Shown one piece after another: positions 1 through 62,746 of a stretch of DNA of 62,746 nt (position 1 is the first letter of the stretch; each line of letters begins with the position of its first letter). The position numbers were made by a program, and so were the translations under genes. The stretch comes from Gammaproteobacteria bacterium (lineage in GTDB: Bacteria > Pseudomonadota > Gammaproteobacteria > Steroidobacterales > JABDKV01): positions 1 to 62,746 of the forward strand of contig JAHEKH010000005.1 of the NCBI GenBank assembly GCA_024638445.1, read 5' to 3'. Under the pieces are notes generated by a model. It had not been told where the DNA came from and made no database searches. It saw nothing but the letters and a program-made list of their open reading frames with translations.

Positions 1-1168
1 TATACCGCACCTTGAAAAATATTCCTGTTCCTTCGGCCTCGTCCTGCCGCCCGGTATTCTCGGTATCCCGCACCCGGTGACGCAGGTAGGTCGTCAGAGA
101 CCAGCGCTGCGAAAACTGCCAGCGCAACGCGGGTTTCAGTATGAGCCGGTCGCGGGCGAATCCGCCATCCTCGATCGACTCCTCGGCAGTGAACTCGGCG
201 TCAAACTCGAAAAAAATCCGCTCGGCTAGCTGACGCTGATACGCGAGCGCCAACCGATCGGACTCGATCAGCTCACCGATAAATCCGCTGGGCACCAGCG
301 ACCGGCTCAGTGACGCGCTGCCGCTCCAGGTCTCGCCTTCGTAGGCTATGTCGGCCGACGATGTGAACCCGCTCGATTCATCCTCGAGCGTGATCGGAAA
401 AAAGATAAATACTGTTCGCGTTGTCGTATCGACCTCGCGGGTACCGATCGACAAAGAGCCGGACAACTGTTCGTCAAACTGCCGGGTCAGGCCAACCGTC
501 AGACCAATGGTGTCAGACTCGGTTGCCGGTTCGCCCGGCACCAGCGGCGCTATGCCAGACTCGAACGCCGAGCTGTACGCCGATACCTGCAATGAGAGTC
601 GCGAATTCAGCACCCGGTTCCATAGCAAATCGAAGCCCAGCTGCTCATAGTCATTGAACCGTACCGAGTCGTAGTCGGTTTCGAGCCAGGTGGCGCCCGC
701 CGTCAGCGAATTTTTCTCATTCAGGATTCGCGTGTAGGACGGCCGCACCGTTTGTTTCTCCACCCGTGTCGCGGCGAGCACAAAATCCAGCTCCGGGGCC
801 AGCGAGCGGGTTGATTCCCGCCGGAGATCGGCCGTCAGATCGAACGACTGACGTTCGCTGAACCGGCGCAGCTCGAGTCCGGCCACCTGGTCATCGCTGT
901 CATACAGCTGGTTGGAAAGCCGGGTGAAAGTCAGCCCGATATCGAAGTCAGCCGACCAGTTGCCGCCCTGGCCGCGGATATTCGCTCGCGGCGCCAGCTT
1001 GTAGGCCTCGACCTCTTCTTCGATGACCGGCCCCAGCGTAATGTTGCTGTCGTAGAAGATTTCCTGCTCGACCGTCGGACGGATTGTCCAATCCGCCGCG
1101 CCCGCCAGGCTCGACGACGTCAACAGGACAACGGCAACCGCCGTGTATTTAAGGAACGATAACGACAT
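1..1168 (-). CDS. Outer-membrane beta-barrel protein of an exopolysaccharide operon (3' end outside window)
   Basis: The frame is open from ATG 1166-1168 to the window edge, so about 389 residues are visible and the stop is missing. The protein starts with a signal peptide (MSLSFLKYTAVAVVLL...SLAGA). The rest is alternating polar and aromatic strands ending in FFKVRY, as in an outer-membrane barrel whose C-terminus is close. The start overlaps the stop of the upstream export gene by 20 bases, so the two are translationally coupled. In exosortase-linked exopolysaccharide clusters a barrel of this kind sits beside the Wza-type export protein. That family match is inferred from context and fold pattern, not from a specific motif. 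The rest of the cluster must lie to the left. Confidence 0.7.
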   Translation of the reverse strand, partial: MSLSFLKYTAVAVVLLTSSSLAGAADWTIRPTVEQEIFYDSNITLGPVIEEEVEAYKLAPRANIRGQGGNWSADFDIGLTFTRLSNQLYDSDDQVAGLELRRFSERQSFDLTADLRRESTRSLAPELDFVLAATRVEKQTVRPSYTRILNEKNSLTAGATWLETDYDSVRFNDYEQLGFDLLWNRVLNSRLSLQVSAYSSAFESGIAPLVPGEPATESDTIGLTVGLTRQFDEQLSGSLSIGTREVDTTTRTVFIFFPITLEDESSGFTSSADIAYEGETWSGSASLSRSLVPSGFIGELIESDRLALAYQRQLAERIFFEFDAEFTAEESIEDGGFARDRLILKPALRWQFSQRWSLTTYLRHRVRDTENTGRQDEAEGTGIFFKVRY

Positions 1169-1718
1169 CGCCACTCTGTAACACTATGTTGGTTTGAAGA
1201 TTCCGGCCGTCCTCGACGTCGGCGTAGCGGAAATTGATTGCCCGCTGCCGGCCGCTCGCGTCGCGCCGCAATACCTTGATCTTGTTCGGCGCCGCAAACT
1301 GGTTCAGGCCGCCCGCCATAGCCAGGGCCTGCACCACGTCAACCTGCCGCGTCGCCACGAATTCGCCAGGCCGCAGTACCTTGCCCAGCACATAAATCTT
1401 GTTCCCCTCGACCCGCAGGATCGCGACGGTCGCAACGGCGTCAGGAATGAACTGGTCCAGCCGCTCGACAATTTCAGCCTGTACTTCCTCGGGTGTACGT
1501 CCTGCTGCGTCGACATCGCCGACCAGGGGAAAATTGATCTTGCCGTCCGGTCGGACCAGCACTTCCGTCGTCAGTTCAGGCTCACGCCAGACGGATATCA
1601 GGAGAATGTCACCGGCGTTCAGGCCGTAACCTTCGCTGTCCTGTGCCTGTGTTTCGGCACCGGATAGCAGCATCGCGGTGCAACACACCCACAGGATCGG
1701 CATTAACAATGTCCTCAT
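1149..1718 (-). CDS. Polysaccharide export protein (Wza/EpsA-like, Poly_export plus SLBB)
   Basis: This 189-residue protein has an N-terminal signal peptide (MRTLLMPILWVCCTAMLLSG). A polysaccharide-export domain follows at about residues 30-105, with the family's LNAGDILLISVWREPELT and VRPDGKINFPLVGDV segments. An SLBB-type soluble ligand-binding domain lies at about 107-185 (VLGKVLRPGEFVATRQV). Such proteins form the periplasmic/outer-membrane channel for exopolysaccharide secretion. It is much shorter than E. coli Wza and lacks the extra domains, as is common in PEP-CTERM/exosortase-linked export proteins. It is the first visible gene of a leftward operon with the barrel gene. Three PEP-CTERM-type substrates occur elsewhere in the window, which fits an exosortase system in this organism. 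Confidence 0.85.
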   Translation of the reverse strand: MRTLLMPILWVCCTAMLLSGAETQAQDSEGYGLNAGDILLISVWREPELTTEVLVRPDGKINFPLVGDVDAAGRTPEEVQAEIVERLDQFIPDAVATVAILRVEGNKIYVLGKVLRPGEFVATRQVDVVQALAMAGGLNQFAAPNKIKVLRRDASGRQRAINFRYADVEDGRNLQTNIVLQSGDVVIVP

Positions 1719-1949
1719 GGACCAAACTCCTAAGTTCAGTTACAGGTAATTCGGGAAACGCTCCAGCGTACAGAGATTGCCAATTCCACGCAATACACCA
1801 CTGAAGAAAACCCGCTTAAGCTCCCGAAAAATAACGGGTAAAACGAGCCTCCCGATATCGCTGGCCAACGGTTTCCGCCGAAGGTAGCCGACAGCCAGGT
1901 CTCGACTGGATCAGGGCCTTGCCGGAGGCCACAACCCGCCAATCTCAAT

Positions 1950-1976
1950 GCCTGTCTCATCGCCGGCGAGACAGGC
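1950..1976. promoter_or_regulatory. Perfect 9-bp inverted repeat in the 453-bp gap upstream of the export operon
   Basis: GCCTGTCTC at 1950-1958 is repeated in reverse as GAGACAGGC at 1968-1976 with a 9-base spacer. It lies in the 1719-2171 gap, about 230 bases upstream of the export-protein start and on the side its promoter must occupy. It could be an operator or a leader hairpin. Apart from this site and the tRNA terminator I see no gene in the gap. An open frame at 1736-2047 has no ribosome site or recognisable protein. Confidence 0.3.
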
Positions 1977-2093
1977 GTCAATCCCCCAAGGATCAATCGC
2001 TGCAGACGGTGCACAAATCGGGCCAATTCACCCGGACCCGACGCCAATCAACAGCTTAAGAATCCGGCCAGCAGGCCAGCCTGGCCTCGCTGT

Positions 2094-2119
2094 AAAAAAA
2101 CCCGACGGATCATTGGGTT
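2094..2119 (-). terminator. Probable terminator of tRNA-Ser
   Basis: Read on the minus strand, an AACCC...GGGTT stem with an 11-base loop is followed by seven T (the A run at 2094-2100). It lies about 50 bases past the 3' end of the tRNA. The stem is short, so strength is uncertain. Confidence 0.45.
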
Positions 2120-2171
2120 GCGCTCGACATAAGCCGCCGTTTCTTAAGTCAAGCCGCCACCGGTGTCCGGT

Positions 2172-2261
2172 TGGCGGAGAGGGAGGGATTCGAACCCTCG
2201 AAGGGTGTTAACCCTTGCTGGTTTTCAAGACCAGTGCATTCAACCGCTCTGCCACCTCTCC
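2172..2261 (-). tRNA. tRNA-Ser (anticodon UGA)
   Basis: The reverse complement folds as a type-II (long variable arm) tRNA. The acceptor pairs GGAGAGG with CCTCTCC, followed by discriminator G and an encoded CCA. The anticodon stem CTGGT/ACCAG surrounds anticodon TGA (complement at 2225-2227). The variable arm is AAGGGTTAACACCCTT, and GGTTCGAATCC forms the T loop. The length of 90 bases is normal for tRNA-Ser. It would read UCA and related serine codons. Its cognate synthetase gene serS lies only 2.4 kb away. Translating its antisense strand gives a false REGFEPS-type peptide fused to the next gene. Confidence 0.95.
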
Positions 2262-2347
2262 GGGCCGGAGGGAATTCTCGCGGCTCGCCGGTACGGGTGC
2301 AACCCGCCCGGCTCCGATTTAACCGCGCAAGCCGTTACACTGCGGCC

Positions 2348-6359
<4,012 letters not shown>

Positions 6360-6421
6360 AGTCAGGTTCAGCGGAGTCTCCTCGTCGGGGTCGGCAACAC
6401 CGCCGGATCATACCCCGTTAT

Positions 6422-6739
6422 TCACTCCCCCACACCGCCGAGCAACACTTCGACGCGACGGCACCAGTCGCGAAAAACCGTTCGCGCCAGCAGGAAGCCG
6501 ATGATTACGCCGGCCGTGTTGGCAGCAAGATCCCGAAGATCGAAATATCGGAAAATGCTCGTCGCCTGGACCAGTTCAATGGCCAGGCCGAGCAGGATCA
6601 ACGCCAGGGCGGCGTACCAGTGACGGGCCGGCGGCAGCACGCCACCGAACCAGGTCATGACGACCGCGTACTGCAGGACGTGCGCCACCCAGTCCAGGCT
6701 GGTCCCGAGACCCGGCGAGCCGGGTATGACACCGAGCAC
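6422..6739 (-). CDS. VanZ-like membrane protein
   Basis: This small membrane protein has three or more hydrophobic helices and VanZ-type signatures: a GLAIELVQATSIFRYFDLRDLAANTAG-like block (seen at about residues 52-78) and a short basic tail. The biochemical role of most VanZ-like proteins is unknown; the founder affects teicoplanin resistance. The given start is GTG 6737-6739. The same frame stays open upstream to about 6814 and encodes another likely helix (RGAWLAAGWLQVAIVIVLG). The true start is therefore probably earlier, overlapping the lolA stop, perhaps from a CTG. It sits where rarA usually lies between lolA and crcB. Confidence 0.75.
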   Translation of the reverse strand: MLGVIPGSPGLGTSLDWVAHVLQYAVVMTWFGGVLPPARHWYAALALILLGLAIELVQATSIFRYFDLRDLAANTAGVIIGFLLARTVFRDWCRRVEVLLGGVGE

Positions 6740-6810
6740 GATGACAATGGCAACCTGGAGCCAGCCCGCGGCCAGCCAGGCGCCGCGGTATCGCAGACCG
6801 CTGCCGCTGC

Positions 6811-7461
6811 TCAGGGCGTCAGCCCCCCGGCGGTAATCACGTCCACACCCTCGGGCGGCGAAAAAGCGAATAGCTCGTCGTCCACCGGCGCGTTCTGCAG
6901 GATCTGGTCGAAGGCAATCCGGGTCGTTTGTCCCAGTTGATCGTACAGCTCCATGGCGACCAGCGTATCGCCGCTGAAACCGAGCCGTACGCGGCGGAAG
7001 TCACGCTGCTTTTCACGCGGCACGAGCTCGATCCAGTCGGTCTCGCCACCGCGCCAGGTTTTCTCAGCCGAGAAACTGTCGGCAACATTGCCGCTGCCGG
7101 CCAGCAGGGCCGCCGGGTTGCCCGCCAGGGTTTCTTTCTGCGAGGCCACCGTGACGTTTTCCAGCTCGACGTCGTAATTCCACACCTGCTCGCCATCGCC
7201 CAGCACCAGCAGCTCTTCCGGATCGGTGTAGTGCCAGCGAAACAGCCCGGGCCGCTTGATGGCCATCGTGCCACTGCTTTCGGCGAGCACCCGCCCGTTG
7301 CTGTCGAGCAGGACCTGCTCGAAGGACGCGCTCATCGTTCCGGTGGCCGACAGGAATGACTCCACGCGCGCAAGCGGGTTTTCTTCGGCCTGGACTGCCA
7401 TGGGCAACAGCCCTGCAAGCAACAGTCCCGCCAGGGCGGAACGGCAACGGTAAACTTTCAT
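6811..7461 (-). CDS. lolA: Outer-membrane lipoprotein carrier protein LolA
   Basis: This periplasmic chaperone takes lipoproteins from the LolCDE complex to LolB. From ATG 7459-7461 it is 216 residues, with a clear signal peptide (MKVYRCRSALAGLLLAGLLPMAVQA). The mature part shows the LolA pattern: an SASFEQVLLDSNGRVLAESS strand region, RPGLFRWHY, and GDGEQVWNYDVELENVTV. The open frame extends upstream inside ftsK, but ATG 7461 is preferred because the signal peptide begins there and ftsK ends only 10 bases away. Transcription is most likely from the ftsK promoter. Confidence 0.95.
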   Translation of the reverse strand: MKVYRCRSALAGLLLAGLLPMAVQAEENPLARVESFLSATGTMSASFEQVLLDSNGRVLAESSGTMAIKRPGLFRWHYTDPEELLVLGDGEQVWNYDVELENVTVASQKETLAGNPAALLAGSGNVADSFSAEKTWRGGETDWIELVPREKQRDFRRVRLGFSGDTLVAMELYDQLGQTTRIAFDQILQNAPVDDELFAFSPPEGVDVITAGGLTP

Positions 7462-7471
7462 GAATGCTCCG

Positions 7472-9772
7472 TCAGTCTTCCGGGGGCGGCGGCGCGAGAA
7501 CTTCCCGGCTGCCGTTCGACTGCAGCGGCCCGACCAGGCCTGCCATTTCCATCTGTTCGACCATGCGCGCGGCCCGGTTGTATCCGATCTTGAGACGCCG
7601 CTGGACGCCCGAAATCGAGGCCTTGCGCGTCTCCGTAACAATTCTTACGGCGTCGTCGTACAGCGGGTCGGCTTCGGCATCATCACCGCTGCCGGCCGTC
7701 CCGGACGAATCGCGCAGTCCCGGTATTGGACCAGTCGGACCCGACAAAATTTCATCGATATAGGCCGGCTCGGTATCGCCCTTGAGGTGGCGGACCACTG
7801 AATGAACCTCCTCGTCGCTGACGAAAGCGCCGTGAACCCGGGTGGGCATCGAGGTGCCCGGCGGCAGGTACAGCATGTCGCCGTGGCCGAGCAGGTGTTC
7901 GGCCCCGATCTGGTCGAGAATGGTCCGGGAGTCGACCCGCGACGACACCTGGAAGGCAATACGCGCAGGGATATTGGCCTTGATCAGGCCGGTGATGACA
8001 TCGACCGAGGGCCGCTGGGTGGCGAGGATGAGATGAATGCCCGACGCCCTGGCTTTTTGCGCGAGTCGCGCGATGAGTTCTTCGACCTTCTTGCCGACCA
8101 GCATCATCATGTCGGCCAGCTCATCGACGATGACCACGATGAACGGCAGCGGCGTCAGCGGCTGCGCCTCGCCTTCGAGCGTATCGTCGGGCTCGAATAA
8201 CGGATCGAGTATTGGTTTGCCGGCCTCAGCGGCATCGCGCACCTTGCGGTTGTAGCCGGCAATGTTGCGTACCCCGAGCGCCGACATCAGGCGGTAGCGC
8301 CGCTCCATCTCGGCCACGCACCAGCGTAACGCATTTGCGGCTTCCTTCATGTCGGTAACCACCGGCGCCAGCAGGTGCGGAATACCCTCGTAGACCGACA
8401 GCTCGAGCATCTTGGGATCGATCATGATCAGGCGCACGTGCTCGGCTGTCGCCTTGTACAACAGGCTGAGCACCATCGCATTGATCGCCACGGACTTGCC
8501 GGAGCCGGTGGTTCCGGCGATCAGCAGGTGCGGCATGCGGGCGAGATCGGCCACCACGGCCTGGCCGCCGATGTCCTTGCCCAGCGCCACCGCCAGCGGC
8601 GAGCCCATGCGATCGTAGGCCTTCGAATTCAGGATCTCGCCGAGCGTAACCAGCTCCCGGCTCTCGTTCGGGATCTCCAGGCCGATAACCGATTTACCCG
8701 GGATGATTTCGACCACGCGCACGCTCAACACCGACAGCGCCCGGGCCAGGTCCTTGGCCAGGCCAGAAACCTTGGAGACCTTCAGTCCCGGCGCGGGCTT
8801 TAGCTCGAAACGGGTCACGATAGGCCCGGGATGGACCGACACAACCTCGACCTCGACACCAAAGTCCATCAGCTTGAGCTCGACCAGGCGCGACATTGCC
8901 TCGAGCGATTCTTCGGAATAACCGCCAACCGTCTCCGGCGGTTCGTTCATCAGCGACAGCGGCGGCAGGTCGTGATCCGAGGGTGGTTCGAACAAAAGCA
9001 CCTGGCGTTCACGCTCGGCGCGTTCGCTGGGCACGGGTGCGGTAAACACCGGCTCGATTTTGGGTGCCGGCCGCCGCGCGACTTCTTTCACTTTCTCGCT
9101 GACATTTTCCTTGCGGGCGACACGAACTTTCTGCGCGGCCCGCCGGGCGCGGAAATCGGTCATCCAGGCCTGCCCGTGTTGCCAGCCACGGAGCACCGCC
9201 CGGCCAATGCTGTCCATGACTGCGAACCAGGACAGATCGAGAAACAGTGACATCCCGGTGAGCCAGACAGCAATCAGCAGCAGCGTCGCACCGAGGAAAC
9301 TCAGGGCACTGGCCAGCCCCAGGCCGATGAGCTCTCCGAGCACGCCGCCTGCAGAACTGGGCAGTTCCGGGGCAGCAAAATGAAGTGTCGCCAGGCCAGC
9401 GCTGGCCGCCAGCGTGGCAAGCACACCCCCGGTCCGGATCGCCAGCACCGGCGCAGCGACCCCGCTACCGCCCCGGGCGCGGAAAATCATCCAGCCCGCC
9501 GCCACGATCATGACCGGAAACAGATAAGAGGGTGTGCCAAACAGCATGTAAAGCAGATCAGCGAGCCAGGCGCCGACCGGGCCGATGGCGTTGTTGACCG
9601 AACCGGCCTCGCCGGTAAAGCTGAACCCGGGGTCACCCGAGTCATAGCTGAACAGCGCGACGAACAGCAGCAGCCCCACCACGCCAAACAGCCAGAAGGC
9701 GCTCTCACGTATTACGCGTGTGAGGTTATGGAAAATCAGTGATTGGTCTTGTCGTTGTGCCGTGGTGTGCAA
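7472..9772 (-). CDS. ftsK: DNA translocase FtsK
   Basis: FtsK pumps DNA at the division septum and activates XerCD recombination at dif. This 766-residue copy has the usual three parts. An N-terminal membrane domain carries four hydrophobic segments (about 22-190). A fairly short linker follows (about 205-290). The motor domain has Walker A GTTGSGKS at about 418-425 and Walker B-like [14 protein letters not shown]. The C-terminal winged-helix gamma domain, which reads KOPS sites, ends the protein ([20 protein letters not shown]). It is the first gene of the minus-strand operon running to serS. Confidence 0.97.
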
Positions 9773-9810
9773 CGCCCGAATCCCCCGCCGGAATGGGTCA
9801 CTCTGGCCGA

Positions 9811-9839
9811 AGATTAAACCATCGCATAAGAAACATCAA
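9811..9839 (-). promoter_or_regulatory. Sigma70-type promoter of ftsK
   Basis: On the minus strand, TTGATG (9834-9839) and TAATCT (9811-9816) are separated by exactly 17 bases. The pair lies about 40 bases upstream of the ftsK start and in the right orientation. Confidence 0.55.
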
Positions 9840-9863
9840 TTAACTTTATGATTGTTGTTATAT

Positions 9864-10922
9864 TTACTTTTGCAGCGCCGGGTGGGCGATTTGCCCGCCC
9901 TCGACGTTGATCCCCTTGCGCAGGGGTTCGTAGCTGCGCCAGTCCGCCTGCGCGAGACGCGCGGTATACGGGGCTATCGCCGCCGACAGCGCCTGTGATG
10001 CCGTTCGCGGCACTGCGCCCGGCATGTTGGTGACGCAGAAGTGAATCACGTCATGCACCTTGTACGTCGGGTCCGCATAGGTCGTGGGCCGGGTCGTTTC
10101 GATACAACCGCCCTGGTCGACCGAGATATCGACGACAACGCTGCCGGCGGTCATCGAGTGGACCATCTTTTCCGATACGACGTGTGGTGCACGTTCGCCG
10201 GTGACCAGCACCGCACCGACCACGATATCGGCTACCGCCACCGCTTCTTCGACATCGGCGGTATGGGGATACAGACCCGTGACGTTCGGGCCAAGCGCCC
10301 GTGCATGCTCGAGCTTGTCGCGATCCATATCGAATACAGTGACTTCCGCACCCAGCCCTGCGGCCACTACCGCGGCGTTACCACCGGCAACGCCCGATCC
10401 CAGGATCACCACTTTGCCGCGCTTGGCCGCCGGAATACCGCCAAGCAGTATGCCTTTGCCACCCTGCGGCTGGTGCAACAGGTGCGTACCGACCTGGATC
10501 GACAGACGCCCGGCGATATCGCTCATCGGCGCCAGTAACGGCAGGCGGCCGTGATGGTCTTCCACGGTTTCGAACGCAACACAGGTAGCGCCGATATCGC
10601 ACAGGCGCTGGGTCAACTCGGGCAGCGCCGCGAGGTGCAGGTAGCAAAACAGCAGGTGGTCTTCCCGCAGGTGCTCGAGATCCGGATCGATGGGCTCTTT
10701 CACCTTGACGATCATCTCGCCCTGCTCGAATACTTTTGCCGCGCCATCGACAATCCTGACGCCCACCGCGTCGTACTGGTCGTCGGTGTAACCGGATTTG
10801 ACCCCGGCGCCGGACTCGACAATGACTTCGTGTCCTTCGCGAATCAGGCTGGCACAGGCCGCCGGAATCAGCCCCACCCGGCCTTCCAGCGGTTTCAGTT
10901 CACGCGGCACCCCGATTCGCAT
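9864..10922 (-). CDS. ald: Alanine dehydrogenase
   Basis: This NAD-dependent enzyme interconverts L-alanine and pyruvate plus ammonia. From ATG 10920-10922 it is 352 residues (MRIGVPRELKPLEGRVGLIP), close to the usual ~370. It shows the catalytic KVKEP lysine and the HLAALPELT segment of the alanine-dehydrogenase/transhydrogenase family. The nucleotide-binding glycine motif VILGSGVAGGNAA and the C-terminal VTNMPGAVPRTAS signature are also present. An in-frame extension of 12 residues upstream is possible but unlike the family. It is transcribed divergently from trxB across a 165-bp gap. Confidence 0.95.
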   Translation of the reverse strand: MRIGVPRELKPLEGRVGLIPAACASLIREGHEVIVESGAGVKSGYTDDQYDAVGVRIVDGAAKVFEQGEMIVKVKEPIDPDLEHLREDHLLFCYLHLAALPELTQRLCDIGATCVAFETVEDHHGRLPLLAPMSDIAGRLSIQVGTHLLHQPQGGKGILLGGIPAAKRGKVVILGSGVAGGNAAVVAAGLGAEVTVFDMDRDKLEHARALGPNVTGLYPHTADVEEAVAVADIVVGAVLVTGERAPHVVSEKMVHSMTAGSVVVDISVDQGGCIETTRPTTYADPTYKVHDVIHFCVTNMPGAVPRTASQALSAAIAPYTARLAQADWRSYEPLRKGINVEGGQIAHPALQK

Positions 10923-10967
10923 AAATGACTCCGGTCTGTTCTTTGCTAAAGCGCACAATTAATATAG

Positions 10968-12044
<1,077 letters not shown>

Positions 12045-12061
12045 TACCGTTGCGCTGACCT

Positions 12062-13207
12062 GTGGAACCGGCAACCCGTTACACCATTGCGGCGCATGAC
12101 AGCGTCGAGACGATTGGCCGGGACCGCTGGGAAGCACTGCGAGATGACGACCAGCCGTTCAGCTCCTACGATTTCTATCGAGCGCTGGAGCGGCATGAAT
12201 GCGTCGGGCCTGAAACCGGCTGGTGGCCGCGGCACCTCACCGCCAACACTGGCGGCCAGCCGGCCGCACTGATGCCGATGTACCTCAAGGATCACTCCTG
12301 GGGAGAGTTCGTTTTCGACTTTGCCTGGGCCGAGGCCTACGCGAAGGCCGGTCTCGACTATTACCCGAAGCTGGTTGCCATGTGCCCATTCACTCCGGTG
12401 ACCGGCCAGCGTGTTCTCTCCGCCGGCGCCGGAGCGCGGACGGTGCGGGCGCTGTTGCGTGGTGCAACCGCCTTTGCCCGCCAGGTGCAGGCCAGCTCCG
12501 TACACGTGCTTTACCCCGACGAGGGGGAGCTGGCGCCGCTCCATGACGCCGGAATGCTGGCCCGCCGTGACGTGCGCTTCCTCTGGCGCGACGAGGGTTT
12601 CGAGGGCTTCGACGACTTCCTGAATGCATTCAGCGCGAAAAACCGCAAGAAGATCCGGCGCGAACGGCGCCGGGTGGCCGAACAGGGCATCACTGTCGAA
12701 ACCGTCAGGGCCGACACGCTGACGCGGGATGAATGGCGGACGGTTTACGGCCTTTGCGCCATCACCTTCATGCGGCGCGGCCACTCACCTTACCTGTCGC
12801 TGGAGTTCTTCCTCGACCTCGCTGACTGCCTCGGGTCGCAGCTGCTGGTCAATGTCGCACGCGCGAACTCGCAGATTGTCGGCGCGGCTATCCTGTTTCG
12901 CGACAGCCGCAACCTGTATGGCCGTTACTGGGGCGGATTGCCCGGTCTGGACTGCCTGCACTTCGAAACCTGTTATTACCGTGGCATCGAGTACTGTATC
13001 GAGCAGGGTCTGCAGACCTTCGACCCCGGCACCCAGGGACAGCACAAGCTGCGCCGCGGTTTCGCACCATCATTGACTCACTCGGGGCACTGGATTGCGG
13101 ATCCCGGGTTTCGGGATGCGATCGACCGTTACCTCGAGATGGAGCGAACGGGAGTCGACGATTACCGTGATGAACTGCAGGATCACCTGCCGTTTCGCCA
13201 GGCATGA
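12062..13207 (+). CDS. COG3146/DUF482 predicted N-acyltransferase
   Basis: This 381-residue protein starts with GTG 17 bases after trxB. It has the DUF482 pattern: an N-terminal PFSSYDFYRALE segment, an aromatic block DFAWAEAYAKAGLDYYPKL, and a FemAB/GNAT-like C-terminal part (about 185-350) with NRKKIRRERRRV and LYGRYWGG. It ends in FDPGTQGQHKLRRGF. Family members are predicted acyl- or aminoacyltransferases of unknown substrate. Its stop overlaps the aat start (ATGA), so the pair is co-translated. This gene is not part of the usual trxB-aat neighbourhood. Confidence 0.85.
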   Translation: MEPATRYTIAAHDSVETIGRDRWEALRDDDQPFSSYDFYRALERHECVGPETGWWPRHLTANTGGQPAALMPMYLKDHSWGEFVFDFAWAEAYAKAGLDYYPKLVAMCPFTPVTGQRVLSAGAGARTVRALLRGATAFARQVQASSVHVLYPDEGELAPLHDAGMLARRDVRFLWRDEGFEGFDDFLNAFSAKNRKKIRRERRRVAEQGITVETVRADTLTRDEWRTVYGLCAITFMRRGHSPYLSLEFFLDLADCLGSQLLVNVARANSQIVGAAILFRDSRNLYGRYWGGLPGLDCLHFETCYYRGIEYCIEQGLQTFDPGTQGQHKLRRGFAPSLTHSGHWIADPGFRDAIDRYLEMERTGVDDYRDELQDHLPFRQA

Positions 13208-13905
13208 GGCTGCAGTGGATCGTGCCCGGTTCGCCCCCGGACAGTTTTCCCGCGGTCGCCACGGCGCTGAACGACCCGCCGGGTCTGCTGGCCGCCGGTG
13301 GCGACCTGTCGGCGGAACGGCTGATCGCGGCGTACCGCCGCGGCATCTTTCCCTGGTACGAAGATGGCCAGCCCATACTCTGGTGGAGTCCTGACCCGCG
13401 CGCGGTGCTCTACCCCGACGAGTTGCACGTTTCCCGGAGCCTGGCGCGAACCCGTCAACGCAGCACCTTCCGGGTAACGATCGACAGCGCATTCAATGAC
13501 GTCGTCGCCGGTTGCGCCGAACCGCGACCGGGCCAGGCCGGCACCTGGATCACGGCGGATATGGCGGCGGCCTACGCGAGGCTGCACCGGCTGGGTATTG
13601 CGCATTCCGTAGAAAGCTGGTGCGGCGACCGGCTGGCCGGGGGCCTCTACGGCGTCGGTATCGGCCGGGTCTTTTTTGGAGAATCGATGTTCAGCCGCGA
13701 GTCCGACGCCTCCAAGATCGCGATGCTCCACCTGGCGGAGTGCCTGCAGGAATGGAACTTTTCGCTGATTGACTGTCAGATCGACTCGCCGCACCTGCGC
13801 ACGCTCGGTGCCCGGCTCGTTCCCCGCCCCCGCTTCCTGGCCGAAGTTTCGGCGCTTGTCGACCAGCCGGCAGCCACCCACGCCTGGCACGAGAAAACCC
13901 CTTGA
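13204..13905 (+). CDS. aat: Leucyl/phenylalanyl-tRNA--protein transferase
   Basis: Aat adds Leu or Phe to N-terminal Lys or Arg of proteins, creating N-degrons for ClpS and ClpAP. The 233 residues match the family. Seen are [40 protein letters not shown], the [19 protein letters not shown] core and FFGESMFS, and [13 protein letters not shown]. It overlaps the upstream acyltransferase gene by four bases. clpA and clpS, which act on its products, lie just downstream on the other strand, so the whole pathway is clustered. The arginyl-transferase gene often found between aat and infA is absent. Confidence 0.96.
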
Positions 13906-13993
13906 TCGCCAGCGGGATCGCTGCGCTCGTGCGTTGCAATGCGATAGTAGATTCTGCAAACTTGCGTTCCCGCTGAAGGAGATCGAGAACCGA

Positions 13994-14212
13994 ATGCCTA
14001 AAGAAGAGGCAATACAGATGGAAGGCCGGGTGGTCGAAACCCTGCCGAACACCACGTTCCGCGTCGAGCTGGAGAACGGGCACGTCGTTACGGCCCATAT
14101 TTCCGGCAAGATGCGCAAGCACTACATCAGGATACTCACCGGCGACAAGGTCACCGTCGAGCTGACACCGTACGATCTTTCAAAAGGCCGTATCGTTTAC
14201 CGCGGCCGTTAA
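13994..14212 (+). CDS. infA: Translation initiation factor IF-1
   Basis: This is a 72-residue S1/OB-fold protein that binds the 30S A site during initiation. The length and sequence ([50 protein letters not shown]) are canonical. Start ATG 13994 is preceded by GAAGGAG at 13975-13981, a good ribosome site. The 3' end meets a strong bidirectional terminator. Confidence 0.98.
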
Positions 14213-14230
14213 GCACGGACCAGACAAACA

Positions 14231-14263
14231 AAAAGGGACGGGTCGCTGACCCGTCCCTTTTTT
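14231..14263. terminator. Bidirectional intrinsic terminator between infA and clpA
   Basis: GGGACGGGTC (14235-14244) pairs perfectly with GACCCGTCCC (14248-14257) around a 3-base loop. It is flanked by AAAA on the left and TTTTTT on the right. It lies between two converging genes and can serve both. Confidence 0.9.
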
Positions 14264-14277
14264 CGTGCATCGTGCTG

Positions 14278-16551
14278 TCAGTCGACCGGCTGGGCTTCGA
14301 GCAGCGCCCGGGTTTTTAACCGGAGCTCGTCGTCCTCGACCAGGATGTGCACATGGCCGCCGGTGGCCAGCTTGCCGAACAGCAGCTCCTCGGCCAGGGG
14401 CCGCTTGATGTATTCCTGGATCACGCGCGCCATCGGCCGTGCACCCATCTTCGGGTCGTAGCCACGGGTTGCAATCCAGTCGCGGGCTTCGTCATCCAGC
14501 TCGATCGTTACGTTCTTGTCGACGAGCTGGCTCTCCAGCTCGACAATGAGCTTATCGACAACCCGGGTTACGGTGGGCTGGTCCAGCGCATCGAACTGAA
14601 TGACGGCATCGAGCCGGTTACGAAACTCCGGCGTGAAGAGCCGGCGGATTGCCTCCATACCATCGGTCGAATGGTCCTGCGTGGCAAAACCGATCGAGCG
14701 GCGGCTGATGGCGTCGGCACCGGCATTGGTGGTCATGACGATGATCACGTTGCGGAAGTTGGCCTTGCGACCGTTGTTGTCGGTCAGCGTGCCGTGATCC
14801 ATGACCTGCAGCAGCAGGTTGAAAACTTCCGGATGCGCTTTCTCGATCTCGTCGAGCAACAGCACCGCGTGAGGGTTACGGTTGATCGCCTCGGTCAGCA
14901 GCCCACCCTGGTCATAGCCGACGTATCCGGGCGGTGCGCCGATCAGGCGCGACACCGTGTGCCGCTCCATGTACTCGGACATGTCGAAGCGCACCAGCTC
15001 GATACCCAGTACGTGGGCCAGCTGACGGGTTACCTCGGTCTTACCGACACCGGTCGGTCCGGCAAACAGGAATGCACCTACCGGCTTCTGTTCCTCGCGC
15101 AACCCGGAACGCGCCATCTTGATCGCTGAGCCCAGCGCGGTAATCGCGTTGTCCTGGCCGTAGATCACCAGCTTCAGGTCGCGCTCGAGATTTTTCAGCA
15201 GGTCGCGGTCGGAGGCGGATACGCTCTTTGGCGGTATCCGGGCCATCTTCGCCACGATGGCCTCGATGTCGTCAGCGGTAACCGACTCGGGCCGTGAATC
15301 GGCCGGCTGCAGCCGCAGGTTGGCGCCCGCCTCGTCGATCACGTCGATCGCCTTGTCCGGCAGGTGCCGGTCGTTGATGTGCCGTGCCGAGAGCTCGGCG
15401 GCGGCGACCAGCGCCTCGTCCACGTACTTGACGCCGTGATGAGCCTCGAAGCGGGAACGCAGGCCACGCAGGATATCGATCGTCTCCGAGATAGTCGGTT
15501 CCGGTACGTCGATCTTCTGGAATCGGCGGGCTAGCGCCCGGTCCTTCTCGAAGATGCCGCGGTATTCCTGGTAGGTGGTCGAGCCGACGCAGCGTAACTC
15601 GCCGCTGGCGAGCACCGGCTTGATGAGATTCGAAGCATCCATAACGCCACCCGATGCCGCACCGGCGCCGATGACAGTATGAATCTCGTCGATGAACAGG
15701 ATTGCGCCCGGCTGCTTTCGCAGCTCGGCGATGACGCCCTTCAGGCGTTTCTCGAAATCGCCGCGGTACTTGGTGCCGGCGATCAGGGCGCCCATGTCGA
15801 GGGCGTAAATTACGCTGTCGTTGAGCACGGTAGGCACCTTGCCCTCGTGGATCAGGCGCGCCAGCCCCTCGGCCAGGGCGGTCTTGCCGACCCCGGCTTC
15901 GCCGACATACAGCGGGTTGTTCTTGCGCCGCCGGCAGAGAATCTCCACGGTGCGCTCAATTTCCATCTCGCGGCCGATCAGCGGGTCAATCTTGCCCTCT
16001 TCGGCCAGCTTGTTGAGATTGGTCGCGTACTGGTCCAGCGGATTGCTGGCACTCGGGTCGCCCTCTTTCTCTGCATCGGTTGCCTCTGCCGGGCTGGCCG
16101 ACCCCGGCGACTCGCCGGCCACCTTGGACAGGCCGTGCGAAATGTAGTTGACGACATCCAGGCGCACGATGTCCTGCATGTTCAGCAGGTAGGCGGCGTG
16201 CGACTGCTTCTCGCCAAAGATCGCGACCAGCACGTTGGTGGCCGTGACTTCTTTCTTGCCGCTGGACTGCACATGGAATACGGCACGCTGCAGCACCCGC
16301 TGGAAACCGAGGGTCGGCTGCACGTCCTGGTCATCGCCTTCCGGCAGACGCGGCGTGGTCTCGTCAATGAAATCTGCCAGGTCTTTACGCAGCCGATCGA
16401 TGTCGGCGCCGCAGGCCCGCAGTACTTCCCCCACCTGCGGCACTTCGATGAGCGCGAGCAGCAGATGCTCGACGGTCATGAACTCGTGCCGCTTGTCCCT
16501 GGCGCTCTGGAAAGCTTCGTTGAGGCAAAATTCTAGCTCGCTACTTAGCAT
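14278..16551 (-). CDS. clpA: ATP-dependent Clp protease ATP-binding subunit ClpA
   Basis: ClpA unfolds substrates and feeds them to ClpP. With the adaptor ClpS it degrades N-degron proteins. The 757 residues match E. coli ClpA. The N-domain is at about 1-145. AAA-1 has Walker A GEAGVGKTALAEG near 210 and FIDEIHTVIGAG. AAA-2 has Walker A GPTGVGKTEVTR near 490, the GYVGYDQGG pore loop and LLDEIEKAHPE. It lies 22 bases downstream of clpS in the same operon. Confidence 0.97.
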   Translation of the reverse strand: MLSSELEFCLNEAFQSARDKRHEFMTVEHLLLALIEVPQVGEVLRACGADIDRLRKDLADFIDETTPRLPEGDDQDVQPTLGFQRVLQRAVFHVQSSGKKEVTATNVLVAIFGEKQSHAAYLLNMQDIVRLDVVNYISHGLSKVAGESPGSASPAEATDAEKEGDPSASNPLDQYATNLNKLAEEGKIDPLIGREMEIERTVEILCRRRKNNPLYVGEAGVGKTALAEGLARLIHEGKVPTVLNDSVIYALDMGALIAGTKYRGDFEKRLKGVIAELRKQPGAILFIDEIHTVIGAGAASGGVMDASNLIKPVLASGELRCVGSTTYQEYRGIFEKDRALARRFQKIDVPEPTISETIDILRGLRSRFEAHHGVKYVDEALVAAAELSARHINDRHLPDKAIDVIDEAGANLRLQPADSRPESVTADDIEAIVAKMARIPPKSVSASDRDLLKNLERDLKLVIYGQDNAITALGSAIKMARSGLREEQKPVGAFLFAGPTGVGKTEVTRQLAHVLGIELVRFDMSEYMERHTVSRLIGAPPGYVGYDQGGLLTEAINRNPHAVLLLDEIEKAHPEVFNLLLQVMDHGTLTDNNGRKANFRNVIIVMTTNAGADAISRRSIGFATQDHSTDGMEAIRRLFTPEFRNRLDAVIQFDALDQPTVTRVVDKLIVELESQLVDKNVTIELDDEARDWIATRGYDPKMGARPMARVIQEYIKRPLAEELLFGKLATGGHVHILVEDDELRLKTRALLEAQPVD

Positions 16552-16573
16552 TGGTCTTTCCTGTTATCGTCGC

Positions 16574-16942
16574 TTAGCTTTCTTCCATCGTGCACAGCAA
16601 CGGATGCTGATGCTGTCGGGAGTAGCTGTTCACCTGCGATACCTTTGTCTCCGCTATCTCGTAAGTGTAGATGCCACAGACGCCTTTGCCGCGTGTGTGC
16701 ACCTCCAGCATGATCCGGGTCGCTTTCTGGCGGTCCATCCCGAATATGTTCTGCAATACGTCGACCACAAACTCCATAGGGGTGTAGTCGTCATTCAGTA
16801 GCACGACTTTGTAAAGTGGCGGTCGCTTAAGGCGCGGTCGCGCTTCTTCTACTACCAGACCATGGTCTGTTTGTTCGCGCTGATCTGTCACGGTACGCGG
16901 CGGTCTGACTCCGAATCCACCAGGCTCGTATTCTTTTGACAA
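16574..16942 (-). CDS. clpS: ATP-dependent Clp protease adaptor ClpS
   Basis: ClpS recognises N-terminal Leu, Phe, Tyr and Trp and hands the proteins to ClpA. The core has the family pattern: [20 protein letters not shown], then [22 protein letters not shown], then HPLLCTME. The 122-residue reading uses a TTG start at 16940-16942 without an obvious ribosome site. A GTG further in (before TDQREQ) would give about 105 residues, nearly the E. coli length, so the start is uncertain. It is the first gene of the clpS-clpA operon. Confidence 0.95.
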
Positions 16943-17157
16943 CCGAAATCGGTTTTTTCGCCCGGGCGTGTTCGCCGCGAATACGTCTTTTTGTACGACG
17001 CTTCCGTACTATAGATATAAAGCGAATTGAGTCTGGAAACAAGTCTTGTCGATCGCATTGAGTCGTGCTAACCAAGTGCCCTGATTATGGCACCTAATGT
17101 TATGCCAAATAGGAGCCAGCGTCACGAACGAACGCCGCTAAAAACCGCCAAAACCGG

Positions 17158-19374
17158 CTACTTGGTTTCGTGCGTGAACACGCCGTCCCAATCGTCGGCC
17201 GGCGGGTGATTGCGGAAGTACGCAATACGATCGAGGTAGATCTGGAAGATTTTGCGCGTCGGATGCGACTGGTGGAGCATGAAAAGCGCCTGCTCGGCAC
17301 GGTCCCAGTCGCCATCCCGGTACATTTTCAGCGCGCGTGCGTGCTGCTTGAGCATCATTTTTTCGTCGCTGGTGAGCGCCGCCAGCGGCCCCACCGGTTC
17401 GTAGATCGCGACCGGCCGGTCCTTGCCCTTGACCCGTACCAGGTCGATTTCGAGGAAACCGTGATCGGGCACCGCGGCCACCGTGGAGTGGCCGACGGCA
17501 ATCCCGATGCCGTATTTCTTGGTCAGGCCCTCGATGCGCGAGCCGAGGTTTACCGCATCGCCCATCACGGTATACGCCATGCGAAAAGCCGACCCCATGT
17601 TGCCGACCCGCATCATGCCGCTGTTGAGCCCGACCCCGATGCGGATCTCGGGCCAGCCCCGGGCCGCGAAGTCTTCGTTTAACGTATCGATATCCTGCTG
17701 CATCTGCAGCGCCGCCTCCAGGGCGTGGCGGGCATGATCGGGATCCTCCAGCGGCGCGCCCCAGAACGCCATGATCGCATCACCCATGTACTTGTCGATC
17801 GTGCCTCGATGGCTGTGAATGACCCGCGTCATCGGCGTGAGGTATTCATTCATCAGCAGGCTCAGCTCACGCGGCTTGAGCGATTCCGAGATAGTGGTGA
17901 ACCCGCGGATGTCGCTGAACAGCACCGTCATCTCACGGCTGTCGCTGTCCATGTTTAGCAGGTCCTTGTTGTCGTCCATCTCCTCGACGAGCTCGGGGGG
18001 AACGTACTGGCCGAACAGGGTGGACAGCTGGCGCTTGCCGCGGGTCTCGATCAGATAGCCGTAAATGGTGTGACACAGGTAAAGAGTGAAGGCCAGGGTC
18101 ATCACCGGCGCCAGGGGCACTACGAAATTGGCCTTGTTCCAGATGAGCAGGTTGCCGGCAGCCAGGCTGACCAGGACCAGGATCGTGACCAGTGTGCCGG
18201 TCACCACGTTGGCGCGCGCCATCACCCAGGTCAAAAGAACTGCGGTCATGAGCAGAAGGGTGAACTCGACGCCCTGTACGTAATGGGGGTGATGCTTGAT
18301 CCTGCCGTCGAGAATGCCCGAAACGATGTTGGCGTGTACCTCCACACCATTGTATTTCTCGCCCACCGGGGTGACCCGCAGGTCAAGCAGGCCGGGTGCA
18401 GACGTGCCTACCAGGGCGATTGCGCCGCGCAGCGGGTAGATCGGAGCAGTCCCGTTGAGGACCTCGGTGGCCGAGATGTAGGGAAAGCTGCCCTGCAGCC
18501 CGCGATAGGGCACGAGCACCGTCGCTTCACCGTCCACAGGGATCTGGTAGGGCCCTACGTTGAGCCATTCGAGGTTCAGGCTGTCGCGTTTCGATCCCGA
18601 GGAATGAAATACGAACTCGATATCCGGCCAACCGGCTGCGGCTCGGGTCACGGCAAGCGCGAGCGATTCGTAGAGATCGCCGTCGAACTGCTGCAGCACC
18701 GGCACCCGGCGATAGACCCCGTCTTCGTCGACCGTGGGGTTGTCGAAGAACCCGCCGGCAAGCGCCGCGTCCTGCAAGACGCCATAGTTGCCCGAATGCG
18801 CCTTGGGCTTGCGGAAGGCGACATCGGTTCCGTGCATTGAGGCGGATACGCTCGGCGCCGGCAGTCGGCCGATCGAGGCGGTGGAGTCGTCTTCCCGGAA
18901 AACGTAGCCCATGACCGTGGACCGCTCCCTGAGCGACTCGGCGAAAATATTGTCCCAGTCGAGCGTGTTGCGAAGTCGAGGCAACTGTTCGATGAATTCG
19001 GTGTCAGTACTCAGTGACCCTTCCGCCAGGCTGGCGAGTACCGCCAGGCCACTGCCGCGATCGGGTTCCGGGAAAACGGCATCGAATCCGACGACGGTGA
19101 CGCCGTACTTGTCGAACAGGTTGTCGACCAGCCGGGCCAGCTTGTTGCGGCCCCAGGGCCACTGGCCCTCGGCCGTCAGGCTTTTTTCGTCGATATCGAC
19201 GATGACGATCCGTTCGTCCGGCGTTTGCGGCATGGTGAGTACCAGCCGGGCGTCGTAGGCGAACTGCTCGATCCGGTCGAGTGCCGGAATGTCCATATCG
19301 CCGCGATTGTGCAGCAGGAAAGGCAGCAGCACGACGATACTGATCAGCAGGCGAGTGATGAGTCTGAAGTACAA
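17158..19374 (-). CDS. CHASE2-domain class III adenylate cyclase
   Basis: This is a membrane sensor that makes cyclic AMP. It is 738 residues long. An N-terminal helix (about 6-24) is followed by a periplasmic CHASE2 domain (about 30-330: IVIVDIDEKSL, WPWGRNKLARLVDNL, LRGAIALVGTSAPGL). Three helices come next (about 350-440), then a class III cyclase domain (about 475-650). Both metal-binding aspartates are seen, in VLFSDIRGFTT and in KYMGDAIMAFWG. The Lys of DKYMGD and the Asp of YTVMGDAVNLGSR are the residue pair expected for ATP rather than GTP. A helical tail of about 80 residues follows. It stands alone, divergent from gspC. Confidence 0.9.
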   Translation of the reverse strand: MYFRLITRLLISIVVLLPFLLHNRGDMDIPALDRIEQFAYDARLVLTMPQTPDERIVIVDIDEKSLTAEGQWPWGRNKLARLVDNLFDKYGVTVVGFDAVFPEPDRGSGLAVLASLAEGSLSTDTEFIEQLPRLRNTLDWDNIFAESLRERSTVMGYVFREDDSTASIGRLPAPSVSASMHGTDVAFRKPKAHSGNYGVLQDAALAGGFFDNPTVDEDGVYRRVPVLQQFDGDLYESLALAVTRAAAGWPDIEFVFHSSGSKRDSLNLEWLNVGPYQIPVDGEATVLVPYRGLQGSFPYISATEVLNGTAPIYPLRGAIALVGTSAPGLLDLRVTPVGEKYNGVEVHANIVSGILDGRIKHHPHYVQGVEFTLLLMTAVLLTWVMARANVVTGTLVTILVLVSLAAGNLLIWNKANFVVPLAPVMTLAFTLYLCHTIYGYLIETRGKRQLSTLFGQYVPPELVEEMDDNKDLLNMDSDSREMTVLFSDIRGFTTISESLKPRELSLLMNEYLTPMTRVIHSHRGTIDKYMGDAIMAFWGAPLEDPDHARHALEAALQMQQDIDTLNEDFAARGWPEIRIGVGLNSGMMRVGNMGSAFRMAYTVMGDAVNLGSRIEGLTKKYGIGIAVGHSTVAAVPDHGFLEIDLVRVKGKDRPVAIYEPVGPLAALTSDEKMMLKQHARALKMYRDGDWDRAEQALFMLHQSHPTRKIFQIYLDRIAYFRNHPPADDWDGVFTHETK

Positions 19375-19462
19375 AACAGGCCGTTGGTGACGGAATTATG
19401 GCGAGTCTACCCAACCTGACCCCCACCCCGTGTGCGGTAATCCACAAAAAAAGGCTGTTTCC

Positions 19463-19491
19463 TTGAGGGTTTGTGGCTGCACCCATTATCA
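19463..19491 (+). promoter_or_regulatory. Candidate sigma70 promoter of the gsp operon
   Basis: TTGAGG (19463-19468) and TTATCA (19486-19491) are separated by 17 bases. They lie about 62 bases upstream of the gspC start in the divergent gap with the adenylate cyclase gene. Confidence 0.4.
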
Positions 19492-19552
19492 TGCGCCCTG
19501 GTGGTGGGCCCCGGACGTGGCCATCCGGGCCGGACGGGATTAAAGCAAACTT

Positions 19553-20491
19553 ATGTCAAATCGATGGTCTGAACTGAAAAGCCTGTCGGGCGAGCAGCTG
19601 CTCGTACGCGCCGGCGAGGTATTGCCGCCCTGGGTGGCGGTGTTGCTGGTGCTGGCTATTGCCTGGCAGCTGGTCAACCTGACCTGGCTGCTTTTCCCGC
19701 AAGGCACTGCCGACACCGCGCTGCCGGCCACCACAGCAGTGGCGACGCCCGGAAACGCCACTCGCCCCGCGACCCGTGTTTACGACATCAATCGCATTGC
19801 TGCCGCCAATATCTTTGGCGAGACCCCGGCCGAGGCACCGGCGGTGCCGGATGTAAATCCCGACGAGCTCGACGAGACCCGGCTCAACCTGACGCTACGT
19901 GCCACGATTGCCAGCACCGACGACACGGTTGCGCTGGCCATCATTGCCAACGACCGCGGCGAGGAAAAGGTCTATGCCATCGGCGATGCGATAGCCGGCG
20001 GCAGCAAGCTGCACTCGGTGTTACCGGATCGCGCAATCCTAAACAACAACGGCAAGCTGGAAGCACTGCCATTGCCCAAGGAGTTCAAGAGTGGCAGCGG
20101 AACCACGACGCGCAGTTCGACACGCCGCAGCTCGAGCAGCCAGGCCCGGGTGGCCCGTGAGCTGCAGGCCACGCTGGCGCAAAACCCGGCCAAGCTGACC
20201 GATCTCATCCGGCCTCAGCCGGTATTTTCCAACGGCAAGCAGCTCGGCTACCGGGTCTATCCCGGGCGGCGGCGCCAGCAGTTTGTGTCGCTGGGTCTGA
20301 AACCCGGTGACCTGGTCACCGAGATCAACGGCACGCCCCTGACCGATCCGGCCAAGGGCGCGGATATCTTCCGCTCGCTGGCCGACGCCAACCAGGTCAC
20401 CGTGACCGTGGAACGAAACGGCACGCCCGAAGTCCTGGTGCTCGATACCGAGCAGCTCAGTCTCGACAGCAAAGGTGGGCAGCAGCGATGA
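19553..20491 (+). CDS. gspC: Type II secretion system protein GspC
   Basis: This inner-membrane protein connects the T2SS inner platform to the outer-membrane secretin. It has 312 residues. A short cytoplasmic N-terminus precedes one helix (about 28-52, WVAVLLVLAIAWQLVNLTWLLF). The periplasmic homology region lies at about 75-165 (NRIAAANIFGE, LNLTLRATIASTDD, VYAIGDAI). A C-terminal PDZ-like domain lies at about 215-305 (GYRVYPGRRRQQFVSLGLKPGDLVTE is its first part). It heads the gspCDEF run; gspD starts 61 bases after its stop. Confidence 0.92.
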   Translation: MSNRWSELKSLSGEQLLVRAGEVLPPWVAVLLVLAIAWQLVNLTWLLFPQGTADTALPATTAVATPGNATRPATRVYDINRIAAANIFGETPAEAPAVPDVNPDELDETRLNLTLRATIASTDDTVALAIIANDRGEEKVYAIGDAIAGGSKLHSVLPDRAILNNNGKLEALPLPKEFKSGSGTTTRSSTRRSSSSQARVARELQATLAQNPAKLTDLIRPQPVFSNGKQLGYRVYPGRRRQQFVSLGLKPGDLVTEINGTPLTDPAKGADIFRSLADANQVTVTVERNGTPEVLVLDTEQLSLDSKGGQQR

Positions 20492-20552
20492 CGGTCCGGT
20501 ATCCTTGCCGGCTGACCGGCCTGCGCCCGCCCCGTCCACACAAAGGCAGAAC

Positions 20553-22523
20553 ATGAAACGAGTCCGAACCTGGGAAGCACCCCGCCTGCTGCGGCACGCG
20601 ATCGCGGTGGTGTTGCTATCGGCGGTCGCCGGCGTTGCGCTGGCGCAGCAGATGATTACCCCGAATTACAAGGACGCCGACATCCGCCAGATCATCGAGG
20701 CGGTCAGCGAGGTCACCGGCCAGAACTTCATCATCGATGCACGGGTAAAAGCCCAGGTGACGCTGATCTCGTCGACACCGATGACGCCCGATGCGTTTTA
20801 CGACACCTTCCTGTCGATCCTGCAGGTTTATGGCTTCGTTGCCGTTCCCTCGGGCGACGTCATCAAGATCCTGCCCGACACCAACGCCCGCCAGCAGCCG
20901 GGCAACGACCTGCCGCGCAGCATCAATAATTCCGATGAGATCGTGACCCAGGTCATCGAGGTGGAAAATGTCGGTGCAGCCCAGCTGGTACCGATACTCC
21001 GCCCGCTCGTTCCCCAGTACGGCCATCTCGCCGCCCATCCGGCGTCGAATATGCTGATCATCTCCGACCGTGCCGCCAACGTTAACCGGATGTTGCGGAT
21101 CATCCGCCGCATCGACCAGTCGGGTGACGAAGACATCGAGGTGATGCGTCTCGAGCACGCTACCGCCGGCGACATCGTCCGGATACTGACCTCGCTGAGC
21201 CAGAGCGCGGCACGCAGTGACGGTGCGGCCCAGTCGCTGCAGCTCGTTGCCGACGATCGCACCAACAGCGTGCTGGTCAGTGGCGACAAGACTGCCCGGC
21301 TACGGTTCAAGGCATTAATCGCGCATCTCGACACGCCGCTGGAAGAAGGCGGCAATACCCAGGTGATTTACCTGCGCTATGCCGATGCCGAAGAACTGGC
21401 GGGCAAGCTCAAGGAACAGGCCAACCAGGCCAGCGGCCCCCCGGGGCAGTCTGCCGCCGCGGCCGCCGGCAGCAACGTGGTGATCTGGGCCGACATCCCC
21501 ACCAACGCACTGGTGATTACCGCACCGCCCAAAGTCATGCGTTCGCTGCGCTCGGTGATCGACAAGCTCGATATTCGCCGCCTGCAGGTGCAGGTCGAGG
21601 CGATCCTGGTCGATCTCAATGCCGACAAGTCGGTCGAACTGGGTGTCACGTGGGCGATCGATTCCACCCAGGACACCGCCAGCGCGGCCCTGACCAATTT
21701 TGGCGGCACCACCGGTGTCGCCCAGGTCGCCGGGGCGGTGCTTGCCGGCGGTGACGGCATATCTACCGGTGCGCTCGACCTGGTCGGCGACGGCCTGACC
21801 TACGGCGTTGGCAAGATTTCCGATACCGGGACCAGTTTCGGTGCCGTGGTGCGCGCGCTGGCCGGCGATGCCGACACCAACATCCTGTCGATCCCCAGCA
21901 TCGTGACGATGGACAACGAGGAAGCCGAAGTCAGCGTCGGCCGCGAAGTGCCGTTCCTGACCGGCAGCTTCAGCAGCACCGGCGGCACGGTCGGCTCAGT
22001 GAATCCCTTCCAGACGATCCAGCGCCAGGACGTGGGCCTGAAGCTGAAAGTCACCCCGCAGATCAACGAAGGTGACGCGGTCATCATGGAAATCGAGCTG
22101 GAAGTGTCCAGTCTCGAGCAGGGTGCGACTGCCGCGGTCGACCTGGTGACCAGCCAGCGCTCGATCCGGCAGAAAGTGGTGGTCGAGGACGGCGGCATTA
22201 TCGTGCTCGGCGGCCTGATCGACGAGAGCCTGCTGGAAAGCGACAACCGGGTGCCGGGCCTGTCGCGCATCCCGCTGATCGGCAGCCTGTTCAAGGCGCG
22301 CACCGCGCGCAAGGTCAAGCGCAACCTGATGGTATTCATCAGCCCGACGATCCTGCGCAACCCGGACCAGGCGTATTCCGAGACCGATGCCAAGTACCAG
22401 TACATTCGCGACCTGCAGATCGGCGGTGAAGGCCGCGTGCCGCTGATGCCCGGCGAGGAACGACCGGTCATACCACCGATTGACGAGTTTGCGACACCGC
22501 CACCGCCCGTCGATGGAAACTGA
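20553..22523 (+). CDS. gspD: Type II secretion system secretin GspD
   Basis: This protein forms the outer-membrane secretin channel. From ATG 20553 it has 656 residues and a signal peptide cleaved after about residue 33 (LLSAVAGVALAQQ). The N0 domain begins NYKDADIRQIIEAVSEVTG, and N1-N3 repeats follow (EVENVGAAQLVPILRPLVPQ, EVMRLEHATAGDIVRIL, VIYLRYADAEELAGKL). The secretin core has the VPFLTGSF and VGLKLKVTPQI signatures, then VVVEDGGIIVLGGLI and VPGLSRIPLIGSLF. A longer frame from GTG 20475 overlaps gspC but lacks a signal peptide at its start, so ATG 20553 is preferred. The stop overlaps gspE by 11 bases. Confidence 0.96.
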   Translation: MKRVRTWEAPRLLRHAIAVVLLSAVAGVALAQQMITPNYKDADIRQIIEAVSEVTGQNFIIDARVKAQVTLISSTPMTPDAFYDTFLSILQVYGFVAVPSGDVIKILPDTNARQQPGNDLPRSINNSDEIVTQVIEVENVGAAQLVPILRPLVPQYGHLAAHPASNMLIISDRAANVNRMLRIIRRIDQSGDEDIEVMRLEHATAGDIVRILTSLSQSAARSDGAAQSLQLVADDRTNSVLVSGDKTARLRFKALIAHLDTPLEEGGNTQVIYLRYADAEELAGKLKEQANQASGPPGQSAAAAAGSNVVIWADIPTNALVITAPPKVMRSLRSVIDKLDIRRLQVQVEAILVDLNADKSVELGVTWAIDSTQDTASAALTNFGGTTGVAQVAGAVLAGGDGISTGALDLVGDGLTYGVGKISDTGTSFGAVVRALAGDADTNILSIPSIVTMDNEEAEVSVGREVPFLTGSFSSTGGTVGSVNPFQTIQRQDVGLKLKVTPQINEGDAVIMEIELEVSSLEQGATAAVDLVTSQRSIRQKVVVEDGGIIVLGGLIDESLLESDNRVPGLSRIPLIGSLFKARTARKVKRNLMVFISPTILRNPDQAYSETDAKYQYIRDLQIGGEGRVPLMPGEERPVIPPIDEFATPPPPVDGN

Positions 22524-24033
22524 AGCCGAACCGCAGCCGCAGCCGGAGGAAAGCAGCAGCCCGGTGCTGTCGTTTGCTTTCGCCCGCCGCCACGGCGTGC
22601 TGATCCGCGATGTCGACGAGACCGGCAAGGCCGAAACCCTGTATCGCCGCGGCCTGGACCCGCAAATACTCGCGGAGGTGCGGCGCTTCGCCGGCGCGCC
22701 CCTGCGGTTGATTCCGGTCGAAGAAGAGGTCTTCGACGAAGCCCTGCAGGCCGCCTATGAGAGCAGCGGCGGCAACAAGGCCATGCAGATGGTCGAGGGA
22801 TTCGATGAAAACACCGACCTGCTCGAGGTCGCCCAGGCGCTGCCCGAACCTTCTGACCTGCTGGAAAGCGACGACGACGCACCGATCATCCGGCTGATTA
22901 ACGCCGTGCTGACCGAGGCGGTCAAGGAAAACGCCTCGGATATCCACATTGAGCCATACGAGAACCGCCTGGTCGTGCGTTTCCGGGTCGACGGCGTTCT
23001 GCGCGACGTGCTGCAGTCACGCCGCGCGCTCGCGCCGCTGGTCGTGTCACGTGTGAAGGTCATGTCGAAACTCGACATCGCCGAAAAACGTGTGCCGCAA
23101 GACGGCCGCATCTCCCTGCGAGTTGCCGGGCGCGCGGTCGACGTGCGTGTGTCCACCCTGCCCTCGGGCGAACGCGGCAGTGAACGCGTTGTGATGCGCC
23201 TGCTCGACAAGCAGGCCGGCCGGCTCGATTTACAGCACCTGGGCATGGACCAGGTCACTCAGGACCACATCCACAAGATCATTCACCGGCCGCACGGCAT
23301 CATGCTGGTCACCGGCCCGACGGGCTCGGGTAAAACGACTACCCTTTACGCGGCGCTGGAACGTATCAACGACCGGGTGCGAAATATTCTCACCGTCGAA
23401 GACCCGATCGAGTACTACATCGACGGCATTGGCCAGACCCAGGTCAACACGAAAGTGGAGATGACCTTTGCGCGGGGCCTCCGCGCCATCCTGCGCCAGG
23501 ATCCCGACGTGGTGATGGTCGGCGAGATCCGCGACCTCGAGACGGCCGAGATTGCCGTCCAGGCCAGTCTCACCGGTCACCTCGTGCTGTCCACGCTGCA
23601 TACCAACACCGCGGTCGGCGCGGTCACCCGGCTACGCGACATGGGCGTCGAACCGTTCCTGCTGTCGTCCAGCGTTATCGGTGTCGTGGCCCAGCGGCTG
23701 GTCCGGGTGCTGTGCGCCGACTGCCGCCAGCCCTACTCGGCCAACGAGCAGGAAAAAGCCCTGCTCGACGTCGGCGACGTCGAGCTGCAGCTGTACCAGC
23801 ACGGCAGCTGCGATGCCTGCAACCGCTCGGGCTTCCGCGGCCGCACCGGTATCTATGAGCTGGTCATCGTCGACGACACGATGCGCACGATGATTCACGA
23901 CGGCGCGGGCGAACACGAGCTGGAACAGTACGCACGGACCATGACACCGAGCATTCGCGACGACGGCGCCCGCAAGGTGCTCGAGGGCGTGACCACGCTG
24001 CCCGAAGTCCTGCGCGTCACCCACGAAGGCTGA
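22513..24033 (+). CDS. gspE: Type II secretion system ATPase GspE
   Basis: This cytoplasmic ATPase powers pseudopilus assembly. From ATG 22513 it has 506 residues. The N1 domain is at about 25-95. The catalytic part has Walker A GPTGSGKTTTLYAA near 268, an Asp-box ILTVEDPIEYYIDG, Walker B ILRQDPDVVMVGEIRDLETA, and a His-box TGHLVLSTLHTN. The four-cysteine zinc site typical of GspE is present (CADC near 402 and CDAC near 433). The ATG overlaps the end of gspD; the earlier frame start lies inside gspD and is not used. Confidence 0.96.
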   Translation: METEAEPQPQPEESSSPVLSFAFARRHGVLIRDVDETGKAETLYRRGLDPQILAEVRRFAGAPLRLIPVEEEVFDEALQAAYESSGGNKAMQMVEGFDENTDLLEVAQALPEPSDLLESDDDAPIIRLINAVLTEAVKENASDIHIEPYENRLVVRFRVDGVLRDVLQSRRALAPLVVSRVKVMSKLDIAEKRVPQDGRISLRVAGRAVDVRVSTLPSGERGSERVVMRLLDKQAGRLDLQHLGMDQVTQDHIHKIIHRPHGIMLVTGPTGSGKTTTLYAALERINDRVRNILTVEDPIEYYIDGIGQTQVNTKVEMTFARGLRAILRQDPDVVMVGEIRDLETAEIAVQASLTGHLVLSTLHTNTAVGAVTRLRDMGVEPFLLSSSVIGVVAQRLVRVLCADCRQPYSANEQEKALLDVGDVELQLYQHGSCDACNRSGFRGRTGIYELVIVDDTMRTMIHDGAGEHELEQYARTMTPSIRDDGARKVLEGVTTLPEVLRVTHEG

Positions 24034-24034
24034 C

Positions 24035-25249
24035 ATGGGCGCGTTCGAATACGTTGCCGTCGATCCCGGGGGCAAAGAGCACAAGGGACTGATCGAGGGT
24101 GACACCGCGCGCACGGTGCGCCAGACGTTACGCGACCGCGAGCTGCTGCCGCTCAAAGTCACCGAGGTCGCAGCACGCGAGAAGAAGGAACGCAGCACCT
24201 TTACTTTCAAGCGTTCTGTGTCGCCACTGGAGCTGGCGCTGCTGACCCGGCAGCTGTCGACCCTGGCCCGCTCCGGCATGCCGCTGGACGAGGCGCTGCA
24301 GGCGGTCGCCGAGCAGAGTGAACGCCCCCGCGTTAAAAGCGTCATGCTGGGTGTGCGGGCGCGGGTGATCGAAGGCCACCCGCTCGAGACCGGTCTCGCC
24401 GATTTTCCGCAGGCCTTTCCCGAGATTTATCGCGCTACCGTTGCCGCGGGCGAGCAGTCCGGTCATCTCGACGCCGTACTCGAACGGCTGGCCGATTACA
24501 CCGAGAGCCGCCAGCAGCTCCGCCAGAAAGTCAGCCACGCGATGATCTATCCGATCATTGTTTCCATGGTTGCGGTACTGATCGTCGCGGGTCTTTTGAC
24601 CTACGTGGTTCCTCAGATCATCGACGTGTTCGATAATGTCCAGCAGTCTCTGCCGCTGCCTACCCGCATCCTGATCGGCCTGAGCGATTTCCTGCGGGCC
24701 TACGGGCTGTGGCTGATCGTCGCCACGGTCGCCGGCCTGATCGGATTTCGTTACCTGCTGCGCCGGGAAGGCCCGAAACGTCGCTGGGACCGGTTCCTGT
24801 TAAGACTGCCGCTGGTCGGCCGCATGACCCTCGGCCTGAACACAGCACGTTTTACCAGCACCCTGAGCATTCTCGCCGGCGCCGGCGTCCCGGTGCTGGA
24901 GGGCCTGCGCATTGCCGGCGCGGTGGTCACCAATGTGCCGATGCGCGAGGCCGTGCAGGAAGCCGCCGTGCGGGTCCGCGAAGGCGCGCCGATAGGCAAA
25001 TCGCTTGGCGCCAGCAAGCTGTTCCCGCCGATGACCATTCACCTGATTTCCAGCGGCGAGGCCAGCGGCGAACTCGAAGAAATGCTGGAACGCTCCGCCC
25101 AGAACCAGGAGCGCGAGATGGACAGCCTCATCGCGACAATGCTGAGCATCCTCGAGCCGGTCATGATCCTGGTCATGGGCGCGGTGGTCCTGGCCATCGT
25201 CCTGTCGATCCTGCTGCCCATCTTCAAGCTCAACCAGCTCGTCAGCTAG
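24035..25249 (+). CDS. gspF: Type II secretion system inner-membrane protein GspF
   Basis: This polytopic inner-membrane platform protein sits at the base of the pseudopilus. It has 404 residues with two repeated cytoplasmic four-helix domains (about 70-190 and 275-375), containing LTRQLSTLARSGMPLDEAL and STLSILAGAGVPVLEGLR. There are three helices (about 170, 220 and 380-400). It begins 1 base after the gspE stop. It is the last gsp gene here; the pseudopilin genes gspG-K and gspL-N are not in this window. Confidence 0.95.
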   Translation: MGAFEYVAVDPGGKEHKGLIEGDTARTVRQTLRDRELLPLKVTEVAAREKKERSTFTFKRSVSPLELALLTRQLSTLARSGMPLDEALQAVAEQSERPRVKSVMLGVRARVIEGHPLETGLADFPQAFPEIYRATVAAGEQSGHLDAVLERLADYTESRQQLRQKVSHAMIYPIIVSMVAVLIVAGLLTYVVPQIIDVFDNVQQSLPLPTRILIGLSDFLRAYGLWLIVATVAGLIGFRYLLRREGPKRRWDRFLLRLPLVGRMTLGLNTARFTSTLSILAGAGVPVLEGLRIAGAVVTNVPMREAVQEAAVRVREGAPIGKSLGASKLFPPMTIHLISSGEASGELEEMLERSAQNQEREMDSLIATMLSILEPVMILVMGAVVLAIVLSILLPIFKLNQLVS

Positions 25250-25401
25250 ATTCCCGGCGCCGCGTTCCACCACCTGACACCGTCACCCCGGGGGTATCGG
25301 GCTGCGTCTGTCGTGAACCCCGGTTGACCCCTCGCCCGAACGGAGCAGATGCAGTAAGTGTGAACTGTTTATACTCACATAGCGCATCAATCTGATAACT
25401 T

Positions 25402-25440
25402 AGCCCGCTGAAATCCGGCTCCGAACCGACGGCGGGCTTT
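25402..25440. other. Hairpin in the gspF to beta-helix gap, possible terminator
   Basis: AGCCCGC (25402-25408) pairs with GCGGGCT (25432-25438) around a 23-base loop and is followed by a short T run. It lies 150 bases after gspF and just before the next start. It could end the gsp operon or act in the leader of the next gene. Confidence 0.35.
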
Positions 25441-25445
25441 GCCCT

Positions 25446-27335
25446 ATGCGGCCAATCGTTTTCTTCTCCAGGGCGCAAGGAGCGTGCCTTCTAATCGCCG
25501 GGCTATTGCTGGGAGGGGCCGCGAATGCGGTCACATTTACCGTCGATAGCACCGCTGACCAGCGTGATCTCAACGCCGGAGACGGCCTGTGCGCGACTGC
25601 TGCCGGCACCTGTACGCTGCGCGCCGCTGTCGAAGAAAGTAACGCCCTGGCCGGCGCCGACACCATCACTGTGCCCGGCGGGACCTACCTGATCGCGCTG
25701 GGAAACGGTGACGACAAGGCGGAGCGAGGTGATCTCGATATCCGTGACGCCCTCACCATCGATGGCGCCGGCAGCGGCGCGAGCATTCTCGACGGAAATG
25801 GCCAGGATCGCCTGTTCGATGTCCGCAAGGGCGCATCGCTACAGTTGACGGGCGTCACGTTGCGCAACGGAAACCCGAATAATGATGGTGGCGCGATTCG
25901 CAGCGAAGCGTCGCTGGCGTTGACGAATGTCGTAATCGCTGACAACCACGGCAAAGACGGAGGCGGAATTGCCGTCGACGAGGAAGCTGTTAACGTATCG
26001 TTGACCAACGTCAGTTTCCAAAACAATGTGGCCGACAAAGGCGCCGGTCTCTACGTAAAAAAGGCAAACGTGACTGTCACCGACGCCATCTTTGCCAACA
26101 ACCGTGCCGGTAAGGATGGCGGCGGAATTTACCTCGAGGACCTTATTGCCACGCTGACCGATATAACGCTCGACAATAACAGTGGTGAAAAAGGCGGTGG
26201 CCTGTATGTCAAGAAGAGCGCCAGTATCACAGGGTATGCCCTGACCGTCGTCGATAACCAGGTCACCAAAGAGGGTGGGGGAATCTACCTCGACAAGGCC
26301 ATCTTCGATCTCCGGCGAAGTGTCATTGCCCGCAATAACGCCAAAGAGGGTGGCGGCCTGTTCATCAAGGGCGACGAAGCTGTTGATGTCGAAAATACGA
26401 CGATCTCGACAAACACCGCCACCCGGGAAGGGGGTGGCATTCAGAAAGAGGACAACGGGCCAACGAGCCTGGTCAATGTGACGTTGTTTGGAAACGGGTC
26501 GCCGGATGGCGGCGGTGTTCATGCCAAGGGACGCAATATAAACCTGCTGAACACACTCGTCGTCATGAGCACCCAGGGCCTGGATTGTGCCGGTTCCGTC
26601 ACCTCCCTGGGCTACAACCTGGACAGCGATGGCTCATGCCTGCTTGGCCAGGCCGGCGATATCCCCGCCACGGATCCCCTGGCAGGGCCGCTGCAGGACA
26701 ACGGCGGGGCCACGCTGACTCATGCACTGGACCCGTTCAGCCCCGCACGTGACGGCGGCACGAATAACAGCTGTCCGGCCACTGACCAGCGTGGCGAGGC
26801 ACGGCCAGTTGACGGCGACGGGGACGGCGTTGCCCGGTGTGATATCGGCGCCTACGAAGGCGCACGTCTTCATCCTGACTACGCGTTACACAAGACAGCG
26901 GCTGCAGACTCAGATCCCTATTCGGGCACCAGCAATCCGAAAACGATCCCCGGTGCGACCATCGTGTATGAACTCAGGCTCGGGAACCAGGGGCCCGGAG
27001 CAGCCGACGTCGATTCGCTGCTGCTGGTGGAAACCATCCCGGCCGGCACCGCGCTGCTCGTAACGGACTTCGATGCGCTGAGCCCCGGCCCGGTGGCGTT
27101 TGTCGATGGCGTACCCGCGAGCGGGCTCACCTACAGTTTCGTCTCACTCGGCAGCTCCACCGACGATATCGAATTCTCGAGCGATGGCGGCCTCAACTTC
27201 ACCCATACCCCGTCGCCCGGTGCCGATGGCGCCGACCCCGCTATCACTCAATTTCGCATTCGGCCTGGCGGCACCGCGCGTTATACCGGCGTCGACCCGG
27301 TTGCAATATTCCGCTTCAAAGTCGCAGTGCAGTAA
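25446..27335 (+). CDS. Secreted right-handed beta-helix protein (CSLREA-like, Pmp-type repeats)
   Basis: This 629-residue protein has a signal peptide (GACLLIAGLLLGGAANA). A CSLREA-like N-terminal module follows (FTVDSTADQRDLNAGDGLCA, then CTLRAAVEESN). A right-handed beta-helix spans about 80-400, with at least six GGGI/GGGL/GAGLY turns spaced 20-30 residues apart, as in polymorphic outer-membrane and choice-of-anchor proteins. The DNGGATLTHAL, SCPATDQRGEARPVDGDGDG and CDIGAYE segments are typical of the anchor-Q type. The C-terminal ~150 residues look like a DUF11-type surface domain. It lacks a PEP-CTERM or PGPSA tail. It is probably a cell-surface protein of unknown ligand and possibly a T2SS substrate, given its neighbour. 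Confidence 0.8.
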   Translation: MRPIVFFSRAQGACLLIAGLLLGGAANAVTFTVDSTADQRDLNAGDGLCATAAGTCTLRAAVEESNALAGADTITVPGGTYLIALGNGDDKAERGDLDIRDALTIDGAGSGASILDGNGQDRLFDVRKGASLQLTGVTLRNGNPNNDGGAIRSEASLALTNVVIADNHGKDGGGIAVDEEAVNVSLTNVSFQNNVADKGAGLYVKKANVTVTDAIFANNRAGKDGGGIYLEDLIATLTDITLDNNSGEKGGGLYVKKSASITGYALTVVDNQVTKEGGGIYLDKAIFDLRRSVIARNNAKEGGGLFIKGDEAVDVENTTISTNTATREGGGIQKEDNGPTSLVNVTLFGNGSPDGGGVHAKGRNINLLNTLVVMSTQGLDCAGSVTSLGYNLDSDGSCLLGQAGDIPATDPLAGPLQDNGGATLTHALDPFSPARDGGTNNSCPATDQRGEARPVDGDGDGVARCDIGAYEGARLHPDYALHKTAAADSDPYSGTSNPKTIPGATIVYELRLGNQGPGAADVDSLLLVETIPAGTALLVTDFDALSPGPVAFVDGVPASGLTYSFVSLGSSTDDIEFSSDGGLNFTHTPSPGADGADPAITQFRIRPGGTARYTGVDPVAIFRFKVAVQ

Positions 27336-27447
27336 TATCGGTTGATCGCACGGTGGCGCCCTGAAAGTTAACCAGGGCCGTTCAGGACTGGTGAAATGCG
27401 ATTAGCGGTTCCGACTCACCGGCCAGCAGTTTTTCGAGGCGCTGACG

Positions 27448-28095
27448 TTATTCAACAGTGCAGGGAATATGGCCGGGTCCGCTCAGACGATCTTCCTCCG
27501 GGATCGTCGTCGTACAGTCCCAGCGGGTTCGTGTCCCCGCCATCACATCGCGGGGTGTCAGCGTCAGCGTGGCGCCACTGCCAAACTGTCTGGAATCGAG
27601 CTGGGCGACCATAATTCCGCCCGGTCTGAGGCTCACGCCAGTAACATACTCGCCGTCGGTCAGCTCGGATTCGTCAACACCCAACTCGGCAAAGTCGGAC
27701 GGGTACTCACCCGTTGTCATGCGATGGTTCAACAGCATCATGCGCAACGTTGTCACCGTGCTGTAGGCGGCTGAGAAACGCGCCGTAATGAGATACCGGC
27801 GCTGATCCGCACCCGAAGCCGTCAGGTCAGATGCCGCAACTACCGGCGCGGCATCGGCGAAATTGACCACCTCGACCTTCTGCGGGACATCCCGGTACCC
27901 GAACAGCAGTACCCCGGTCACCAGGACGGCAATAACGCCTGCGGCAATCAACAGGCCTTTGCGGCCCCCTGCCTCGTTCGTGCCGACGGTCGTGTCCCTT
28001 ACCTCACCGGGAGGCGGCAAGGCACTGCCGCAACCATTACAAAAGCTTTGTCGCTCAGGGTGGTTGACGCCGCAGTAATTGCAGACAATTTCCAT
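27448..28095 (-). CDS. Zinc-ribbon membrane protein with a pilin-like C-terminal domain
   Basis: The 215-residue protein begins with a four-cysteine zinc ribbon (C5, C8, C19, C22). A single membrane helix lies at about 48-66 (KGLLIAAGVIAVLVTGVLLFG). After it comes a domain at about 105-210 that resembles the globular part of type IV pilins. It has an amphipathic stretch with TTGEYPSDFAELGV, then DGEYVTGVSLRPGGIMVAQL, TLTLTPRD, a TRWDCTTT segment and a final Cys that could form the usual C-terminal disulfide. The N-terminal prepilin signal is replaced by the ribbon and a mid-protein helix, so it is not an ordinary pilin. Function is unknown. It is divergent from the small acidic gene. Confidence 0.7.
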   Translation of the reverse strand: MEIVCNYCGVNHPERQSFCNGCGSALPPPGEVRDTTVGTNEAGGRKGLLIAAGVIAVLVTGVLLFGYRDVPQKVEVVNFADAAPVVAASDLTASGADQRRYLITARFSAAYSTVTTLRMMLLNHRMTTGEYPSDFAELGVDESELTDGEYVTGVSLRPGGIMVAQLDSRQFGSGATLTLTPRDVMAGTRTRWDCTTTIPEEDRLSGPGHIPCTVE

Positions 28096-28380
28096 GACGT
28101 CAGCCTAACCAGCCGCGCTTCGCCCGGGGCGTGCACAGCCCACAATTTCTCCGCTGCCGCATCGCAGGATATCGGCTTTTTCCACAGCGACAATAGCCGT
28201 GGACCTCGTAAAGCCAGGCACGGGACCGGCGCATTCCCCGGCAACCCCCGCAGCCGTATTCACCATAACTTGGGAATGTTGTTTCGATTCTGAAAATGTG
28301 ACTCCGGTCAATGTCCGGATAGCGCTGACAAACGATAAATACTCCGCAGGGCCGGCAGTTGGCCTGGTGGGAGAGTAACG

Positions 28381-28617
28381 ATGAGCACCGAAGACCTCGA
28401 GTACGACGATGAGATGTACACGGACACGTCGATGTTCGACGCCGACGAAATCGTTCGCAGTGTCGAAGAAGTGGCCCGTGCCAAGGCGGACGCTGAAAAA
28501 GGTCAGTCTGCGCGGCGCCGGTTCGAACAGATGATGGAAGAACGGAAGCTGGCCGAAGAACTCGGCGAAGCCTATGACGATGACTGGGGCGGCGATGCCG
28601 AGTGGGACGGGGACTGA
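28381..28617 (+). CDS. Small acidic cytoplasmic protein, PA3496-like
   Basis: The 78 residues form a very acidic N-terminus, a helical basic stretch ARRRFEQMMEERKLAEELGE (about 48-67) and an acidic Asp/Gly/Trp tail. This resembles the short PA3496-type family of pseudomonads, where a RRxIExxLEExRL helix is conserved; the match is moderate. The start is ATG 28381, with GGGAGAG just upstream as a ribosome site. It ends at a clear terminator. Function is unknown. Confidence 0.7.
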   Translation: MSTEDLEYDDEMYTDTSMFDADEIVRSVEEVARAKADAEKGQSARRRFEQMMEERKLAEELGEAYDDDWGGDAEWDGD

Positions 28618-28664
28618 CCCCCGCCAGCGGCCCAAAGGGATGCCGTAGCCACAGCGTCAATGAG

Positions 28665-28690
28665 AAAAGCGGCCACTGGCCGCTTTTTCT
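28665..28690. terminator. Bidirectional terminator between the PA3496-like gene and dnaE2
   Basis: AAAAGCGGCC (28665-28674) pairs with GGCCGCTTTT (28678-28687) around a 3-base loop, with a T run after it. It lies between two converging genes. Confidence 0.85.
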
Positions 28691-28712
28691 TTGGGCGGTC
28701 GATCGATGACCG

Positions 28713-31700
28713 CTAGCGAAAATCCCGCGAAACAGCCGGCAGCATACCGAGCAGCTCGCTGCGGTCGTGCAGCGACCGGGCGATCACGTGCAGCACGTCG
28801 CCCTGGCGCTGTAACTGGCCGCGCACCAGCAAGAGTCGCGACCCGAGCAGAGCCCGCCGCTGCTGTTGCGCTACCCGCTCCCACACGATCAGGTTGACGT
28901 GACCGGTCTCGTCTTCCAGCGTCACGAAAGTCACGCCCTTTGCCGTGCCCGGCCGCTGCCGGGTAATGACCAGGCCGGCGGTGGCAATCCCCTCCCCGTC
29001 CGGCAGCTCCCACAGCGCCGCAGCGGTCACCGCGCCGTCGCCATCGAGCTGGCCGCGTAATAGCGCCATCGGGTGACGTCCCAGCGTGAGCCCGGTGCTG
29101 CGGTAGTCGGCGATGACATCCTCGCCCTCGGTCGGCCGGCGCAGCAGCGGCACGCCCTCACGAATCTCCACCTGCGGCATCAGCGGCAGCGGCGCCTCGA
29201 CCCCGGCGACATCCCAGCGCGCGCGGTGACGATTGCCCGTCAACGTGCGCAGGGCTCCCGCCGCGGCGATGGCCTCGAGGTCGCCGCGATCGAGACCGGC
29301 ACGTCCGGCCAGGTCGGGGACATCGCGAAACGGCCGTTGCCGCCGCGCCGCGACCAGTCGTTCGATGCCTTCGGCCGATAGCCCTTTAGCCAGCCGCAGT
29401 CCGAGACGGATGACCGGCGCGCCGTCTTCGCCGCGTTCCAGGGTGCAGTCGTGATTGCTGTACAGCACATCGACGGGACGCGTCTCGACGCCGTTGCGCC
29501 GCGCCTCCTGGATCAGCTGCGACGGCGCATAAAAGCCCATCGGCTGGCTGTTGATCAGCGCACAGGCGAACACCGCCGGCTCATGACACTTCAGCCAGGC
29601 CGAGACATAGACCAGCAGCGCAAAGCTGGCTGCATGCGATTCGGGGAAACCGTATTCGCCGAAACCCTCGATCTGGCGAAAGACCTGGTCGGCAAACTGC
29701 TCGGTGTAGCCACGCTCACGCATCCCGTCTTTCAGCCGCCCCTCGAACGGCCCCAGCCCGCCGCGGCGTTTCCAGGCCGCCATCGCCCGGCGCAGCTGGT
29801 CGGCTTCGCCGGGAGTGAAACCGGCGGCGACCATCGCCAGGTGCATGACCTGTTCCTGGAAAATCGGCACGCCTAAGGTACGTGCCAGCACGTCACGCAC
29901 CGCCTCGCTCGGGTAAGTGACCGGCTCCTCGCCGTTTCGCCGCCGCAGGTAGGGATGGACCATGTCGCCCTGGATCGGGCCGGGGCGGATGATCGCTACC
30001 TCGATGACCAGGTCGTAATAACAACGCGGCCGCAGCCGCGGCAGCATCGCCATCTGCGCCCGCGACTCGATCTGGAACACGCCCATGGTCTCGCCCCGGG
30101 AAATCATGTCGTACACCACCGGGTCTTCGGCCGGCACCGTGGCGAGGCTCAGCGGCCGGTCGTAATAGCCTTCGATCAGTTCGAAGCTGCGGCGGATAGC
30201 GCTGAGCATCCCTAAACCCAGAACGTCGATTTTCAGCAGCCCCAGTGCATCGAGATCGTCCTTGTCCCACTGGATCACGGTGCGGTCAGGCATCGAGGCG
30301 TTTTCCACCGGCACCAGCCGCGCCAGCGGGCCGCGCGAGATCACGAAACCGCCGACGTGCTGCGACAGGTGACGCGGAAAACCCATCAGCGTGCGGGCCA
30401 GGGTCAGCACCCGGTGCACCACCGGGCTGTCGGGATCGAAACCGGCCTCGCGCACCCGCTCGTCGTTGACCCCGCCCTCCCACCAGCTCATCGCCCGCGC
30501 CAGCCGGTCGACCTGCAGCCCGTCCAGGCCCAGCGCCTTGCCGACGTCACGCAACGCGCTGCGGGCACGATAGCTGATCACGGTGGCGGTGAGCGCGGCG
30601 CGGTCGCGACCGTACTTGTCGTAGATGTGCTGGATGACCTCTTCGCGGCGCTCGTGCTCGAAATCGACGTCGATGTCCGGCGGCTCGTTGCGCTCACGCG
30701 AGATGAAACGCTCGAACAACATCGACATGCGCGCCGGGTCCACCTCGGTGATACCGAGACAAAAACACACCGCCGAGTTGGCCGCCGAACCACGGCCCTG
30801 GCAGAGGATGTCGCGGCCACGGGCAAACTCGACGATCTCGTGCACGGTGAGAAAGTATTGTTCGTATTTCAGTTCCTCGATCAGCTCGAGCTCGTGCTCG
30901 ACCATGGCCCGCACCTTGTCGCTGACGCCGTCGGGCCAGCGTTTCTGCATTCCCGCCTCGGTCAGCTTGCGCAGGTGGCTGGCAGGCGTCTCGCCCGCCG
31001 GCACCAGTTCGCGCGGGTACTCGTAGCGCAGCTCGTCGAGGGAAAAGTGGCAGCGCTCGGCGATCCGGCAGCTCTGCGCCAGCAATGCCGGTGGATAGAC
31101 CCGTGCCAGGGCCTCGCGTGGCCGCAGGTGACGCTCGCCGTTGGGATGCAGCGAGGCGACCGCGGCACTCACGGTCTGGCGCAGGCGTATCGCCGTCACC
31201 GTGTCCTGCAGGGCGCGCCGGCCTCGCACATGACAGTGAACATCGCCACAGGCGACCAGCGGCAACCGCAGGGCCAGCGCCACGGTTTCAAGCAACTGCA
31301 GCCGGGCACGGTCGTCGGGTCCGGCCAGCAGCTCTACCCCGATCCACAGCCGCTGCGGAAATACTGCCGCCAGCCAGCCGCCCTGGTCGGCCACCGGTTC
31401 GGTGCCGGGCAGCCAGATGGCGAGACAGTCGTCGAGGTCGTGAAAACCGCTGCGGTCGAGCCGGTACTCGCCCTTGGGTGCCGCGCGGCGGGCGCGGGTG
31501 ATCAGTTCGCAGAGGTTGCCGTAGCCGTTGCGGTTGGTCGCCAGCACCACGACATGGGTGCCATCGGTCAGGCGAAACTCGCTGCCGACGATCAGCCGCA
31601 GGTCGAGTTCGCGGGCGGCGACATGGGCGCGTACCACGCCGGCGACCGAGCACTCGTCGGTAATGGCCAGCGCGCGGTAACCGAGCCGGGCGGCCTGTTC

Positions 31701-31793
31701 AGCCAGTTCCTCCGGCTGCGAGGCGCCGCGCAGGAAACTGAAGCTGCTCACACAGTGCAGCTCGGCGTAGTCAGGCTGCAACGAGCGGATCAT
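28713..31793 (-). CDS. dnaE2: Error-prone DNA polymerase DnaE2 (ImuC)
   Basis: This SOS-induced alpha-subunit-type polymerase works with ImuA and ImuB in translesion synthesis. It has 1026 residues. The PHP domain is at the N-terminus ([20 protein letters not shown]). The C-family palm carries the catalytic acidic motif [17 protein letters not shown]. Fingers and the HhH region follow, with an OB fold at about 900-1000 ([20 protein letters not shown]). It lacks the long C-terminal tail of replicative DnaE. It is the last gene of lexA-imuA-imuB-dnaE2, 51 bases after imuB. Confidence 0.96.
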
Positions 31794-31844
31794 GGAACCG
31801 GCAGGTTCATTCTGACGCAGCTGGAAGCTGCCATCGCGCTGCGA

Positions 31845-33374
31845 TCAATCGAAGTAGCCATGCAGGTACCAGCCGTGCGGGGGCCGGCGTTCGCGATAGA
31901 TCCACAGCCGCAGGCCACGCCGGTCGCGAGCCACGTAGTAATCGCGCACGATATCGCCACCATCCCACCAGCCGGTCTCGATCCGCTCGGGACCGCGTTC
32001 GACAACCAGCCGGCCGTCATACTGCGGCCGGTCATCGCGAACCGGCAGCGGTTGCGGCTGCCCCAGCAGCCACAACGGCCGCTCCGCCGGCCGGTCGCAC
32101 GCCGTACCGGTTTCGGCCAGCGGTTCGACCTGGCGCCAGGCCGACTCCGGGCGGTGCTCGGCCACACCGTCGACGCCGTACACGGCCGTCACCCCCAGCC
32201 GGGTACGCAGGTTTTCCAGCAACGTCGTCGTATCGCCACCGGTGGGACCGAACAGGTCACGTGCCGGGCTGTCCAGCGTCGTCACGCTGCCGCTCGACAG
32301 CTGCACCGCGATTGCCGGCACCGGCAAGACCACACGCTCCAGCTTCAGCCGCGCCAGCGCCAGCAGCCGCCCGGCATCCTGACAGTACTCGACCAGCCCG
32401 ACCTGCACCGCGGTCGCCGGCGCGTCACCGTGAAAAAACTTCAGCGTGATACGCCGCACTCCGGCCTGGCGGGCGACCAGGTAGGCCGACAGCGATTCGA
32501 GCAATCGTTCCGTGGCGATCAGCAGCTGTGCGATGTCGTCGGTTTCCGCCGGCAGATCGAGGTTTTTCTCAAACGATGCCGGCGGCGAAAACGAGGGCCG
32601 CGGATCCGGCAACCGGCCGAGCGCGCGGTCGAGTTCGGCCAGGTAGCGGCGACCGAAACGGCGGGCAAAACCGTCACGCGGCAGACGCAGGCAGTCGCGC
32701 ACGGTGTACACCCCCATGCCGTTGAGCGCCGAGACCGTCTTGTCCGGCCAGCCGAGAAAGGCCAGCGGCAGTCGCCCCAGCGTGCCGGGCAATTGTTCCG
32801 GATCGGGCAACACGACAGTGCGGCGGGTGCGCGACAGCCATAACGCCGCGGTCGGCGTCGGTGCCAGCGCCAGCCGGTGCCGGTGACCGCGTTCGTCCAG
32901 CGCGGCGCCGGCTTCGCGGCACAGGCCCTGTGCACCCCCGAACAGGTGCAGGCTGGTGCGTACTTCCAGCAAAAGCGAGGCCGGTGGTTCCACGCTCACC
33001 CACGGCGTAAAGCGTTGCGCCCAGGCCGCCAGTTCCTCGAGCCGTGCGTTTTCCCGGCGCAGGTCACGGGGTTCGGCCCGCAGCGACGGACACAAGGCCT
33101 GCGCGGCATTGAGGTCCTGGCCGCGACGCACGCCGTCACGCCAGGCCGCAGCATTGACCGCGCGCACCGTGCGCTGGCGGTCTTCGCCGTCGACGATGAC
33201 CCGGGGTATTTCCACCGGTTTGCCGCCCAGCGCCTCCAGCGGCAGCTGTGGCAGGCAAATTCCCAGCCAGCGATGGGGAAACTGCGTGCCGGGCTGACCG
33301 ACCGGTGCAGCCGCCCGTTCCGACCGCCGCTCCGGCAGCGCCGGGAACAGGCCGGGCGTGCCGGGCGCGGCCAA
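31845..33374 (-). CDS. imuB: ImuB, inactive Y-family polymerase-like mutagenesis protein
   Basis: ImuB is a catalytically dead Y-family relative that links ImuA and DnaE2 to the beta clamp. This reading has 509 residues from TTG 33372-33374, the first good start after the imuA stop 4 bases away. The N-terminal WLGICLPQLPLEAL is typical of ImuB. Y-family palm and finger segments follow (LFGGAQGLCREAGAAL, LGWPDKTVSALNGMGVYT). The usual Y-family catalytic acidic residues are not conserved, as is normal for ImuB. The C-terminal part (about 330-505) is ImuB-specific and ends in WYLHGYFD. Longer in-frame readings overlap imuA and look unlike the family. Confidence 0.9.
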   Translation of the reverse strand: MAAPGTPGLFPALPERRSERAAAPVGQPGTQFPHRWLGICLPQLPLEALGGKPVEIPRVIVDGEDRQRTVRAVNAAAWRDGVRRGQDLNAAQALCPSLRAEPRDLRRENARLEELAAWAQRFTPWVSVEPPASLLLEVRTSLHLFGGAQGLCREAGAALDERGHRHRLALAPTPTAALWLSRTRRTVVLPDPEQLPGTLGRLPLAFLGWPDKTVSALNGMGVYTVRDCLRLPRDGFARRFGRRYLAELDRALGRLPDPRPSFSPPASFEKNLDLPAETDDIAQLLIATERLLESLSAYLVARQAGVRRITLKFFHGDAPATAVQVGLVEYCQDAGRLLALARLKLERVVLPVPAIAVQLSSGSVTTLDSPARDLFGPTGGDTTTLLENLRTRLGVTAVYGVDGVAEHRPESAWRQVEPLAETGTACDRPAERPLWLLGQPQPLPVRDDRPQYDGRLVVERGPERIETGWWDGGDIVRDYYVARDRRGLRLWIYRERRPPHGWYLHGYFD

Positions 33375-33378
33375 GGCG

Positions 33379-34035
33379 TCAGTCCCGCGTCCGCCGCGTG
33401 AGTGCCGCACCCAGCGGCAGCGACACGCTGACCGGCCGGCCGCCCCGGCTCTTGGCAATCGTCACCCGGAAACCGTCGGGCACCTGTTCGAGCAACAGGC
33501 GCAACGCCGCCGGCGACGACTGGTCCGCCACGGCAGCAGGCCGGAACAACACCCCTGGCGTACCCCCCTCTGCCGCCGCCAGCTGCAGCCGGCGCAACAC
33601 CGGTACCGTGGCACGTTCCGACCAGCCCAGCACCGCCGCACAGCTGCCCGAACGCAGCGACTGTTCCACCGCCCACAGGATCTCTGCCTCATCGTCGGCA
33701 TGTACGATCACCAGCCGCGCCAGGTCGAGACCGGCCGCAGCCAGTGCCGGGGCATACGGCACCCACGGCGGCGCCACCCAGACCAGGCAACGGCCATCGT
33801 CCTGGCGACACAGAGCGGTAAGCGCGGGCATCAGCAGGCGCAGCTCGCCCTGGCCGCGCCGGGCCAGCAGCACTTCGCTCAGCGCATCGGCCGGCCAGCC
33901 ACCTCCGGGCAAGTGACGATCGAGACCAGCATGACCGGTGGGAATCGTGCGGGTTTGTGCCTGGTGCTCACGCGCCCGCCAGACCTGCGGGTGGTGCAAT
34001 AACTCGTACAGCGGTTGTTTTGGTGTCGGTTCCAT
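33379..34035 (-). CDS. imuA: ImuA, RecA-like SOS mutagenesis protein
   Basis: ImuA is a RecA/SulA-related protein needed for ImuB-DnaE2 mutagenesis. The 218 residues start MEPTPKQPLYELLHHPQVWR. They contain the family TGHAGLDRHLPGGGWPADAL segment and a RecA-like core (LLMPALTALCRQDDGRCLVW). The tail, with KSRGGRPVSVSLPLGAAL, is basic. It starts 75 bases after the lexA stop. I see no separate LexA box in that gap, so it is probably transcribed from the lexA promoter. Confidence 0.92.
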   Translation of the reverse strand: MEPTPKQPLYELLHHPQVWRAREHQAQTRTIPTGHAGLDRHLPGGGWPADALSEVLLARRGQGELRLLMPALTALCRQDDGRCLVWVAPPWVPYAPALAAAGLDLARLVIVHADDEAEILWAVEQSLRSGSCAAVLGWSERATVPVLRRLQLAAAEGGTPGVLFRPAAVADQSSPAALRLLLEQVPDGFRVTIAKSRGGRPVSVSLPLGAALTRRTRD

Positions 34036-34110
34036 GTCCGCTTTTTGTTCGCAAACGACTCCCCACCGAACCCGCGTGGTCCGGCACCCTGATGGACAAG
34101 TGGAAAACAG

Positions 34111-34713
34111 TCAGGCGTGTTGCCGGATCACTCCAACGACGACGCCCTCGATCACCATCGGCTCGTTTTCGAGATCGACATGGATCGGTTCGAAGTCCGG
34201 GTTCTCCGGCAGCAGCCACACCTCGCGACCTCTTTGCTTGTACCGTTTCACCGTGACCTCGTCTTCGAGACGCGCCACGATGATCTGCCGGTTACGCACC
34301 TCCGGCGTGCGATGCACCGCCACCAGGTCGCCGTCGTAAATGCCGGCATCGCGCATGCTCATGCCGTGCACCTGCAGCAGGTAATGCGGTTTCTGACTGA
34401 ACAGCTCCGGATCGAGCCGGAAATGCGTTTCGACGTGCTGCTCGGCCAGCATCGGCTGCCCCGCCGCGACCCGGCCGACCACCGGGATACCCGTGCCCGA
34501 CTCGTCACAGATCCGGATACCCCGCGAGACCCCCGGGATCAGCTCGATCGCGCCCTTGCGCTGCAGCGCCCGCAGGTGTTCCTCGGCCGCGTTGGCGGAG
34601 CGGAACCCCAGTTCGGCGGCGATCTCCGCACGCGTCGGCGGCATCCCGGTCTCATCGATAGACCGCTGAATTAATTCAAGAATTTCAGCCTGGCGAGCGG
34701 TAAGTTCCTGCAT
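34111..34713 (-). CDS. lexA: LexA repressor
   Basis: LexA represses SOS genes and cleaves itself when RecA is activated. From ATG 34711-34713 the protein has 200 residues ([15 protein letters not shown]). The winged-helix DNA-binding domain is at 1-65 and the S24-type latent protease domain is C-terminal. With this start the cleavage bond Ala84-Gly85 (RVAAGQ), the nucleophile Ser119 (GMSM) and the base Lys156 (TVKRY) fall exactly on the E. coli numbers. That supports it over the ATG four codons upstream. A purine-rich ribosome site (GGATGGG) precedes it. It heads the lexA-imuA-imuB-dnaE2 operon and is likely autoregulated through the boxes just upstream. Confidence 0.97.
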
Positions 34714-34725
34714 TTTCCCATCCAT

Positions 34726-34759
34726 CTGTATGTATAACCAGACCTGTGATTATATCCAG
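34726..34759 (-). promoter_or_regulatory. Two tandem LexA boxes
   Basis: CTGTATGTATAACCAG (34726-34741) and CTGTGATTATATCCAG (34744-34759) both fit CTGT-N8-ACAG with one mismatch in the right half. They sit 18 bases apart centre to centre, directly upstream of lexA. This spacing would let two LexA dimers bind side by side on the promoter. Confidence 0.8.
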
Positions 34760-34815
34760 ATGTCACCTTTAATCAACCCCATTCGCTCCACTCCGCAATC
34801 CCTGGCCGCAGGCCT

Positions 34816-34848
34816 AAAAAAACGTGGCGAACGCAAAGCGTTCGCCAC
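34816..34848 (-). terminator. Strong minus-strand terminator with no assigned gene
   Basis: GTGGCGAACGC (34824-34834) pairs perfectly with GCGTTCGCCAC (34838-34848) around AAA. The A run at 34816-34822 gives seven T on the minus strand. No gene ends here on that strand, since the next plus-side feature is a non-coding structured element. Either it ends an unannotated small RNA or it insulates the lexA promoter from upstream transcription. Confidence 0.75.
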
Positions 34849-34864
34849 TCCGGCCCTCTTCAAC

Positions 34865-35042
34865 AATCCCCACCCTCGCAGCGCCATGCGGTGGGGAGGT
34901 GGCCTGTCCGGCGTCGTGGCCGGCCATCGCGCAGCAGGACGCGAAGCAGGCCGGCCCCGATCCTCAGCAGGCCAGGGATGGCCTGCTGAGGTTTAGGCGG
35001 ACGGGCCACCTCCCCGCCGGATGGCGCTCTTAATCCCCACCC
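34865..35042. repeat. Structured MITE/REPIN-like element with 11-bp direct repeats at its ends
   Basis: AATCCCCACCC occurs at 34865-34875 and again at 35032-35042. Inside, a ~32-bp imperfect inverted repeat (34879-34910 with 34998-35029) encloses two smaller hairpins. CCTCAGCAGGCC (34962-34973) pairs perfectly with GGCCTGCTGAGG (34980-34991), and GGCCGGCC occurs at 34918-34925 and 34949-34956. The whole could fold as a branched RNA or cruciform. The direct repeats look like target duplications, but only one copy is in this window. It fills most of the 440-base gap between lexA and the next gene. Small open frames inside it are not convincing. Confidence 0.6.
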
Positions 35043-35073
35043 CTTAACAGTTTGGGAACATATGCCCACACAC

Positions 35074-35087
35074 CCATAAATTTATGG
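35074..35087. promoter_or_regulatory. 14-bp perfect palindrome upstream of the c-di-GMP enzyme
   Basis: CCATAAATTTATGG lies 94 bases upstream of the GGDEF/EAL start in AT-rich sequence where a promoter would be expected. It is a possible operator; no known regulator consensus is recognised. Confidence 0.3.
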
Positions 35088-35180
35088 CATCATTGTTAGA
35101 GGCTGCATGAGGTAATTATGGTAAATCCTTAATACAGCCGTGCGCATCCAAAAAATCAATAGCCAGGGAGCTTAACGACG

Positions 35181-36920
35181 ATGACGCACCACTCGGGTGT
35201 CCTGACCGATAGTCTTGCGTGGCCGCAGTCTTTTGCGGCCGACGAACCGTTGCTCAATCTTCCCCTGAGCACACTCGAACACAATCGCGATGCCGTGATC
35301 CTGATGGCACCGGTATCCGGTCATGCCGACCCCTCCATCGTTTACGTCAACGAAGCGTTTGAAGATCTCACTGGCTACACCCGCGCCATGGCGCTGGGGG
35401 CTTCACCGAGACTGCTGATCGGTACCCGCGGCCAGTTCGGCTGGGTCGGCCGCCTGCGCCGGCGCATGCAACAGCATCTCGCTTTTCGCGAACGCTGCAT
35501 GCTCCGCTGCGCCAGCGAAGAAGCGCTGGCCGTCATGCTCGAAGCCCACCCCCTGTCGGGCGCGTCCGGCAAGGTCGTCTACTGGCTGGTGAAAATGCAC
35601 GACCTCGCCTCGGTCGTTAACGAACAGACAAAACAGCTGCAGCAGTCACTGCACCAGGCCACCCACGACGAGTTGACGGGCCTGATCAACCGCGCCGAGT
35701 TCGAGCGCCGGCTGGAAGGCGCGCTGGAGCACATCGCCGAAGAAGGCGGTGAACACGTGCTGTGTTATCTCGACCTCGACCAGTTCAAGGTTATCAACGA
35801 CACGTGCGGCCACGCCGCCGGTGACGAGCTGCTGCGCCAGCTCGGCGACATACTCCCCGGCTGTGTCCGCGAGTGCGACACGATTGCACGCCTGAGCGGC
35901 GATGAATTTGCCGTGTTGTTCGATGGCGCCAGCATGCCGCAGGCCCGGCTGCTGGCTAACCGGCTCCGCGACAGCATCGAGAAGTTCCGTTTCCCGTGGG
36001 TGAGCAAGGTGTTCAGCATCGGGGTCAGCATCGGGCTGGTCTCGGTCACCGACGCCAGCGAAAGTGTCGCAAGACTCCTGAGTGCGGCAGATACCGCGTG
36101 CTTTGCCGCCAAGGATCTCGGCCGCAACCGGATTTACGTTCACCACCACGAAGACGGCGAAATCGCCCGGCGCCACGGTGAAATGGAGTGGGTCACCCAG
36201 ATCCAGGCCGCGCTGGACCAGAACCGTCTCAAGCTGCACCTGCAGAGCATCCAGGGCCTGACCAATACCCGTCATGGCCATCATTACGAGGTGCTGCTGC
36301 GGATGGAATCCGAGGACGGTGCCCTGATCTCGCCCGAGTGTTTTCTGCCGGCTGCCGAGAACTACCATCTGTCGACCCGGCTCGATACCTGGGTCGTCGG
36401 CCGGGTATTCGACTACCTGGCAATGTCAGAAATCCGGGCCGAAGACGGCAACCTCTGCTGCATCAACCTGTCCGGTCATTCCATTACCGACGCCGGCTTC
36501 CTGCAGAACGTCGTGGCACAGTTGCGCCGCTCGCCCGCGGCCGCCGAATCGATCTGCTTTGAGATCACCGAGACGGCGGTCATTGCCAATATTGGTCTCG
36601 CCACGCATTTCATCCGCTCGCTGAAAGAACTCGGCTGCCGCTTTGCGCTGGATGATTTCGGCAGCGGGCTGTCGAGCTTTGCCTACCTCAAGACCCTGCC
36701 GGTCGATTTCCTCAAGATCGACGGGATGTTCGTCAAAAACATGATGCGTGACCCCATCGACCTGGCCTTTGTTCGCTCGATTAACGAGATCGGCCACGTC
36801 ATGGGCAAAAAGACCGTGGCGGAATTTGTCGAAGACGAAGAGACCCTGGTCGCGTTGCGCGAGATGGGGGTCGACTATGCCCAGGGCTTCCATATCTCCA
36901 GGCCGTCACCCCTGATCTGA
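35181..36920 (+). CDS. PAS-GGDEF-EAL cyclic-di-GMP enzyme
   Basis: This 579-residue cytoplasmic protein has a PAS domain (about 30-135), GGDEF (about 165-325) and EAL (about 340-575). The GGDEF active-site loop reads SGDEF rather than GGDEF, while the inhibitory site RxxD (RECD) upstream is intact. In the EAL domain, EVL replaces EAL but the catalytic Glu is kept. NLSG, ITETA, DDFGSG, LKIDG and YAQGF are all present, so phosphodiesterase activity is plausible. The cyclase half may be weak or serve as a GTP sensor; that is inference. No membrane segment is seen. A GST gene follows on the same strand. Confidence 0.9.
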   Translation: MTHHSGVLTDSLAWPQSFAADEPLLNLPLSTLEHNRDAVILMAPVSGHADPSIVYVNEAFEDLTGYTRAMALGASPRLLIGTRGQFGWVGRLRRRMQQHLAFRERCMLRCASEEALAVMLEAHPLSGASGKVVYWLVKMHDLASVVNEQTKQLQQSLHQATHDELTGLINRAEFERRLEGALEHIAEEGGEHVLCYLDLDQFKVINDTCGHAAGDELLRQLGDILPGCVRECDTIARLSGDEFAVLFDGASMPQARLLANRLRDSIEKFRFPWVSKVFSIGVSIGLVSVTDASESVARLLSAADTACFAAKDLGRNRIYVHHHEDGEIARRHGEMEWVTQIQAALDQNRLKLHLQSIQGLTNTRHGHHYEVLLRMESEDGALISPECFLPAAENYHLSTRLDTWVVGRVFDYLAMSEIRAEDGNLCCINLSGHSITDAGFLQNVVAQLRRSPAAAESICFEITETAVIANIGLATHFIRSLKELGCRFALDDFGSGLSSFAYLKTLPVDFLKIDGMFVKNMMRDPIDLAFVRSINEIGHVMGKKTVAEFVEDEETLVALREMGVDYAQGFHISRPSPLI

Positions 36921-36982
36921 GCGCGACATTTTTCCCCGGTTGGGGTTAAATACCGGCCGGTCCCCGGTAAGTGCAGCATGGA

Positions 36983-37591
36983 ATGAGCGTTTTCATCTAC
37001 GGTCCGCCGCAAAGCACCTACGTGCGCACCGTGCGCATGGTTTGCGGCGAAAAGAACGTCCCCTATGAGCTGAAGGATGTCGAGTTCGGCTCTGCCGATC
37101 ACACCACCCTGCATCCTTTCGCCCGGATCCCGATCCTGCGTCATCGCGACTTCATTCTGTGCGAGAGCAGCGCGATCACCCGCTACATCGACCAGGTCTT
37201 CGACGGTCCGCGCCTGCGTCCCGAGCAGCCACGCGAACGCGGCCTGATGAACCAGTGGGTCAGCACGGTCAACGATTATTACTACGACGTCATGATCCGG
37301 TCCCTGGTGCTGCCCCGACTCGGCCTGGCGCCGCTGGACGAGAAAAAAATTGCGGCAATTAAACCGCGTCTGGAACACCAGCTGGGCGTTGCCGACAAGG
37401 CGCTGGGCGAGCACGAATTCCTCGCGTGCGGCGAGCTGAGCCTGGCAGACCTGTTCCTGGCCCCGATCGTTGCTTACGTAATGAAAACACCCGAGGGCGG
37501 GCGCACCGTGCCGGGTTATGCAAACCTTGTACGCTGGATGCGGGATATTATGGAACGTGACAGCTTTAAGTCGTCCGCGCCTCCGCTCTGA
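36983..37591 (+). CDS. Glutathione S-transferase family protein
   Basis: From ATG 36983 the protein has 202 residues. The N-terminal thioredoxin-like domain (about 1-80) has YGPPQSTYVRTVRM, FARIPILRHRDF in the cis-proline position, and LCESSAITRYIDQVF, the glutathione-contact Glu-Ser. The helical domain has LSLADLFLAPIVAYV. This is a standard bacterial GST layout; the substrate is unknown. An upstream in-frame GTG adds four residues. It is 62 bases after the c-di-GMP enzyme. Confidence 0.88.
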   Translation: MSVFIYGPPQSTYVRTVRMVCGEKNVPYELKDVEFGSADHTTLHPFARIPILRHRDFILCESSAITRYIDQVFDGPRLRPEQPRERGLMNQWVSTVNDYYYDVMIRSLVLPRLGLAPLDEKKIAAIKPRLEHQLGVADKALGEHEFLACGELSLADLFLAPIVAYVMKTPEGGRTVPGYANLVRWMRDIMERDSFKSSAPPL

Positions 37592-37696
37592 CGTATAATG
37601 ATTTTTTTGAAATGCCCTTAGAGCATTCGACTGCCAGCGCCGACTGATAAGCAAGAATCCGGCGCGGCCCGCCAAAGCACAACTGGAGACAATCCT

Positions 37697-40600
37697 ATGC
37701 CACAGCGCATGGCCCTGATTCTTACGCTTGCTGCCGCCCTGCTTGCCAGCGCTCACGCCCAGGTCGTGTTCGAAAGCGGCCCCGTGCGCCCGCTGGCCAT
37801 GTCCGCCGACGGCGCTTTTCTTTATGCCGTAAATACGCCGGACAACACGCTGGAAATTTTCGCGATTCGTGATGCCGGACTACAGCTCGTCGACTCCGTG
37901 CCCGTCGGCCTGGAACCGGTTGCCGTAGCGGTCGCGAGCAACGGCGATGTCTGGGTAGTCAATCACCTGTCCGACAGCATCAGCATCGTCTCGGTCAGCG
38001 GCACGCCTCAGGTCAGCCGTACCCTTCTGGTCGGCGACGAACCGCGCGATATTGTTTTCGCAGGCACCGGCGGGAATGAGCGGGCGTTTATTACCACTGC
38101 ACACCGTGGTCAGCACCGGACTCATCCTTCGATTGCTGCGGTACCCGGTGCGGGCGATCCGCAGCTCACCACGCCGGGTATTGGTCGTGCCGACGTCTGG
38201 GTGTTCGATGCAGCTGCGCCGGGTACCACGCTGGGCGGCACGCCGCTCAAGATCGTCGAGCTTTTCGGCGATACGCCGCGGGCGCTGGCCGTCTCTCCGG
38301 GTGGTGACACGGTCTACGCGGCTGTTTTCCACTCGGGCAACCAGACGGCCGTCGTCAGCGAATCGACCGTTTGCGACGGTTTCGATTCAACGCCCTGCAC
38401 CGGCGACGGCATCAGCTCGCCCAACGGGCTGCCCGGTGGCGACCTCCCCGGTGGCAACCCGGGTCCGGCCATGAGCGTACACGGCGACCCGGCGCCCGAG
38501 GTCAGCCTGATCGTCAAGTACGACAACACCAGCGGCGAATGGCGCGACGAGCTGGGACGAAACTGGAGTAACGGCATTCGCTTCAACCTGCCCGATCTCG
38601 ACGTTTTCACCATCGATGCCGACACCCTCGACGCGGTTGAGAGCTATCCCCATGTCGGCACCGTGCTGTTCAACATGGCGGTCAACCCGGTCGACGGCAC
38701 CGTCTATGTCGCCAACACCGATTCGCTCAACGAAGTGCGCTTCGAGGGGCCGGGCGGTGGCGGCAGCACGGTCCAGGGTCATTTGGCCGAGGCACGAATC
38801 ACGCTGATTGACGGCAACGTCGTCGCCTCGCGGCACCTGAACAAGCACATCGATTACAGCATTACGCCGGCACCGGCCGGCACCAGGGAGCACAGCCTGG
38901 CCACGCCGCTGGATATGGTGATCAGCAGCGACGGCAGCACCCTGTATGTTGCCGCTTTCGGTTCCGGCAAGATCGGTGTGTTCGACACCGCCGAACTGGC
39001 CGACGACACTTTCGATCCCACTGTGCAAAGTGCGCAGTACCTGCCGACGACGGGCGGCGGGCCTGCCGGGCTGGCGCTGGACGAGTCGCGTAACCGGCTG
39101 TACGTGCTGACCCGCTTCGATAACACCATCTCGGTAATCGACCTGGCCAGCGGCACGGAGACCGGTCATCACCCGATGAACGACCCGGAACCCGTCTTCG
39201 TCAAGAGCGGCCGGCCGTTTCTCTACGACGCCCAGCTGACGTCGTCCAACGGCGAAGCCTCGTGTGCGAGCTGCCATATCTTCGGCGATATGGACAGCCT
39301 GGCCTGGGACCTGGGCGACCCTGACGGCGAAGTCATCGTCAACCCGACGCCGATCAACCTGGAAACCCTGGTCGTCGCGTTCAGCCAGGCGTCGCCCAAC
39401 ATCAACGGCACCGGCAACATCGACGACTTGCACCCGATGAAGGGTCCGATGACCACGCAGACATTGCGTGGCATGGTCAACTCCGGCGCAATGCACTGGC
39501 GTGGCGACCGTGCGGTCGGTGTCTTCGGCACCAGCGCCTTCGACTCGGTGCTGTCGTTCATTAACTTCAACGTGGCGTTTCCGGGACTGGTCGGTAACGA
39601 AAGCGAGCTGAGCGAAAATGACATTCGCTCATTCGCCGATTTCGCGCTGACGATAGCGCTGCCGCCGAACCCGGTACGTAACCTCGACAACTCGCTGAGC
39701 GTTTCGGGTCAGGCGGGACGCGATCTGTATCTCAGCGACCGGCGTATGGACGGCCTGGCGCAAGACATCTCCACTGACCCCAACGGCGACGGTTTCACCT
39801 GTGACGGCTGCCATACCCTGGACCCGTCACGCGGCTTCTTTGGCACCGGCCGGCATGCCAGCTTCGAAGACGAAGAACAGATCTTCAAGATTCCGCACCT
39901 GCGCAACATGTACCAGAAGGTCGGCATGTTCGGCATGCCGGACAACGATTTCTTTAACGCCGGCGACAACGCCCACCAGGGTGACCAGGTCCGTGGTACC
40001 GGCTTCCTGCATGACGGCAGCACCGACACCCTGCTCCGTTTTTTCAATGCGGATGTCTTTGACCTGGCCATTACCCCGTTGGGCGATACCGGTTTCGAAA
40101 ACGAGCAGCAGCGAATCGACATGGAACAGTTCATGCTGGAGTTCGATAACGATATCGCGCCCATCGTCGGCCAGCAGATCACGCTGGACAGCACCAGCCC
40201 GGCCAGCGTTGACGAGCGGGTCGACCTGCTGCTGGCCCGTGCCGATGCGCCGTTCACCTCGAAGATCCTCGGCGGCGAAGTCACCGAGGCCGACGTCGTG
40301 GCGAAGGGCGTGATCGCCGGCGCCGCCCGCGGCTGGCACCGCCAGCCCGACGGCACCTTCCGCAGCGACATCGACGGCGAAGCACCGCTCAGCGAAGCCG
40401 CGCTGCGGGCGCTGGCTGATGTGCCCGGCCAGTCGCTGACCTTCTCGGCCGTGGTTCCCGGCGAGGGCTACCGGATCGGTATCGATCGTGACGTCGACGG
40501 CATCCTCGACGGCGACGACGTCTGCCCGGCCGTGCGGGACACCGACCAGCTCGACAGCGATGCCGACGGCGTCGGTGATGCCTGCGACAACTGCACCCTG

Positions 40601-40834
40601 GCCGCCAACGCCGGCCAGCTCGATACCAACGGCGACGGCTACGGCAACAGCTGCGACGCCGACCTGAACAACGACGGGATGATCAACTTCCTCGACCTGC
40701 AGCAGATGGAATCGGTCTTCTTTACGCCTGATGCCGACGCTGACTTCACCGGCGACGGGTTCGTCAATTTTCTCGACCTGCAGCTGATGGAAGCCAGCTT
40801 CTTCCTGGTGCCCGGACCGAGCGCCCTGCACTAA
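37697..40834 (+). CDS. Secreted diheme cytochrome with beta-propeller, TSP3 and dockerin-like repeats (paralogue 1)
   Basis: The 1045-residue protein starts with a signal peptide (MALILTLAAALLASAHA). A YVTN/YncE-like beta-propeller region follows (about 25-495: RPLAMSADGAFLYAVNTPDN, WVVNHLSDSISIV). Two c-type haem sites come next: CASCH at 523-527 and CDGCH at 702-706. The segment between holds HPMKGPMTTQTLRGM and MHWRGDR, as in MauG/diheme-peroxidase-like cytochromes. Near the C-terminus are calcium-type DxDxDG thrombospondin-3 repeats (about 930-985) and two dockerin-like EF-hands (DLNNDGMINFLDLQQME and a second). The protein ends in a short aromatic-PGPSA tail. It is probably an exported redox protein on or outside the outer membrane; substrate unknown. 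A close paralogue follows. Confidence 0.75.
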   Translation: MPQRMALILTLAAALLASAHAQVVFESGPVRPLAMSADGAFLYAVNTPDNTLEIFAIRDAGLQLVDSVPVGLEPVAVAVASNGDVWVVNHLSDSISIVSVSGTPQVSRTLLVGDEPRDIVFAGTGGNERAFITTAHRGQHRTHPSIAAVPGAGDPQLTTPGIGRADVWVFDAAAPGTTLGGTPLKIVELFGDTPRALAVSPGGDTVYAAVFHSGNQTAVVSESTVCDGFDSTPCTGDGISSPNGLPGGDLPGGNPGPAMSVHGDPAPEVSLIVKYDNTSGEWRDELGRNWSNGIRFNLPDLDVFTIDADTLDAVESYPHVGTVLFNMAVNPVDGTVYVANTDSLNEVRFEGPGGGGSTVQGHLAEARITLIDGNVVASRHLNKHIDYSITPAPAGTREHSLATPLDMVISSDGSTLYVAAFGSGKIGVFDTAELADDTFDPTVQSAQYLPTTGGGPAGLALDESRNRLYVLTRFDNTISVIDLASGTETGHHPMNDPEPVFVKSGRPFLYDAQLTSSNGEASCASCHIFGDMDSLAWDLGDPDGEVIVNPTPINLETLVVAFSQASPNINGTGNIDDLHPMKGPMTTQTLRGMVNSGAMHWRGDRAVGVFGTSAFDSVLSFINFNVAFPGLVGNESELSENDIRSFADFALTIALPPNPVRNLDNSLSVSGQAGRDLYLSDRRMDGLAQDISTDPNGDGFTCDGCHTLDPSRGFFGTGRHASFEDEEQIFKIPHLRNMYQKVGMFGMPDNDFFNAGDNAHQGDQVRGTGFLHDGSTDTLLRFFNADVFDLAITPLGDTGFENEQQRIDMEQFMLEFDNDIAPIVGQQITLDSTSPASVDERVDLLLARADAPFTSKILGGEVTEADVVAKGVIAGAARGWHRQPDGTFRSDIDGEAPLSEAALRALADVPGQSLTFSAVVPGEGYRIGIDRDVDGILDGDDVCPAVRDTDQLDSDADGVGDACDNCTLAANAGQLDTNGDGYGNSCDADLNNDGMINFLDLQQMESVFFTPDADADFTGDGFVNFLDLQLMEASFFLVPGPSALH

Positions 40835-40852
40835 CGCGATCCTGCGGGACAA

Positions 40853-40905
40853 AATTAGGGGACAGTGACCTAACTCCATGGGAGTTAGGTCACTGTCCCC
40901 TAATT
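40853..40905. repeat. 53-bp palindromic element, copy 1
   Basis: Perfect 25-base arms (40853-40877 and 40881-40905) surround the loop ATG. The left arm starts AATTAGGGGACAGTGACC. It begins 18 bases after the stop of the first cytochrome gene. It may be a REP-type repeat of the kind moved by REP-associated transposases, or a transcription terminator. Confidence 0.85.
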
Positions 40906-40996
40906 CCCCGCCGTGGCGCCGGCATGAGCTTGACAGCCCGCCGCTCAGCCGGGACGCTAGGTGTTGCCCTATTCCAAGATCACAACGGGGGGCATT

Positions 40997-43975
40997 ATGT
41001 TACGTTCGATAATTCTCGGGGTCGCGCTGCTGGCCACCCTGCCCGCTTCCGCCAGCTATGTCCTGTTCGAGGCGCCCCAGGCCCGCCCGCTGGTGCTCTC
41101 ACCCGACGGCAGCCGCCTCTATGCCCTGAATACGCCGGATGACCGGCTGGAGATTTTTACCGTGCTGGCCGATGGCCTGGTCCACGAGGCCAGTGTGCCC
41201 GTCGGGATGCGACCAGTGGCTCTCGCGGCGCACGGCGACGAAGTCTGGGTCGTCAATCACCTGTCGGACAGCATCAGCATCGTCGATGTCAGCGGCTCGC
41301 CCCGGGTCACCCGGACACTGCTGGTCGGTGACGAACCCTCGGATATTGTCATCGCCGGTGGCGGTCGTGCTTTTGTCACCACCGCGCATCGCGGTCAGGC
41401 CAGCCCCACGCCACGTGGCGAGTACTGGGTCGCCGGAGCCGGCCGTGCCGACGTCTGGGTATTCGACACCAGCAATCCGGGCGCCGCACTCGGCGGCGAC
41501 CCGCTGACCGTCATCACCGTATTTGGCGACAAGCCACGCGCGCTGGCCGCCAGCGCCGATGGCACGGAAGTCTATGCCGCCGTTTTTCATTCCGGCAACC
41601 GCACAACGGCGCTCAATGAGGGGCTGGTTTGCGACGGGGGTGCAGCCGTCGGTGCGTGCAGCATCGAGGGCGGCACCGCGCCCGGTGGACTGCCGGCACC
41701 GAACACCAACCACGAAGGTTTCGAGAATCCGGAGGTCGGCCTGATCGTGCAGTACGATCCGGTCAGCGGCGAATGGCTCGACGAACTGGACCGCGACTGG
41801 TCGGATGCCGTGCGCTTCGACCTGCCGGATCTCGATGTCTTTACCATCGATGCCGACGCGCCGGTGCCCGTGGAAACTGCCAGCGTAGCCGGCGTTGGCA
41901 CGGTGCTGTTCAACATGGCTGTCAACCCGGCAAACGGCAAGCTCTACGTCAGCAACACTGAAGCCAATAACCGGGTTCGCTTCGAAGGGCCCGGGGAATT
42001 TACAGCGGGCCAGAAGCCGGCAGGCGAGCCCGACACGGTACGCGGTCACCTGCATGAAGCAAGAATTACGGTCGTCGATGGTGCGATCGTCCTGCCGCGT
42101 CACCTCAACAAGCATATCGATTACGACACCGTGCCGGTGGCCGCCGGTGTCCGTGACGACAGCCTTGCCACACCGACCGCCATGGTGTTTACCGGAGACG
42201 GCAGCACGCTTTACGTTGCTGCCTTTGGCTCCTCGAAGATCGGTGTGTTCGACACCGCCGAACTCGAAGCCGACACGTTCGTGCCGGCTGCCGCCAGCCA
42301 TATCGAGCTGACCGGCGGCGGCCCGAGCGGGCTCGCGCTCGACGAAGCGGGCAACCGGCTGTTCGTGCTGACGCGTTTCGACAACGCGGTCAGCATGATC
42401 GACCTGGCCGACGGCAGCGAGAGTTTCCGGCGCACCCTGCACAACCCGGAGCCGGTAAGCATCACGGACGGACGGCCGTTTCTTTACGATGCGAGGCTGA
42501 CCTCGTCAAACGGCGAAGCCTCCTGTTCGAGCTGTCATGTCTTTGGCGACATGGACGATCTCGCCTGGGATCTCGGCGACCCTGACGGTAACCGCGAGGA
42601 CAACCCGAACCCGTTCCCGGTAGTCGGTACCAGCAACCCGCGCTTTCACCCGATGAAGGGACCGATGACGACCCAGAGCCTGCGCGGCATGGCCGTTCAC
42701 GGCCCGATGCACTGGCGCGGCGATCGCACCGGCGGCAGCGACGGCGGCGACCCGCTGGACGAAAACGCGGCTTTCAACGCTTTCAACGGGGCGTTTCCCG
42801 GGCTGATCGGCCGCGACGAGGGAGAGCTCGCCGCAGCAGACATGCAGGCGTTTACCGATTTCATCCTGCAGCTGGTTTATCCGCCCAATCCCATCCGCCA
42901 GCTCGACAACAGCCTGCGGGAGGACGAGTCACGCGGCCGTGATGCCTATTTCCAGGTACCCGGACCCGACATCGTTGCGTCATGCGATGGCTGCCACACA
43001 CTGGATCCGGCCAACGGATTTTTTGGCGGCGATGGCGGCTCGAGCATCGAGGGTGAAACCCAGGAGTTCAAGATTCCGCACCTGCGCAACACCTACCAGA
43101 AGATCGGCATGTTTGGCATGCCCGGAGCGCCGTTCATCATCGAGGGCGACAACAGCCATATGGGTGACCAGGTCCGCGGCTATGGCTTCCTGCACGACGG
43201 CAGCATCGACACGATGAAGCGATTCTTCGAGTCAGTGGTTTTCGACATCGGCTTCAACGCTTTCTTCCCGGACCCGGTGCAGGCCAGAACCGACCTGGAA
43301 GCATTCATGATGGCGTTCGACACCAACCTCGCGCCGGTCGTCGGTCAGCAGGTCACGCTGACGGCGAGTAACCCGGCAACGGCGGGCCCGCGAATCGACC
43401 TGCTGATTGCCCGGGCAGAGGCCGGCGAGACCGACCTGGTGGTTCGTGGCGTGGTCGACGGCCTCAGCCGTGGCGCGCGCTACAGCGGCGGCGCCTTCGT
43501 CACCGACGAAGCGGCTGCCGCCACGCTGACCGATGCCCAGGTCCGGGCGCTTGCCGCAACACCGGGCCAGGAGCTGACCTATGTCGCCATGCCACCGGGT
43601 TCCGGCCTGCGTGCCGGTGGCGATCGCGACAGCGACGGCATCCTGGACTTTGACGATTCCTGTCCGGCCGTTGCCGATCCCTCGCAAATTGACGGCGACA
43701 GCGACGGCATCGGCGATGCCTGCGACAACTGCACGCTGGCTGCAAACCCGGACCAGCGCGATACCAATGGCGACGGCTTCGGTAACGTTTGCGACGCCGA
43801 CCTGGATAACGACGGCCAGATCAACTTCTCCGACCTCAGCGCAATGGCCGATGCGTTCTTTACCTTTGACGGTGGCGACGCCGACCTCGACGGTGACGGC
43901 GCAGTAAATTTCGCCGACCTGGCGATCATGGAGGACAGCTTTTTCCTGGCACCCGGGCCCAGCGCCTGGCAATAA
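40997..43975 (+). CDS. Secreted diheme cytochrome with beta-propeller, TSP3 and dockerin-like repeats (paralogue 2)
   Basis: From ATG 40997, behind a GGGGGG ribosome site, the protein has 992 residues and repeats the layout of its neighbour. There is a signal peptide (LRSIILGVALLATLPASA), then a beta-propeller (about 20-480). CSSCH is at 510-514 and CDGCH at 663-667, with HPMKGPMTTQSLRGM and MHWRGDR between them. Thrombospondin-3 repeats and two dockerin-like EF-hands follow (ADLDNDGQINFSDLSAM and ADLDGDGAVNFADLAIM). It ends APGPSAWQ. Long stretches are identical in pattern to paralogue 1, so the pair arose by tandem duplication. The sequence between the haems is the most divergent part. The frame is open upstream, but no signal peptide starts there. 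Confidence 0.75.
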   Translation: MLRSIILGVALLATLPASASYVLFEAPQARPLVLSPDGSRLYALNTPDDRLEIFTVLADGLVHEASVPVGMRPVALAAHGDEVWVVNHLSDSISIVDVSGSPRVTRTLLVGDEPSDIVIAGGGRAFVTTAHRGQASPTPRGEYWVAGAGRADVWVFDTSNPGAALGGDPLTVITVFGDKPRALAASADGTEVYAAVFHSGNRTTALNEGLVCDGGAAVGACSIEGGTAPGGLPAPNTNHEGFENPEVGLIVQYDPVSGEWLDELDRDWSDAVRFDLPDLDVFTIDADAPVPVETASVAGVGTVLFNMAVNPANGKLYVSNTEANNRVRFEGPGEFTAGQKPAGEPDTVRGHLHEARITVVDGAIVLPRHLNKHIDYDTVPVAAGVRDDSLATPTAMVFTGDGSTLYVAAFGSSKIGVFDTAELEADTFVPAAASHIELTGGGPSGLALDEAGNRLFVLTRFDNAVSMIDLADGSESFRRTLHNPEPVSITDGRPFLYDARLTSSNGEASCSSCHVFGDMDDLAWDLGDPDGNREDNPNPFPVVGTSNPRFHPMKGPMTTQSLRGMAVHGPMHWRGDRTGGSDGGDPLDENAAFNAFNGAFPGLIGRDEGELAAADMQAFTDFILQLVYPPNPIRQLDNSLREDESRGRDAYFQVPGPDIVASCDGCHTLDPANGFFGGDGGSSIEGETQEFKIPHLRNTYQKIGMFGMPGAPFIIEGDNSHMGDQVRGYGFLHDGSIDTMKRFFESVVFDIGFNAFFPDPVQARTDLEAFMMAFDTNLAPVVGQQVTLTASNPATAGPRIDLLIARAEAGETDLVVRGVVDGLSRGARYSGGAFVTDEAAAATLTDAQVRALAATPGQELTYVAMPPGSGLRAGGDRDSDGILDFDDSCPAVADPSQIDGDSDGIGDACDNCTLAANPDQRDTNGDGFGNVCDADLDNDGQINFSDLSAMADAFFTFDGGDADLDGDGAVNFADLAIMEDSFFLAPGPSAWQ

Positions 43976-43989
43976 CGCAAGGGGACGGC

Positions 43990-44040
43990 AATTAAGGGAC
44001 AGTGACCTAACTCCTGGAGTTAGGTCACTGTCCCTTAATT
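43990..44040. repeat. 51-bp palindromic element, copy 2
   Basis: Perfect 25-base arms (43990-44014 and 44016-44040) surround a single T. The arms differ from copy 1 at one base (AAGGG for AGGGG) and the opposite arm carries the matching change. It begins 14 bases after the second cytochrome stop. A partial extra copy of the arm end (CCCTTAATTG) follows at 44045-44054. Confidence 0.85.
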
Positions 44041-44059
44041 GCGTCCCTTAATTGCCGGG

Positions 44060-44644
44060 TTAACGCCGGCGCCAGAGCAGCGCCAGACCGAAGGTCAGCA
44101 ATAACAGGGTTGCCGGCTCATCGACGGGCAGCCGGCCAATGTCGGCAAACGCCAGCCCGAAGCTGGAGAAATCGGACGTCCAGTCACCGGAAAATCCGGA
44201 CTGACTCAGGAGCACCCCGCCCTCCAGGCCGTAAAGCCCCGCGGCATCCCCACCGGTCACATCGAATACGAATTCGAGCAAACCGCTGTCGCTGAAGCCC
44301 ATGCCGGTCAGGATCCCGGTGAGCAACGTATTGCTGTTGTAGCCCAGGTCAGGAATTGTGCCGCCGACCGTCAGCGTACCGCCAACCAGGCTGCCGCTGC
44401 CGTCAACCGTCGCAATCAGGTCAAAGGTCCCGCCGAAAATGGAGTTGTCGGTGCCGGTATCGAGGACAAACGAAAACCCGGAGGCCTGGAGCACGTCGCT
44501 GTCGGCAAAATAGTCAACCGAGATAAAGCCAGAAACGATGTCCGGCTGGTCGCCCAGGGTGAGGTTCAGTGGCGTTGCCAGAACCGGTGCTGCGGTAAAC
44601 AACAGTGAGGCGGCGGTGATGATCGTTCTGATTCGGGTCGTCAT
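44060..44644 (-). CDS. PEP-CTERM sorting-domain protein
   Basis: From ATG 44642-44644, with GGAG upstream, the protein has 194 residues. A signal peptide (IITAASLLFTAAPVLA) is followed by a beta-rich, Gly/Thr/Asp-rich body. The C-terminal exosortase signal is complete: the EPAT motif, a hydrophobic helix LLLLTFGLALLW and a final RRR. An exosortase would cleave it and anchor or release it at the surface, usually with exopolysaccharide. The body matches no enzyme I recognise. It is the last of three such genes on the minus strand. Confidence 0.85.
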   Translation of the reverse strand: MTTRIRTIITAASLLFTAAPVLATPLNLTLGDQPDIVSGFISVDYFADSDVLQASGFSFVLDTGTDNSIFGGTFDLIATVDGSGSLVGGTLTVGGTIPDLGYNSNTLLTGILTGMGFSDSGLLEFVFDVTGGDAAGLYGLEGGVLLSQSGFSGDWTSDFSSFGLAFADIGRLPVDEPATLLLLTFGLALLWRRR

Positions 44645-44810
44645 ACTCAAGCTCCAGCAAAACCAGGTGACGTTGAACATAACCAAGCAAATTCCGGACC
44701 ACCGCGAAACGGATGACTATTTTTCAATGGCTTGGGCGACTTTATTGATTCTTATATGACTATTTTTTGCTCATTGCTGTAAGAAATATCGACAGGGGAG
44801 AGGCTCCCGG

Positions 44811-44863
44811 AATTAGGGGACAGTGACCTGACTCCGACGGAGTCAGGTCACTGTCCTCTAATT
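44811..44863. repeat. 53-bp palindromic element, copy 3
   Basis: The arms 44811-44835 and 44839-44863 surround GAC. Compared with copy 1, the A-T pair inside CCTAAC/GTTAGG is a G-C pair here (CCTGAC/GTCAGG), so the stem is kept by a paired change. One mismatch (T at 44857) remains, which would be a G-U pair in one RNA strand. Confidence 0.85.
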
Positions 44864-44867
44864 GCTC

Positions 44868-44897
44868 AAAAAAAAGGCCCCGCGATGCGGGGCCTTT
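44868..44897 (-). terminator. Intrinsic terminator of the SGNH hydrolase gene
   Basis: AAAGGCCCCGC (44873-44883) pairs perfectly with GCGGGGCCTTT (44887-44897) around GAT. The minus strand continues into eight T. It lies 19 bases after the hydrolase stop. Confidence 0.9.
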
Positions 44898-44916
44898 AGT
44901 CCGTTGGAACGTCCGG

Positions 44917-45858
44917 TCAGCTGCGCTGACGACGCCGTCCGAGGAAACCGAGGAATCCCAGGCCGGAGAGCAGCAGCGGCAGAGCGGCCGGGACCGGCAC
45001 GACCTGCAGCTGTGCGGCAGCCATGTCGCCCAGCAAGGCGTGCGCCGCAGATGTCGGGTGAATGCCGTCCCAGAACACGTACTCGTCCGGGTTGGCGCAA
45101 ACCGCTCCGGGTCCACCGGTGCCCAGCAATCCTTCGTAGCAGGCGTCGCTGACGTTGGTGAAACCAAATGCGGCCGGATCGCCCAGCATCATGTTGAAAA
45201 TCGAGAAGACGTCGAACTCCACGATATTCAGCGACGAATCGGCATCACGCAACGCAGCCATCTCGATAGCCAGCGCCGTGTTGTGTGCCAGCGACACTGC
45301 GCTGATAAACGCTGCATCCCCACCGGGTGCCTCGCCCGCGAGTGACTCGGGCGTCAGGCCGATGTCCGGCAGGTTGGGCACCAGGAAGTTCGTGGCACCG
45401 GCTGCGGCGAGGCTGGCGATGATATCGGCAATGTTGGTGGGCCCGGTGGCATCGCCATCGCGAACGTCGTTACCGCCGCCCCACACGACATACAGTGCAT
45501 CCGGATCGGCAAAGCCGCCTGAATCGGCCAGGTAATTATCCCGTTGCGTGAGGAGGCTGTCGGGAAAACCCCCGCCCCCGGTGCGCGCTCCGCCCCAGGC
45601 GTAGTTGTTGCCACCGGTAAACGAGGGCGTGGTCATCGGCAGCCCGAGGTTGCCGGCCAGGTACTGCACCCACACCGGGCCATTGCTGAAATAACCGTTG
45701 TCGTAAGGCGCTATGGGCAGCCCCAGCAGCGAACCAATGTTGCCCGAGTCGGACAGGCTGTCGCCGAATACGTACATTGCCGAATACGCGTGTGCGGATA
45801 CCGGCAGGTTGATGGCGGCTACGAGGGCAGCCAGCGCTAAAGTCTTGCGAAGTTTCAT
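44917..45858 (-). CDS. SGNH/GDSL hydrolase with a PEP-CTERM-type anchor
   Basis: The 313-residue exported esterase/lipase-type protein has a signal peptide (LALAALVAAINLPVSAHA). Block I with the catalytic Ser is VFGDSLSDSGN at about 31-41. The block III GGND is present, and block V is DGIHPTSAAH with catalytic Asp and His near 269-272. The C-terminus is VPVPAALPLLLSGLGFLG followed by RRRQRS, an exosortase signal of the VPxPA type. Substrate could be a lipid or an acetylated polysaccharide. A minus-strand terminator follows, so it is probably monocistronic. Confidence 0.9.
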   Translation of the reverse strand: MKLRKTLALAALVAAINLPVSAHAYSAMYVFGDSLSDSGNIGSLLGLPIAPYDNGYFSNGPVWVQYLAGNLGLPMTTPSFTGGNNYAWGGARTGGGGFPDSLLTQRDNYLADSGGFADPDALYVVWGGGNDVRDGDATGPTNIADIIASLAAAGATNFLVPNLPDIGLTPESLAGEAPGGDAAFISAVSLAHNTALAIEMAALRDADSSLNIVEFDVFSIFNMMLGDPAAFGFTNVSDACYEGLLGTGGPGAVCANPDEYVFWDGIHPTSAAHALLGDMAAAQLQVVPVPAALPLLLSGLGFLGFLGRRRQRS

Positions 45859-45900
45859 CAGATCCCCTGCTTATTGTTTAAATGTAAGATCCCGAAACAA

Positions 45901-45925
45901 GAAACCCCGCACGCGGCGGGGTTTC
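45901..45925 (-). terminator. Probable terminator after the VPxPA-CTERM gene
   Basis: GAAACCCCGC (45901-45910) pairs with GCGGGGTTTC (45916-45925). The minus strand continues TTGTTTC. It lies between the tandem genes at 45962 and 45858. Confidence 0.7.
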
Positions 45926-45961
45926 CGGAGTTCCAGTTATGAACCGTTACTCTGTTTCGAG

Positions 45962-46519
45962 TCAGGCAGTCTTGCGACGACGCAGACCGACCAGCCCGAG
46001 CATCGCGGAACCCATGAGCCAGACAGCGGCCGGGATCGGGACGACTTTCTGTTCGAAGGAACCCTCAACGGAGGCAACGAAAACCGTTCCGAAGCCCACG
46101 GTCACTTCCATAGCGCCAGTAAGAAGGTCGATGGTGACCACGCCGCCGAGACCACCAAGCGTTCCACCGACGAATTCGCCAGTGAGCAAGCCGCTGGCAA
46201 AGTCGCCGTTCGCGTCAAGCGTTCCATCTCCCGTCATGATGACGCCATCGCCACCGGGCTCCGGATACTCAACCGGAATAACGCCGCCCACCAGAAAGCT
46301 AAAATCCGCGAACGTGTCATCGATGATAAAGGCTTCACCCGGGCCAGCGTCGATCGTGATCGAACCGTCAACCGGGTCGCCGGTGAATACCGGCACCAAC
46401 GAGCAGATGGCATCGTTACAGTCGGTGATGGTACCTGAGTAATTGTATGTCGCGGCAGACGCCGGACCCGCAATGAGCGCAGCGCCGAATACGGCCAGCG
46501 CCAAAAAACGTTTGGACAT
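45962..46519 (-). CDS. VPxPA-CTERM sorting-domain protein
   Basis: The 185-residue protein has a signal peptide (RFLALAVFGAALIAGPASA) and a beta-rich acidic body with two cysteines near the N-terminus (TDCNDAICS). The C-terminal exosortase signal is VPIPAAVWLMGSAMLGLVG followed by RRRKTA. The VPxPA version differs from the EPAT version of the gene at 44060, so more than one sorting enzyme or a tolerant one may be present. The body is of unknown function. The 311-base gap upstream (46520-46830), shared with the divergent PAS gene, shows no further gene or clear repeat. Confidence 0.85.
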   Translation of the reverse strand: MSKRFLALAVFGAALIAGPASAATYNYSGTITDCNDAICSLVPVFTGDPVDGSITIDAGPGEAFIIDDTFADFSFLVGGVIPVEYPEPGGDGVIMTGDGTLDANGDFASGLLTGEFVGGTLGGLGGVVTIDLLTGAMEVTVGFGTVFVASVEGSFEQKVVPIPAAVWLMGSAMLGLVGLRRRKTA

Positions 46520-46830
46520 GATTGCCCCCTCTTAATTTTCTTAGTCGTTTAGTCTTATATGCCGGTCCAGCCGGCAACCCCTCGTTATGACCTTACCCCG
46601 GGGGGCGGCCTCTTACCGGGCAAATGATCGCAGAATCCGGCGACCGCGTCTACCCGCCGCCTGGACCCGGTTTATGTAAAAACGACTATTATTCAGGAGG
46701 TTGAGGCCTCAGAGCCGAAAAATCGACAGATATTCACATTTTCAGTCGGCGTTTGTTGTCCTATATCACTACAATCCCGGTGCCTATCCGGCAGGGTGAG
46801 AGCCGGGCCCGAGGTTACTGCAGCGCACAA

Positions 46831-48072
46831 ATGAGTGAAAACGGCGAGAATCCGCTCCGCAGCCGCGTCACCTTCGTCGAGGTCGATGCCGCGACGGTCG
46901 ATGCCGCGGCCAGCCAGTCTGCGCCTCGTCTCGAAGTCACCGGTCTCGACAGCGTCGAACAACTGCTGACGGCTTCGAGCCTGGGCACGCTCGACTGTGA
47001 GGTGGTCGTGCTCGGCGCGGCGACCAAGGACCCCGTGCGGGTGGCGCAGCATATCCAGAAGCTCGACAAAAATATCCAGCTGGTCATCCTGGCGGCTGAC
47101 GACACCGCCGACGATTACCGGCGCCAGATCGAGTTCAGCCCGTTTCTCGGCGACGCGGTCACCGTCCTTTCGATCGACCAGCTCGACGAGCTCAAGAAGC
47201 ACGTGGGCCGGGCGGTCAAGCGCGCACACCGGCGTTGCAGCTACAGCCGCTCGGGTGAAGACGGGTCGGGCCAGGGTGGACGGGTGTATCGCGAGGCCAA
47301 CCTCTATCTCGGTAACGTCCTGGAGCACGCCCCGATCGGCATGCTGACGCTGGATTCCGCCGGCCGGATCCAGATGCTCAATCGCCGCGGCAGCGAAATA
47401 CTCGACGTGCGCGAACGCGATGTGCTGGACACGCCGTTTGAAAGCTTCTTCCTGCCGGTGGACCGAATCCGGCTGAACCGCGTGCTCAGTGATTACGACG
47501 CCTATGTCGGGCACTTTCGGATCTCACCCTATGGTGAGGAACCCCGCTACGTCGAAATGACGGCCTCAGACTATGTCTCCCGCTCCGGTCAGCCCGGCCA
47601 CATGGTCATCCTTCACGATGTCACCGACCGGGTGGCAGCGGAACAGGCGCGGGTGCGTGCGGCTGCGGCGCTACAGGCCAGCGAGGACCGTTTTCTCGAA
47701 CTGGCCGAAGTCCTGAGGCTCATTCCCTGGGAGGCCGATGTTGCCAGCGGCCGGATAACCTACGTCGGCGAACTGGCCGAACACATTACCGGCTATCCGT
47801 GCGAGCAGTGGTACACGGACGGCTTCTGGCAACAGCTGGTGCACCCCGATGACCGCGAAAAAGCGAGCCGCCAGCGGCGCAACAACCATCGCCGGCTGCA
47901 GAATTTCGACTACCAGTACCGGATCGTGACGGCCGACGGCAAGACCCGCTGGATTCACGACATTGTCAACGTGGTGCGTGACAATCATGCCAAGCCGGTT
48001 AAGCTGCGTGGCTTCATGGTGGACGTCACCGAGAGTCACCAGTACACCGGCAAAGCGGCCAGCCAGCGCTGA
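46831..48072 (+). CDS. PAS-domain sensor protein without an output domain
   Basis: From ATG 46831 the protein has 413 residues; an in-frame TTG 78 bases upstream is possible. The N-terminal ~130 residues look like a receiver-type alpha/beta fold (VTFVEVDAATV, DCEVVVLGAA, IQLVILAADD), but the usual phospho-acceptor pattern is not clear. Two PAS domains follow. One is at about 155-275 (VLEHAPIGMLTLDSAGRIQM). The other is at about 290-405, PAS_3-like with YPCEQWYTDGFWQQLVHPDD and DVTESHQ. There is no kinase, GGDEF or DNA-binding domain, so it would have to signal through a partner. Confidence 0.75.
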   Translation: MSENGENPLRSRVTFVEVDAATVDAAASQSAPRLEVTGLDSVEQLLTASSLGTLDCEVVVLGAATKDPVRVAQHIQKLDKNIQLVILAADDTADDYRRQIEFSPFLGDAVTVLSIDQLDELKKHVGRAVKRAHRRCSYSRSGEDGSGQGGRVYREANLYLGNVLEHAPIGMLTLDSAGRIQMLNRRGSEILDVRERDVLDTPFESFFLPVDRIRLNRVLSDYDAYVGHFRISPYGEEPRYVEMTASDYVSRSGQPGHMVILHDVTDRVAAEQARVRAAAALQASEDRFLELAEVLRLIPWEADVASGRITYVGELAEHITGYPCEQWYTDGFWQQLVHPDDREKASRQRRNNHRRLQNFDYQYRIVTADGKTRWIHDIVNVVRDNHAKPVKLRGFMVDVTESHQYTGKAASQR

Positions 48073-48241
48073 TCCCCCTCGATCGTGCGGGACCGGGCGC
48101 CGCCGGGACCTGCGCGAACCGCGAGGTCGGCCCGGGTCGGCCCGGGTCATAAAGGAAGCCGGTTGCCGGGATCGATACACCCTGCAAGCTACAGCGACAG
48201 ACCGGTTTGTCCGCTGCGGCAGCGACCCGCATAATGCCGCG

Positions 48242-48640
48242 ATGCGCCTGCCCACCGTTTTCGCAGTTGTCGCAACCGCGCTGACCGGCGGTGTGCTGAT
48301 CTATCTGTTTGCGCGTCCCGACAGCGTGTTCGCATCCGGAATCGTCGTTGCCTTGCCCCTGGCCGGCCAGCTGCCGTCATTCCTGCACACGCTGGCTTTT
48401 GCGCTGGCGTCAGCCGCTCTCGTCGCCCCGGCAGCCGTTACGCCGGCGATCCTGGGCTGGGGCCTGCTGTCCGTGACCGGGGAACTGCTGCAGCATCCGG
48501 CTGCGCCGGTGGCCGGAGCGCTAGAGACTTATCGCAACGCCAGCACCTTCGACCCACTCGATCTCGCCGCAATCGTGGCAGCCTGCCTGCTGTCGTGGTT
48601 ACTGACCCGCCGGCACAGGCCCGGCCTGGAAACCGCATGA
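48242..48640 (+). CDS. Small VanZ-like membrane protein
   Basis: From ATG 48242 the protein has 132 residues and three to four hydrophobic segments. The segment GELLQHPAAPVAG followed by TFDPLDLAAIVAA resembles the helix pair of VanZ-like proteins, where an E-L-x-Q and a D-L are conserved. The resemblance is weak. Its stop overlaps the next start (ATGA), so it is coupled to the secreted unknown at 48637. The frame is open far upstream, but the hydrophobic protein starts here. Confidence 0.6.
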   Translation: MRLPTVFAVVATALTGGVLIYLFARPDSVFASGIVVALPLAGQLPSFLHTLAFALASAALVAPAAVTPAILGWGLLSVTGELLQHPAAPVAGALETYRNASTFDPLDLAAIVAACLLSWLLTRRHRPGLETA

Positions 48641-49662
48641 AGAAGACCCGAAGCACATCGCTGCTCGCCCTTCTCTGGACAGTTGGCATCCTGACGATAC
48701 TCGCCAGCAGTCTCGAGGAAGAAGGGCCACCCTCGAATCCGCCGACCCCGACCGTGGTGGATTATTCCCTGACGTCGCTGGCCTCGCCGCTGACACAGGA
48801 CATCGACACCCGGACAGTGACCCTGGATGACCTGATCCTTAGCGGCGAATACAGCGCCAACCAGGGCGACAAGCTGACGCTGGACCGGGTGATAACACTC
48901 GACGCAAACAGCCGTTACAAGATCACCGTAACCGCCACCGACCCCGACGAACTGCTCGACGGAACCGCCGACGTCGAGATCGCCGCCGCACTGGACGTCG
49001 GGCTCGGTCATGACCCGGCCGCCGGACAACTCACTACCCTGCTCGACGGCACCACCACGGTGGTCACCGTCAACGGCGGCGGTGTCGACGTAGTGACCGG
49101 CGACAGCCCGACCGCCGACTTCTTCAGCTTCGACGATTTCGCCGCTAAAGAAGACGACAACGACGCTACCGTCGATCTTCGCATGGCGGCCGCCGCGTGG
49201 AACATCATCGACGTCGTGCTGCGCGCAACCCTGCTGGCCGAGTCGATCATTGACGACGTCGAATCGAACAAGACCACGCTGGAAGGCATGAACCTCGACA
49301 GCGACCTGGCGCTGACCTGCGACAACACGGCCGCAGAGCGCGAAGGACGATACATTTTGTTCTGGACCGGCGATGCAGCGGGCAGCGGTGCCGGCACCAT
49401 TGGCGACGGCGATGCCTTTGAAGCGCGGTTTGAAAACTGCCGCAATCTCGACCGCGAACGCTATCGCGACGGCACCGTGGCGCTGGACGGCTACAATCCT
49501 GACGACAGTGACGGGTTCAGTATTTTCGGCGTTGAAGTCGAGATGACGGAACTGTTCCTGGCCGAAGGCGAAGTCGACGACCTGTTGACAACGCCCACCG
49601 CGGAATCACCGCGGATCAATGGTGAACTGTTCCTGTTTTATATCGAGCAGCCGGCGCCCTGA
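48637..49662 (+). CDS. Exported acidic protein of unknown function
   Basis: The 341-residue protein begins with a basic-hydrophobic signal (MKKTRSTSLLALLWTVGILT). The rest is rich in Asp, Thr and Gly, with many short beta-type segments and a helical part at about 170-215. Two cysteines (CDN near 229 and NCRN near 268) could form a disulfide. It has no lipobox, repeats or sorting tail, and I do not recognise the family. It is translationally coupled to the small membrane protein before it, which suggests a joint function. Confidence 0.65.
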   Translation: MKKTRSTSLLALLWTVGILTILASSLEEEGPPSNPPTPTVVDYSLTSLASPLTQDIDTRTVTLDDLILSGEYSANQGDKLTLDRVITLDANSRYKITVTATDPDELLDGTADVEIAAALDVGLGHDPAAGQLTTLLDGTTTVVTVNGGGVDVVTGDSPTADFFSFDDFAAKEDDNDATVDLRMAAAAWNIIDVVLRATLLAESIIDDVESNKTTLEGMNLDSDLALTCDNTAAEREGRYILFWTGDAAGSGAGTIGDGDAFEARFENCRNLDRERYRDGTVALDGYNPDDSDGFSIFGVEVEMTELFLAEGEVDDLLTTPTAESPRINGELFLFYIEQPAP

Positions 49663-49672
49663 GGGCCCGCGT

Positions 49673-50284
49673 TCAGATCGTGCGACTGCGCCGGCTGAGG
49701 TAGTCGTGCCACAGCAGCCGCGCCGCCACTGCACGCCACGGCTTCCACCGCTCCGCGAGACGATCCGGTTTCGCGGCCAGCCGGCCCGGATAGATATCGT
49801 CGATAGCCCGTATCAGGGCCAGGTCGCCCGACGGCCACACGTCGGGCCGGCGCAATGCCATGAGCAGGTAGCAGTCTGCGGTCCAGGGACCGATCCCCTT
49901 TTGCCGGCACAGGGTCTCACGTGCCGCCGTATCGTCCATCCGCGCCAGCCGTGACAGCCGGAGCTGCCCGCCGGCAACGGCGGACGCCAGCTCCCGGCAA
50001 TAGCCGGCCTTTTGCCGCGTCAGCCCGAAGCTGCGCAGTGTTTCGATGCTCGACCCGGCCAGCCGGCGCGCACTGATCGGGTGGAGCCCTTTCTCCAGGC
50101 GCCGGTAAACAGCCCGCCCGGACGCCAGCGATACCTGTTGCTCGAGAATGATCCTGACCAGCGTCTGCCAGCCCGGGCGCCGCACCCAGAACGGCGGCGG
50201 GCCATGACGCTCGACGACGCCGGCCAGGCGGGCATCGTCACGGCATAGCAGTGCGACACCGGCGGAAAAGGTTTCCGAATCCAT
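49673..50284 (-). CDS. DNA-3-methyladenine glycosylase II-like (HhH-GPD) protein
   Basis: This base-excision enzyme removes alkylated purines. From ATG 50282-50284 it has 203 residues. The helix-hairpin-helix is CRQKGIGPWTADCYLLMALR and the following PSGDLAL holds the catalytic Asp. ILEQQVSLASGRAVYRRL is the conserved first part of the fold. It lacks the N-terminal domain of E. coli AlkA, as in many short AlkA-like proteins. A start 36 bases upstream is possible. Confidence 0.9.
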   Translation of the reverse strand: MDSETFSAGVALLCRDDARLAGVVERHGPPPFWVRRPGWQTLVRIILEQQVSLASGRAVYRRLEKGLHPISARRLAGSSIETLRSFGLTRQKAGYCRELASAVAGGQLRLSRLARMDDTAARETLCRQKGIGPWTADCYLLMALRRPDVWPSGDLALIRAIDDIYPGRLAAKPDRLAERWKPWRAVAARLLWHDYLSRRSRTI

Positions 50285-50339
50285 ACGTGACGTTTCCGCG
50301 CCTTGCCCGAAAGCAGGCACGGTAGCAGATTGCGATGGT

Positions 50340-51767
50340 TTATCCGCGCGTCAGCGGCAGGGCGCGCTGCAGTCCCCGCCCCGCGAGACAGATGCGATTG
50401 CGGCCCGTACCCTTGGCCCGGTACAGCGCGCGGTCGGCCTCCTCGACCAGCCGGGTTGCGTCGAAGTGCGTGCCCGGAATGGCTGTCGCTACGCCGATGC
50501 TGAGCGTGATGTGGTCGGCAACCCTCGAGGTGCCGTGCGGGATCGATAACGCGTTGACCTTTTCCTGGACTTTTTCCGCCAGCGCGGCGGCACTCTCGAT
50601 ATCGGCGCCAGGAACGACCACACCGAATTCCTCACCGCCATAGCGGGCCGCCACTTCGCCGGCTCGCTGGAAACAGCTGTCGATCGCCTTGGCCACCGAA
50701 CTGAGCGCCTTGTCTCCGGCGATGTGGCCATAACGATCGTTAAATGCCTTGAAGAAATCGACGTCGCACAGGATCAGTGCCACCGTCTTGCCCTCGCGCG
50801 AGGCGCGCCGCATTTCGTTGTTGAGCGCTTCGTCGAAATGACGCCGGTTGGCGATGCCGGTCAGGGCATCGATCCTGACCAGCAGCTCGAGCGTCTGCGA
50901 GTTCGCACGTTCCAGTTCGACGAGGTGCTGCTGGACCTTGTGCTCGGTAATGTCACGGGCAACGATGACAAACGTTTCACGCCCCTGGATCTCGATCTGG
51001 CTGACCGACACGTCAAGGGGAAACACGGTCCCGTCCTTGCGCCTGCCGTCCAGCTCACGGCCGCTGCCGACGATGCTGGCTTCACCGGTCTCACGGTATT
51101 GCTTGAGGTATTCATCGTGCCGGCTCGCGTAGGGCTCGGGCAGCAGCATCCTCGCGCTGTTGCCCACCACCTCGTCCACGTTATAACCGAACATCTGCTC
51201 CGCGGCGGCGTTCATCGACTCTACTTTGCCGTCAGCGTTCGCGGTGAGAATGCCGTCGGCAAGGTGATCGAACACTGCATCCACCTGCGGCGCGCTGAGG
51301 TCTTCCTGGAACTGCCGCAGCACGGCAGCCGAACTCGAGGTAAACGGCGCCATCGATTTGATCGTGTCGTTAGTCCAGGCAACCGGGCGGCCGGCGAGCA
51401 CCAGGACGCCATACACGGATTTACCGAGACCGAGCAGCAAGGCCACCATTCCGGAATCCTGGTCAACAACAAATGACTCGCGGCGCAGCGCGCGGCGCGC
51501 GAGGCGATCGAAGTCGGCCAGCATATCCTCGCGTTGCCGCCCTGCCGGCACGATGTCGGTCAGGCGGCAGGGTTCGCCGCCGCTGACATTGGCGATCATG
51601 CCCGCACTGCACTGTGTCAGCGTGAGCGACTCACCCAGTATCAGGTTGATACTCTCGCTGTGCCGCGCACCGGCCTCCAGCTGCTGCTGCACCGTGACCA
51701 CGGCATCGAGCAGCGCCTGGCACCACGCCAGGTCGGCGCTGCCGGAAGTACGAGCGGTGACGGCCAT
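50340..51767 (-). CDS. GAF-PAS diguanylate cyclase
   Basis: This 475-residue protein probably makes c-di-GMP. The N-terminal ~155 residues look GAF-like (ESINLILGESLTLTQCSAGM). A PAS domain is at about 165-285 (VFDHLADGILTANADGKVES, then a PAC-type GRRKDGTVFPLDVSVSQIEI). GGDEF lies at about 305-465 with an intact active loop RYGGEEFG. The inhibitory site is RxxE (RAGE) instead of RxxD, so product inhibition may be weak; that is inference. No membrane segment is present. Confidence 0.92.
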   Translation of the reverse strand: MAVTARTSGSADLAWCQALLDAVVTVQQQLEAGARHSESINLILGESLTLTQCSAGMIANVSGGEPCRLTDIVPAGRQREDMLADFDRLARRALRRESFVVDQDSGMVALLLGLGKSVYGVLVLAGRPVAWTNDTIKSMAPFTSSSAAVLRQFQEDLSAPQVDAVFDHLADGILTANADGKVESMNAAAEQMFGYNVDEVVGNSARMLLPEPYASRHDEYLKQYRETGEASIVGSGRELDGRRKDGTVFPLDVSVSQIEIQGRETFVIVARDITEHKVQQHLVELERANSQTLELLVRIDALTGIANRRHFDEALNNEMRRASREGKTVALILCDVDFFKAFNDRYGHIAGDKALSSVAKAIDSCFQRAGEVAARYGGEEFGVVVPGADIESAAALAEKVQEKVNALSIPHGTSRVADHITLSIGVATAIPGTHFDATRLVEEADRALYRAKGTGRNRICLAGRGLQRALPLTRG

Positions 51768-51913
51768 GTTCTCCAGATGGGTCCTTGCGGCGTGCGAAAA
51801 CGCACGCGTGCGGAATCGGTGTGCATACTTATAATTTTTGGGTCACACATTGCAACGTGCCGCCGACCATTTTGTCACATTGGGACAATGTTCCCTTCGC
51901 CGGTAACTGCGAT

Positions 51914-52564
51914 TCAGGGGATTAGCGCAAAGGCCCGGACCGTGAAACTACCGGCACCGCTAATCTTCGCCGGCACCGCAAAGTAACGTGCCCCTGTCGA
52001 CGGCACCCCGGACAGGCGGGTGAGATGTTCGGTTATGGGTATGCCGGCGGCCAGCAGCGTGCTGTGTACCGGCCGGGTGCCGCCGGCGCTATCGTCGATG
52101 TTGAGCGAGTCTATTCCTACGTGGACCGCACCGTTCGACACCAGGCAGTCTGCCGCTTCTGCAGTCAGGAAGGGATGACCTTCGAAGTATTGTGGCGTTC
52201 CCCAGTGGCGTGACCACCCGGTGTGTACCAGGACGGCGCAACCCTCGAAATCGACCTGTTCGAGCGCGTCAGCACCGATCGAGGTGCCCGAAACAGGTAT
52301 AACAACTGCTTTAAGATTTGCGAGCCTTTCGAGGGGCAGGCCACTGATATCAGTAGCTTCCGGGTACCGGTGAAACGGCGAGTCAACATAAGTCCCTGTG
52401 TTCATCACCATCCGGATTTTCCCGATATGAAATTGCGTACCGTTGGTGTAAGTTGAAAGGGAATCCTCGTGACTGAGGAAGGTCTCAATGGACGGGGCCG
52501 GCAATCCCGGATAAGTCCGGATGCCATCGGTCACGGTATGACTCAGGTCAATCAGTTTCGACAT
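51914..52564 (-). CDS. Cyclase-family (kynurenine formamidase-like) hydrolase
   Basis: From ATG 52562-52564 the protein has 216 residues (MSKLIDLSHTVTDGIRTYPG). It belongs to the metal-dependent PF04199 family. The metal motif, HxGTHxDxxxH in kynurenine formamidase, reads NTGTYVDSPFH here. Two histidines are replaced while the Asp and last His remain. The same variant occurs in a subgroup of the family, so activity may persist with a different metal set. Other family segments are HTGWSRHWG, GHPFLTAEAAD and VGIDSLNIDD. Substrate is unknown. Confidence 0.82.
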   Translation of the reverse strand: MSKLIDLSHTVTDGIRTYPGLPAPSIETFLSHEDSLSTYTNGTQFHIGKIRMVMNTGTYVDSPFHRYPEATDISGLPLERLANLKAVVIPVSGTSIGADALEQVDFEGCAVLVHTGWSRHWGTPQYFEGHPFLTAEAADCLVSNGAVHVGIDSLNIDDSAGGTRPVHSTLLAAGIPITEHLTRLSGVPSTGARYFAVPAKISGAGSFTVRAFALIP

Positions 52565-52741
52565 AATTGTTTGCCGCAATCTCGAAATGTGAACTGTGTC
52601 ACGCAGATTATTGATTTCCAAGCGAGACGTTGTTGTCGCTATGCAACAACCACCTGGTTTATGTGACTTGTGTCACAGAACCGTCCGGCTTGCTGTTCTA
52701 GACTGCACGCTCTCGCGCGGAAGGACTACCGGGGGGCAGAT

Positions 52742-52918
52742 ATGAGCAATGAATCGACCAAGCGCAAAGCCGACGGCGACGGTATCGAGGACTGGCGACC
52801 GTTCAACGTATGGCAGAAACACATCAAGGAAGCCGAAGCCAAACCAGCCGCACATGACCAGAATCCGACCGGCAGCTGGCGTACCGACGCGGTCTGGCAG
52901 AACCTGATCAAGGGATAA
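52742..52918 (+). CDS. 58-residue protein with a duplicated WRxxxVWQxxIK motif
   Basis: ATG 52742 follows a GGGGGGCAG ribosome site. The protein has no signal peptide or membrane helix. Residues 18-29 and 46-57 both fit W-R-x3-V-W-Q-x2-I-K, joined by a charged, Ala/Pro-containing linker. The frame is open upstream but only with weak starts. I do not recognise the family. The spacing suggests two identical short helices that may bind a partner or nucleic acid. Confidence 0.65.
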   Translation: MSNESTKRKADGDGIEDWRPFNVWQKHIKEAEAKPAAHDQNPTGSWRTDAVWQNLIKG

Positions 52919-52940
52919 TTGCGTCGTTCCGACGTCAACC

Positions 52941-52954
52941 GCGGCTGAAGCCGC
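52941..52954. repeat. REP-like hairpin, copy 1
   Basis: GCGGC-TGAA-GCCGC forms a tight 5-bp hairpin between converging genes. The same 14 bases occur at 59145-59158. Confidence 0.5.
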
Positions 52955-53014
52955 ACACTCAGACACACCTGGGCAGTCGCGTACCGGCGGGAAACCCTCC
53001 CCCGGTACGAGCGC

Positions 53015-53974
53015 TCAGTATCGAACCAGCGCTGAGCCCCAGGTGAAACCGCCACCGAAGGCCTCCAGCAGCAACATATCGCCCCGTTTGATCTGACCGT
53101 CGCGTACAGCGACGTCCAGCGCCATCGGTACGGACGCTGTCGAGGTGTTGCCGTGGTCCTGGACCGTCTGGACGACCTGGTCCATGGACATCCCCAGCTT
53201 CTTCGCGGTTGCCTTGATGATCCGGATATTGGCCTGGTGCGGAATGAGCCAATCGAGGTCTGAACGCGTCATCTTGTTGGCCTCGAGAGTCTCTTCGACG
53301 ATGGCACCGAGGGTATTGACCGCAACCCGGAACACCTCGTTACCCTTCATCTGTACGGCGCAACCGGCGATGGTGTCTCTGCCCTTGCCAACGCCGCCTT
53401 CGAAATACAGCAGATCCTTGTAAGCGCCGTCTGCGTGAAGGTGTGTCGACAAGATTCCGGCTTCCTCCGACGGCTGCAGCACCACCGCACCGGCACCGTC
53501 ACCGAACAGCACGCAGGTGGCGCGATCGTTCCAGTCAACGATATTCGAAAGCGTCTCGCCGCCGATAATCAGCGCATTCCTCGACTTGCCGGAAAGTACG
53601 AACTGGTCACCCACGCTCAGCGCGTAAATGAACCCGGTGCAGGCCGCCTCGAGACTGAACGCCGGACAGCCGTGTATACCCAGGCGCTCCTGCAGCAGGC
53701 AACCCATGTTCGGAAACACCTGGTCAGGGGTCGTCGTGCCGACAATGATCAGGTCGATATCGTCGGGACCCACACCGGCTGCCGCCATGGCTTCCCGTGC
53801 GGCACCCTCGCACAGCGACCCTGTCGTTTCGCCATCACTGACGATATGCCGTCGCTCGATGCCGGTGCGTGTACGAATCCACTCATCGGTCGTGTCGACC
53901 GTTTTCTCGAGGTCGGCGTTGGTAACGACCTTCTTTGGCAGGCAGCGGCCGGTTCCCGCAATTCGTGAATACAC
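53015..53974 (-). CDS. fabH: 3-oxoacyl-ACP synthase III
   Basis: FabH condenses acetyl-CoA with malonyl-ACP to start fatty-acid chains. The 319 residues match. The catalytic Cys is in [14 protein letters not shown] near 113, the His in [13 protein letters not shown], and the Asn in [12 protein letters not shown]. The GTG start overlaps the plsX stop by one base (TAGTG). In E. coli fabD, fabG and acpP follow; here the next genes are unrelated, so the fab cluster is broken after fabH. Confidence 0.97.
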
Positions 53975-54966
53975 TAGTGTGCCTCCCCGGCTGACAACAG
54001 CAGCGCAACCCGGTCCGCTATCTGGGCAGGCACGCCTTTTTCGGACTCTAACACGGCCATGTCGATAGCGTTACCGAACGCCACCGTGTCAGCGTTGCCA
54101 TGACTCTTGATCACGATACCCCGGAGCCCCACCAGGCTCGCGCCGTTGTAGCGACGGGGATCGAGACGATGGTGTAACGCCTCCAGCACAGGCCGCCCTA
54201 AATCCGGCACATCTTCGCTGAGGATACTCAACACCTCGCGGAATGCGCCTTCCATGGTTTTCAGCGCGACGTTGCCGGTAAATCCGTCGCTGACGACCAC
54301 GTCGACCCGGCCGCTGAAAACATCGTGGCCCTCGACGTAGCCGATATAGTTGAGTTGCGACTCCTCCAGCAGCGTTGCTGCCTCGCGGATCGCATCCGTA
54401 CCCTTAAAACTTTCCTCGCCGATGTTCAGCAGCCCCACCCGCGGATTGCCGATTTCATACAGATCCTCGGCGATTACCGACCCCATGATGGCGTACTGGA
54501 GCAGCCGGTTCGCGGTGCAGCCGGTGTTGGCGCCAAGATCGAGCATGCAGGTGTGCCCACCCCGGGCCGGAATGGTCGATACGATTGCCGGGCGATCGAT
54601 CCCTGCCATCGTCTTCAGAACGAATCGCGATGTAGCAACGAGTGCACCCGTGTTGCCGGCACTGACACAGGCGTCAGCCGCCCCGTCGCGAACCAGTTCG
54701 AGGGCCCGCCGCATGGAAGAGTCTTTCTTCTTGCGTAGTGCATCGCGCGGGCTCTCGTTCATGGCCACGACTTCGTCCGCGGTTACCAGCGACAGGCGGC
54801 CATTGCCTGCATCGCGGACGAACGGGCCCAGCCGGTCCTCGGGACCGGTCAGGACGATGCTGATATCGGGATGGCGGGCCAGGGCCTCGATGGCCGCCGT
54901 GGTCGTCACTTCGGAGCCACGATCGCCGCTCATGGCGTCAACGGCAATCACGGCTGAATTCGGCAT
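53974..54966 (-). CDS. plsX: Phosphate acyltransferase PlsX
   Basis: PlsX converts acyl-ACP to acyl-phosphate for phospholipid synthesis. The 330 residues contain the family's [15 protein letters not shown] start, [33 protein letters not shown] and [16 protein letters not shown]. It lies 5 bases after rpmF and is coupled to fabH. Confidence 0.97.
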
Positions 54967-54971
54967 CGAGC

Positions 54972-55163
54972 TTAGTCTTCGGTTTCCTCTTCGACGACTT
55001 CAATCACCCGCTTGCCGCGATAGTAGCCGTCAGCGGTCACGTGATGCCGCCGGTGGGTTTCACCGGTGGTCGGGTCGATCGACAACGCAGGCTTGCCAAC
55101 CGCATCGTGCGATCGACGCATACCGCGCCGCGAAGGCGTCTTTCTGCTTTTTTGAACAGCCAT
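54972..55163 (-). CDS. rpmF: 50S ribosomal protein L32
   Basis: The 63-residue basic protein starts [20 protein letters not shown], the canonical L32 beginning. It has no zinc-binding cysteines, so it is the C-minus type. A longer frame upstream is not used. The acidic tail [11 protein letters not shown] is longer than usual. It lies between yceD and plsX. Confidence 0.97.
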
Positions 55164-55185
55164 TACTTTATCTCCAGGAGTTCGT

Positions 55186-55689
55186 TCAGTGCCGGTCCCG
55201 CAGCATGTCGGCGAGACCCGCGAATGGGGTAGTAGTGTCGGCAAAGACCTTTTGCGAAGTTGCCACCGGGGCCGGGCAGTCAGCCTCGGCGTGCCGTGCA
55301 ACCAGCGGCAGTGCGAGCAGGATTTCATCCTCGATAATATCCGTGACGGCAATACCGCCACTGTCGACCAGCAGCGGCTCGTAGCCTGACGGTGCATCGG
55401 CAACGACGTCGTCATTGGCCGCCAGCGCGAGCCGCAGTGTACCGTCTACGGGCACTTCCATCGCTTCGAGGCATCGCTGGCAGGCCACTTCGAGCCGGCC
55501 CGAGAGCGTCGCGTCGATCAATACCAGTTTGTCGCTGCGTTTTTCCACGGTGAGCTTCACGGCCACCGGCGTCGAACCCGGTAATACGGACGCGGCAAGA
55601 CGCTCGAACCGGCTGATCGCCAGTTCGCCGTCAAATTCCCCCGACACGAAGTCCGGCAGGTTCCGTTGTTCCATCCAGGTCGAAAACAT
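55186..55689 (-). CDS. yceD: YceD/DUF177 family protein
   Basis: The family is conserved beside rpmF and affects 23S rRNA or ribosome accumulation in some bacteria. From ATG 55687-55689 it has 167 residues; a second ATG five codons on is possible. The CQRCLEAM motif, GYEPLLVD, and [14 protein letters not shown] are typical. A strong promoter ends right at the start, so the mRNA may be nearly leaderless if the first ATG is used. The second ATG would have a short leader but no clear ribosome site. Confidence 0.93.
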
Positions 55690-55698
55690 AAGCGCGCT

Positions 55699-55727
55699 AT
55701 AATAGTTGGGATGTTGCGCAGTGTCAA
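55699..55727 (-). promoter_or_regulatory. Near-consensus sigma70 promoter of yceD-rpmF-plsX-fabH
   Basis: On the minus strand, TTGACA (55722-55727) and TATTAT (55699-55704) are spaced 17 bases apart. Transcription would begin at about 55692, only a few bases before the first yceD ATG. Confidence 0.75.
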
Positions 55728-55773
55728 AGTCAGGTTCATGGCTTAACCGCCTGATCTTCAAAGGAAAATCCTC

Positions 55774-56358
55774 GTGCCCACCCCGCCTCTGCTGCTCGCA
55801 TCGAGCTCCCCCTACCGCCATGAGCTCCTCACACGCCTGGGCATCGGCTTCCGGACCGTCAACCCGGCCGTCGACGAGACCCCGCAGGACGGCGAAACGC
55901 CCGAACATCTTGCGATCCGGCTGGCGCGTGCAAAAGCCCGCAGCGTTGCCAACGATCATGGCGGCAGCGTCGTCATCGGCTCCGACCAGGTCGCCACCCG
56001 CGGCGGCAGCCCCATCGGCAAGCCCGGCAATCACGAAGCCGCACGGCAGCAGCTGCTGGAATCCTCTGACCAGAAGGTCACCTTTTATACCGGGGTCTGC
56101 GTCGTCGATACGGTGCGGGGCCTGCAGGAACACCACCTCGACCAGACCCGCGTTCATTTCCGCTCGCTGCATTCCGACGAAATCGAGCGTTACCTCGAGG
56201 CCGAACGCCCCTACGACTGCGCCGGCGCCTTCAAGGCCGAAGGCCTCGGCATCAGCCTGTTCTGGCGCGTCAGCAACGAGGACCCCACTGCGCTGCACGG
56301 CCTCCCTCTCATCTGGCTGGCTTCCGCGCTGCGCCGCGCCGGCTACGCGATCCCCTAG
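55774..56358 (+). CDS. maf: Maf/YceF-type nucleotide pyrophosphatase
   Basis: The Maf family hydrolyses modified or mismatched nucleoside triphosphates; the YceF branch favours 7-methyl-GTP. The 194 residues start at GTG 55774, behind AAGGAAAA. They include LLLASSSPYRHELLTRLGI, VDETPQDGETPEHLAIRLA, the catalytic VVIGSDQV with IGKPGNHEAA, and GAFKAEGLG. It is divergent from yceD, as in E. coli. Confidence 0.93.
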   Translation: MPTPPLLLASSSPYRHELLTRLGIGFRTVNPAVDETPQDGETPEHLAIRLARAKARSVANDHGGSVVIGSDQVATRGGSPIGKPGNHEAARQQLLESSDQKVTFYTGVCVVDTVRGLQEHHLDQTRVHFRSLHSDEIERYLEAERPYDCAGAFKAEGLGISLFWRVSNEDPTALHGLPLIWLASALRRAGYAIP

Positions 56359-56511
56359 CCGGGCCGCAGCATTCACAGGGCCCCTGACCCCCACCCGCGC
56401 CTCTGACGGAACAATTCTCGGGTTCGGCGCTCCAACCAATTTAGGGCCGATTGAATGCCCCATCGACTTCACCTAACCTGATAACTGTCGCACACCAGCA
56501 GACTGGCACCG

Positions 56512-56805
56512 ATGGCTGCATTGAGCACCGCAATCAAGCGAATGGCACCGGGCGTAATAGCACTCGCCGCGGTGCTGTTGTGCGCGCAGGTGTTCACTCA
56601 GCTGGCCCATGCGACCGATCACGATGAACCGGTATGCACGGCCTGTGTGCAGGCCCAGACTAACGCTGCCGGCGCACTACCGGTTCCGCCGAGCGTGGTT
56701 GCCGATTTCCGCCTTGAATCCCGTTCAGCCCCGGTTTCACACGCGCGCCTTTCAGGCCGGCCTCAACGAGTCGCGCAACAGCGCGCCCCTCCCGCCTCCA
56801 GATAA
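56512..56805 (+). CDS. Small exported protein upstream of the TonB receptor
   Basis: The 97-residue protein has one hydrophobic N-terminal segment (GVIALAAVLLCAQVFTQLA). A short motif of possible metal ligands follows (HATDHDEPVCTAC: two His, two Asp, CxxC). The rest is basic and proline-rich. Small proteins with such motifs occur upstream of metal TonB receptors. It is 60 bases before that gene and probably cotranscribed. Its family is not certain. Confidence 0.55.
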   Translation: MAALSTAIKRMAPGVIALAAVLLCAQVFTQLAHATDHDEPVCTACVQAQTNAAGALPVPPSVVADFRLESRSAPVSHARLSGRPQRVAQQRAPPASR

Positions 56806-56865
56806 CCCCCTGCCCGTTTGAGCTGCCGTCTTACGGCAGCGCCCCGGTCTGTCTGGAGAAAGTCA

Positions 56866-58905
56866 ATGAAGCATTGCTTGTCAGCATCGTTGCTCGTCAC
56901 GGCAGCGGCGTCGTCGCCAATAGCCGCCGACGAAGCACGTGAAGTTTTTGAAGAAGTCATCGTAATCGCTCACCCGCTGTCCGGCGAAGGGCTGGCCCAG
57001 GCCGCCGAAATCGTCGAAGGTGAGGAGTTGCTGCGAGATTCAGCCGCCTCGATTGGCGCAACGCTTGCCAATCAACCCGGCATCCACTCGTCGTCGTTCG
57101 GCCAGGCCTCGAGCCGGCCCGTCATTCACGGTCTGGCCGGGGCGCGGGTCAAAGTCATGGAAGATCGCATCGACACGCTGGATGCCTCTGTCACGAGCGG
57201 AGATCACGCGGTCACGGTGGAGTCATTCATCGCCGACCGCATAGAGGTCCTGAAGGGACCCAGCACACTGCTGTACGGCAGCGGTGCGATCGGCGGCGTC
57301 GTTGACGTACATACGGGCCGGATCCCGCACCAGCTGCCGGAACAGATGATCAGCGGCCGTGTTGAGATTCGCGGTGGTGACAACGGCGACCAGACCACTG
57401 CGGCCGCACGCATTGACGGCGGCACGGGCTATTTTGCCTGGCACTTCGATGGTTTTACCCGCGAAGCTGATCCCTACGAGATCCCGGGATTTGCGGAATC
57501 GGCCAGGCAACGTGCACGCGAAGGGGCGGATGGCGACCACGAAGAAGAGGAAGAAACCTTCGGCATTCTGCCGGGCAGCCAGCTGGAATCGAGTGGTGGA
57601 GCGCTCGGGGCGTCCTACATTGGCGATCGCGGCTTTTTCGGTGTGGCGATCAGCACCATCGACAGCGACTACGGTTTACCCGGCGGTCATGGCCATGAGG
57701 AAGATGAGGAAGAAGAAGCAGACGGCAACCCGACACTCGAAATGGAGCAGACCCGCGTCGATCTTGAAGCGGCGTGGGAGAATCCTTTGGCCGGATTCGA
57801 GAGCGCCAACGTCCGCATCGGCATCAACGACTACGAGCACCAGGAAATCGAACCCAACGGAGAGCCGGCCACCTTGTTCACCAACGAGGCAGTCGAAAGC
57901 CGCGTGGAGTTAATGTACGAAGATGCCGGCATGTGGAGCGGCGCTATCGGCCTGCAGTATGCCAACCGCGAGTTCGCGGCGGTCGGCGACGAGGCTTTCG
58001 TACCGCCAGTCGACACGGCATCCTTCGGGTTGTTCTGGGTCGGCGAAAGGCCTGTAGGCGACCTGGAGCTCGAGACCGGGTTTCGCATCGAGACTATCGA
58101 ACACGAGCCGGTCGGTGCGGCCAGCCGCAGCTTCACCGGCATGGGCGCCTCGCTTGGCGCGGTTCTCCCGTTTGCCAACGGCTGGCGGCTGGGGCTGATC
58201 GCAGATTACTCGTCGCGCGCACCGGTTGCGGAAGAACTGTATTCAGACGGACCGCACCTGGCGACGACAAGTTTCGAAGTGGGCGATCTCTCGCTGGACG
58301 AGGAAAAAGCGTTTAACGTATCCGCCACCATCGACTTTGCCGACGACAACCTCGAGTGGATTACGACGGTCTATCTCACGAAGTTCTCGGATTTTATCTA
58401 TCAGCAAGCCACCGGCGAGATCGAGGACCAATTGCCTGTGTTGCTCTACCAACAGGCTGACGCCACGTTCTTTGGCGTCGATGCCGAGGTCAACGTCACC
58501 GTCGCCAGCTTCGATGCCGGCAGAGTCAGGCTCAGGGGCACGTTCGATACCGTCAGCGCCGAACTGGACCGTGGCGACAACCAGAATCTGCCGCGCATCC
58601 CCCCAACCCGCTTCGGCACGGGCATCGAGGTCGAGTGGGGCCGCTGGACTGCATCGCTCGATTATCTTTACACCAACCCGGTTGGCAAGAACGACGTGGC
58701 GGCGCTGGAGCTGCCGACCGACAGCTACAGCGACCTGCGGGCGTTCCTGAGCACGACCATTCCACTGAACGACAGCGAGCTGCAGCTGTTTTTCCAGGGA
58801 CGCAACCTGGCGGACCGGGAGCAACGTAACCACACGTCGTTCATCAAGGACTTCGCCCCACTGCCGGGCCGTACCCTGGAAGCCGGTGTCCGTGTCACCT
58901 TCTAG
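56866..58905 (+). CDS. TonB-dependent outer-membrane receptor, probably zinc/metal (ZnuD-like)
   Basis: From ATG 56866, behind GGAG, the receptor has 679 residues. A signal peptide (SASLLVTAAASSPIAA) is followed by the plug domain at about 30-165 (SSFGQASSRPVIHGL, ADRIEVLKGPSTLLYGSGAI). A 22-strand-type barrel runs to a C-terminal aromatic RVTF. Two acidic or His-rich stretches in outer loops, GDHEEEEETF and GHGHEEDEEEE, suggest divalent-metal binding, as in ZnuD-type receptors. No Zur box is obvious. It lies between maf and rluC, which are usual neighbours, so the block was inserted. Confidence 0.85.
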   Translation: MKHCLSASLLVTAAASSPIAADEAREVFEEVIVIAHPLSGEGLAQAAEIVEGEELLRDSAASIGATLANQPGIHSSSFGQASSRPVIHGLAGARVKVMEDRIDTLDASVTSGDHAVTVESFIADRIEVLKGPSTLLYGSGAIGGVVDVHTGRIPHQLPEQMISGRVEIRGGDNGDQTTAAARIDGGTGYFAWHFDGFTREADPYEIPGFAESARQRAREGADGDHEEEEETFGILPGSQLESSGGALGASYIGDRGFFGVAISTIDSDYGLPGGHGHEEDEEEEADGNPTLEMEQTRVDLEAAWENPLAGFESANVRIGINDYEHQEIEPNGEPATLFTNEAVESRVELMYEDAGMWSGAIGLQYANREFAAVGDEAFVPPVDTASFGLFWVGERPVGDLELETGFRIETIEHEPVGAASRSFTGMGASLGAVLPFANGWRLGLIADYSSRAPVAEELYSDGPHLATTSFEVGDLSLDEEKAFNVSATIDFADDNLEWITTVYLTKFSDFIYQQATGEIEDQLPVLLYQQADATFFGVDAEVNVTVASFDAGRVRLRGTFDTVSAELDRGDNQNLPRIPPTRFGTGIEVEWGRWTASLDYLYTNPVGKNDVAALELPTDSYSDLRAFLSTTIPLNDSELQLFFQGRNLADREQRNHTSFIKDFAPLPGRTLEAGVRVTF

Positions 58906-58934
58906 GGCGACTGTGCCGGAAGGGTGCCGTAGCT

Positions 58935-59135
58935 TTGAAGTCCCGCCCTTGCCGCCTGGCGTTGAGCGCGAGGGTGATCGGCGCGTTGCTGGGCGAGGGC
59001 ACGACCGGCATGATCGCGGGCACCGTCTCATTGACGGCCGTTCCGATCCCGGCCGCTGCGTGGCTGTTCGGCGCCGCGCTGCTTGGCATCGCCGGCCTGC
59101 GCGGCGCAGTGGCGTGGACTAATCGGCTGAAGTGA
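58935..59135 (+). pseudogene. Orphan PEP-CTERM-like fragment (VPxPA type)
   Basis: A 66-codon frame from TTG has no credible signal peptide or body. It ends with TAVPIPAAAWLFGAALLGIAG, much like the sorting signals at 45962 and 44917. The tail after the helix has only one Arg and then AVAWTNRLK, so even the signal is degraded. It is best read as the remnant of a VPxPA-CTERM gene left in the TonB-receptor insertion. Confidence 0.55.
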
Positions 59136-59144
59136 GCCGGGATC

Positions 59145-59158
59145 GCGGCTGAAGCCGC
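59145..59158. repeat. REP-like hairpin, copy 2
   Basis: GCGGC-TGAA-GCCGC, identical to 52941-52954. Here it is embedded in GATCGCGGCT...CTCCCACAA, which looks like the REP sequences common in pseudomonads. It lies between a converging fragment and rluC. Confidence 0.55.
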
Positions 59159-59182
59159 TCCCACAAGTCAGGCAAACCGCAC

Positions 59183-60133
59183 CTAGGGGAGACGGTCGAG
59201 GAAAGTGCGGAGCTCGTCGTTGAGGGGGGCGCTGACCTGGAAGTCGTCGCCGTCGTGGGGCCGCACGAAACGCAGTGCGTGTGCATGCAGGAAGAGCCGA
59301 CGCAAACCCCACCGCTCGAACTGGCGATTCATGCCCTCGTGCCCGTAGCGGGTGTCACCGGCGACCGGCAGCCCCAGGTGCGCCGCATGTGCCCGGATCT
59401 GGTGCGTGCGCCCCGTGTGCAGCAACACCTCGACCAGCGTCGCCTTTTTAAAGTTTTGCAGTCGTAAAAATTCCGTGTGCGCCGTGCGGCCGTCGTCCGC
59501 CACAACCACGTGACGTTCACCCGAGCGACGCCGTATCGCCAGCGGTGCCCTGCACACCACCCGGTCTTCCGGCAGCCGCCCCGCCAGCAACGCCATGTAA
59601 CGCTTCTCGATCTGACCCTCGCGCAACAGCTCGTGCAAGGCCCGCAGCTCGCTGCGGCGCTTGGCGATCATGAGGCAGCCGCTCGTCTCCCGGTCCAGCC
59701 GGTGAACCAGCTCGAGTGAATCGCATTTCGGGCGCAGCTTCCGGATGGCTTCGATGGCGCCATAGTTGAGACCGCTGCCACCGTGCACCGCCAGGCCGGC
59801 GGGCTTGTCAATCACCATCAGGCGCGCATCCTCGAACAGCACGGCGCGTTCCAGCTGGTCGCCCAGCGGTGCCGGGACCCGGACCTGGGCCGCCTCGGCG
59901 ACCCGCACCGGGGGAATCCGGACCCGGTCGCCGGCTTCCAGGCGATGGCCCGGCTTCACCCGGCCACCGTTGACCCGCACCTCGCCGCGGCGCATCAGCC
60001 GGTAAATACGGCTCTTGGGAACCCCCTTCAGATGCCGGGACAGGAAGTTGTCGACCCGCTGGCCGGCATCGTTTTCCTTCGCCTCGACGGTGCGTACCCT
60101 GGGACGGTCGCCAGGGTTGTGAGATTCGCTCAT
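59183..60133 (-). CDS. rluC: 23S rRNA pseudouridine synthase RluC
   Basis: RluC makes pseudouridines 955, 2504 and 2580 in 23S rRNA. The 316 residues have an N-terminal S4 domain (about 20-80: RVDNFLSRHLKGVPKSRIYR) and the RsuA/RluA catalytic domain with Asp in VHRLDRETSGCL. Later segments LLHTGRTHQIRAHAAHLG and GDTRYG are typical. It is divergent from rne with a 373-base gap, as in E. coli. Confidence 0.95.
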   Translation of the reverse strand: MSESHNPGDRPRVRTVEAKENDAGQRVDNFLSRHLKGVPKSRIYRLMRRGEVRVNGGRVKPGHRLEAGDRVRIPPVRVAEAAQVRVPAPLGDQLERAVLFEDARLMVIDKPAGLAVHGGSGLNYGAIEAIRKLRPKCDSLELVHRLDRETSGCLMIAKRRSELRALHELLREGQIEKRYMALLAGRLPEDRVVCRAPLAIRRRSGERHVVVADDGRTAHTEFLRLQNFKKATLVEVLLHTGRTHQIRAHAAHLGLPVAGDTRYGHEGMNRQFERWGLRRLFLHAHALRFVRPHDGDDFQVSAPLNDELRTFLDRLP

Positions 60134-60150
60134 GATTCAAGGATTTAGCA

Positions 60151-60506
60151 TTGCGGCCGCGGATCGGGCTTTGCTATAGTAGCTTATTGGCCTGCATGCC
60201 TGAGCGCCCTGGGGCGCCGCTGCAGGCCTTTGAATTGTAGAGAACGCCGCGACCGGCCCGGCCTGACTGAGCCGCCGTCGCATGGATTAAACCGCCCTTG
60301 CAGGGCGATAACGTTTAGGCTGTTCTGTTCCGGATTTTGAAGCTGTTTCTTTGCCGCCCCGGCGGTAGCCTGGAAGCAGTGGACAGAAAGAGGATGAGTC
60401 CTCGCGCCACAGTCGGCGCAGATACGATCGAGTGACCCTTGTCCGGGCCGCGTGATGCGGCCCCTCCCGAACAGGCGGCCCCTGAGAAAAAACAGGAAGG
60501 GGCAGC
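60151..60506 (+). promoter_or_regulatory. rne promoter and long structured 5' leader
   Basis: TTGCGG (60151-60156) and TATAGT (60175-60180), spaced 18 bases apart, would start a leader of about 320 bases. It holds a long hairpin (GGCCTGCA 60189-60196 with TGCAGGCC 60221-60228, and an inner GCGCC/GGCGC) and a second one (GGGCCGC 60445-60451 with GCGGCCC 60457-60463). In E. coli a long hairpin-rich rne leader lets RNase E cleave its own mRNA. The same feedback is likely here. No gene is seen in the gap. Confidence 0.6.
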
Positions 60507-62746
60507 ATGAAAAGAATGCTGGTCAACGCAGTTCAGCCTGAGGAGCTGCGTGTTGCCATGGTCGATGGCCAGAAGCTGTACGACCTCGATATCGAGGTAC
60601 CGTCGCGAAGCCAGAAAAAGGCCAACATCTATAAAGGAAAAATCACCCGCATCGAGCCAAGCCTCGAGGCGGCCTTCGTCGACTTCGGCGTGGAGCGTCA
60701 CGGCTTCCTGCCGCTGAAGGAGATTTCTCGCAGCTATTTCCGCAAGACACCCGACCCGGGTAACCGCGTCAATATCCGCGACGTCCTCTCCGAAGGCCAG
60801 GAGGTGGTAGTCCAGGTCGACAAGGAGGAGCGCGGCAACAAGGGTGCGGCGCTGACGACCTTCATCAGCCTGGCCGGGCGGTTCATCGTCCTGATGCCGA
60901 ACAACCCCCGGGCCGGGGGTGTATCGCGCCGGATTGGCGGGGACGAGCGCACCGAGCTGCGCGAGACCATCGCCGAGCTCGAGGTACCCGACGGCATGGG
61001 CGTCATCGTCCGGACCGCCGGCGTGGGCCGCGGCGTCGAAGAGCTGCGCTGGGACATGGAGTACCTGCTCAACATCTGGACGGCAATCGAGACCGCCGCC
61101 GATCGGAAGGCACCTTTCCTGATCTACCAGGAAAGCAACGCCATCATCCGTGCAATTCGGGACCACCTCGACAAAGAAGTTGGCGAGATCCTGGTCGACG
61201 ATCCCACCGTTTACAACGAGGCCCGCGCCTTCATGGAAACGGTGATGCCGCACAACATGGCCAGGCTCAAGCTGTACGAGGATCCGGTCCCGTTATTTAC
61301 CCGTTACCAGATCGAGAGCCAGATCGAATCGGCGTTCTCTCACGCGGTGCGGCTGCCGTCCGGTGGCAGCGTGGTGATCGATCCCACCGAGGCGCTGGTG
61401 TCGATCGACATCAACTCGGCGCGGGCCACCAAGGGCAGCGATATCGAACAGACCGCGACCCAGACCAATCTCGAGGCAGCCGACGAGATTGCCCGCCAGC
61501 TGCGCCTGCGCGACATTGGCGGCCTGATCGTCATCGATTTCATCGATATGTCGCAAAACCGCAACCAGCGCGACGTCGAGAACCGGCTACGCGATGCCGT
61601 CAAGCAGGACCGGGCCCGGGTACAGATCGGGCGCATCTCCCGCTTTGGTCTCCTGGAGATGTCGCGCCAGCGGCTGCGGCCCTCGCTGGGCGAATCCAGC
61701 GCAAACGTCTGTCCGCGCTGCAACGGTCATGGCACCGTTCGCGACGTCGAGTCCCTGTCGCTGGCCATCCTGCGCCTGATCGGCGAGGAAAGCCGCAAGG
61801 AACGGACCGCGAGAATCATCGCCCAGCTGCCGGTCGACGTCAGCACCTACCTGCTGAACGAGAAGCGCGACTGGGTCACCACCATCGAGGAACGTAACGG
61901 GATACAGGTCGTCATCGTGCCCACGCCCGAACTCGAAACTCCCAACTACACGATTCGTCGCGTACGCGACGACGAAGTCCGGTTGCCGGAAAACACGGCG
62001 GCCAGCTACCTGATGCCGACCGTCGAGGAAGACGGCACCGACACGACACCGACACCCGCTTCGAAACCGCGCCCCGAGCAGCCTGCCGTGCAGGTAGTGG
62101 TGCCGGAGTCCCCGGCGCCGGCGCCAGCCCCACGGCCCGCACCTGCACCCGCGGCAGTCGCAGCAGCCCCGGCGGGCCCGGGCCTGTTCGTCCGCTTGTG
62201 GCGTTCGTTGTTCGGCACCGGCGAAGCCCTGGCGGCAAAAAGCACCAAGACCCGAAAGAGCCCCGACAGCGACCAGCCCGCGCGTTCCCAGCGCCGGCGA
62301 CGTTCAGGTCGCGGCGGCGGACGCGGCGGTCGTGGCGGTCGCAGCGACAATCAGCAATCCCAGGCCCGGCGTGAAGGCGGTTCGCCGTCACGGCGCAAGA
62401 CCCGCAAGAAGAAATCGGGCGGGCAGCGGCGTGGCCAGGCGCAGGGCAAGGACCAGGCGCAGAGCAAGGACCAGGCGCAGGGCAAGGACCAGGCGCAAAA
62501 CAAGGACCAGGGCCAGGGCGGAAAACCCGCCGACGGTAACCAGGAAGCCGGGACCAGGACTGCCCAGGGCGAACAGCAGCCACGCCGTTCACGCGGTGGG
62601 CGCCGGCGCCGTGGCGGACGACGCGGCGGAAGAAACCGTCGTGGCCGCGACCAGGCCGCTGGCGGTAACACCGGCGGCAATACGGACGCAGGAGCAGGTA
62701 ACGCCGGCGGACAACAATCGTCCGGTAATGACGGCGGTGGCTCGGG
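60507..62746 (+). CDS. rne: Ribonuclease E (3' end outside window)
   Basis: RNase E is the main mRNA-decay endonuclease and degradosome scaffold. The open frame from ATG 60507 (ribosome site AGGAAGG) covers about 746 residues to the window edge. The S1 domain is at about 35-125. The DNase-I-like catalytic part has [13 protein letters not shown] and [12 protein letters not shown], which carry the two metal-binding Asp residues. The zinc-link is CPRCNGHG. The C-terminal half is disordered, with proline-alanine runs, Arg/Gly-rich RNA-binding stretches and a 6-residue KDQAQx tandem repeat (62436-62515). A short amphipathic segment ([11 protein letters not shown]) resembles the membrane-targeting helix. 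Confidence 0.96.

Follow-up and report, generated by a model that had tools for sequence, protein, structure and literature searches.

The intergenic stretch between lexA and a PAS-GGDEF-EAL gene in the analyzed window (the whole stretch of gammaproteobacterial DNA under study, 62,746 nt) carries a structured element that is related to the TwoAYGGAY RNA family, strand-specific, dispersed and variably present between related species, with GGA in its hairpin loops and with basal arms specific to the lineage or even to the single copy. We consider it probable that this element represents a divergent TwoAYGGAY relative that became a dispersed multi-copy repeat and that, if transcribed, is predicted to form a CsrA-binding module.

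Fold and conserved junction of the element

A preliminary description made from the sequence alone had highlighted a strongly folded stretch of 178 bp at this position, and the folding proved to be real. On the + strand, the minimum free energy of the window copy is -129.6 kcal/mol compared with -82.8 (sd 4.6) for shuffled sequences (z -10.2); the - strand also beats its shuffles, less strongly (z -6.0). All features named in that description are present, with minor corrections in length: the 11-base direct repeats are found at both ends, the inverted repeat given as ~32 bp comprises 31 nt with 90% complementarity (34880-34910/34998-35028), the perfect inner hairpin given as 12 bp extends to 13 bp (34962-34974/34979-34991), and the sequence pair listed there forms the hairpin P2. 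The natural limits of the folded structure leave both direct repeats outside (Table 1). Within the window, no other GGA hairpin stood out above shuffles.

Table 1. Parts of the element in the window and neighboring features.
Feature	Position	Strand	Remarks
Whole structured element: basal stem P1 and three-way junction with hairpins P2 and P3	34880-35028	+	Fold; match of covariance model R2 at 34908-35000
P1 5' arm	34880-34912	+	Outer part of lineage-specific sequence; inner 34908-34912 within the model
P1 3' arm	34996-35028	+	Fold and inverted repeat
P2 hairpin	34913-34961	+	Invariant GTCGT...CCGAT closes the covarying stem; GGCCGGCC pair here
P2 loop CAGGACG	34935-34941	+	GGA at 34937-34939
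P3 hairpin, loop CAGGGATG	34962-34991	+	GGA at 34976-34978; all Watson-Crick in the window copy
Junction TTTA	34992-34995	+	Conserved, unpaired, before the closing GC of P1
Left 11-bp direct repeat AATCCCCACCC	34865-34875	+	Within the tandem unit of contig C83
Right 11-bp direct repeat AATCCCCACCC	35032-35042	+	Not general in the family
lexA	34111-34725	-	Transcription directed away from the element
PAS-GGDEF-EAL gene	35181-36920	+	Start 152 nt 3' of the element
Separate perfect 11-bp hairpin GTGGCGAACGCTTTGCGTTCGCCAC then GTTTTTTTAG	34824-34848	-	Intrinsic-terminator-like; dispersed small palindrome

In the element, the + strand forms a conserved three-way junction, closed by the long basal stem P1. 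Two-sided changes were apparent at 14 pairs in the five starting sequences already. They extended to 22 of 31 pairs in a set of 19 sequences, with 85.8% of all cells being paired compared with 25-37% when slid, and to 26 of 31 pairs in 100 distinct copies (covariation score 0.430 versus 0.04-0.07 slid, for an alignment fitted to the model). The conserved sequence of the junction is composed of GCGTCGT, CCGAT, and TTTAGC. Hairpin P3 alternates between Watson-Crick pairs, as in the window copy, and tandem G-A mismatches, as found in many relatives. The preliminary description had left the choice between a mobile element and a structured RNA, and had named a lack of covariation among homologues as an outcome speaking against it; the structure covaries strongly, which upholds the second reading in part, in the sense of an RNA-type element.

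The element was also considered as an intrinsic terminator. This was rejected, since no T-run follows it on either strand and the terminator-like hairpin to its left is a separate feature, situated directly ahead of the lexA promoter region. The small palindrome of this hairpin also occurs on contigs C83 and C122, on the latter twice and with a compensated change.

Distribution, relation to TwoAYGGAY and GGA loops

A BLAST search of the region against related genomes matched the junction in three of them (G001, G003, and G004) and did not match the arms; the window copy shares 82% identity over 87 nt with a copy in G004 (E 1e-13). A first covariance model (R1), built from five sequences, detected the element in other genera as well; G004 gave 29 matches, including a few partial ones. 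Of 296 genomes from the order of the window, 45, distributed over 14 of 68 genera, were matched by a second model (R2), built from 19 sequences; the copy counts of this order-wide search are lower bounds. Carriers hold from 1 to 46 copies, the numbers being 46 in G131, 43 in G119, and 18 each in G099 and G070. The single-contig genome G087 holds 21. Woeseiaceae MAGs and a Thiogranum MAG are among the named carriers. Outside the order, just three genomes were matched in a class sample of 274, and at least two of these matches (L394 and L396) follow the same plan with a long basal stem of their own. A phage origin was discarded, the exact pattern being present in four viral contigs and a model match in none.

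Further copies in the genome of the window itself (G000), proposed as a check in the preliminary description, were found in partial form, with a single complete copy detected. Contig C83 of this genome (L009, 9535-9849) hosts three tandem units of 117 bp between a GFA-like gene and aroQ, upstream of aroQ. The first two match 34823-34936 of the window, which covers the small palindrome and the left arm and reaches into the beginning of the junction, while the third matches 34823-34903 and ends in the left arm; the right half is missing from all three.

The Rfam model of TwoAYGGAY (RF01731) aligns to whole elements of G004, outer stem included, and scores 44.6 and 43.1 on two of these copies at a gathering threshold of 43 bits. 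Throughout 20 genomes, 16 of 16 matches of RF01731 coincide with elements, two of them above the gathering score. RF01731 did not report the window copy even at E 5; this copy is therefore a relative and, under Rfam's rule, a non-member. Its placement near TwoAYGGAY rests on a chain of homology through the G004 copies and is to be taken as probable at this level. RF01731 is part of clan CL00106 (Csr/Rsm), which also holds RsmW, the latter giving a sub-threshold match to the window.

The passages on TwoAYGGAY in Weinberg 2010 (PMC2864571) treat the family as a probable RNA that is probably not cis-regulatory, and those in the RMfam study of Gardner (PMC4333381) predict CsrA binding and describe a tandem G-A in one stem together with a poorly conserved outer stem. 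The elements found here share the long outer stem, the two-hairpin junction and the GGA terminal loops with TwoAYGGAY, and the tandem G-A is matched by P3 of many relatives. In contrast, the window copy lies below detection, the loops are relaxed to A(N)GGAY, and the element forms a dispersed repeat of 1-46 copies with copy-specific compensated arms, a property not mentioned for TwoAYGGAY in the passages of these sources. In the open-access papers searched, we found neither a description of TwoAYGGAY as a multi-copy dispersed repeat nor an experimental test of the proposed CsrA binding.

Loops of the form CA(N)GGAYG are present in P2 of 89 and in P3 of 94 out of 99 distinct copies, in both cases inside covarying stems. 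The CsrA consensus determined by SELEX, RUACARGGAUGU, has its GGA placed in a hairpin loop, and a CsrA dimer bridges sites 10-63 nt apart (PMC7652899). On sequence grounds, the CA(N)GGAYG loops are the consensus of the CsrA/RsmA recognition element. The window loops, AGGAC and AGGGAU, fit A(N)GGAY and do not fit the strict AYGGAY; the GGA-to-GGA spacing of this copy is within the range bridged by the dimer. The csrA gene was found in most carriers tested. It was not found in three genomes belonging to the window's genus (the window's own, G001, and G002), and neither was lysC, the neighbor of csrA in G003. A missing or unassembled region is therefore more plausible than a lost csrA, and the absence from these three assemblies is likely to be of this kind. 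The small RNAs CsrB/C and RsmX/Y/Z/W resemble the element by GGA in hairpin loops and by at least two sites per RNA; the element differs by only two sites, a rigid three-way junction and many copies, and an sRNA promoter or terminator was not identified for it. For the many copies residing between convergent genes, no promoter or terminator belonging to the element itself was evident either. At one locus (L252), an element copy is followed, about 450 nt further downstream, by a c-di-GMP-I riboswitch (RF01051, 72.8 bits, 1185-1270).

Dispersal, basal arms and alternative readings

Copies are mostly intergenic. For 55 of them, the gene context was derived from simple ORF calls, placing 29 between convergent, 20 between co-directional, and 6 between divergent genes. 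Inverted pairs with the 5' sides facing each other occur at L123, L136, L162, and L092 as well as in G087 (1085053-1085498). Some copies have an orthologue in another species, the flanks showing 80-90% identity. The two genes on either side of locus C28 almost touch in G119, but in G131 they are separated by about 200 bp that include the element with its two arms. The contrast recurs at C109b and C143, where G131 has an element and G119 has none, with an arm-like remnant left at C109b. These three loci represent pairs of occupied and unoccupied sites, arising by gain or loss, and so provide the empty sites in relatives that the preliminary description had suggested looking for. In G070 (L280-L318), some 16 almost identical copies, products of a recent amplification, form part of a larger composite repeat that also includes small hairpins to their left.

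Of the mobile-element reading offered in the preliminary description, the dispersal and the presence or absence of copies at given loci in related species have thus been confirmed, but the details of a MITE or REPIN have not. The direct repeats had been read there as target duplications tied to the ends of the element. An 11-nt match between the window flanks is reached in 1 of 2000 shuffles, and the repeats therefore exceed chance locally. Across 107 copies, however, such duplications are not the rule and the ends do not generally carry repeats, the mean longest flank match being 6.24 nt versus 5.97 nt in a mismatched control; there is only a weak tail excess of flank repeats of at least 9 nt (9/107 versus 26/1270 mismatched pairs, p 0.0009). 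The Y1 transposase/RAYT (PF01797) that mobilizes REPINs was not found in G119, G131, G023, G036, and G167, which include genomes with up to 46 copies; the window's own genome gave one PF01797 match. Mobilization by RAYT was rejected for the copy-rich genomes without a PF01797 match, and RAYT is unlikely as the spreading machinery.

MITEs such as NEMIS, ERIC, and BOX are short, non-coding, structured and dispersed, as is the element, which in contrast to them has no terminal inverted repeat common to its lineages and no consistent target duplication. With REP/REPIN sequences it shares the intergenic position near gene 3' ends, often convergent, and the occasional inverted pairs, whereas its size of about 150 nt with a three-way junction, the missing GTAG head, the usually single occurrence and the failure to find RAYT in several copy-rich genomes set it apart. 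CGTC-tagged REPs (PMC3733652) likewise have a hairpin starting with CGTC and no dedicated transposase, but are built from 8-9 bp stems with 4-5 nt loops and a CCA-type tail, and the CGTC of the element is largely paired in the junction.

The sequence of P1 is entirely different between genera. In G087, G131 and the f7 genus, copies follow a loose arm consensus that varies from copy to copy, with near-perfect complementarity being held over about 20-30 bp. An orthologous pair (G131 L305/G119 L343) has kept 35 of 36 pairs, several of them changed on both sides. Two other orthologous copies (L281, 1501-1595, and L286, 1046-1122) have wholly different yet self-complementary arms, which suggests that gene conversion replaced them or that insertion took place repeatedly at a single site. 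The locus-specific arms prompted us to consider that the element inserts into the loops of hairpins already present, or that a flank is copied to give the opposite arm. Two observations led us to set this aside: the arms of a given genome mostly follow one loose consensus, from which they depart through compensated changes, and the unoccupied site C28 contains neither arm. The remnant at unoccupied C109b, resembling the outer right arm, nevertheless leaves it some room.

Over the outer 20 arm positions, compared ungapped in 89 copies, we counted 1601 Watson-Crick, 82 G-U, 21 A-C, and 76 other cells. The G-U to A-C ratio of 82:21 contrasts with 1.2:1 expected from composition (42 copies versus 5; p about 1e-7, a value that is indicative because the copies are related). 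Selection for folding thus acts on the + strand. Structured single-stranded DNA would show an equal asymmetry, so the asymmetry alone is no proof of RNA.

This leads to the strongest competitor of the RNA reading, which we rate as clearly less probable while giving it some weight: a miniature mobile DNA element, whose single-stranded fold would be recognized by a transposase or recombinase in the manner of REP/IS200 ends or integron attC sites. In that case, proteins would contact the GGA loops on the DNA, and a role as RNA would be incidental. The dispersed copies, the near-identical amplification in G070, the loci at which G131 but not G119 has a copy and the inverted pairs would all be in line with it, and the strand asymmetry and the tandem G-A fit single-stranded DNA as well. 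The five genomes without a detected Y1 transposase and the lack of a general target-site duplication argue against it, as do the match of the loops to the CsrA consensus and the location of the closest Rfam family in the Csr/Rsm clan.

A functionless dispersed palindrome, its arms being held complementary through quasipalindrome correction at replication and its copies being spread by ectopic recombination, appears improbable. It would account for the very high rate of compensated changes in P1, e.g., in the orthologous pair of G131 and G119, and for the whole-arm replacement between L281 and L286. Pure palindrome correction is nevertheless disfavored by the excess of G-U over A-C, because correction at the DNA level alone should treat both strands alike, and the non-palindromic loops and the GCGTCGT/CCGAT/TTTAGC sequences are kept across genera. 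A locus-specific cis-acting RNA controlling the downstream GGDEF/EAL gene or lexA is very unlikely: its location upstream of the c-di-GMP gene on the sense strand would suit this role, but few copies lie between divergent and more than half between convergent genes, and the window flanks show no match to the copy loci of G001 and G003.

Predicted role and implications

Returning to the favored reading of a TwoAYGGAY-related RNA, we infer CsrA binding and an RNA role of the element from its loops, fold and family relations. Transcripts of the element, if produced by read-through or in the form of a small RNA, would clamp one CsrA/RsmA dimer between the two GGA loops, which are 36 nt apart in the window copy, while the long P1 stem would stabilize the RNA. 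In this form, it may act as a CsrA-binding module, either as a sponge or as a tether in an untranslated region. More tentatively, and as a possibility we ourselves hold to be doubtful, a CsrA-binding RNA fold might have turned into a self-spreading repeat, dozens of copies of which, each with a private and fast co-evolving basal stem, might wire or buffer the CsrA network across the order.

TwoAYGGAY has stood in the catalogues since 2010 with no function assigned to it, and a later motif study proposed CsrA binding. The up to 46 copies per genome, together with clear orthologues and unoccupied sites, provide natural replicates for testing this predicted binding. The copy-specific arms with their strand-asymmetric compensation represent a clean case of RNA-type (or ssDNA-type) selection acting on a repeat. 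Beyond this, the lineage invites one to ask how an RNA fold with a predicted protein-binding role could come to spread as a repeat.
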